From the NCBI GenBank assembly GCA_017538365.1, contig JAFYIZ010000024.1, forward strand, positions 1-32,859: 32,859 bases of DNA, in the 5' to 3' direction. The first letter of the stretch is position 1; each line of letters starts with the position of its first letter. This DNA comes from a bacterium (GTDB lineage: Bacteria; UBP6; UBA1177). Both the position numbers and the translations under genes were made by a program. The notes beneath the pieces are model-generated. The model saw only the letters and a list, made by a program, of their open reading frames with translations, ran no database searches and was not told the origin of the DNA. This document shows positions 1 to 32,859 of the stretch, one piece after another.

Positions 1-27
1 GGCAGCATTGTTTACATTAAGAAGTAG
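1..27 (+). CDS. rplC: 50S ribosomal protein L3, C-terminal end only (partial)
   Basis: Frame 1 from the first base reads G-S-I-V-Y-I-K-K followed by TAG at 25-27. This matches the usual L3 C-terminus (a Gly, hydrophobic strand and basic end) and its position directly before rplD is the standard S10-operon order. Only eight residues are visible, so the identification leans on gene order. Ten bases separate the stop from the rplD start. Confidence 0.8.
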   Translation, partial: GSIVYIKK

Positions 28-37
28 GGAGGCAAAG

Positions 38-721
38 ATGCCTAAAGTTGATTTATTCGATAAGACAAAAACAAAAATCGGTGAAGTTGAACTCAGCGAC
101 AGAGTTTTCAACGTAGAATCCACCGGCAAAGAGAACGTTCTTGTTTCCGAAGTCGTAAAAATGCAGCTTGCAGCTGTCCGTCAGGGCACACACGCTACAA
201 GAACATACGCTACGATTTCCGGCGGAAACTCAAAACCGTGGAAACAGAAAGGAACGGGCAGAGCAAGAAGAGGAACGATGCGTTCGTCCACACTCAGAGG
301 CGGTGCTCCCGCTTTCGGACCGCAGCCGAGAAGCTACGGCTACAATGTTCCGCTCAGAAAGAGAACTGCAGCTGTTGCAGCTGTTCTTTCCGACAGACTT
401 CGTTCGGGCAATCTTTTCGTAATCAAAAATTTCGATTTCGACAAGATCAAAACGAAAGATGCTGTTGCTCTTCTTAAAGGAACATGGAATTTCTCGGAAG
501 CTGTCATCATCGCAGGCGACAACGAGGAAAATTTCTACTTCAGCATGAGAAATCTTCCCGAGTTCTCCTTCCTGCCGCAGGATGTCATCAATCTTTACGA
601 CCTTATCGCGTATAAGAATGTCGTTTTCACCGAAGATTCTGTAAAATATGTTGACGAACTTCTTCAGAACAGGCTCAACCCGAGAAGAAAAAGAGTCAGC
701 GAAACAACCGACGGAGAATAG
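38..721 (+). CDS. rplD: 50S ribosomal protein L4
   Basis: 227 residues. L4 binds 23S rRNA domain I and its long loop lines the peptide exit tunnel. The loop is plain here: the basic, Gly-rich stretch KPWKQKGTGRARRG followed by GGAPAFGPQPRSY at about residues 64-100. The start is ATG 38, not the in-frame ATG at 8, because GGGAGG at 28-33 sits just upstream and the protein then begins MPKVDLFD as expected. It lies between rplC and rplW. In Enterobacteria L4 represses its own operon; the leader needed for that is outside the window. Confidence 0.98.
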   Translation: MPKVDLFDKTKTKIGEVELSDRVFNVESTGKENVLVSEVVKMQLAAVRQGTHATRTYATISGGNSKPWKQKGTGRARRGTMRSSTLRGGAPAFGPQPRSYGYNVPLRKRTAAVAAVLSDRLRSGNLFVIKNFDFDKIKTKDAVALLKGTWNFSEAVIIAGDNEENFYFSMRNLPEFSFLPQDVINLYDLIAYKNVVFTEDSVKYVDELLQNRLNPRRKRVSETTDGE

Positions 722-724
722 ACG

Positions 725-1027
725 ATGAAAAAGGAAAAATATTTTGACATTATCAAACGTCCGCTTCTGACCGAAAAATCTTCCGCTCTTACCAGCGGCG
801 ACGCGAAAGAAGGATATGCTTTCGAAGTTAAATTCGACTCGACGAAAGAAGAGATCAAAGAAGCTGTAGAAGCTCTTTTCGGCGTAAAGGTCGTCAGCGT
901 CAACACTGTCATCACGGCCGGCAAAGTTAAAAGAGTCGGACGCAACATCGGCAGAAGATCGACTTGGAAAAAGGCTTATATCAGACTTAAAGACGGAGAT
1001 AAAATCAATCTCGTCGAAGGTGTTTAA
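725..1027 (+). CDS. rplW: 50S ribosomal protein L23
   Basis: 100 residues, the usual L23 length. L23 sits at the exit of the peptide tunnel and docks trigger factor and SRP. The diagnostic N-terminal stretch IIKRPLLTEKS (about residues 9-19) and the C-terminal KVKRVGRNIGRRSTWKKAYIRL region are present. ATG 725 is only three bases after the rplD stop, and its ribosome-binding site (GGAG) overlaps the end of rplD, indicating translational coupling. Confidence 0.98.
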   Translation: MKKEKYFDIIKRPLLTEKSSALTSGDAKEGYAFEVKFDSTKEEIKEAVEALFGVKVVSVNTVITAGKVKRVGRNIGRRSTWKKAYIRLKDGDKINLVEGV

Positions 1028-1056
1028 TAACTAATTTAAAGGTTTCGGAGTAAATT

Positions 1057-1887
1057 ATGGGTATCAAAATTTTCAAACCGACTTCCAACGGTCGCAGAAA
1101 CATGACCGGCAGTGATTTCGCTGAGATCACGAAGTCGAAACCCGAGAAATCTCTGGTCGAACCGATCAGAAAATCCGGCGGCCGCAACAATACGGGCAGA
1201 ATTACATCCCGTTTCAGAGGCGGCGGTAACAAAAACATGTACCGTGTCATCGATTTCAAAAGAAACAAATTCGACGTTCCGGGAAGAGTTGCTGCGATCG
1301 AATACGATCCGAACAGAAACGCCCGCATCGCACTTGTTTTCTACAACGACGGCGAAAAGAGATATATCATCGCGCCTGATAAGTTGATGGTCAATGACGT
1401 TATCGTTTCCGCAGGCGAAAAAGAAGCCGATATCAAACCGGGAAACTCGATGAAAATCCGTTTCATTCCGGTAGGTACTTTCATCCACAACGTAGAACTT
1501 AAGATCGGAAAAGGCGGGCAGATCGCAAGAGCTGCTGCAAGCGGTGTTCAGGTTCTCGGTAAGGAAGGCGATCACGCTACAGTCAGAATGCCTTCGGGCG
1601 AAATCAGAATAATCCATCTTGAGTGCAGAGCAACCGTCGGAACCGTAGGAAACCAGGAAATTTCCAACGTTAAAGAAGGTAAAGCCGGCAAGAAAAGATG
1701 GGCAGGCAAGAGACCGCACAACCGCGGTGTCGTAATGAACCCTGTTGATCACCCGCACGGCGGCGGTGAAGGTAAGACTTCGGGCGGACGTCATCCTGTT
1801 TCTCCTTGGGGACAGCCGACAAAAGGTTTCCGTACCCGCAGCAATAAGAGAACTGAAAAGTTCAGAATCAGAAGAAGAGGAAAATAG
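1057..1887 (+). CDS. rplB: 50S ribosomal protein L2
   Basis: 276 residues, the normal length. L2 is one of the primary 23S rRNA binders and is needed for subunit association and peptidyl transfer. The signature [15 protein letters not shown] near residues 228-242 includes the histidine implicated in peptidyl-transferase function, and the C-terminus is the usual basic [17 protein letters not shown]. The start ATG 1057 follows GGAG at 1047-1050. The 29-base gap after rplW shows no hairpin. Confidence 0.99.
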
Positions 1888-1911
1888 TAGTAATTTTTAT
1901 GGAGGGTTACA

Positions 1912-2181
1912 GTGCCTCGTTCAATTAAAAAAGGACCTTTTGTTGATTCCCATGTGTGGAACAAAGTTATTAAGGCTATAGACAGCGGAGATAAAAAACC
2001 GATAAAAACCTGGTCCAGACGATCAACCATTATCCCCGAAATGGTGGGTTTGACTTTTTCCGTCTACAACGGACAGAAGTTTATCCCTGTTTTCGTAACT
2101 GAAGATATGGTCGGATTCAAGCTCGGTGAGTTTTCGCCGACAAGGACTTTCAGGTCTCATTCCGGTGGCAGCAAGAAATAA
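1912..2181 (+). CDS. rpsS: 30S ribosomal protein S19 (GTG start)
   Basis: 89 residues. S19 forms a head complex with S13 and contacts the A-site tRNA. The protein begins [19 protein letters not shown] and ends with the conserved [16 protein letters not shown] region. The start is GTG at 1912-1914, fixed by GGAGGG at 1901-1906; no ATG lies at the proper N-terminus. It is one of several small-subunit genes here with a non-ATG start. Confidence 0.98.
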
Positions 2182-2185
2182 TTTC

Positions 2186-2213
2186 TTGCATTTTGTAAGG
2201 TTTGGCGTATAAT
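2186..2213 (+). promoter_or_regulatory. Putative internal sigma-70 promoter between rpsS and rplV
   Basis: A perfect TATAAT at 2208-2213 is preceded by TTGCAT at 2186-2191 with a 16-base spacer. It lies in a 71-base gap, unusually long for this operon, and about 40 bases before the rplV start at 2253. This is inferred from sequence only; the -35 box matches consensus at its first three bases. Confidence 0.45.
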
Positions 2214-2252
2214 GCCGACCGCTTAATTTTTTTCGATCGTTGGAGATGCGAA

Positions 2253-2603
2253 ATGGAGACGAAAATCGTCACAGCAAAGCTTAGAAATTTCAGAATGTCC
2301 CCGCAGAAAGTCAGAGAACTTGCTGACATCGTGAGAGGCAAGAAAGCTGGCGATGCTAAAAACATTTTAGAGTTCACGCCGAGAAAATCAGCGATGGCTC
2401 TTAAGAAGCTGCTTGATTCTGCAATAGCCAATGCAGAAAATAATTTCAACATGGACCCCGATAACCTTTTCATCAAAACCATCATGGTTGACGAAGGTCA
2501 GGTTATGAAGAGATTCGTTCCCAGAGCACAGGGAAGAGCGGCTAAAATATTGAAAAGATCAAGCCATATTACAATTGAGCTTGCTGAAAACACAAAAGAT
2601 TAG
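2253..2603 (+). CDS. rplV: 50S ribosomal protein L22
   Basis: 116 residues. L22 binds 23S rRNA and its hairpin reaches the exit tunnel, where macrolide-resistance changes occur. The core RMSPQKVRELADIVRGK near the start and the RAQGRAAKILKRSSHITI hairpin near the end are typical. The start is ATG 2253 with GGAG at 2242-2245. An upstream in-frame TTG at 2202 would add 17 residues with no ribosome-binding site and no family support, so it is rejected. Confidence 0.97.
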   Translation: METKIVTAKLRNFRMSPQKVRELADIVRGKKAGDAKNILEFTPRKSAMALKKLLDSAIANAENNFNMDPDNLFIKTIMVDEGQVMKRFVPRAQGRAAKILKRSSHITIELAENTKD

Positions 2604-2618
2604 TGACGGAGGTGAACT

Positions 2619-3290
2619 TTGGGACAAAAAGTTAATCCCATAGGGCTGAGGCTCGGGGTTACCCGAACTTGGGAATCGGTATGGTACAGTCATAAAAATT
2701 ATAGCAAGTGGCTTCACGAAGATCTTAAAATCAGAAAGGCGGTAAAGAAGGAGTTCTATTCCGCAGGTATCGCAAGAACTGATATCGAAAGATCGGGCGA
2801 AAGACTGAAAATCATAATCCATACTGCTAAGCCCGGAATAGTAGTTGGAAGAAAAGGCGTCGGAATCGAAAAAATCAAAGAGATGGTTCTGAAGATCGCT
2901 CAGGGCGCAACCGATGTTTTCGTTCAGACTGAAGAAGTAAAGAAACCCGAAATCGACGCTCAGCTCGTAAGCGAAAGCATTGCAGAGCAGCTCGAAAGAA
3001 GGGCTCACTTCAGAAAGGCTATGAAAAGAGCAATCGGTCAGGCTATGAAGAGCGGCGCGGAAGGTATCAAAGTCCAGACATCCGGAAGACTCGGCGGTGC
3101 AGAAATCGCGAGAACCGAAAGATATCAGGAAGGAAGAACTCCGCTTCATACTCTCAGAGCTAACATCGACTACGGTTTCGCTACGGCAAAAACCAGCTAC
3201 GGCGTTATCGGTGTAAAAGTTTGGTTGTCCAAAGGCGATTTTGCTGAAAGGAAATCCGAACCGAGAAGAAGACAACAGAAAAACAAATAG
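2619..3290 (+). CDS. rpsC: 30S ribosomal protein S3 (TTG start)
   Basis: 223 residues, the usual S3 length. S3 sits at the mRNA entry channel and contributes to helicase activity. The N-terminal [13 protein letters not shown], the KH-domain loop [12 protein letters not shown] and the C-terminal domain [31 protein letters not shown] are all present. Translation starts at TTG 2619, placed by GGAGGTG at 2608-2614; the next residues are exactly the conserved N-terminus, so no ATG alternative is needed. Confidence 0.98.
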
Positions 3291-3303
3291 CGGGTGAATT
3301 GCC

Positions 3304-3723
3304 ATGTTAATGCCAAATAAGGTTAAACACAGAAAAATGATGAAGGGCAAGAGAACCGGTCTTGCTACTTCATGCAACAGTATTGATTACGGTGAATTCG
3401 CTCTTAAGGCTACGGAATGCGGCTGGATCAACAGCAGACAGATCGAGGCTGCCCGTGTCGCTATCATGAGAGCGGTAAAGAGAGGCGGTCGTATGTGGAT
3501 CCGCATTTTCCCGGATAAACCGATCACGAAGAAACCTCTCGAAGTCAGAATGGGTAAGGGAAAAGGTAACCCGGAAGAGTGGGTTTGCGTTATTAAACCC
3601 GGCCGCGTCCTTTTCGAGCTTGGCGATGTCGATCCGGAAACTGCAAATGAAGCTTTCCGTCTTGCTTCCCACAAGCTTCCTCTTAGAACAAAAATCATTG
3701 GAAAGGGAGATGAACTGAAATGA
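3304..3723 (+). CDS. rplP: 50S ribosomal protein L16
   Basis: 139 residues. L16 helps position the A-site tRNA on the large subunit. Recognisable parts are the basic N-terminus ([14 protein letters not shown]), [24 protein letters not shown] and [13 protein letters not shown]. The start is ATG 3304 (GGGTGA just upstream); ATG 3310, giving MPNKV, is an equally possible start and is closer to the usual N-terminus. The stop overlaps the rpmC start in an ATGA. Confidence 0.97.
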
Positions 3724-3923
3724 AAGTTTCTGAATTGAGAGCAAAAACTTTGGCAGAGCTCGAAGCTCAGCTTCTTACCGCCAAAGAAGAACAGTTCAAT
3801 CTTAGAATGCAGAAGACGATGGGACAGCTTGAGAATCCTTCCCGCATTATGACTGTGAGAAGAGAGATCGCTAAGATCAAAACCATCATTACTGAAAAAA
3901 AGAACGGGACTGAGGTGAAATAA
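3720..3923 (+). CDS. rpmC: 50S ribosomal protein L29
   Basis: 67 residues, two long helices as in the family. L29 sits next to L23 at the tunnel exit. The N-terminal [18 protein letters not shown] and the [16 protein letters not shown] segment are diagnostic. ATG 3720 overlaps the rplP stop by four bases (ATGA), and its own stop overlaps the rpsQ start, so the three genes are translationally coupled. Confidence 0.97.
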
Positions 3924-4177
3924 TGATTAAGGCAAAAAGAATACTTGTCGGCACAGTCGTTTCCGATGCTATGGACAAAACTGTAACGGTCCGCGTAACG
4001 CGCCGTTTCAAACACCCTCTTTACAAGAAGGTTGTCACCGCTCGCAAAAAATATCTTGCGCACGATGAAGAAAACGCATTCCATGAAGGCGACATCGTCA
4101 GAATTCAGGAATGTGCGCCCATCAGCAAAAGAAAGACTTGGTTTGTAAAAGAAAAAATCGGCGAAAGCAGGAGATAG
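3923..4177 (+). CDS. rpsQ: 30S ribosomal protein S17
   Basis: 84 residues. S17 is an early-binding OB-fold protein on 16S rRNA. It shows the family pattern [18 protein letters not shown], then [20 protein letters not shown] and the closing [13 protein letters not shown]. The start ATG shares its A with the TAA of rpmC. Confidence 0.97.
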
Positions 4178-4180
4178 ACC

Positions 4181-4549
4181 ATGATACAGGAAATGACAAG
4201 ACTGGCCGTGGCAGACAACTCCGGTGCCAAAGAAGTTCAGTGCGTTAAGGTTTACGGCGGTTCGAAGATAAGATATGCCGGTGTAGGCGATGTTATCGTC
4301 GTAGCTGTAAAAGTCGCTGATCCTAAAGGCAAAATCAAAAAAGGCGATGTTAAAAAGGCTGTTATCGTCCGTCAGAACAAGGAAGTCCGCAGAGAAGACG
4401 GTTCCTATATCCGTTTTGACGACAACGCCGTCGTTATGATTGACGAGAGCTATGAGCCCGTCGGAACACGTGTTTTCGGCCCTGTTGCCAGAGAACTCCG
4501 TGCGAAAGGCTTCATGAAGATAGTTTCTCTCGCTCCGGAAGTATTATAA
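4181..4549 (+). CDS. rplN: 50S ribosomal protein L14
   Basis: 122 residues, the exact usual length. L14 is at the subunit interface and helps form bridges to 16S rRNA. It begins [24 protein letters not shown] and carries the conserved [23 protein letters not shown] end. ATG 4181 is three bases after the rpsQ stop, with AGGAG upstream inside the end of rpsQ. Confidence 0.99.
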
Positions 4550-4560
4550 GAGGTGCTGCA

Positions 4561-4872
4561 ATGGCTAAAATAAAAAAGAATGATATGGTAAAGGTTATTG
4601 CCGGAAAAGACAAAGGCAAGACCGGAAAAGTTCTGGAAGTCCTTGTTGCTGAAGACAAAGTTATTGTCGAAGGCGTAAACGTTTACAAGAAACATCAGAA
4701 GCAGACCGCTACGAAGGAAGCTGGCATCGTTGACAAAAGCATGCCGATCCATGTTTCCAACGTTGTTGCACTCGATCCGAAGACCGGCGAGCCTACTTCT
4801 TTCAGAATGAAAACTCTTGAAGACGGCAAACGCGTAAGAGTCAGCAAGAAAACCGGCGAAACCGTTGAATAG
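4561..4872 (+). CDS. rplX: 50S ribosomal protein L24
   Basis: 103 residues. L24 is an assembly initiator with an N-terminal KOW motif, seen here as [19 protein letters not shown] at about residues 5-23. The later [12 protein letters not shown] and IHVSNVV segments fit the family. AGAGGTG lies before the ATG. The stop at 4870-4872 is followed at once by the rplE ribosome-binding site. Confidence 0.98.
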
Positions 4873-4883
4873 TGGAGAAGAAA

Positions 4884-5435
4884 ATGAACGAAAAGTATAA
4901 AAGCAGACTCAGAGCTTTGTACGAAGACGAGATCAAGCCGGCTCTGAAAAATGAGCTTAATGTCGGTGTTATGGCTGTTCCGAAAATCGAAAAGATCGTT
5001 GTCAACATGGGTCTCGGCGAAGCTATCGCAAACAAGAAGATCCTTGAAGACGCTGTAAAGGAACTTACGGCTATCACCGGTCAGAAACCCGTTGTCAACA
5101 AGGCGAGAAAATCGATCGCTACCTTCAAACTCAGAGAAGGTATGCCTATCGGAACATCGGTAACTCTGCGTAAGGACATCATGTACGATTTCCTCGATCA
5201 TCTCATCAACATCGCGCTTCCGCGTGTTAAAGACTTCAAAGGTGTTTCGGGAAAAGGTTTCGACGGCAGGGGAAATTACACTCTCGGTATTAAAGAGTTC
5301 TTCATTTTCCCGGAAATCGACTTCAATAAAGTTGAAAAATCAAAAGGCTTCAACATCACGATAGTCACCACGGCGACTAACGACAAAGATGCGAAACTTC
5401 TTCTCAAGAAGTTCAATATGCCTTTTAACAGTTAA
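4884..5435 (+). CDS. rplE: 50S ribosomal protein L5
   Basis: 183 residues. L5 binds 5S rRNA and touches the P-site tRNA. Typical segments are [40 protein letters not shown] (split here by the reading limit) and [21 protein letters not shown] at 4872 would add four residues, but GGAG at 4874-4877 is placed for ATG 4884, so that start is used. 5S-binding partner L18 is encoded five genes downstream. Confidence 0.97.
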
Positions 5436-5450
5436 TTGTAGGAGGACAGT

Positions 5451-5636
5451 TTGGCTAAGAAAAGTCTTCGCTTGAAAGCGGAAAGAAAACCGAAATTTAA
5501 AGTCAGAGCCTATACTCGTTGCCCTCTTTGCGGAAGGCCGAAGGCTGTTTTCAGAAAGTTTAATATGTGCAGATTGTGCTTCAGAAAGCTTGCTAACGAA
5601 GGGCTTATCCCCGGTGTTACCAAGTCGAGCTGGTAG
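5451..5636 (+). CDS. rpsN: 30S ribosomal protein S14, zinc-binding type (TTG start)
   Basis: 61 residues, the short type Z form. S14 is a late-assembly head protein. Two CxxC pairs (CPLC and CRLC) form the zinc ribbon, so this is the C+ paralogue rather than the long zinc-free form. Translation begins at TTG 5451, five bases after GGAGG at 5441-5445. It replaces the long S14 at the same operon position between rplE and rpsH. Confidence 0.97.
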
Positions 5637-5651
5637 TTGAAGAGGTGAAAT

Positions 5652-6050
5652 ATGACAATGAATGATTTAGTTTCCAACTATCTTACCAGAGTCAGAAACG
5701 CGATCCTTGCTGGTAAGGAAACCGTTTCGGGAATTCCTTCATCCGGAATCCTTGAGGAGATCTCGAGAGTTCTTAAAGAAGAAGGTTACATCAATGATTA
5801 CAGAGTAAACGAACTCGACGGTAAGAAAACGATTTCTGTTGATTTGAAATACTACCGCAACAAAAGCGTTATTTCGAATCTTGAAAGAGTAAGCACGACG
5901 GGAAGAAGAGTTTATTCTCAGGCTAAAGAGATTCCTTTCGTTCGCGAAGGTCTCGGAATTTCGATCGTAACGACTTCCAAAGGCGTTATGACTGATGCAA
6001 AGGCTAGAGAACTCAACGTCGGCGGCGAAATTATTTGTAGAGTTTGGTAA
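5652..6050 (+). CDS. rpsH: 30S ribosomal protein S8
   Basis: 132 residues. S8 binds the central domain of 16S rRNA and, in E. coli, represses the spc operon by binding its mRNA. The N-terminal MNDLVSNYLTRVRNAILAGK and the C-terminal GLGISIVTTSKGVMTDAKARELNVGGEI (family GxxIxSTSxGxMTDxxAR) are seen. The start is ATG 5652 after AGAGGTG; ATG 5658, giving MNDLV, is possible too. Confidence 0.97.
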   Translation: MTMNDLVSNYLTRVRNAILAGKETVSGIPSSGILEEISRVLKEEGYINDYRVNELDGKKTISVDLKYYRNKSVISNLERVSTTGRRVYSQAKEIPFVREGLGISIVTTSKGVMTDAKARELNVGGEIICRVW

Positions 6051-6061
6051 CGGAGGGTAAA

Positions 6062-6604
6062 GTGTCAAGAATAGGAAAAATGCCGATCCAGTTCGGCAGC
6101 AACGTAAAAGTCTCCGTGAAAGACAATGTTGTTACAGTTCAGGGACCGAAAGCAACATTGGAAAAAGCGATCCATCCTGCTATCAATGTTGCAGTTGAAG
6201 GAAATGAAATCCATGTTACGAGAAAAGACGAAACGGCTGAGTCGAAAGCTCTTCACGGCCTTTCCAGAGTTCTTATCGCAAACATGGTTCACGGCGTAGT
6301 CAACGGTTTTTCGAAGACTCTCGAAGTAAAGGGAACCGGATACAAATTTGAGCTTAAGGGTGATAAACTCGGATTTTCTTTAGGTTTTTCTCATCCTGTA
6401 GAGATGGTATTACCTAAGGGGATTTCTGCCGAAGTCAACAAGACGAACAATGAAGTAACCCTTACGTCCGCAGACAAAGAGCTTCTCGGCAATTTTGCTG
6501 CAACGATCAAAAGACTCCGTCCGGTTGAGCCTTACAAAGGAAAAGGTATTTTTTACAAAGACCAGGTTATCAGAAGAAAAGCTGGTAAGGCGGCTGGTAA
6601 GTAA
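6062..6604 (+). CDS. rplF: 50S ribosomal protein L6 (GTG start)
   Basis: 180 residues. L6 lies near the factor-binding site and the sarcin-ricin loop. It begins MSRIGKMPIQ and ends with RLRPVEPYKGKGIFYKDQVIRRKAGKAAGK, the conserved P-x-PYKGKG signature. GTG 6062 is chosen because GGAGGG at 6052-6057 is correctly spaced; an upstream in-frame TTG at 6044 would run back into rpsH. Confidence 0.98.
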   Translation: MSRIGKMPIQFGSNVKVSVKDNVVTVQGPKATLEKAIHPAINVAVEGNEIHVTRKDETAESKALHGLSRVLIANMVHGVVNGFSKTLEVKGTGYKFELKGDKLGFSLGFSHPVEMVLPKGISAEVNKTNNEVTLTSADKELLGNFAATIKRLRPVEPYKGKGIFYKDQVIRRKAGKAAGK

Positions 6605-6619
6605 TTAGCGGAGGGATTT

Positions 6620-6979
6620 ATGAGACCTGATATTAAAAAAGAGAGAAGAATAAGAAGAAAAGCGGCTATCAGAAAGAAAATTTCCGGCACTCCGGAATGT
6701 CCGAGACTTACTGTCTACAAAAGCAACAGACACATCTATGCTCAGGTTATAGACGACGTTGCTGGAACAACACTTGCAGCTTCTTCATCCGATGAGAAAA
6801 ACTTTGTAAAGCCCGAAGGTGACAAAAAGGCTGTTGCAAAGAAAATCGGAGAGTTTATAGCTGAAAGATGCAAAGCAAAAGGCATCGAAGCAGTTGTTTT
6901 TGACAGAAACGGTTATCCTTTCCACGGCAGAGTAAAAGCTCTTGCCGATGCTGCAAGGGAAAATGGACTTAAATTCTAA
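6620..6979 (+). CDS. rplR: 50S ribosomal protein L18
   Basis: 119 residues. L18 binds 5S rRNA together with L5. Family features are the basic N-terminus ([27 protein letters not shown] in two parts), [11 protein letters not shown] and the C-terminal [32 protein letters not shown] precedes the ATG. Confidence 0.98.
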
Positions 6980-6988
6980 GGAGTAGTC

Positions 6989-7513
6989 ATGAAAGAAATG
7001 AATAAACCGGTTAATCCGGATTCTCTTGAACTCAATGAGAAGCTCGTTTATGTAAACAGAGTCGCAAAAGTCGTTAAAGGCGGTAAAAATTTCAGCTTCG
7101 CAGCATTAATGGTCGTCGGTGACGGAAACGGCTCCGTCGGAATCGGTCTCGGCAAAGCGAGAGAAGTTCCGGAAGCTATCAGAAAGGGCGTTGCAAGAGC
7201 GAAAAAGAATATCTGCCAGATCAAGTTGCTCAGAGGAACGGTTCCTCATGAAATCGTCGGCGAATACGGCGCAGGAAAAGTTATCCTTCGTCCGGCATCG
7301 GCTGGTACTGGTGTTATCGCAGGATCGGCGGTCAGAGCTGTTCTCGAGGCAGCAGGCGTTACTGATATTCTTTCCAAGAGTATCGGTTCGAACAACCCGC
7401 ACAACATGGCAAAGGCAACTCTTAACGCTCTTTTGAATGTTGAAGGCATCGAAAGTGTTGAAGCCAAGAGAAATGTCGGTGTTAAAGATTATCAGTTGAA
7501 AGAAGAGGAGTAA
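6989..7513 (+). CDS. rpsE: 30S ribosomal protein S5
   Basis: 174 residues. S5 takes part in decoding accuracy at the mRNA entry site. It carries [23 protein letters not shown] (residues about 18-40), [17 protein letters not shown] and the C-terminal [16 protein letters not shown]. The start is ATG 6989 after AAGGAG; ATG 6998 is a further option. The next gene is rplO only four bases later, so rpmD (L30), usually found here, is absent. Confidence 0.98.
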
Positions 7514-7517
7514 CATA

Positions 7518-7970
7518 ATGCAGCTTCATGAACTTAAAAGACCCGAAGGCCTGAAAGACAGGAAAAGAGTGGGCAGAGGTAACGGCAGCGGCACAGGAAG
7601 TACGGCTGGAAGAGGCCACAAAGGTCAGAAAGCACGTTCCGGCGGCGGCGTAAGAAGAGGTTTCGAAGGCGGTACGATGCCTTACAACAGACGAATCCCG
7701 AAGAGAGGTTTCTTCAACAAATTTGCTAAAACAGTCTGCGAAATCAACGTAAGATACCTTAATCAGTTCGAAAACGGCGAAGTTGTCGAACTCGACAAAC
7801 TTCTTGCGGCAGGACTTTGCCACGCTAACGACGACATGGTTAAATTCTTCGGTCAGTTCGACCTCGGAAACAAGGCTTTGACAGTCAAAGCTCACAAATT
7901 TACAAAAGGCGCTAAAGAATCCATTGAAAAAGCTGGTGGAAAAGCAGAGGAGATAGAGCTTGATAAGTAA
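7518..7970 (+). CDS. rplO: 50S ribosomal protein L15
   Basis: 150 residues. L15 is a central 23S rRNA binder in late assembly. The Gly/Arg-rich N-terminal half (KRVGRGNGSGTGSTAGRGHK, then RRGFEGGTMPYNRRIPKRGF) is diagnostic. The stop lies inside secY: the last 11 bases overlap the secY start, suggesting coupled translation. Confidence 0.98.
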   Translation: MQLHELKRPEGLKDRKRVGRGNGSGTGSTAGRGHKGQKARSGGGVRRGFEGGTMPYNRRIPKRGFFNKFAKTVCEINVRYLNQFENGEVVELDKLLAAGLCHANDDMVKFFGQFDLGNKALTVKAHKFTKGAKESIEKAGGKAEEIELDK

Positions 7971-9279
7971 GGCATTAAAAAACATTTTCAAGATTCCGGA
8001 TCTCAGAGACAAAGTTCTCTTTACTCTGATGATGCTCGGTGTCTACAGGCTCGGCATATTCGTAACGACGCCCGGCGTAAACCGTTCAGTCATGGAAAAG
8101 ATTATGTCCACGAAATCGGACGGAACGCTTCTCGGCATGTTCAATATGTTCGGCGGCGGTGCTTTGGAAAACCTTTCGATATTCGCGCTCGGAATCATGC
8201 CGTATATCAGTTCCTCGATCGTCATGTCGCTTCTTGCGGTAATCGTTCCGCAGATCGGTGAATGGCAGAAAGAGGGCGAGCAGGGTTACAAAAAGATAAC
8301 CCAGTGGACAAGATACGGTACGGTTATTCTGTGTCTCGTTCAGGGCTTCATGATGTCGAAATTCCTCGAGAGTCTGACCGGTGCGGGCGGCGAAGTCGTC
8401 GTCAACAACCCAGGCTGGTTCTTCAGGATTCTGACAGTCATCACCCTGACTGCAGGTACGCTGTTCCTTATGTGGCTCGGCGAACAGATCACCGACCGCG
8501 GTATCGGAAACGGCGTTTCGCTCATCATTTTCGCGTCGATCGTCGCACGTTTCCCGAGAATGTTCTTCGATATGGGTAAGTACTTGAAAGAAGGAATGAT
8601 TCAGCCGCATCAGGTTGTAATATTTGTTCTCGTTATGGTTGCTACTTTCGCGGTTATCGTATTTGTCGAAAGTTCCCAGAGAAGAATTCCGGTTCAGTAT
8701 GCGAGAAGAGCTTCGGGCGGCGCGAGACAGATCCAGAATTCGCATCTTCCGCTCAGAATCAACGTATCCGGCGTTATTCCCCCGATTTTTGCAAGTGCTC
8801 TTCTGGTTTTCCCTGCTACGGTTTCCAACTTCTTCAACTTCAGCATGGGATCTCTTCAGGCATGGCTTAATCCGGGCGGATGGCTTTACAATCTGCTTTA
8901 TCTTGCCCTTATAATTTTCTTCGCGTTCTTCTATACGTTCATTCAGTTCAAAACTGACGACGTCGCAGAGAATATCAACAAACAGGGCGGATACATCCCC
9001 GGAATCAGACCCGGAAAAGAGACTGTCGCATACATCAACACGGTTCTTTCGAGAATCACGTTCGGAGGGGCTATTTATCTCTGTGCCGTTTGTATGCTTC
9101 CTGATCTTCTCAGAAACAAAATGGGCCTTCCGTTCTACATGGGCGGAACGTCGATACTCATCGTTGTAGGCGTTGCTATGGATATGGCTTCCCAGATCGA
9201 GAGCTATCTCATCAGCAACAACTATGAAGGTTTCTCTATCGGCGGTAAAGGTTCTCTTATAAAGAGCAGAAGAGGATAG
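7960..9279 (+). CDS. secY: Protein translocase subunit SecY (TTG start)
   Basis: 439 residues, the normal length. SecY is the channel of the SecYEG translocon in the inner membrane. About ten hydrophobic segments can be traced; the second region FGGGALENLSIFALGIMPYISSSI is the plug and TM2, and VSLIIFASIV, the RRIPVQYARR loop and GGYIPGIRPGKET (TM8-9 loop) are conserved. TTG 7960 is chosen because GAGGAG at 7947-7952 is seven bases upstream. adk and map, often next, are not here; infA follows after six bases. Confidence 0.98.
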   Translation: MISKALKNIFKIPDLRDKVLFTLMMLGVYRLGIFVTTPGVNRSVMEKIMSTKSDGTLLGMFNMFGGGALENLSIFALGIMPYISSSIVMSLLAVIVPQIGEWQKEGEQGYKKITQWTRYGTVILCLVQGFMMSKFLESLTGAGGEVVVNNPGWFFRILTVITLTAGTLFLMWLGEQITDRGIGNGVSLIIFASIVARFPRMFFDMGKYLKEGMIQPHQVVIFVLVMVATFAVIVFVESSQRRIPVQYARRASGGARQIQNSHLPLRINVSGVIPPIFASALLVFPATVSNFFNFSMGSLQAWLNPGGWLYNLLYLALIIFFAFFYTFIQFKTDDVAENINKQGGYIPGIRPGKETVAYINTVLSRITFGGAIYLCAVCMLPDLLRNKMGLPFYMGGTSILIVVGVAMDMASQIESYLISNNYEGFSIGGKGSLIKSRRG

Positions 9280-9285
9280 TTTCCG

Positions 9286-9540
9286 ATGAGTAAGGAAGAA
9301 GGCATTATCGTAGAAGGAACGATCGTCGACACTCTGCCGAACGCTATGTTCAGAGTGGCTTTGGAAAACGGTCACTCGGTTCTGGCGCACATTTCCGGAA
9401 AAATGCGCAAATATTTTATCCGCATTCTTCCGGGCGACAAAGTGCAGATCGAGCTTTCGCCTTACGATCTGTCGAGAGGAAGGATCGTTCACAGAATGAA
9501 GAGCAACAATCCGGTCAACAACGCTAATTCGAATAATTAA
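9286..9540 (+). CDS. infA: Translation initiation factor IF-1
   Basis: 84 residues against the usual 71-72. IF-1 is a single OB/S1-fold protein that blocks the ribosomal A site during initiation. The core from [22 protein letters not shown] through [30 protein letters not shown] is standard. The excess is an Asn-rich C-terminal tail ([11 protein letters not shown]), probably disordered. The start ATG 9286 has a weak ribosome-binding site (AGAGGA) at the end of secY. Confidence 0.98.
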
Positions 9541-9550
9541 GGAGAGAGAG

Positions 9551-9664
9551 ATGAAAGTAAGAGCTTCAGTAAAAAAGATATGCTCAAAATGCAAGATCGT
9601 TAAGAGAAAAGGTATTCTCAGAGTTATATGCGAGAACCCTAAGCATAAACAAAAACAAGGTTAA
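9551..9664 (+). CDS. rpmJ: 50S ribosomal protein L36, zinc-binding type
   Basis: 37 residues, the exact family length, starting [15 protein letters not shown]. Zinc ligands are Cys11, Cys14, Cys27 and His32, the C+ form. L36 is the smallest large-subunit protein and stabilises 23S rRNA folding. GGAGAGAG lies directly upstream at 9541-9548. Gene order infA-rpmJ-rpsM is the common bacterial arrangement. It is short enough to be missed by length-filtered gene calls. Confidence 0.98.
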
Positions 9665-9696
9665 TATAGTTGTCGCGAAAAAACAGGAGGTGACAC

Positions 9697-10065
9697 TTGG
9701 TTCGTATTGCAGGAATTGATCTTCCAAGGAAGAAGAGAATGGAAATTGCCTTGACGTATGTTTACGGCATCGGCAGAACCAGCGCTCAGAAAATACTTGA
9801 TGAAGCAGGCATTGACAGAAACATCAAAAGTGATGACGTCGATGAACCGATGGCTATCAAGATCAGAGCCATTATCGATCAGAAATACACGGTCGAAGGT
9901 GATCTTAGAAAAGAAACTATTATGAACATCAAAAGATTGATGGATCTCGGCAGCTACAGAGGTCGCAGACACAGAAGAGGTCTTCCGTGCAGAGGTCAGA
10001 GAACGCGTACCAACGCGAGAACGAGAAAAGGTCCGCGCCGCAATCTTATGAAAAAGAAAAAATAA
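9697..10065 (+). CDS. rpsM: 30S ribosomal protein S13 (TTG start)
   Basis: 122 residues. S13 is in the 30S head and contacts P-site tRNA and the large subunit. It begins [21 protein letters not shown] (the conserved ARIAGV-DLP pattern) and ends with the basic tail [21 protein letters not shown] and RKGPRR. The start is TTG 9697, set by AGGAGGT at 9685-9691. First gene of the alpha operon. Confidence 0.98.
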
Positions 10066-10084
10066 TAGTTGAAGGAGAAATAAT

Positions 10085-10465
10085 ATGGCACCTGAAAAGA
10101 AGAAAAGAGTAAAAAAGAATATACAGACAGGACTCGCTTATATTCAGTGCAGTTTCAACAACACGATTGTTACGATCACTGATGTCAGCGGCAACGTTCT
10201 GTCATGGTCGAGCGCAGGTCTCAAAGGCTTCCGCGGCAGCAAGAAGAGCACTCCGTATGCTGCTCAGATGGCTGCTGAAGACGCAGGTAAAAAGGCTCAG
10301 GACTACGGTCTTAAGACTCTCAGCGTTTTCGTAAAAGGTCCGGGAAGCGGAAGAGAAGCTGCAATCAGAGGATTCGCAAATATCGGTTACAACGTAACAC
10401 TTCTTAGAGATATCACTCCGATACCGCACAACGGTTGTCGTCCCAAAAAGAAAAGAAGAGTTTAA
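10085..10465 (+). CDS. rpsK: 30S ribosomal protein S11
   Basis: 126 residues. S11 shapes the platform near the Shine-Dalgarno cleft. Conserved parts are [42 protein letters not shown] and the C-terminal [25 protein letters not shown] precedes ATG 10085. The 42-base gap before rpsD shows only the rpsD ribosome-binding site. Confidence 0.98.
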
Positions 10466-10507
10466 TTCGTTGGTTAGTGTAAACTTTTAGCTCAAAAGGA
10501 GGAAGCT

Positions 10508-11143
10508 TTGGCTAAGAACAAAGAAGCAAAATGCAAAATTTGCAGAAGAGAAGGTGTAAAACTTTTTCTTAAAGGCGAACGCTGCAATTCAGACAAATGC
10601 TCGTTCGACAGAAAACCCTATTCGCCCGGTCTCCACGGACGTGAAAAGAAAAGAGTCACTGAGTACAAAATTCAGCTTCGTGAAAAACAGAAAACAAAAG
10701 CAATGTACGGTATGCTTGAAAGACAGTTCAGCATTTTCTACAAGAGAGCTGATCTGAAGAAAGGCGCAACCGGTGAAAATCTGCTCAGAATGCTTGAATG
10801 CAGACTCGACAACGTTGTTTACCGTCTTGGTTTTGCAAACAGCAGAGCTCAGGCTAGACAGCTTATCAACCACAGACATTTTTCTGTCAACGGCAAAGGC
10901 ACCGATATTCCGTCTTTCATCGTTAAGGAAGGCGACATTATCGCTGTCAAAGAAGGAAGCAGAGACGCTAAGATATTCAAAGAAATCATGGCTGACGAGA
11001 ACATCGCGGCAAGAATCGCGACTCCGGCATGGTTGGAACTGAATAAAGACGAAATGAAGGGAAAAGTTATCCGCCTTCCCGAAAGAGAAGATTTACCGCA
11101 GGATGTCAAGGAAAATCTCATAGTAGAGCTTTACTCTAAATAA
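10508..11143 (+). CDS. rpsD: 30S ribosomal protein S4, zinc-binding type (TTG start)
   Basis: 211 residues. S4 nucleates 30S assembly on the 5' domain of 16S rRNA and in E. coli represses the alpha operon. An S4-type RNA-binding domain is visible (RLDNVVYRLGFANSRAQARQ, then LINHRHFSVNGKGTDIPSF). Cys9, Cys12, Cys26 and Cys31 match the N-terminal zinc finger known from the Thermus-type S4. TTG 10508 lies five bases after GGAGG at 10498-10502. Confidence 0.98.
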   Translation: MAKNKEAKCKICRREGVKLFLKGERCNSDKCSFDRKPYSPGLHGREKKRVTEYKIQLREKQKTKAMYGMLERQFSIFYKRADLKKGATGENLLRMLECRLDNVVYRLGFANSRAQARQLINHRHFSVNGKGTDIPSFIVKEGDIIAVKEGSRDAKIFKEIMADENIAARIATPAWLELNKDEMKGKVIRLPEREDLPQDVKENLIVELYSK

Positions 11144-11155
11144 TGGAGGATTCTG

Positions 11156-12169
11156 ATGTTTAGAGCCAATTGGAAAACATTGATTATGCCGAAAGAGGTC
11201 AAAATCGGTGAACAGGGGCAGAATTACTGCCGTTTCATCTGCGAACCGCTTATGAAAGGATACGGCATAACTTTGGGAAACGCACTTCGCAGGATCCTTA
11301 TTTCCAGTCTCCGCGGAGCCGCTGTTATCGGCGTTAAAATAAAAGGCGTCGAGCACGAGTTCGCAACAATTCCCGGCATAAAAGAAGATGTTATAGATAT
11401 CATCCTCAACATCAAACAGATCCGTTTCATCGCTCATGAAGACAAACTTCACTATCTTGTTCTCAAGAAAAGCGGCAAAGGAACGGTTACTGCGGGTGAT
11501 ATTCAGGAAACAGCAGGACTTACCATTCTCAACAAGGATCTTCCTCTTTTCGAAATGGACGAAGGCGTTGATTTCGAAATGGAACTTCTTGTCGGAATCG
11601 GCAGAGGCTATGTTCCCTCCGAATCGCACAATCAGGATATTTTCAGCGAAGGCTATATTCCGATAGATTCTTTCTTTTCTCCGGTCGTCAGAGCAAACTA
11701 CAAAGTTTCCAACGCAAGGGTCAAAAACAGTTTTGATTTCGACAAACTGACTTTTGATCTGGAAACAGACGGTTCGCTCACTCCCCGTGACGCTTTAGCT
11801 TATGCGGCGATGATTCTGAGAGAACACACGAAGTTCTTCATCAGTTTCGCAGTCGACGAGTCGGATGACCTCAATTCTTCCGATGTTACCGGTGAAGTCA
11901 ACATGAACCTTTACAAGACGATTGACGATCTCGACCTCAGCGTAAGATCGAACAACTGCCTTAAAAATGCGGAAATCAAGTACATCGGCGAGCTTGTTAC
12001 AAAGACAGAAGCCGACATGCTTAAAACGAAGAATTTCGGAAGAAAATCTCTCAACGAGATAAAAGTTCTTTTGATGAAGATGGGATTGCATTTCGGAATG
12101 GAAATCGAAAATTTCCCGGATGCCAGAATTATTGAACAAATAGAAAAGAACGCAGGGAGCAAACAATGA
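11156..12169 (+). CDS. rpoA: RNA polymerase alpha subunit
   Basis: 337 residues. Alpha dimerises to start RNA polymerase assembly and its C-terminal domain contacts UP elements and activators. The N-terminal domain has YGITLGNALRRILISSLRG (about residues 39-57), the dimerisation helix. The C-terminal domain from about residue 260 carries LDLSVRSNNCLKNAEIKYIG, including the Arg equivalent to E. coli R265, and NFGRKSLNEIK. GGAGG precedes ATG 11156. The stop overlaps the rplQ start in ATGA. Confidence 0.99.
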   Translation: MFRANWKTLIMPKEVKIGEQGQNYCRFICEPLMKGYGITLGNALRRILISSLRGAAVIGVKIKGVEHEFATIPGIKEDVIDIILNIKQIRFIAHEDKLHYLVLKKSGKGTVTAGDIQETAGLTILNKDLPLFEMDEGVDFEMELLVGIGRGYVPSESHNQDIFSEGYIPIDSFFSPVVRANYKVSNARVKNSFDFDKLTFDLETDGSLTPRDALAYAAMILREHTKFFISFAVDESDDLNSSDVTGEVNMNLYKTIDDLDLSVRSNNCLKNAEIKYIGELVTKTEADMLKTKNFGRKSLNEIKVLLMKMGLHFGMEIENFPDARIIEQIEKNAGSKQ

Positions 12170-12651
12170 GACATAGAAAAGCAGGAAGAAGATTAAACAG
12201 AAATAGCTCGCATCGCGAGGCTATGCTTTGTAACTTGCTGAATTCACTTGTAAAAAGCGAACGTATTCAGACGACTTTGATGAGAGCGAAAGAGCTCCAG
12301 AAAGTAGCTGACAAAGCTATTACGCTGGCTAAGAAAAATACTGCTGCTTCCATTACGCAGCTTTCGAAGCTCGTAAAATCGGACAGAGAAATCGTTATCA
12401 CGAAGCTCTTGAAGGAACTCGGACCGAGATTCGCAGCAAGAGAAGGCGGATACACGAGAATAATCAAACTCGGATTCCGCAGAGGCGATGCAGCTCCGAC
12501 AGCGCTTATCGAATACCTCAGCGCAGATGAATCGGTAAAGAAAAAAGCTAAAAAAGCTGCTCCGAAGGCGGCTGAAGCACCCAAAGCAGAAGCTCCGAAA
12601 GTCGAAGAGCCGGCTGCAGAAGAGCCCAAGGCAGAAGAGACGAACGCTTAA
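12166..12651 (+). CDS. rplQ: 50S ribosomal protein L17 with Ala/Glu/Lys/Pro tail
   Basis: 161 residues; E. coli L17 is about 127. The core MRHRKAGRRLNRNSSHREAM through GGYTRIIKLGFRRGDAAPTALIEYL (residues 1 to about 120) is normal. After it comes a roughly 37-residue tail rich in Ala, Glu, Lys and Pro (KKAAPKAAEAPKAEAPK and so on), likely disordered; such tails are known on L17 of several phyla. Last gene of the alpha operon, followed by a terminator. Confidence 0.98.
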   Translation: MRHRKAGRRLNRNSSHREAMLCNLLNSLVKSERIQTTLMRAKELQKVADKAITLAKKNTAASITQLSKLVKSDREIVITKLLKELGPRFAAREGGYTRIIKLGFRRGDAAPTALIEYLSADESVKKKAKKAAPKAAEAPKAEAPKVEEPAAEEPKAEETNA

Positions 12652-12680
12652 TTTCGTGTTTTTACTGATTTTTGATTTTT

Positions 12681-12710
12681 ATGGCTGCTTTCGGGCAGCC
12701 ATTTTTGTTT
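12681..12710 (+). terminator. Rho-independent terminator of the alpha operon
   Basis: ATGGCTGC (12681-12688) pairs perfectly with GCAGCCAT (12695-12702) around a six-base loop, followed by a T-rich run TTTTTGTTT. It sits 29 bases after the rplQ stop. It ends only about 14 bases before the rsmA start, so it also lies where an rsmA leader would be. Confidence 0.88.
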
Positions 12711-12723
12711 GCGGAGTAACTTT

Positions 12724-13536
12724 TTGAATCTTTCGGAAATTAAAAAATATCTTGCAAAAGCAGGAGTTCAGGCAAATAAGAAATTTTCGCAGAATTTCCT
12801 TTTCAATGATGATGTTCTCTGCCGGATCATCGATTTAGTGCCGTTAAACAAAGGTTTTTATGTCGAAATAGGCGGTGGACTCGGCTCTCTCACCGAAAAA
12901 GCTGTTCAGAAAAAACTTTCTCCGCTTACTGTTGCCGATCTTGATGAAAATATGCTGGCAGTGCTTCGCAAACGCTTTTCGGATTCGGCAGATATTGTTT
13001 TTCAGGACGGTGCCAAAATTGATTTTTCGCAGTATTATCAAGGTGCAAAAGGTTATGTTTTCGGGAATCTGCCATATCAGGTAAGCTCTCTCATAATGAT
13101 GAATACCTGTTTTGAAAGCAGATATTTAGACGGCGCGGTTTTTCTTCTGCAGAAGGAAGTCGCTCAGAAATTTGCGGCTTTGCCGCAGACGCGCGATTTC
13201 GGTCCTATTGCCGCTTTGATAAGGCTTGTAGGACACGCAGAGTATGTTTTCAAAGTTCCGCCCGAAGATTTTTATCCGGCGCCGAAAGTCGAAAGTGCCG
13301 TTCTGAAAGTTACTTTCAACGACCACGATTTTACAAAAGAAGAGCTTGCCTCTTTTGCCGATACGGTGCGGATTCTTTTTTCAAACAGGCGCAAAACTTT
13401 GCAGAATGTCTTCAAGATAAACTGCATCGACACGGAAAAACTTGACGGTTTCGGTGATATCGCCATGAAACGCGCCGAGGAGCTCGATTGGGAAACTATT
13501 CTAAAAATCAATGAAAAAATAGGGAGACGGAAATGA
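12724..13536 (+). CDS. rsmA: 16S rRNA (adenine1518/1519-N6) dimethyltransferase
   Basis: 270 residues. RsmA (KsgA) dimethylates two adjacent adenines in the 3' hairpin of 16S rRNA late in 30S maturation. The SAM-binding motif EIGGGLGSLTE (about 48-58), the acidic strand VADLDENML and the catalytic motif GNLPYQ (about 114-119) are intact; KKFSQNFL is the family N-terminal signature. The start is TTG 12724, with GGAG at 12713-12716; an upstream TTG at 12709 falls in the terminator's T-run. It overlaps panB by four bases. Confidence 0.95.
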   Translation: MNLSEIKKYLAKAGVQANKKFSQNFLFNDDVLCRIIDLVPLNKGFYVEIGGGLGSLTEKAVQKKLSPLTVADLDENMLAVLRKRFSDSADIVFQDGAKIDFSQYYQGAKGYVFGNLPYQVSSLIMMNTCFESRYLDGAVFLLQKEVAQKFAALPQTRDFGPIAALIRLVGHAEYVFKVPPEDFYPAPKVESAVLKVTFNDHDFTKEELASFADTVRILFSNRRKTLQNVFKINCIDTEKLDGFGDIAMKRAEELDWETILKINEKIGRRK

Positions 13537-14300
13537 TGAAAGTCACTCTTCCAAAGCTCAAAAACAAAAAAGGAAATGAAAAAATCGCGATGGTCACCTG
13601 CTACGACGCAACATTCGCGCGTCTTGTCGAAAAGGCAGGGATTGATTCGATTTTAGTCGGCGACAGCCTCGGCATGGTGATTAAAGGCGAGGAAAATACT
13701 CTCAATGTTTCGCTTGACGAAGTCGCTCACCACGTCAGCGCGGTCAAAAGAGGCGCTACTAATCCTTTTCTGATTGCCGATATGCCTTTCGGAAGTTACC
13801 AGTCTTCGGTTGAACAGGGGATCGAAAGCGCCGTCAAACTCATAAAAGCGGGAGCGGAAGCAGTCAAAGTCGAAGGCGGCAGCGAAGTAAGTCCATTGAT
13901 TTCGAAACTCGTTTCTTTCGGGATTCCGGTCGTCGCACATGTCGGTCTTACTCCGCAGTATGTCAATGAATTCGGCGGTTTTGCTAGACGCGGCAAAAGC
14001 GAAAAAGAGCGCAAGTTCATTATGGATTCGGCTCTTGCAGTCGAAAAAGCGGGCGCCGACATGATCGTTCTTGAAGGAATTCCCAAAACTTTAGCTGCCG
14101 AGATCACCAAAAAGGTAAAAATTCCGACAATCGGAATCGGCGCAGGAACCGACACCGACGGGCAGGTGCTTGTAATTTACGACCTTTTGGGAATGAATGC
14201 CGATTTCAACCCCTCTTTCCTCAAAAAATATCTCGATCTCGATTCTTTGGTGACAAAGGCCCTCGAAGAATACAAAAAAGATGTCGTTGATGGAAAATAA
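13533..14300 (+). CDS. panB: 3-methyl-2-oxobutanoate hydroxymethyltransferase
   Basis: 255 residues. PanB transfers a hydroxymethyl group from methylene-tetrahydrofolate to alpha-ketoisovalerate, the first committed step to pantothenate and CoA. Metal and substrate residues are visible: Asp44 in VGDSLG, Asp83 in ADMPFGSY, Glu114 in VKVEGG and the glutamate of VLEGIP. The end IGIGAGTDTDGQVLVIYDLLG is typical. The start ATG 13533 overlaps the rsmA stop (ATGA), with GGGAG upstream; ATG 13536 is equally possible. No panC or panD is seen nearby. Confidence 0.96.
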   Translation: MMKVTLPKLKNKKGNEKIAMVTCYDATFARLVEKAGIDSILVGDSLGMVIKGEENTLNVSLDEVAHHVSAVKRGATNPFLIADMPFGSYQSSVEQGIESAVKLIKAGAEAVKVEGGSEVSPLISKLVSFGIPVVAHVGLTPQYVNEFGGFARRGKSEKERKFIMDSALAVEKAGADMIVLEGIPKTLAAEITKKVKIPTIGIGAGTDTDGQVLVIYDLLGMNADFNPSFLKKYLDLDSLVTKALEEYKKDVVDGK

Positions 14301-15192
14301 GACCGATTTTTCTTTCCAGCATTTTCAAAGCAGACACGGAAACGTCAAAATCGCATATTCCTGCTTTAAAGCGGAGCGCGAAAAGGCAGTAATTCTTTTT
14401 CTTACCGGCAGGGCGGAATATTTTTTGAAGTATCTCCCTTTTTTCTGGCGGATGAATGAACTCGGTTTCACTGTTTTCGCACTTGACCACAGAGGGCAGG
14501 GCGCAAGCGGCAGGATGCTGGATGAAAGCGAAAAGGGATATATCGAAAATTTTGATTTTTATGTCGATGATGCCGAAGATTTTCTCAAAAATATAGTACT
14601 TGAATATGCAAGGAAAAAAGATGTTTTTCTTGTTTCGCACTCGATGGGAGGCGCTGTCTCGCTTCTTCTTGCTGCAAGATGCCCGGACGTGTTCAAAAAA
14701 ATCGTTTTTACAAGCCCCATGTGGGGACTGATTTACACTATGCCCGAAATTTTGGTGAAAATCATCGTGAAAGGTGCATGCTGCCTAGGTTTCAGCAGGT
14801 TTTACGCAATCGGAAAAAGTGCAAAGGACTATCTCAGACCTTTTGAAAAAACGCACCTTACACACAGTTTTGAAAAATACATTGCACAGCAGAGTTTTGT
14901 GACCCGGAACCGCTCTTTCGCGCTGGGCGGACCTGCATTTGCGTGGGTAAACGAGAGCATGAAGGCGATGAAAAAACTTCCCGAAGCGGCAAAAAAAGTC
15001 AAGGCCCCTGTTCTTTTGGTTCAGGCTGAAAACGATATGGTCGTCAACAACAATGCTCAGAATATTGTTGCCGCAAACTTTGAAAACTGCCGCAAAACCC
15101 TTATCGAAAAAGGGTTTCACGAACTTCTGAATGAAGAAAAAGAGTTCTACGAGAAAACTGTTTCAGTGATTTCAGATTTTCTGATCGGCTAA
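14281..15192 (+). CDS. Alpha/beta hydrolase, lysophospholipase/monoacylglycerol-lipase-like
   Basis: 303 residues of the serine aminopeptidase S33 / Hydrolase_4 type. A catalytic triad can be proposed: Ser121 in VSHSMGG, Asp252 in QAENDMVV and His280 in KGFHELL. LTGRAEYFLKY and ALDHRGQGASG resemble PldB (lysophospholipase L2) and monoglyceride lipases, so a role in membrane lipid turnover is likely; the true substrate is not shown. No signal peptide, so cytoplasmic or membrane-peripheral. It overlaps the panB end by 20 bases from ATG 14281 (11 from ATG 14290) without a clear ribosome-binding site, implying coupling. Confidence 0.85.
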   Translation: MSLMENKTDFSFQHFQSRHGNVKIAYSCFKAEREKAVILFLTGRAEYFLKYLPFFWRMNELGFTVFALDHRGQGASGRMLDESEKGYIENFDFYVDDAEDFLKNIVLEYARKKDVFLVSHSMGGAVSLLLAARCPDVFKKIVFTSPMWGLIYTMPEILVKIIVKGACCLGFSRFYAIGKSAKDYLRPFEKTHLTHSFEKYIAQQSFVTRNRSFALGGPAFAWVNESMKAMKKLPEAAKKVKAPVLLVQAENDMVVNNNAQNIVAANFENCRKTLIEKGFHELLNEEKEFYEKTVSVISDFLIG

Positions 15193-15194
15193 TG

Positions 15195-15250
15195 TGTCAT
15201 TCTGAGCGTAAGCGAAGAATCTGGGATCTTTCACTTTCGTTCAAGATGAC
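15195..15250. repeat. Dispersed imperfect palindromic repeat (TGTCATTCTGAG type)
   Basis: GTCATTCTGAGCG at 15196-15208 is an imperfect inverted match (11 of 13) to CGTTCAAGATGAC at 15238-15250, with AAGCGAAGAATCT between. The motif TCATTCTGAGCG...GCGAAGAATCT is one I recognise as a common dispersed intergenic element in many bacterial genomes; only one copy is in this window. It sits between two convergent genes and could form a hairpin in RNA from either side. The rest of the gap, 15251-15309, shows nothing clear. Confidence 0.65.
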
Positions 15251-15309
15251 GCTAACCCTTATTCCATGCACCTTTGACAGCCAGCCAATTTTGAAAATCA
15301 AGACAGTTT

Positions 15310-15651
15310 TTAAGAATTTTTCAGGCATTCCAACTGTTTCCGGAACTCAGGCAGAACATCGAAAATAATATCACATACGATATTCCAGTTTGTGTATTCG
15401 TAATCATGAACCAGCCTGTGTCTCAAACCAGCTATCTTGCCCCATGGAATATCGCTGTGTTTTGTTCTAAACTCGTTGCTCAGGTAGTATGTATGTTCAC
15501 CGATGTTGTAGAGCGGTGTCGTCAGTGTCCAGCGCACCGTCTCGTTTTCAGCAACAATCTCTCTCGTAAGACCGGTATGTCTGATATAGTCAAGCAGTTT
15601 GTCCGTGTATTCGGTAATCTTGGAAATCCGCTGTTCGTCAGTGTATTTCAT
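15310..15651 (-). CDS. hepT: HepT-like ribonuclease toxin (HEPN, DUF86)
   Basis: 113 residues, all-helical. HEPN toxins of this kind cut RNA; the active-site motif R-x4-H-x-Y is present as Arg77, His82, Tyr84 (RHRLVHDY). In characterised pairs the partner MntA silences the toxin by adding AMP to this tyrosine. The start codon overlaps the mntA stop by four bases, so antitoxin is made first and translation is coupled. The function is inferred from motif and pairing; activity is not shown. Confidence 0.9.
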   Translation of the reverse strand: MKYTDEQRISKITEYTDKLLDYIRHTGLTREIVAENETVRWTLTTPLYNIGEHTYYLSNEFRTKHSDIPWGKIAGLRHRLVHDYEYTNWNIVCDIIFDVLPEFRKQLECLKNS

Positions 15652-15950
15652 GCGACTTCGATTCCCTCTCTCATAATGTTGCTGTATAAATCCGAAGCCC
15701 TGTCGATCTCGCTTTCTTCGTAAACATCGACATTCTTTTGAACTGCTCTGTAAAGCTCGTCGGCTATAGAGAAAATATCGGTCGGATCGAACATGCTGCC
15801 GCCGATTACGAAGACATCGACATCTGAATTTTTGTCAGCTTCATTTCTGGCGTAAGAACCGAAAATATAGGCTTTTTGAGCATTGTATTTTCGTATGATC
15901 GGTAAAAGGATTTCTTTCAATTCCAATGTCGAATATATCTTTTCAGGCAT
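15648..15950 (-). CDS. mntA: MntA-like nucleotidyltransferase antitoxin
   Basis: 100 residues, a minimal nucleotidyltransferase. The motif G-S-x10-D-x-D is intact: Gly31, Ser32, Asp43, Asp45 (GSYARNEADKNSDVDVFV). Members of this family AMPylate the paired HepT toxin. The start is ATG at 15950, seven bases after AGGAGG; the open frame extends 15 codons upstream to 15995 but without a ribosome-binding site. A weak promoter with a perfect TATAAT lies upstream at 16031-16036. Confidence 0.9.
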   Translation of the reverse strand: MPEKIYSTLELKEILLPIIRKYNAQKAYIFGSYARNEADKNSDVDVFVIGGSMFDPTDIFSIADELYRAVQKNVDVYEESEIDRASDLYSNIMREGIEVA

Positions 15951-15983
15951 TGCAAAACCTCCTGAGAGCCACCCGTCGTATTT

Positions 15984-16020
15984 CCCTCTCCACACTGGAG
16001 AGGGGTTAGAGGTGAGGTCA
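15984..16020. repeat. Palindromic dispersed repeat, copy 1
   Basis: CCCTCTCCA (15984-15992) and TGGAGAGGG (15996-16004) form a perfect 9-base stem with loop CAC, followed by GTTAGAGGTGAGGTCA. The right half (15997-16020) is the exact reverse complement of 24 bases of the second copy at 25603-25626. The left outer arm is missing, so this copy looks truncated. It lies in the leader of mntA-hepT, between the putative promoter and the start codon. Confidence 0.85.
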
Positions 16021-16030
16021 AAACCGTCGT

Positions 16031-16036
16031 ATTATA
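16031..16036 (-). promoter_or_regulatory. Putative -10 box of the mntA-hepT promoter
   Basis: On the minus strand this reads TATAAT. The -35 region 17 bases upstream (CTCGCA) is poor, so only the -10 is convincing. Transcription from here would pass through palindromic repeat copy 1 before reaching mntA. Confidence 0.35.
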
Positions 16037-16060
16037 CTCAATTTTTCGAGAATTGCGAGT

Positions 16061-16978
16061 TCAGTTCCTTTTACACCCTTGCGTGATGTGGTTCGCGTCC
16101 AAATATTCCTCGAATTTGCGCAACGCTTCCTGAGTTCCGAGATTCCACTTCGGAGCGATGAGGTATTCAGCAGGGGCGGTCGTGAAAAGCCTGAAAAGGA
16201 CTTTATCGGGCGGGAGTTTCGCGATTATTTCAGCCGTGATCTTGATATATTCATCGACTGAAAGGAGCGGAAACGGGTTTTCGGCATAAATTTTTTCAAG
16301 CGGTGTGCAGTTATGTATTTGCAGATGGTGGAGCTTCAACCCTTTTACGACGGGGCTTTGCGTGCTCTGCAGCACTGTGGAAAGCATATCTTCTTTAGTC
16401 TCTCCGGGAAGACCCAGAATTATGTGGGGAGCCACTTTTATTTTGTTTTGCCCGTATTTTTCGACGTTTTCTACCGCCTTGAAATAGCACGCAGCATCGT
16501 GGCCGCGGTTTATCCATTTCAAAGAGTTGTCATTTGTCGACTGAAGCCCGAGTTCTATCCAGATCTCATCTATATTTTCGGGCACATTTCCGAGGATGAG
16601 ATCGATCTCATCTTTGCCCAAATAATCGGGGCGGGTCGAAAAGATCATCGCCACGACACCCTTTATCGATGCGGCTTCGCGGTACATTTTCGCCAAAATT
16701 TCCTTGTCGCCGAAAGTGGAAGTCCCGCTTTGAAAATAAGCCGCGAAAAATTTGTTGCCGTAGCGGTTTTTTAGGAAGTTCATGCTTCTTTCGAGCGTTT
16801 CCAAACGGTCAGCTTTCGTCATATCGACTGAAACATTGGGTGAAAACGACTCCTTGCGGCAGAAAATGCACTTGTTCCACGGGCAGTCAAACCCTGTGCT
16901 CATCGAGATTCTTGCGACTCTGCCGCCGAATTTAGTCTTCATGTAGCTATTGAAAGTGAAGATCTTATCGTCGAGCAT
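16061..16978 (-). CDS. Radical SAM protein, TIGR01212/YhcC type
   Basis: 305 residues. Three cysteines for a 4Fe-4S cluster are at 32, 37 and 40 (DCPWNKCIFC); the first spacing is four residues rather than the classical three, as variation is usual in this family. Also visible are QSGTSTFGD, STRPDYL, EIWIELGLQSTNDNSLKWINRGH and HIILGLPGETKEDM, all typical of YhcC-like proteins. They resemble the Elp3 radical SAM core; the substrate of YhcC proteins is unknown to me. It starts eight bases after the deoA stop with AGAGG upstream, so the two are probably co-transcribed. Confidence 0.85.
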   Translation of the reverse strand: MLDDKIFTFNSYMKTKFGGRVARISMSTGFDCPWNKCIFCRKESFSPNVSVDMTKADRLETLERSMNFLKNRYGNKFFAAYFQSGTSTFGDKEILAKMYREAASIKGVVAMIFSTRPDYLGKDEIDLILGNVPENIDEIWIELGLQSTNDNSLKWINRGHDAACYFKAVENVEKYGQNKIKVAPHIILGLPGETKEDMLSTVLQSTQSPVVKGLKLHHLQIHNCTPLEKIYAENPFPLLSVDEYIKITAEIIAKLPPDKVLFRLFTTAPAEYLIAPKWNLGTQEALRKFEEYLDANHITQGCKRN

Positions 16979-16986
16979 GATGCCTC

Positions 16987-18291
16987 TTAAAGGCTTCCGA
17001 GGATGAGGCGCGCCTTTTCAGCCGGTTTTTCCGAGATCTGAACAGCATCTTTCAAATATTCTTCCGCGTTTTTAAGTCTCTCTTCTTCGTCAAAGTGGAT
17101 CGTGTAGAGAAGGTCTCCTTTTGTCACTTTTTCGCCTGCTTTTTTCGCAAAAACAAATCCGACCGCTTTGTTTACGCTGTCTTCCTGACGAAGTCTGCCG
17201 CCGCCGAGACGGATGAGCGCTTTGCCGAAATCGAGAGCGTTGATCTTATTGATGACACCGCTTTCGCTAGCTCTAACTTCTTTTCTGAAGCGGCTTTCGG
17301 GAAGAAGCGACTGATTCAATGCGACTTTCGGATCTCCTCCCTGAAGTTTGATCGTGCTTGCGAATCTTTCGAGAACTCTGCCGGTCTGCAGCATCTTTGC
17401 CGCCTTTTCTTCACCTTCTTCGATGGACGCGGTCATTTTGAAAGTTTTCATGAGCACTGCTGCCATTCTGAGAGTTAGTTCCGTAACCTGCGGCACGTAT
17501 TTTCCCTGCATTACATCTAAGGATTCCTTTATCTCAAGCGCGTTTCCGACAGTGTAGCCGAGCGGCTCATCCATGTTCGTGAAAAGGACGTCGACGCTCC
17601 TTCCGAAGCGCTTTCCTATCGATTTCATTGTCTTGGCGAGGCGTGTTCCAGAAGCCAAATCCTTCATAAATGCACCTTCGCCGATCTTGATATCGAGAAT
17701 GAGTCCGTTTATCCCTTCAGCCAGTTTTTTGCTCATGATCGAAGAGGCGATGAGCGGCACAGATTCGACTGTTCCCGTCACGTCGCGGAGAGCGTAAAGC
17801 CTTTTGTCGAGCGGCGCTATCTCGGGAGTCTGTCCGATGAGAGCCATTTTGTTCATTCTGACATTTCTTTTGAAAGACTCTTTGTCGATATTTACCGAAA
17901 AACCGGGGATCGATTCGAGTTTGTCAAGCGTTCCGCCGGTGTGACCGAGCCCGCGCCCTGAAATCATCGGCACGTAAAAGCCGAGTTCTGCAAGAAGCGG
18001 TGCCAAAGGAATGGAAATTTTGTCGCCTACGCCGCCGGTCGAATGTTTATCAACAACAATGCCGTCAAGGTCTGAAAAATCGAGGACTTCGCCGCTGTAA
18101 AGCATCTTTTCAGTCCATGTTTCAAGCTCTTCGCTGTTGAGAGAATTGAAGAATATTGCCATGAGCATGGCTGACATCTGGTAATCTTTCAAAGTTCCGT
18201 CAAGGTAGCTCTGCAGAAAATCGGAGATGTCCTCTTTTGAAAGAGCTTTTTTGTCTCTCTTGTCGGCGATAATGTCATAGAACAGGCGCAT
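16987..18291 (-). CDS. deoA: Thymidine / pyrimidine-nucleoside phosphorylase
   Basis: 434 residues, full length. The enzyme splits thymidine or uridine with phosphate into base and (deoxy)ribose-1-phosphate for salvage. Phosphate-binding KHSTGGVGDK is at 82-91 and the signature SGRGLGHTGGTLDKLE starts at 111; VTGTVESVPLIASSIMSKK completes the site, and the C-terminal PYNP domain (RLGGGRLRQEDSV) is intact. Thymidine-specific DeoA and broader Pdp cannot be told apart by eye. GGAGGG lies before ATG 18291. RpiB, which handles pentose phosphates, is in the window but far away. Confidence 0.94.
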   Translation of the reverse strand: MRLFYDIIADKRDKKALSKEDISDFLQSYLDGTLKDYQMSAMLMAIFFNSLNSEELETWTEKMLYSGEVLDFSDLDGIVVDKHSTGGVGDKISIPLAPLLAELGFYVPMISGRGLGHTGGTLDKLESIPGFSVNIDKESFKRNVRMNKMALIGQTPEIAPLDKRLYALRDVTGTVESVPLIASSIMSKKLAEGINGLILDIKIGEGAFMKDLASGTRLAKTMKSIGKRFGRSVDVLFTNMDEPLGYTVGNALEIKESLDVMQGKYVPQVTELTLRMAAVLMKTFKMTASIEEGEEKAAKMLQTGRVLERFASTIKLQGGDPKVALNQSLLPESRFRKEVRASESGVINKINALDFGKALIRLGGGRLRQEDSVNKAVGFVFAKKAGEKVTKGDLLYTIHFDEEERLKNAEEYLKDAVQISEKPAEKARLILGSL

Positions 18292-18322
18292 GATTCCCTC
18301 CGTTAAACAATCAAACCCGCGA

Positions 18323-18328
18323 ATTATA
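18323..18328 (-). promoter_or_regulatory. Putative -10 box upstream of deoA
   Basis: A perfect TATAAT on the minus strand lies 32 bases before the deoA start, in the 60-base gap after the C25-like gene. No good -35 is found 16-18 bases upstream (TTTTTC), so this is a weak call. Confidence 0.35.
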
Positions 18329-18351
18329 CTGAAAAATCGTAAAAAGAAAAA

Positions 18352-20712
18352 TCAGAAAACGGTGACGGAACATCCGGAAGAGGAAGATTCTTTTTTCTGC
18401 TCTTTTTTCGGAGTGCATGAGCCGTAGTCGCAGTAGCCTTTTTTGCCGTCCGAAGTGGTGCAGTCGTTCCAGTTTTGAGAAATATCCGGAACTTCAAGGA
18501 AGCCGTCCAACTCGTCACATTCCGTTTTGTAGCACTCTTTTGCAGCCGGCATATCAACAGCTTCGCCTTCGCATATACCTTGCTTGCAGACTTCGTTTTT
18601 TACACAGAGTTTGCCCGTGTTGCATGACATTCCTTCGTTTTCGGCGACCGCTTCACATTCTCCGGTATCGGGATTGCAGGAGCCCTTGGAACATTCCGAA
18701 TCAAAGTGAGAGCAGTCTTTTATATTCACATCAGTACATTTCCCACTGAAACACTGTCTTCCTCCGACACAGGCATTTTCGGATGTGCCGCAGAACGAAC
18801 CGTCGGGCATCTGAGCTGTGCTGCACGATTTTGTTGCTTCGTCGCAGATGTTTTCTTCACATTCTTTTTCGCTGTTGAGGCACGGTATGGAATTTTCCGA
18901 TTTCATACAAAAACCTTCAGTACATACTTCTTTTCCGTTGCAGAAAATAGAGTCGTCGCAGTCGCTGTCGTTTTCGCACTGCTTCATATTCAGATTCAGA
19001 GAAGGATCTCCGATGTAGTTCGTTTCGTGTTTTATCGTCAGCAGGACATCATAATTGGACCATCTTTCTTTGGTTTCGGAGAGAACCTTTGCCGGAATAT
19101 CGTTTTTTACGACAGCATCGGTGAAAACGGTTCCGTATGCGAAAGTATCCTGCGAACTGAGGTCGTAGTTCTCGAAAATCAGGCCATAAGAAACCTGAGA
19201 AGCACCAGCAACACCGACAGCGGTGTTTTTAAGAGTCTCATAGGCGAGGTTTCTGTCTGAGTGTATCGAACCGTTCAGACAGCTTCCCTGAAAAACAAAT
19301 GGAGAAACAGCTGTAACTTTTTTCATAAGGGAGTTGTCGACGAATGTGTCGCTGTAGAGTTCATATCTGTAAGTTTCCGGAATCCAGTTATCGTTTTGGT
19401 CGTAGCCCCAAATAGTACGCACTGAATAATCGGGCATTCCGTGGGCCTGCCAGAAGACTGCTCCGTATCCTTTATTCATATTTTCGAGCATTGAACTGTA
19501 TGTCAAAGCGTCTTCGGTGAAAAACTCAGAGGGATCGAGACCGCTTTTTTCTACAAGCAGTTTCGATGTAAACGGCTCTTTTATGGAATCGGTTTTCAGA
19601 TATTCCGCGATATAAGCTCCGTCCATTTTCGGTATTCCGTACTGGCCGTCCTGATTTTCGTAATATGAAATCGTCGCAGGAAAGAGTACCCTGAACCTGT
19701 AGTCGGCGGTTGATGGTTTCTCCTTTATGAAATCGACTGTTCTTGCCAGAATTTTGTCAGTATCCTCGACATTTTTGTGATAAATCGGAATCCTGCCGAC
19801 AATGAGTTCGAATGCGTAATTTATTCTATCGCTTGATTCACCGTAAACACCGTTTTCGTTGCCATCCATATCTTCGGTAAGTTCGGCATAAAAAATATCG
19901 GTCGGAACATCGTCGTAATCCGGTTCGTCGGTTCTGCAAGGTGTCGTTACGACCATCGGAACTTCATTCCCGTCAGGCTCGGTTCCGGCGATTATGAGCA
20001 GAAAATCATAATTTGTGTAAACTGTTTTCAAGTATTCTCTGATTTTTTCGGCACGCTTGATTCCTACGAGGTTGCCTCCTCCGTAATTTGTTTCCGTGGC
20101 AATATGAACCATAAAACCGGATTCTTTTTTAGCTTTGATGAAATTCCAGATTTCTTTGGATTTCAACATGAAATATTCTGTTGTAAGGATGAGAATTGAA
20201 TTTTTGCCTTGAGTATTTCTCATTGGAAGAAGAGTCCTTCCTTTTGTCGTGACTCTGATCCTGTCTATTTTTACGACCTCTTTTTCATCAACAGGTATAA
20301 TCGGGTAAAAATTGAATCCGAAAAGCTGCTGCGTGCGTTTGAAAGTCGAAAAATGATTGAATGTAAACTTTGAAAGCGATGGCAGCATTCTTTCTGTCTG
20401 AACAACTTTTTTGACTTTCCGCATATCGTTCAGCCGATAGAGTGCTTCACCTTTTTTCAGCGGGGCTTCAAGTGTTATTTTATGCTGCTTCAGTATCTCG
20501 ACTTTTACGATTTCGCTACCGAAAACCATTTTTTTTACAGGAAGAAGCGTATTTTCGCCCGTTCCGTCAAGATCAAAACCTTCAATATTCGGAATGGTAA
20601 AACCGTTCTTTACGCTGAAAACGGCATCCGGTATGTCGATATCGACAGTGTCTGCAAAAATATTTATAAAAAACAGTACTGCAATCGAAAGTAGTAAAGA
20701 TTTTTTTATCAT
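18352..20712 (-). CDS. Secreted C25 (gingipain-like) cysteine peptidase with Cys-rich C-terminal repeats
   Basis: 786 residues. The N-terminus MIKKSLLLSIAVLFFINIFA is a signal peptide, so the protein is exported. The central part resembles peptidase family C25: a candidate catalytic His at 424 (VFWQAHG) and Cys at 478 (FQGSCLNG), and the closing GDPSLNL that ends C25 domains. From about 579 to 766 follow Cys-rich repeats of the pattern C-x5-C-x6-C-x5-C, starting CENDSDCDDSIFCNG, a style seen in Myxococcota-type exported proteins. The last residues are SSSSGCSVTVF. The start is ATG 20712 after GGAG; the open frame runs nine codons further. Substrate and cell location beyond the inner membrane are not shown. 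Confidence 0.75.
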   Translation of the reverse strand: MIKKSLLLSIAVLFFINIFADTVDIDIPDAVFSVKNGFTIPNIEGFDLDGTGENTLLPVKKMVFGSEIVKVEILKQHKITLEAPLKKGEALYRLNDMRKVKKVVQTERMLPSLSKFTFNHFSTFKRTQQLFGFNFYPIIPVDEKEVVKIDRIRVTTKGRTLLPMRNTQGKNSILILTTEYFMLKSKEIWNFIKAKKESGFMVHIATETNYGGGNLVGIKRAEKIREYLKTVYTNYDFLLIIAGTEPDGNEVPMVVTTPCRTDEPDYDDVPTDIFYAELTEDMDGNENGVYGESSDRINYAFELIVGRIPIYHKNVEDTDKILARTVDFIKEKPSTADYRFRVLFPATISYYENQDGQYGIPKMDGAYIAEYLKTDSIKEPFTSKLLVEKSGLDPSEFFTEDALTYSSMLENMNKGYGAVFWQAHGMPDYSVRTIWGYDQNDNWIPETYRYELYSDTFVDNSLMKKVTAVSPFVFQGSCLNGSIHSDRNLAYETLKNTAVGVAGASQVSYGLIFENYDLSSQDTFAYGTVFTDAVVKNDIPAKVLSETKERWSNYDVLLTIKHETNYIGDPSLNLNMKQCENDSDCDDSIFCNGKEVCTEGFCMKSENSIPCLNSEKECEENICDEATKSCSTAQMPDGSFCGTSENACVGGRQCFSGKCTDVNIKDCSHFDSECSKGSCNPDTGECEAVAENEGMSCNTGKLCVKNEVCKQGICEGEAVDMPAAKECYKTECDELDGFLEVPDISQNWNDCTTSDGKKGYCDYGSCTPKKEQKKESSSSGCSVTVF

Positions 20713-20742
20713 TTGTAACTCCATAAAAACTATAAGCAAAAT

Positions 20743-20770
20743 ACTCTACACGATATTGATTGTTTGTCAA
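20743..20770 (-). promoter_or_regulatory. Sigma-70-type promoter of the C25-like gene
   Basis: On the minus strand a perfect TTGACA (20765-20770) is followed after 16 bases by TAGAGT (20743-20748), four of six to TATAAT. It lies about 30 bases before the start codon at 20712 and just past the end of the upstream gene. Confidence 0.6.
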
Positions 20771-20776
20771 AACGAA

Positions 20777-21385
20777 TCAAGCCAGTTTTTTTTCAAAGCG
20801 GCCGTTGTTTTCGGAAAAACCCATTTTCAGGAGATATTTGCGGTGAATTTCGGAATTCGTACTTGCAGAAAGCGATGGAATGTGCTGGGAAGCCAAGTAT
20901 GCGTAAAGATATTTTCCTGCCGAACAGTCGCGGTAAACCGGCGTCGTATAGTCGATTTTCACACTGATGGAACCGTCGGAATCGGCATTCCCCAGAAGGA
21001 TTCCCGCCGCGTCGGTGCCGTAGCAGACGAGATATGCGCGGTCAAACTGCGAATTTTTGTCGGCTTCGGGGAAAAACTTTTTGATGTCTTCCTCGTAAAG
21101 ACCGAAGAAATGGTTTATGAGAGCGTTGTCGGGGCGCACTTTTATCACCGAATACTCTTTTTTGTTTCTGAAAAGTTTTATCAGATTGTAAATGTTGATG
21201 AGAGCAAGGCAGAAGTTCATCGCTGCGGTCGGATAAGAACTGATCATCAGCGCGTAACCCGTAAATATCAGACTGCCGACAGTGTTGATGAAGCGCAGCT
21301 TGACGACCGAAGTCATCAGCATCGAAATAAGAACAAGTGCGGAACCGATGTAGCCTATTGCTTCGATTATAACTTTTGAATCCAT
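20777..21385 (-). CDS. YgjV-like inner-membrane segment fused to a GNAT-like domain
   Basis: 202 residues. The first 70 or so contain about three hydrophobic segments (IGYIGSALVLISMLM, INTVGSLIFTGYALMI and AAMNFCLALINIYNLI), like YgjV/PQ-loop-type small membrane proteins. The rest, from about residue 80, is soluble and resembles a GNAT acetyltransferase fold: AYLVCYGTDAAGILLGNAD, a strand-rich stretch, then TPVYRDCSAGKYLYAYLA and a final KYLLKMGF. Neither substrate nor activity is known. ATG 21385 is preferred over ATG 21397 because a run GGAGGGGG sits between them. Confidence 0.6.
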   Translation of the reverse strand: MDSKVIIEAIGYIGSALVLISMLMTSVVKLRFINTVGSLIFTGYALMISSYPTAAMNFCLALINIYNLIKLFRNKKEYSVIKVRPDNALINHFFGLYEEDIKKFFPEADKNSQFDRAYLVCYGTDAAGILLGNADSDGSISVKIDYTTPVYRDCSAGKYLYAYLASQHIPSLSASTNSEIHRKYLLKMGFSENNGRFEKKLA

Positions 21386-21507
21386 TTCCCCCTCCATAAA
21401 ACAACCGCCTTTATCGTAAAAATACGCGGAGGAAAGGCAAATTTTATAAAAAGTCGGAATCAGATTTTTTTCTGCTAAACTATCCCGTTTTTTGAAAGGA
21501 GGATCTC
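21386..21507. other. Divergent intergenic region before nfo
   Basis: 122 bases between a minus-strand membrane gene and plus-strand nfo. Apart from the nfo ribosome-binding site (AAAGGAGG at about 21496-21503) and a weak TAAACT at 21476-21481 with no matching -35, I see no clear promoter, hairpin or repeat. Confidence 0.5.
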
Positions 21508-22350
21508 ATGGTCAAATTCATCGGCGCACACGTTTCGGCTTCAGGCGGAGTGGAAAACGCTCCCAAAAACGCGGCAGACATCAAGGCAACGGCTTTCGCT
21601 CTCTTTACCAAAAACCAGAAACAGTGGTTTGCACCGGCACTTTCAGCCGTTTCGGTAGAGGCTTTCAAAAAAGTCTGTGCAGATTGCGGTTTTACTGCGG
21701 AATCCATTCTGCCGCATGACAGCTATCTCATAAATCTTGGTCATCCTACCGATGAAGGACTTGAAAAATCGAGGACTTCCTTCACTGAAGAGATGAAGCG
21801 CTGCGAAATATTAGGGCTCGACAGACTCAACTTCCATCCCGGAAGCCATCTGCGGGAAATCACGGTGAGTGAATGCCTGACACGTATCGCAGAATCGATA
21901 AATATCGCGCTCGACAAAACTCACGGTGTTACCGCAGTCATCGAAAACACTGCCGGACAGGGCTCGAATGTCGGCTTTGAATTTGAGCAGCTTGCAGAAA
22001 TAATCGAGCAGGTCGAAGACAAATCGCGAGTCGGAATTTGCATTGACACATGCCACGCATTTGCCGCAGGATATGATCTCACGACCGATGCGGCGTGCGA
22101 GAAAACTTTCGCAAAACTCGATAAAACCGTGGGGCTCAAATATCTGCGCGGAATGCACTTGAACGATGCAAAAAAAACGCTTGCAAGCAAAGTCGACAGG
22201 CACGAAACACTCGGAAACGGCGCGATAGGGCTTGACTGCTTCAAATGGCTCGTCAGACAGCCTTTTACCGATAATATTCCGCTTATTCTGGAAACTCCCG
22301 AACCCGAAAGATGGCCCGAAGAGATCTCTCTTCTCAAAAGTTTTATTTAA
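21508..22350 (+). CDS. nfo: Endonuclease IV (AP endonuclease)
   Basis: 280 residues, the usual length. Endonuclease IV cuts DNA 5' of abasic sites in base-excision repair using three zinc ions. All nine metal ligands line up with the E. coli enzyme: His70, His110, Glu146, Asp180, His183, His217, Asp230, His232 and Glu262. The motifs [15 protein letters not shown] and DRHETLGNG are exact in style. AAAGGAGG precedes ATG 21508. The next gene starts nine bases after its stop with its own strong site, so the two are very likely one transcript. Confidence 0.97.
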
Positions 22351-22359
22351 GGAGGAAAA

Positions 22360-23955
22360 ATGAGGCTTCTCGTAACGATACTTTCCCGCCAGACAGTTGT
22401 TCAGGCTTCCCTAATACGCGAAGCGGCGCCGGATGTCATAATTTTCGTTTCGACAGTGATGGCGGCTGAAAACGACTGGCACAAGAACATCCCGATGCTC
22501 ATCAAGCGCGAAAACGGCGAGATAAAGTATCTCAATGTTTTTATTGAGAAAAATATGAATCTCGGCGCGATACTCGAAATGCTCCAAAGGCATGTCGGAA
22601 ATGTCGTCACGCAGTACGGGATAACCGAGATCTGCTGCGATGCTTCGTGCGGAAAAGGGATCCACAGGATACTTTTTGCCGAATATCTCAAACGTTTTTC
22701 TGAAAAGCATGAAATTGATTTTTCACTCGTCTATTTCGATCTCGATACGCGCCAGATCAACCGCATCGCCGTCAAAGACCAGGCTTTTCATGAATACCGC
22801 TCAAGCGTTTCGATAGACTGGCACTTGAAGGAGCGTCTTACGCTTTACGGCGCGGAACTTACCGATTTTCTGACTATTTACGATGCCGGCAAAAACTATT
22901 TCGTGGAGACTGCCGAGCAGTTTGAAGAACTTTACGAAAATTTGTGCAACTCTATGAACTTACGGGCATTTTTCTCTTCCTACGACAACATGAAGTCGAT
23001 AATCGACCTCAAAAACGAACTCCACGAATTCATGGTGAAAAATAACCGCGAAGAGCAGATCGACAAGTTTTTGCAGCGCATTTTCGGTGTCATGCCGCAT
23101 CTACGCCCCGAAATAAACGACGCGAAAAACGAGATCAGACACAAACTCACTTCCTTTTTTGACGAAATGAGCTCAAGAAAAGAGCTGCGCTCGTTTTCCG
23201 ATTCGTTCGATTTCAGAACGACTCTCGCAAGTTGCCAGAAAAGATTCAACGCCGAAATGCCCGAAATTGTCATCGGAAAGATCCTTCCGCTTGCCGGAGA
23301 GATCGACAAAGCCGACCTCAAAAGCGATGTGCAGCACTTTCTGGACGTTCTTTTCTCAAAAATTTCGGAAAAAATCACTACCCTTGCCGACGTGCAGAAT
23401 GTCGAAGTCACCGCCGCAGTTTTCAACCGCTTCAAACAGAAATATGTCCGCGAGATAGAGCGCGAAAGCACTCTCAACACACGCTCTCAGATATCGATAA
23501 TCTTTGAAAAACTGATAAGTTACGCTGTTTACCGCGCTATCGAAAAATATCCGCTTCTCAAAGAATCGATAGCTTCGGTCTTTCAGAACGTAAAACTCAG
23601 CGGCAAGGCGAGTTCGCTCATCGAAATTGACACTCTCGTCGTCTTCAGAAACGGCTACCTCCACATTTTAGAGGCAAAAAGCTCGCACGTTTCGAACAAA
23701 GACCTCAATTCCAGAATCCTTGTGATGAAAAAATATTTGGGCGAAAGCGTCGGAATGGACATCGTTTTCCCGTTCACCGCGCACGACATCGAACTTTTCA
23801 AAGAGAAAAACGACCCCTTCATCCGCAAATTCTACAGCAAAGGCCTCAAGTCTGCGGCAGGCTGGGGCACATTCTTCGCAACTACAGACAAGGAGATCAC
23901 TCCGATCGACAAGATCGCAGGCAGACTGCTTGATCTGGCTACGAAATACAGCTGA
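22360..23955 (+). CDS. CARF-like PD-(D/E)XK nuclease, Card1/Can2 (DUF1887) type
   Basis: 531 residues. The N-terminus (LLVTILSRQTVVQASLIREAAP then DVIIFVST) has the pattern of the CARF half of DUF1887 proteins, which in Card1/Can2 bind cyclic oligoadenylate; the usual GGTK-type loop is replaced by CDASCGKGIH near 93-102. Residues 180-370 are a long helical, charged insert not found in the short Card1 proteins. The C-terminus is a PD-(D/E)XK nuclease: Glu383 in IIFEKLISYAVY, Asp424 in IEIDTLVVF, Glu438 and Lys440 in ILEAKS. No CRISPR array or cas gene is seen in the window. The role is inferred; anti-phage or stress signalling is possible. GGAGG lies before ATG 22360. Confidence 0.6.
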   Translation: MRLLVTILSRQTVVQASLIREAAPDVIIFVSTVMAAENDWHKNIPMLIKRENGEIKYLNVFIEKNMNLGAILEMLQRHVGNVVTQYGITEICCDASCGKGIHRILFAEYLKRFSEKHEIDFSLVYFDLDTRQINRIAVKDQAFHEYRSSVSIDWHLKERLTLYGAELTDFLTIYDAGKNYFVETAEQFEELYENLCNSMNLRAFFSSYDNMKSIIDLKNELHEFMVKNNREEQIDKFLQRIFGVMPHLRPEINDAKNEIRHKLTSFFDEMSSRKELRSFSDSFDFRTTLASCQKRFNAEMPEIVIGKILPLAGEIDKADLKSDVQHFLDVLFSKISEKITTLADVQNVEVTAAVFNRFKQKYVREIERESTLNTRSQISIIFEKLISYAVYRAIEKYPLLKESIASVFQNVKLSGKASSLIEIDTLVVFRNGYLHILEAKSSHVSNKDLNSRILVMKKYLGESVGMDIVFPFTAHDIELFKEKNDPFIRKFYSKGLKSAAGWGTFFATTDKEITPIDKIAGRLLDLATKYS

Positions 23956-23959
23956 TAAA

Positions 23960-23987
23960 TTGCTATTGCCTTTAAAAACGCTATGAT
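23960..23987 (+). promoter_or_regulatory. Putative promoter of the citF-like gene
   Basis: TTGCTA (23960-23965) and TATGAT (23982-23987) are spaced by 16 bases. It lies in the 76-base gap before the gene, whose start at 24032 has GGGAGGG just upstream. Confidence 0.5.
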
Positions 23988-24031
23988 TGCCCGTTTTTAA
24001 GTTTTTTGAACTAATTTTTCGGGAGGGATCC

Positions 24032-25597
24032 ATGAAATTCAACGGTAAAGAGTACAAAAATTTCGTTTCGGCTTTCGACGAGTCGAATCTTTTCACACAT
24101 TTCGCTCCGAGAAAGACTCCGAACTTCATGCCGCGCGGCAAAAGCAAGGTAAAGACGCTTGATGAAGTTATCGAAATTCTTAATGACGGCGATGTCATCA
24201 GCTATCCGCACTATTACAGAACAGGCGACAGAGGCCTCGAGGCAGTCGTTAAAAAACTTCGCGAACACGGCAAAAGAAACATCGTTCTTTACGGAAACGC
24301 TATCTTCGACCACACTGATCCTTGGCTTTATGAAGCGTTTAAAGACGGAATAATTACGGGTATTTACGGAAATATTTACAGAGCGATGGGAAACCATCTT
24401 GTAGCAGGCGACCTTCTTCCGTGGGTCGGTGTCGGACTTAGCCACGGCAACAGAGTCCGCAAGCTCCAGGTCGGCGAAGTTCACGTAAAACTTGCTTTCC
24501 TTCCCGTTCCGATGGCTGACATCCACGGAAACGCGAACGGCGTCATGGGAAATCCCGACGAATACTGCGGTCCGCTTGGGTTAGCTACTGCCGATGCGGA
24601 ATATGCTGACTATACCTGCCTTCTCGCTGGAACCGTTTCGGACGAGACTCTCATCCCCGCTGAGATCACGATGGAACTCACCGATTTTGTAGTTCCGATG
24701 GAAAAACCCGGACTTTCCGAGGGAATCGGCTCGGGAACGCTCGATTTTGAAAAGATCCGCTCCAACAAGTTCAACGCGCAGATCGCAGAAAACGTCACCA
24801 ACATCATGAAGGCAGCCGGCGTCATGAAAGACGGTTTCGCTTTCCAGGTTGGAAGCGGCGCGGGACTCATCGTTCTCGACAACATCAGGCAGTACTTGAA
24901 GGAAAACAACATCACGGCGAACTTCGCTATCGGCGGTATCACTTCGATGCACGTTGAAATGCTTGAAGAAGGAACGCTGCGCCACATTTTCCACGGTCAG
25001 CTTTTCGAGCCGAGCGAAAAAGTTATCAAATCACTTCTCATGAATCCGTTCCATATTCCGATATCCACTGGTTTCTACGCATCTATCGCAAACAAGGAAT
25101 GTGCAGTCAACATGCTTGATGTTGCTGTTCTTTCAGCTCTCGAAGTCGACAGAGATTTCAACGTCAACACAGTCTGCGCTTCAGGCAGAATCATCGGCGG
25201 AATCGGCGGCGGTCAGGATGTCGCGGCAGGTGCTGATCTCACCATCATGTTCGTTCCGCTTGCAACAGGAAAAGACGGAAAAGGTTTCCCGAAGATCGTC
25301 GAAAAAGTCTACACGAGAACCACTCCGGGAGAAGTCATCGATGTCGTTGTCACCGAAGATTTTGTCTGCGTCAACCCGAAGAGCCGCTCCTCATACAAAG
25401 AAGCTATTCTTGAAAACGGCAAAAAATACGGCCTCAACATCATTTCGATGGATGAACTTTTGGCAAAATCAAAGGAAAAAGCCGAGAGTTTCGGCGTAAT
25501 TCCGAAGCCGAAACCCACTACCGACGAGGTCGTTCACGTTATCGAATGGCGTGACGGAACTCTTCTCGACACCATCAAAAAGGCAATGCCGAAATAA
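24032..25597 (+). CDS. citF: Citrate lyase alpha subunit-like (citrate CoA-transferase family)
   Basis: 521 residues, close to CitF length. In citrate lyase, alpha moves the acyl carrier thioester onto citrate as an acyl-CoA transferase. Recognised segments include ISYPHYYRTGDRGLEAVV, HSHG-like LSHGNRVRKLQVGEVHVKLAFLPVP, GNANGVMGNPDEYCGPLGLATADAEYA, FALGGI-like FAIGGITSMHV and the C-terminal VVTEDFVCVNPKSR. The usual partners citE, citD, citC and citG are not next to it, so it may use another acyl donor. ATG 24032 is used because of GGGAGGG; an in-frame codon at 23987 would add 15 residues. Confidence 0.8.
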   Translation: MKFNGKEYKNFVSAFDESNLFTHFAPRKTPNFMPRGKSKVKTLDEVIEILNDGDVISYPHYYRTGDRGLEAVVKKLREHGKRNIVLYGNAIFDHTDPWLYEAFKDGIITGIYGNIYRAMGNHLVAGDLLPWVGVGLSHGNRVRKLQVGEVHVKLAFLPVPMADIHGNANGVMGNPDEYCGPLGLATADAEYADYTCLLAGTVSDETLIPAEITMELTDFVVPMEKPGLSEGIGSGTLDFEKIRSNKFNAQIAENVTNIMKAAGVMKDGFAFQVGSGAGLIVLDNIRQYLKENNITANFAIGGITSMHVEMLEEGTLRHIFHGQLFEPSEKVIKSLLMNPFHIPISTGFYASIANKECAVNMLDVAVLSALEVDRDFNVNTVCASGRIIGGIGGGQDVAAGADLTIMFVPLATGKDGKGFPKIVEKVYTRTTPGEVIDVVVTEDFVCVNPKSRSSYKEAILENGKKYGLNIISMDELLAKSKEKAESFGVIPKPKPTTDEVVHVIEWRDGTLLDTIKKAMPK

Positions 25598-25602
25598 GTT
25601 TG

Positions 25603-25658
25603 TGACCTCACCTCTAACCCCTCTCCACAGTGGAGAGGGGAACAAAAGGGGTGAGGTT
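25603..25658. repeat. Palindromic dispersed repeat, copy 2
   Basis: CCCCTCTCCA (25618-25627) and TGGAGAGGGG (25631-25640) form a perfect 10-base stem with loop CAG; outside it, ACCTCACC (25605-25612) pairs with GGTGAGGT (25650-25657). It is inverted relative to copy 1 at 15984-16020 and shares 24 identical bases. It sits between convergent citF-like and rpiB genes, where it could work as a two-way terminator. This CCTCACC...CCCCTCTCC type is a dispersed repeat I recognise in many bacterial genomes. Confidence 0.85.
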
Positions 25659-26088
25659 AAATTGAGTCGATTTTTTCAATTCTGCGTTCGTGACGACCGC
25701 CTTCAAACGGGGTCGAAAGGAAGATCTTGAGCCACTCTTTTGCGTCTTCGAAAGCTGTGAATCTGCCGCCGAAAACGATGATGTTTGCGTTGTTGTGCTG
25801 CCGTGAAAGGCGGGCGTAGTCGGGATTTGTGACGAGTGCCGCGCGGATCCCTTTGAAGCGGTTTGCCGCGATCGAAATCCCTATTCCCGAGCCGCATACG
25901 AGAAGTCCGAGTTCGGCACGTTTTTCAAGAATGTCGTGCGCTACAGCCTGTGCGAAATCGGGGTAGTCGACTGAATCGGGCGAATTTGTCCCGTTGTCGA
26001 TGACTTCGTAACCCTCTTCACGCAGAAACGCCGCAAGTTTGTCTTTAAGTTCGAATCCGCCGTGATCGGCTCCAACTGAAATTATCAT
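25657..26088 (-). CDS. rpiB: Ribose-5-phosphate isomerase B
   Basis: 143 residues. RpiB interconverts ribose-5-phosphate and ribulose-5-phosphate in the pentose phosphate pathway. Asp8-His9 (GADHGG), Cys65 in CGSGIGISI, the catalytic cysteine, and His98 in RQHNNANI match the family. GGGAG lies before the ATG at 26088, 13 bases after the stop of the neighbouring small membrane protein, so they are likely co-transcribed. The 3' end touches repeat copy 2. Confidence 0.96.
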   Translation of the reverse strand: MIISVGADHGGFELKDKLAAFLREEGYEVIDNGTNSPDSVDYPDFAQAVAHDILEKRAELGLLVCGSGIGISIAANRFKGIRAALVTNPDYARLSRQHNNANIIVFGGRFTAFEDAKEWLKIFLSTPFEGGRHERRIEKIDSI

Positions 26089-26101
26089 TGCAAGCTCCCG
26101 A

Positions 26102-26479
26102 TTATTTTTTATTTAATTCTTTCTCGATGATTTTTTCGATTTCTTTTTCATCTTCTTCGGTGATTCCGGTCGCGGAAGAAGTTTTTTCCTTTATCGAATC
26201 TTTTGCGTCTTCGGCAGCTTTTTTGGTCTCGTCAATCGCTTTTTTTGCAGTTTTTTCAGCATCTTCGGAGACTTCTTTTACTATTTTCTGCACTTTTTCA
26301 CTCTCTTTTTTGATTGCTTTTTCGCTTTTTTCAATAGCGCTGCTGCTTGACGGAATTATATTTTTCCACAAAGGTTTGCCGTTCCAGCAGAAATTTGCCA
26401 GAAGAAAAATAAAAACCGCGATTTTGACTATTTTGAAAATCAAACTTCCGATTCCGCTGCCGCTCTTTTTTTTGCCCAT
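26102..26479 (-). CDS. Small membrane-anchored protein with charged helical repeats
   Basis: 125 residues, family not recognised. Residues about 10-28 (SLIFKIVKIAVFIFLLANF) are one transmembrane segment after a short basic N-terminus. From about residue 48 the chain is Lys/Glu/Ala-rich and likely one long helix (SEKAIKKESEKVQKIVKE, EKTAKKAIDETKKAAEDAK), similar in look to YtxH or LEA-type proteins but without a clear match. AGGAGG precedes the ATG. No function is proposed. Confidence 0.75.
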   Translation of the reverse strand: MGKKKSGSGIGSLIFKIVKIAVFIFLLANFCWNGKPLWKNIIPSSSSAIEKSEKAIKKESEKVQKIVKEVSEDAEKTAKKAIDETKKAAEDAKDSIKEKTSSATGITEEDEKEIEKIIEKELNKK

Positions 26480-26523
26480 TTTTCACCTCCTGAAAATCAA
26501 AGCGTGGTAATATAGCACAAAAT

Positions 26524-27855
26524 TTACTCTCTTGAATAAAATTTTGCATTTTTGAATCTGATTTTTTTTCTGAAAGCTCTTTCCTGCTTTCCGGTGATTT
26601 TGTCGGGAAAGTGCACCGATAGAACTTTTGTTATGCCGCATTCGGCCGAAAAGCGCTCGATATTCGTGAAAAAATAGGTGTTGAAGCTGGGATTTTTAGT
26701 GTATTTATCAAAAAAAATCCTGCCGGAACTGACACTTTCCTTTACGCAGAAAGCCTTTCCGTTAAACTGCTCAGACCTTTTTATTTCGTCAGTCGAAAAA
26801 ATTCCGAAAAAGAACGGGATTGCGGCCAAGACATTTATGGCTAAAGATATGTGTTTTATTTTATTGCGAAAATAAAGAGCGGAGAAAAAGGATGCTGCAA
26901 AAATTATTTTGACAAAAAGTGGAACCTGAACGATCGGAACCGCTGTTTTTTCGGCAAGACAGGCAAAAAATGAGATTAAAAATGATGCTGGCGCAATGAC
27001 AAAATCGGCAGTTTCCAACATAAAGCGAGCCGCTGTTTCGGAAAACGGAATAAAAAACTGCGCCAAAGTTACGAAAGGTACTGCAAGCGAGACGACAGGG
27101 ATCACGAAAAAATTCACGAAAGGCGCAAAAACTGAAAACGTACCTGAAAGTGTGGCACTTACGACAAGAAGAATATAATTTATAGTTGTTGAAACACAAA
27201 CGAGCGAAATGACTAAAGATTTTGGCAAAAGACGCCAGAGCTTGAGAACGGTGGCAACGCATAAGGCGCTCATCAGGAAGCTCATTGAAATTGAACTTCC
27301 GGGAATGAGGAGCGTCACTGCTGCAAGAGAAGAGAAAAAAATGAAAACAGGGTGTGGAAACGAGCCGGAAATCATGAAAAAATCGAAAAAAAGGATGAAT
27401 GCAAGCGAGCGCAAAGTCGGGATCGAAGCTCCGGTTATGAGAAAATAGTAGGCAGAAGCTGCGATTTTAAGAAAAAACATAATGATATTCTTGACATAAG
27501 GCCTAAGCGGCACGAAAAAGAGAATCGATTTGAAGAAAATTCCGAAAAGAAACACCATGATTCCTGTGTGAAAAGCCGAAATCGCGACAAGGTGCATCGT
27601 TCCTGTGACTGCAAGATCGTGCCTGAATTTTTGGGAAAAATCACGTTTCCCGATAGCAAGAGCTGAAATAAATTCGTGATTTTTGATAGTTGCAGTCTGC
27701 TTTTCAAGGCGTTCCTGTAAATTGTCTATAAATTTTACGCTGTATGATTTCGGAAAATCATTTTTGTAAAAATAAAAATCTCTAACAAATGAGAATAAAA
27801 AAACTGTAATTATTAAAAGTATGAGAAAATATTTTGGTTTAACCTCAATATTCAT
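26524..27855 (-). CDS. comEC: ComEC/Rec2-like membrane protein (short form)
   Basis: 443 residues with many hydrophobic segments. The ComEC competence domain is visible: ALAIGKRDFSQKFRHDLAVTGTMHLVAISAFHTG at 65-98 (split here) with His88 and His96, then FLITGASIPTLRSLAF. ComEC is the inner-membrane channel for single-stranded DNA in natural transformation. Full proteins are 700-800 residues with an N-terminal OB domain and a C-terminal metallo-beta-lactamase domain; both appear absent here and the C-terminus is a short soluble stretch. It may be a core-only version or a channel for another task. Confidence 0.7.
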   Translation of the reverse strand: MNIEVKPKYFLILLIITVFLFSFVRDFYFYKNDFPKSYSVKFIDNLQERLEKQTATIKNHEFISALAIGKRDFSQKFRHDLAVTGTMHLVAISAFHTGIMVFLFGIFFKSILFFVPLRPYVKNIIMFFLKIAASAYYFLITGASIPTLRSLAFILFFDFFMISGSFPHPVFIFFSSLAAVTLLIPGSSISMSFLMSALCVATVLKLWRLLPKSLVISLVCVSTTINYILLVVSATLSGTFSVFAPFVNFFVIPVVSLAVPFVTLAQFFIPFSETAARFMLETADFVIAPASFLISFFACLAEKTAVPIVQVPLFVKIIFAASFFSALYFRNKIKHISLAINVLAAIPFFFGIFSTDEIKRSEQFNGKAFCVKESVSSGRIFFDKYTKNPSFNTYFFTNIERFSAECGITKVLSVHFPDKITGKQERAFRKKIRFKNAKFYSRE

Positions 27856-28017
27856 TATTAAATTTTATCAAACAAAAAATCCTGAAATGCAAAATAACGG
27901 TAAAAAAATAAATTTCAACAAAAAAACTGCAAGCGGCAAAAAAATTCTTAAAGGTATTGAGAAAAAAAAGAAAGTGACTACACTATACCGGTTTTTGATT
28001 TTTTTATGAGGTGAAAT
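27856..28017. other. Divergent AT-rich intergenic region
   Basis: 162 bases between the ComEC-like gene (minus) and an exported-protein gene (plus). TTGAGA at 27957-27962 and TACACT at 27979-27984 are 16 bases apart and could be a plus-strand promoter. The A-rich run 27895-27970 has no hairpin that I can see. A GAGGTG ribosome-binding site ends the region. Confidence 0.4.
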
Positions 28018-28746
28018 ATGAGAAAATTTTTGTTTGTGCTTACGGTTTTCGTTTGTTCGTCGCTTTTTGCGGCCGATATTTGGGAAACACGCGAAGAAAT
28101 CGATGTAAACGGTGTGATTACTGAAAAGAACACGGTTATTTCCGGCAACGTGATGAAAGTCGTCAACACTTCGCCAAACGGCGATATCGAGACTTTTATT
28201 GACCTTGATGCCGATAAAATCACGATCGTTAATCACAAGTACAAATCTTTTCAGGCGATAAAACTCAGCAAGTATATCGAATTCGCACAGCAGCTTTTTA
28301 ACGAACTTAAGGAAAAATCGGGGAAAATCGATCCCGACAAGGTTATTCCGAAAGTCGCATTCGAAAAGCAGGGAAATGAAACTGTTGAAAAATGGAATTG
28401 TGAAGTCTGGTCTGTTGTTGTTGACGGCAAGCCTTACTCCAAAGTTTGGGTGACTCCAGAACTGAAAAATCAGCAAGTGATTGAATTTAAAAAGAAATTT
28501 GTTGCTACACTTCCTGAAAATCTTACCAAATACCGCACGGTTGATGCTCAAATCGATGATAAATTCGTCGAAATCGGCACGGTTGTTAAATCAATCAAAC
28601 TTTCGCAGAATCCGAAAATGCCCGAGGTGAAAACCACGGTAAAAAAGATGGTAAAATCGAATCTTAAAAAGATAGACCTTGTAATTCCGGCTGGTTATGC
28701 TGACAAATCGGTTGCGGAAACGGTAAATCCTCAGACTAAACAGTAA
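28018..28746 (+). CDS. Exported protein, DUF4412-like
   Basis: 242 residues with a clean signal peptide (MRKFLFVLTVFVCSSLFA then ADIW), so periplasmic. The mature part begins with beta strands (WETREEIDVNGVITEKNTV, ISGNVMKVVNTSPNG, ETFIDLDADKITIVNHKYKSF) followed by a VWVTPEL strand, resembling DUF4412 proteins of unknown function. The C-terminus is Lys-rich. It stands first in an operon with the Thr/Asp lipoprotein 20 bases further on. Confidence 0.6.
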   Translation: MRKFLFVLTVFVCSSLFAADIWETREEIDVNGVITEKNTVISGNVMKVVNTSPNGDIETFIDLDADKITIVNHKYKSFQAIKLSKYIEFAQQLFNELKEKSGKIDPDKVIPKVAFEKQGNETVEKWNCEVWSVVVDGKPYSKVWVTPELKNQQVIEFKKKFVATLPENLTKYRTVDAQIDDKFVEIGTVVKSIKLSQNPKMPEVKTTVKKMVKSNLKKIDLVIPAGYADKSVAETVNPQTKQ

Positions 28747-28766
28747 TTTTGAAGGAGAAAATTGTT

Positions 28767-29612
28767 ATGAAAAAACTTTTTTTACTGGCTCTTTGTGTGA
28801 TTTTTTCAATGTTTTTCTTGGTTTCTTGCGCTGGCGAAGACGATGAAGTCGATACTGAGACCGGCGATACGCAGTCCACAGATACAGACTCCAACAACTC
28901 CGATACGACAGATACTGCTACCGACACGACCGATTCAACTGATACAACGGATCCGACAAATCCGACTGATCCTACGAATCCAACAGATCCGACCAACCCG
29001 ACTGATCCAACTGAAGCAACAGATCCGACCGATACAGGCGCCGACACGACTGATAGCGGAGCTGACACAACGGATTCCGGTGCAGACACAACTGATACCG
29101 GAACAGATACGACCGATACAGGTTCAGACACAACTGATACCGGTGCAGACACAACGGATACTGGCTCAGATACAACGGATTCCGGCGCAGATACCGGTGA
29201 TGACAGCAATCTGAATACAGGCGACACAAGCGGCAATCAGGCTAAATCGGGCAACATAGGTGCAGCATGCACTAGAGACAACCAGTGCACGCAGAAGTAC
29301 AACAACGGTGACCAGGAGGCTAACTGTCTTTTTGAATCCGACGGATTCCCTGGTGGATACTGCACATTCTTTGGTGACGGAACCGATTCGGCAGCTTGTG
29401 ACAGCACAGGCGAGCTTTTCTATAACTTCGGCGGCAGTTGGGGAGGAAACGGTTTGTGCCTGCACAGATGCACCAAACCGTCAGATTGCAGACCGGGTTA
29501 CAGATGCTCAAACAAAGTCAAAGCCTGTCTTCCGAACTGTAATATTGACGGATATGAATGTTTCCACGGTGTATGTGACCATACAGAAGGCGTTTGTGTT
29601 AAAGGGAATTAA
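28767..29612 (+). CDS. Lipoprotein with Thr/Asp tandem repeats and Cys-rich C-terminal domain
   Basis: 281 residues. MKKLFLLALCVIFSMFFLVSC is a lipoprotein signal with Cys21 as the lipid site. Residues 22 to about 150 are low-complexity Asp/Thr/Pro/Ser/Gly: first DPTNPT hexads, then seven 7-residue GADTTDS-type units. From about residue 160 there is a Cys-rich domain (IGAACTRDNQC, then GYCTFFGDG, HRCTKPSDCRPGYRC, CHGVCDH-like ends) with many possible disulphides. A surface stalk carrying a small folded head is the likely shape. ATG 28767 is used because AAGGAG lies at 28752-28757. Function unknown. Confidence 0.75.
   Translation: MKKLFLLALCVIFSMFFLVSCAGEDDEVDTETGDTQSTDTDSNNSDTTDTATDTTDSTDTTDPTNPTDPTNPTDPTNPTDPTEATDPTDTGADTTDSGADTTDSGADTTDTGTDTTDTGSDTTDTGADTTDTGSDTTDSGADTGDDSNLNTGDTSGNQAKSGNIGAACTRDNQCTQKYNNGDQEANCLFESDGFPGGYCTFFGDGTDSAACDSTGELFYNFGGSWGGNGLCLHRCTKPSDCRPGYRCSNKVKACLPNCNIDGYECFHGVCDHTEGVCVKGN
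28950..29183 (+). repeat. Coding tandem repeats (18-base and 21-base units)
   Basis: Inside the lipoprotein gene, 28950-29039 holds about five 18-base units encoding DPTNPT variants and 29037-29183 holds seven 21-base units encoding G-(A/T/S)-D-T-T-D-(S/T). Unit sequences differ at synonymous positions, but the array is regular enough for slippage or recombination to alter its length in frame. Confidence 0.85.
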
Positions 29613-29623
29613 CGGAGGAAATC

Positions 29624-30910
29624 ATGGAAAACCTCACTCTTAAAACTTTGAACGAAGCTGATCTTCAGGGAAAAATCGTTCTCGTCCGTGTTGACCACAA
29701 TGTCGTAAAAAAAGGAAAAATCGAAGATCCTTACAGAATCGATTCAACTTTCGCAACGATTTGCAGAATCTATGCAAAAGGCGGCAGACCGATACTGATG
29801 ACCCACGTCGGACGTCCGAAAGACAAAAAAACGGGCGAAATCACGATGGAAGAGAAGACTTCTGTTCTTCCGGTTGTCAAATATCTCGAGAAAAAACTTT
29901 CGCTTAAGATCAAAGTTCCCGAGTTCAAGGCTGAAGACGCTTTCGGTTACAAAAGCCTCTGCAAAGAAGTGATGAATCCGCTTCTTGACGAGCTTAAGTC
30001 AGGCAAAATCGACATGATTTACCTTCCGAACACGCGCTGGTTCGCTGGAGAAGAGGCGAAAGACGAAAAAGCGGATAAACTTGCCGACGAAATGGCTGCT
30101 ATCGCCGATGTTTTCGTAAACGATGCTTTCGGTTCGTGGCAGAGCCACACTTCGACTGTCAGAGTTGCGAAACGCCTTCCCGCATTTGCCGGAATTCTCA
30201 TGGAAAAAGAAATCGAGAACCTTAAACGCATCTACGAGCCGGCTCGTCCGTTCCTCGCAGCTGTCGCAGGTTCGAAATTCGATACCAAAATCGAGCCTCT
30301 TTCGGCACTTTTGGAAAAGGCTGACCATCTTGTTCTCGGCGGCGTAATATACAACGCATACCTCTGCGCTAAATACGGCGTAAAAATTGCGGGAGTTGAA
30401 GAAGAAGACGTTGCAGCTGCGAAAAAATTCGTTGATTTCTCGGCAAAATTCCCCGGAAAGATCGTCGAGCTTCCCTACATCGTTGAATCAGACACGATGG
30501 ACGGCAAATTCGAAGGTCAGTACAGAACAGTCGCACTCAAAGATCTGAAACCCGGCATGGAACTCAAGTTCGTTCTCGATGCGGCTCCCGAAACATTTGC
30601 TGATCCGGCAGTCGCAGAGATCTTTGCAAACGCGAAAACCTTCTTCGTAAACGCTGTCATGGGCTTCACGCCGAATTTCGGAAGCGGAACTGCTGCGATG
30701 TACACGCTTATCGACAAAAATAAAGATGCCAACAAACTTTACGGCGGCGGCGATACCCTGCAGGATTTCAAAAAACTCCTTCCGGGAATCTACATGGCGG
30801 CGCTCGATAATGCGAAATACTACATGTTCACAGGCGGCGGCGCGGTTCTCAAAGCTATCGAAGAGAAAACTCCTGCCGGAATGGAACCTGTAAAAATGCT
30901 CCTTAAATAG
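29624..30910 (+). CDS. pgk: Phosphoglycerate kinase (divergent)
   Basis: 428 residues. PGK converts 1,3-bisphosphoglycerate and ADP to 3-phosphoglycerate and ATP in glycolysis. Recognised motifs: RVDHNVV (22-28, family RVDFNVP), HVGRPKD (61-67), VNDAFGSWQSHTST (165-178), GGVIYNAYL, YGGGDT (373-378) and TGGGAVLKAI (403-412). Unlike typical PGKs, the ATP-site motif normally NGPMGVFE reads NAVMGFTP at 343-350, so the usual glutamate is missing. GGAGG precedes ATG 29624. Other glycolysis genes are not nearby. Confidence 0.88.
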   Translation: MENLTLKTLNEADLQGKIVLVRVDHNVVKKGKIEDPYRIDSTFATICRIYAKGGRPILMTHVGRPKDKKTGEITMEEKTSVLPVVKYLEKKLSLKIKVPEFKAEDAFGYKSLCKEVMNPLLDELKSGKIDMIYLPNTRWFAGEEAKDEKADKLADEMAAIADVFVNDAFGSWQSHTSTVRVAKRLPAFAGILMEKEIENLKRIYEPARPFLAAVAGSKFDTKIEPLSALLEKADHLVLGGVIYNAYLCAKYGVKIAGVEEEDVAAAKKFVDFSAKFPGKIVELPYIVESDTMDGKFEGQYRTVALKDLKPGMELKFVLDAAPETFADPAVAEIFANAKTFFVNAVMGFTPNFGSGTAAMYTLIDKNKDANKLYGGGDTLQDFKKLLPGIYMAALDNAKYYMFTGGGAVLKAIEEKTPAGMEPVKMLLK

Positions 30911-30928
30911 CACTGAATTCGGAAAGTC

Positions 30929-31924
30929 GTGAAAAAACGCATTCACAACATCTTCTTTTTACTGTTTGCATTTTCAATTTTTCTTAATGTTGTTCTATAC
31001 TTCGATTCTGATGAGCCTCAGGTCGAAGAATATGACGAAAAGCCTTTCATGCTTTATCCGACTGACCATTCTTCGCTCGATTTTCCGCTTACTTACGATG
31101 TCGATCTGCCGCAGTTCCGGACTTTTTCGCCAAAAGGTGACAATATACTCTATGCCGATTTTGTGATGAGAGGAACGATCGCCGATTCCTTCGCAAAAAG
31201 ATATAACACTAAACTGCCACAGAATATAGTTAAAAATATTCAGGAAATCGTCTATTTTCTGAACGGTTACAAGATCCGTTTCCGCGAAGGTGACGCGCTG
31301 ACTTTTTTCTACGACGAAAAAACGGGCGAAATCATGTATCTCAAATACAAAAATTCCTCTGCGCGAACGGTTTCTGAAGTCTATCTTTTCGATGCCGGAA
31401 ACGGAGCATTTTATTACACAGCCGACGGTTATGCGCTTCAGCCGTGCATCACGAACGGGCCGTTCAGAAGCTGCCCCAGAGTACGTTTTCTCTATGAAAA
31501 CAATAACTTGGTCCCTGCTTTTGAAGTTCCTGCAAACGATGAAATACACGTTCCGTTTTTGGCAAAACTCATGGAATTCGACCAGTCGCGCGGCTTCGGC
31601 GGTACGATGGAACTCATCTACAGCAACTATGCTACACGCGCTTTTTTCCGCGGACTTGCGAGCATAAATCCATCATTGAAGAAGAATGCGCTCTACAAGG
31701 AAAAAGCGGTCATCGGCAAGAGCGGCTACATCTTCAGCGACAAAAAAGGGGGAGTGATCTACTATCTCAGGAAAAGCGACAATTCGATCGTTTCGCCTTT
31801 CACGTTCCACCACACCGAAGGGCATCAGCTTTCTGAAAAAAGCATGCTCAATTTCCAGATTTTGAGGAATTTTTATTCAAAAGCGTCCGAATACGCCAGA
31901 AATTTCGAGAAGAGTTATTTCTAA
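30929..31924 (+). CDS. Degenerate M23/LytM peptidase-like protein (GTG start)
   Basis: 331 residues. A hydrophobic N-terminus (about 7-25) anchors or exports it. Residues 80-128 match the OapA/Csd3-like domain before M23 peptidases (GTIADSFAKRYNTKLPQNIV then IRFREGDALTFFYDE). From 190 the M23 outline follows (VPAFEVPANDEIHVPFLAKL, then GGTMELIYSNYATRAFFRGLASI and VIGKSGYIF), but the zinc ligands H-x3-D and H-x-H are gone; the last reads KGGVIYYLRK. It is thus probably inactive, as are EnvC and NlpD. GTG 30929 has a weak GGAAAG upstream, 18 bases after pgk. Confidence 0.6.
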   Translation: MKKRIHNIFFLLFAFSIFLNVVLYFDSDEPQVEEYDEKPFMLYPTDHSSLDFPLTYDVDLPQFRTFSPKGDNILYADFVMRGTIADSFAKRYNTKLPQNIVKNIQEIVYFLNGYKIRFREGDALTFFYDEKTGEIMYLKYKNSSARTVSEVYLFDAGNGAFYYTADGYALQPCITNGPFRSCPRVRFLYENNNLVPAFEVPANDEIHVPFLAKLMEFDQSRGFGGTMELIYSNYATRAFFRGLASINPSLKKNALYKEKAVIGKSGYIFSDKKGGVIYYLRKSDNSIVSPFTFHHTEGHQLSEKSMLNFQILRNFYSKASEYARNFEKSYF

Positions 31925-32644
31925 CTAAAAAACCACGACTCCGTTTTTTTCAAGAAGCGCTTTCCGCTCACGCCAGTCCGGCATAAAAACTGTAAGCTGC
32001 TGGTAAAAATCGGGCGAATGGTCGGGATGGAGAAAATGGTTGAACTCGTGCATCACGACATATTCGATGCAGGCTACCGGTACCGTTGCAAGCGCGTAAT
32101 TGAAAGTTAGCAGGTTTCCTTTCGGCATGCAGCTTCCCCAGCGAGAGACCATCTCTCTGAATTTTATTTCGGGAAAAGAAATGCCGTATTTGCCGAATTT
32201 CGGATATGCCGCCTTGCAAAGTTCTGTCACAGTCTCGCGGCAAAGAAGCCTGAACCACTTGCGGAACACATTGCGCTTAAGTTCGGTATCAAAAGGATCC
32301 TTCACCCTCAAAGTTATGAAAACGCCGTCGCTTTTGACTTCGTTTTTCGCTCCGCGCAGCACTTTGAGCCTTAGATCGCGCCCTAAAATGCGGAAAGATT
32401 CGCCGTCAACATACTGCTTTTGCGCTGCGGAGATATTTTCGATTTCAGCATAGTGATTCAACGCCTTGAAGATAAAATCCGCCTTACTACGCAGGAAATC
32501 CTCAATATATTCAAGGGAAACCTTGCTGTTTGCCGACACCGCGACACTTCCGTCACGGTGAACGCGCAGATTCAGATTTTTCACTTTCTTGCGGGTAAGA
32601 TCATATTTGAGAATTCTGCCGGATATTTCGAGCTGTTTAATCAT
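31925..32644 (-). CDS. YgjP-like zinc metallopeptidase (M48/DUF45 family)
   Basis: 239 residues. The zinc motif HEFNH is at 199-203 with a third ligand in HPDHSPDFY (about His209), the YgjP pattern. The preceding REMVSRWGSCMPKGNLLTFNYAL block is the family signature. Substrate unknown; the soluble form suggests a cytoplasmic protease, and in some genomes these genes sit beside restriction systems. The start is ATG 32644; a TTG at 32656 is possible and neither has a clear ribosome-binding site. It converges on the degenerate LytM gene with no gap between the two stop codons. Confidence 0.8.
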   Translation of the reverse strand: MIKQLEISGRILKYDLTRKKVKNLNLRVHRDGSVAVSANSKVSLEYIEDFLRSKADFIFKALNHYAEIENISAAQKQYVDGESFRILGRDLRLKVLRGAKNEVKSDGVFITLRVKDPFDTELKRNVFRKWFRLLCRETVTELCKAAYPKFGKYGISFPEIKFREMVSRWGSCMPKGNLLTFNYALATVPVACIEYVVMHEFNHFLHPDHSPDFYQQLTVFMPDWRERKALLEKNGVVVF

Positions 32645-32656
32645 TTTGAGTACCAA

Positions 32657-32859
32657 TTAACAACAAACCGCCGCCGTGGCGGAGTATTGAATATAAAATA
32701 TAGTTTTGGCGCAGATTGTCAAGATTTATTTGACAAATATTTGTGAAAATATGAAATTTAATATCAAAAAAATTTTGACTTTTTGAGCAAAACACTTTAT
32801 TGCAAACTTGTATTTGTGTAAATTTTATATTTAAAGAAACATAAGGGACAAAATGGAAA
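32657..32859. other. AT-rich terminal intergenic region
   Basis: 203 bases with no complete gene. CCGCC and GGCGG (32671-32682, two-base loop) form a small palindrome near the start of the YgjP-like gene. A TTGACT at 32775-32780 could be a -35 for a gene beginning at ATG 32853, with no convincing -10. Only the first two codons of that possible gene are inside the window, so it is not called. Confidence 0.4.

What the first reader, a model, noticed from the sequence alone, without database searches (positions are those of the whole stretch)
22360..23955. Orphan Card1/Can2-like CARF nuclease in one operon with endonuclease IV
The protein has a CARF-like N-terminus, a roughly 190-residue helical insert and a PD-(D/E)XK C-terminus with Glu383, Asp424, Glu438 and Lys440 in the Card1 order. 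Known Card1/Can2 nucleases act with type III CRISPR and cyclic oligoadenylate, yet no CRISPR or cas gene is in view, and it lies nine bases after nfo. The altered ligand loop (CDASCGKGIH) suggests another signal, perhaps another second messenger or DNA damage.
Basis: partly seen in the sequence, partly recalled or inferred. Interest (0 to 1): 0.68.

Follow-up and report, generated by a model that had tools for sequence, protein, structure and literature searches.

The report
Orphan Can2-like CARF nuclease beside nfo
A rumen bacterium and nearly all its relatives carry, next to a DNA-repair gene and without the CRISPR system such proteins normally serve, an intact signal-controlled nuclease of the Can2/Card1 kind, so it probably answers some other, still unknown, signal.

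Summary
Window 22360-23955 (+) encodes a 531-aa protein with an N-terminal CARF domain, a helical middle and a C-terminal PD-(D/E)XK nuclease. Foldseek on AlphaFold models puts Can2, VC1899 and Card1 on top. A profile comparison with seven CARF4-type nucleases gives 96.4%, E 1e-9 over the CARF domain. The nuclease residues E383, E422, D424, E438 and K440 are invariant in 17 relatives. The genome has no RAMP, Cas10, Cas1 or type III repeat match. The gene is in 14 of 15 genus genomes, always directly after nfo; the fifteenth lacks both. Cas10 is in only 3 of 15. dN/dS is 0.04-0.12, like nfo. Two sister genera keep the gene without nfo beside it and without Cas10 or Cas1; a third genus lacks it. 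So this is a vertically inherited, selected, CRISPR-independent Can2-like nuclease. Its ligand loop is altered (GGTK to CGKG), but Thr42- and Tyr118-equivalents are invariant, so a nucleotide ligand stays plausible; its identity is unknown. Orphan CARF nucleases are known (VC1899). New are genus-wide retention, the nfo operon, the changed pocket and a removable 121-aa insert.

The parts
22360..23955 (+). orphan CARF - helical insert - PD-(D/E)XK nuclease, 531 aa
   Evidence: ORF and translation; PADLOC CARF4 E 2e-8; Foldseek Can2/VC1899/Card1; dN/dS 0.04-0.12
22360..22872 (+). CARF domain, residues 1-171 (six strands, last two a hairpin)
   Evidence: secondary structure of both models, pLDDT mostly 60-90 up to residue 130; profile comparison with CARF4 nucleases, 96.4%, E 1.1e-9
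22384..22395 (+). strand-1 ligand loop S9-R10-Q11-T12
   Evidence: aligned by eye with SEQT of Card1 (sequence); R10, Q11 and T12 invariant, residue 9 is Ser or Ala
22636..22668 (+). strand-4 ligand loop, residues 93-103 (CDASCGKGIHR), in the place of GGTK of Can2/Card1
   Evidence: residues 94-96 and 98-103 invariant in 17 relatives; Can2 and Card1 sequences
23017..23379 (+). all-helical insert, residues 220-340
23413..23952 (+). PD-(D/E)XK nuclease domain, residues 352-531; E383 at 23506-23508, E422-x-D424 at 23623-23631, E438-x-K440 at 23671-23679
   Evidence: catalytic residues invariant; match FE, NELD, ECK of Can2/Card1/VC1899
21508..22350 (+). nfo, endonuclease IV, presumed co-transcribed upstream gene
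   Evidence: NF002199 E 5e-143; directly upstream of the nuclease gene in all 14 genus genomes that have it
21446..21484 (+). conserved block upstream of nfo, presumed operon promoter region
   Evidence: alignment of upstream regions of the genus; inferred, no transcription data

Best explanation
The gene encodes a member of the CARF4 (Can2/Card1, DUF1887) branch of CARF nucleases that has lost its dependence on type III CRISPR in this bacterial family. It most likely works as Can2 does: a homodimer whose paired CARF domains bind a small nucleotide ligand, which rearranges the helical middle and opens the PD-(D/E)XK sites so that DNA and/or RNA is nicked or cut with Mn2+ or Mg2+. The ligand is probably not (only) Cas10-made cyclic tetra-adenylate, since most hosts have no Cas10; another nucleotide signal, from phage infection or stress, is more likely. 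In the genus of the window the gene is co-expressed with endonuclease IV, which could help repair the nicks it makes or place it in the DNA-damage response. Shown here: fold, catalytic residues, absence of CRISPR markers, selection, operon-like arrangement. Inferred: dimerisation, ligand gating, substrate, co-expression with and role of nfo.
For: Profile-profile 96.4%, E 1.1e-9 with CARF4 nucleases. PADLOC CARF4 E 2e-8. Catalytic E, E-x-D and E-x-K invariant. Thr42 and Tyr118 of the Can2 pocket (named in PMC7969007) align with invariant T32 and Y125, and R10, K99 and R103 are invariant basic residues near the site. No Cas10, RAMP, Cas1 or type III repeat match in the host; among nine genus genomes at least 90% complete and at most 5% contaminated, all have the gene and one has Cas10. 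dN/dS 0.04-0.12, as low as nfo. A distant relative (24% identity) in the same phylum, split over two contigs, lies beside a Cas6-RT-Cas1 gene, which fits descent from a type III effector.
Against: The ligand and activity are untested. The key lysine of GGTK is shifted by one position, and Ser19 is Ala in g3 and g4, so the pocket may no longer bind a cyclic nucleotide. The known orphan VC1899 had only weak, cA4-independent RNase activity (PMC7969007). Models have mean pLDDT 60 and 57; global TM-scores are low (0.2-0.3), and the nuclease part is poorly modelled. Type III systems do occur in 3 of 15 genus genomes.
Confidence: 0.6

Rival explanations
1. It is still a cyclic-oligoadenylate effector: it waits as a standby arm that works whenever a type III system is acquired by the strain or population.
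For: Three of 15 genus genomes carry Cas10 with Cas1 and arrays, and all three also carry this gene. Thr42- and Tyr118-equivalents are kept. A distant relative in the phylum lies beside Cas6-RT-Cas1.
Against: Type III loci of the genus bring their own CARF proteins (a Csx1-type, a protein with a C-terminal CARF, and in G003 a long CARF-PD-(D/E)XK). The gene is kept in g3 and g4, where no Cas10 or Cas1 was found, under strong selection in the genus. The GGTK lysine is shifted.
Confidence: 0.15
2. It is a DNA-repair nuclease: with endonuclease IV it processes damaged DNA, the CARF domain sensing a nucleotide released by damage or serving only for dimerisation.
For: Tight operon-like linkage with nfo in all 14 genus genomes that have the gene, with 4-nt overlap in several. 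PMC7969007 reports the mismatch nuclease EndoMS as the closest DNA-bound structural relative of the Can2 nuclease domain.
Against: Sister genera keep the gene away from nfo, on other contigs, with a chemotaxis receptor gene and thyX or a lipoprotein-like gene as neighbours. No SOS-type element was recognised by eye in the upstream alignment. No other CARF nuclease is known to me to act in repair.
Confidence: 0.17
3. It resembles VC1899: an exapted CARF nuclease whose pocket no longer takes a cyclic nucleotide and whose function lies elsewhere (protein partner, constitutive weak RNase).
For: The strand-4 loop of VC1899 (NASCGLRHR) looks like DASCGKGIHR here, both without GTK.
Against: In VC1899 the pocket turned acidic and hydrophobic (Asp9, Asp34, Val115; PMC7969007), whereas here T32 and Y125 stay and R10, K99, H102 and R103 are invariant. 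Similarity to VC1899 is weak (E 0.015).
Confidence: 0.08

Closest known systems
Can2 / Card1 (CARF4, DUF1887; type III CRISPR ancillary nuclease, cA4-activated)
   Same: CARF then PD-(D/E)XK in one chain; FE, E-x-D and E-x-K catalytic positions; Thr42 and Tyr118 pocket equivalents; best fold match
   Different: No type III system in the host; GGTK replaced by CGKG or SGKG; 121-aa extra helical module; no significant Pfam, NCBIfam or PDB sequence match
VC1899 of Vibrio cholerae (1XMX), orphan DUF1887 protein
   Same: Orphan of type III CRISPR; same fold; ASCG loop without GTK
   Different: Its pocket turned acidic and hydrophobic and it lacks the insert; here the pocket keeps Thr and Tyr and gains basic residues; no close sequence kinship
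Long CARF4 nucleases L080 (G044) and L082 (G003), 506-537 aa, PADLOC PDLC01886/PDLC01491; L082 lies between type III array segments
   Same: Similar length, long helical middle, STERA..W motif after strand 2, IAFEK helix; best single-sequence profile matches (E 1e-4 and 2e-4)
   Different: They keep a GGQK loop; about 17% identity overall

Membership tests
CARF4 / Can2-Card1 nucleases | N-terminal CARF Rossmann-like domain | tested here: met
   Pfam CARF_Card1 below cut-off
CARF4 / Can2-Card1 nucleases | C-terminal PD-(D/E)XK domain with E-x-D and E-x-K | tested here: met
   E422, D424, E438 and K440 invariant, aligned with Can2 E276/D278 and ECK
CARF4 / Can2-Card1 nucleases | cA4-contact residues Ser19, Thr42, Lys99, Tyr118 (Can2 numbering) | tested here: inconclusive
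   Thr and Tyr kept; Ser kept in the genus, Ala in g3/g4; Lys shifted by one position
[quoted passage not shown]
   No RAMP, Cas10, Cas1 or type III repeat match in the host; so not filed as a type III effector
CARF4 / Can2-Card1 nucleases | Homodimer activated by cyclic tetra-adenylate | not testable with these tools
   needs biochemistry
VC1899-type orphans | CARF-PD-(D/E)XK protein without type III CRISPR | tested here: met
VC1899-type orphans | Pocket residues replaced by acidic or hydrophobic ones | tested here: not met
   T32 and Y125 kept, R10, K99 and R103 basic

The most novel reading that the evidence does not exclude
A CARF nuclease turned into a stable core-genome effector of a CRISPR-independent signalling route, with a nucleotide second messenger other than Cas10 products, coupled to base-excision repair through endonuclease IV.
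Probability: 0.2. Interest if true: 0.8.

Novelty: new variant of a known kind. Interest (0 to 1): 0.5.

Why it matters
Orphan CARF proteins are usually noted and left aside, and the one characterised orphan of this branch (VC1899) looks degenerate in its pocket. Here is an orphan that is present in 14 of 15 genus genomes and two sister genera, under selection as strong as a repair gene, with catalytic and most pocket residues kept and mostly without any type III system. That makes the question of what CARF nucleases sense outside CRISPR directly testable with one small protein.

Tried and rejected
Sequence search of the PDB with the protein, with the 17-member profile and with L082 gave nothing relevant. 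NCBIfam gave no family. The Pfam ComFB, NERD, Trm732 and terminase hits are below their cut-offs and were set aside. A phage or plasmid origin was rejected: no relative in phages, plasmids or viral contigs, and the window also holds ribosomal protein, secY and rpoA genes. A CBASS cyclase as signal source was tested with the SMODS family: 1 of 28 genomes of the phylum, not the host; other cyclase families were not tested. 'Gene lost in G007' was rejected as loss of this gene alone: nfo is missing there too, in an 84% complete genome. The two halves of the G025 relative do not overlap in sequence, so that they are one gene is an inference.

Full report
The sequence. The ORF at 22360-23955 (+) is intact, starts with ATG behind GGAGG and follows the stop of nfo by nine bases. 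The upstream gene is endonuclease IV. The window also holds ribosomal protein L2, secY, rpsD, rpoA, an rRNA adenine dimethylase gene and phosphoglycerate kinase, so the setting is ordinary chromosome, not a defence island or prophage.

What the protein is. Pfam gives CARF_Card1 below its cut-off (16.8 of 24.6 bits); PADLOC gives CARF4-CARF_PDDEXK at E 2e-8. An AlphaFold model on 17 relatives has mean pLDDT 60; in spite of that Foldseek ranks Can2 (E 4e-8), VC1899, another Can2 and Card1 first, in alignments of 540-590 columns. A second model with another family member as query has a CARF part of pLDDT about 70-88 and again finds Can2, with Csm6, Cdn1 and VC1899 in the list. A profile-profile comparison with seven CARF4-type nucleases gives 96.4% and E 1.1e-9 over residues 1-171. 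The nuclease residues E383, E422, D424, E438 and K440 are invariant in all 17 relatives and match FE, E-x-D and E-x-K of Can2, Card1 and VC1899.

Architecture. Helices run from about residue 185 to 400. The g3 relative lacks residues 220-340, so a 121-aa helical module sits in an otherwise Can2-sized chain. Long middles also occur in two CARF4 nucleases, L080 and L082 (506 and 537 aa), which are the closest single sequences outside the orthologous group. L082 lies between two type III array segments of G003, a genome of the same genus.

Ligand pocket. The cA4 contacts shared by Can1 and Can2 are Ser19, Thr42, Lys99 and Tyr118 (PMC7969007). Aligned by eye with the chains shown, and in agreement for strands 2, 4 and 5, they correspond to S9 (Ala in g3/g4), T32 (invariant), G100 with K99 one position earlier, and Y125 (invariant). 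Asp20 becomes an invariant Arg10. This mapping is an alignment inference.

CRISPR. The host (97.6% complete, 49 contigs) has no RAMP, Cas10 or Cas1 family match and no type III repeat match. In the genus Cas10 occurs in 3 of 15 genomes, all with Cas1 and arrays on the same contig; this gene occurs in 14 of 15. Among genus genomes at least 90% complete and at most 5% contaminated, 9 of 9 have this gene and 1 of 9 has Cas10. Genera g3 and g4 have the gene without Cas10 or Cas1; g2 (one genome, 92% complete) has neither the gene nor Cas10.

nfo. All 14 genus genomes that have the gene have nfo directly upstream, with a gap of 8-9 nt or an overlap of 1 or 4 nt. The fifteenth lacks both genes. In g3 and g4 nfo is on other contigs. 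The link is therefore a genus-level arrangement. Pairwise dN/dS against the window is 0.04-0.12 for this gene and 0.04-0.10 for nfo.

Reach of the family. No match at E 0.001 outside the phylum in a sample of 386 genomes or in plasmids, phages and viral contigs. Within the phylum a distant relative in G025 (24% identity) is split over two contigs; its N-terminal half lies beside a Cas6-RT-Cas1 gene, its C-terminal half beside a CARF sigma-54 regulator gene. That the two halves are one gene is inferred; if so, descent from a type III effector is likely.

Mechanism. Most likely a ligand-gated homodimeric nuclease as in Can2, with a changed ligand, serving defence or stress. The gating, dimer, ligand and substrate are inferred. 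The literature already states that each CARF family has members not linked to CRISPR (PMC4012209) and that VC1899 is an orphan (PMC7969007), so the kind is known; a library search for CARF domain together with endonuclease IV found no paper. The combination described here I rate as a new variant.

Noticed in passing
L065:2646-3974 (G012), similar ORFs in L066:5435-6790 and L067:7003-8361: A 443-452 aa protein in the three type III loci of the genus with a C-terminal CARF (about residues 258-376) and about 255 N-terminal residues without a Pfam match: a possible undescribed CARF effector.
   Followed up: partly
L082 (G003:C20, about 76460-78070): A 537-aa CARF-PD-(D/E)XK nuclease lies between two segments of a type III repeat array in a genome that also has the nfo-linked orphan.
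   Followed up: partly
L064:3128-4909 and L063:839-3000 (G025): A CARF sigma-54 activator of the RtcR/PspF kind follows the C-terminal half of the distant relative; a Cas6-RT-Cas1 fusion is divergent from the N-terminal half.
   Followed up: partly
G002:C2:30371-30453: Two copies of the type III repeat end 70 bases apart in a genome without a Cas10 match: perhaps a remnant array, but that genome is only 59% complete.
   Followed up: no
window 18352-20739 (-): A 795-aa peptidase of family C25, the gingipain family (Pfam E 3e-24).
   Followed up: no
VC1899 (PDB 1XMX) against window 22636-22668: The strand-4 loop of the orphan VC1899 (NASCGLRHR) resembles DASCGKGIHR here although overall similarity is very weak; common loop of orphans or chance is open.
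   Followed up: partly
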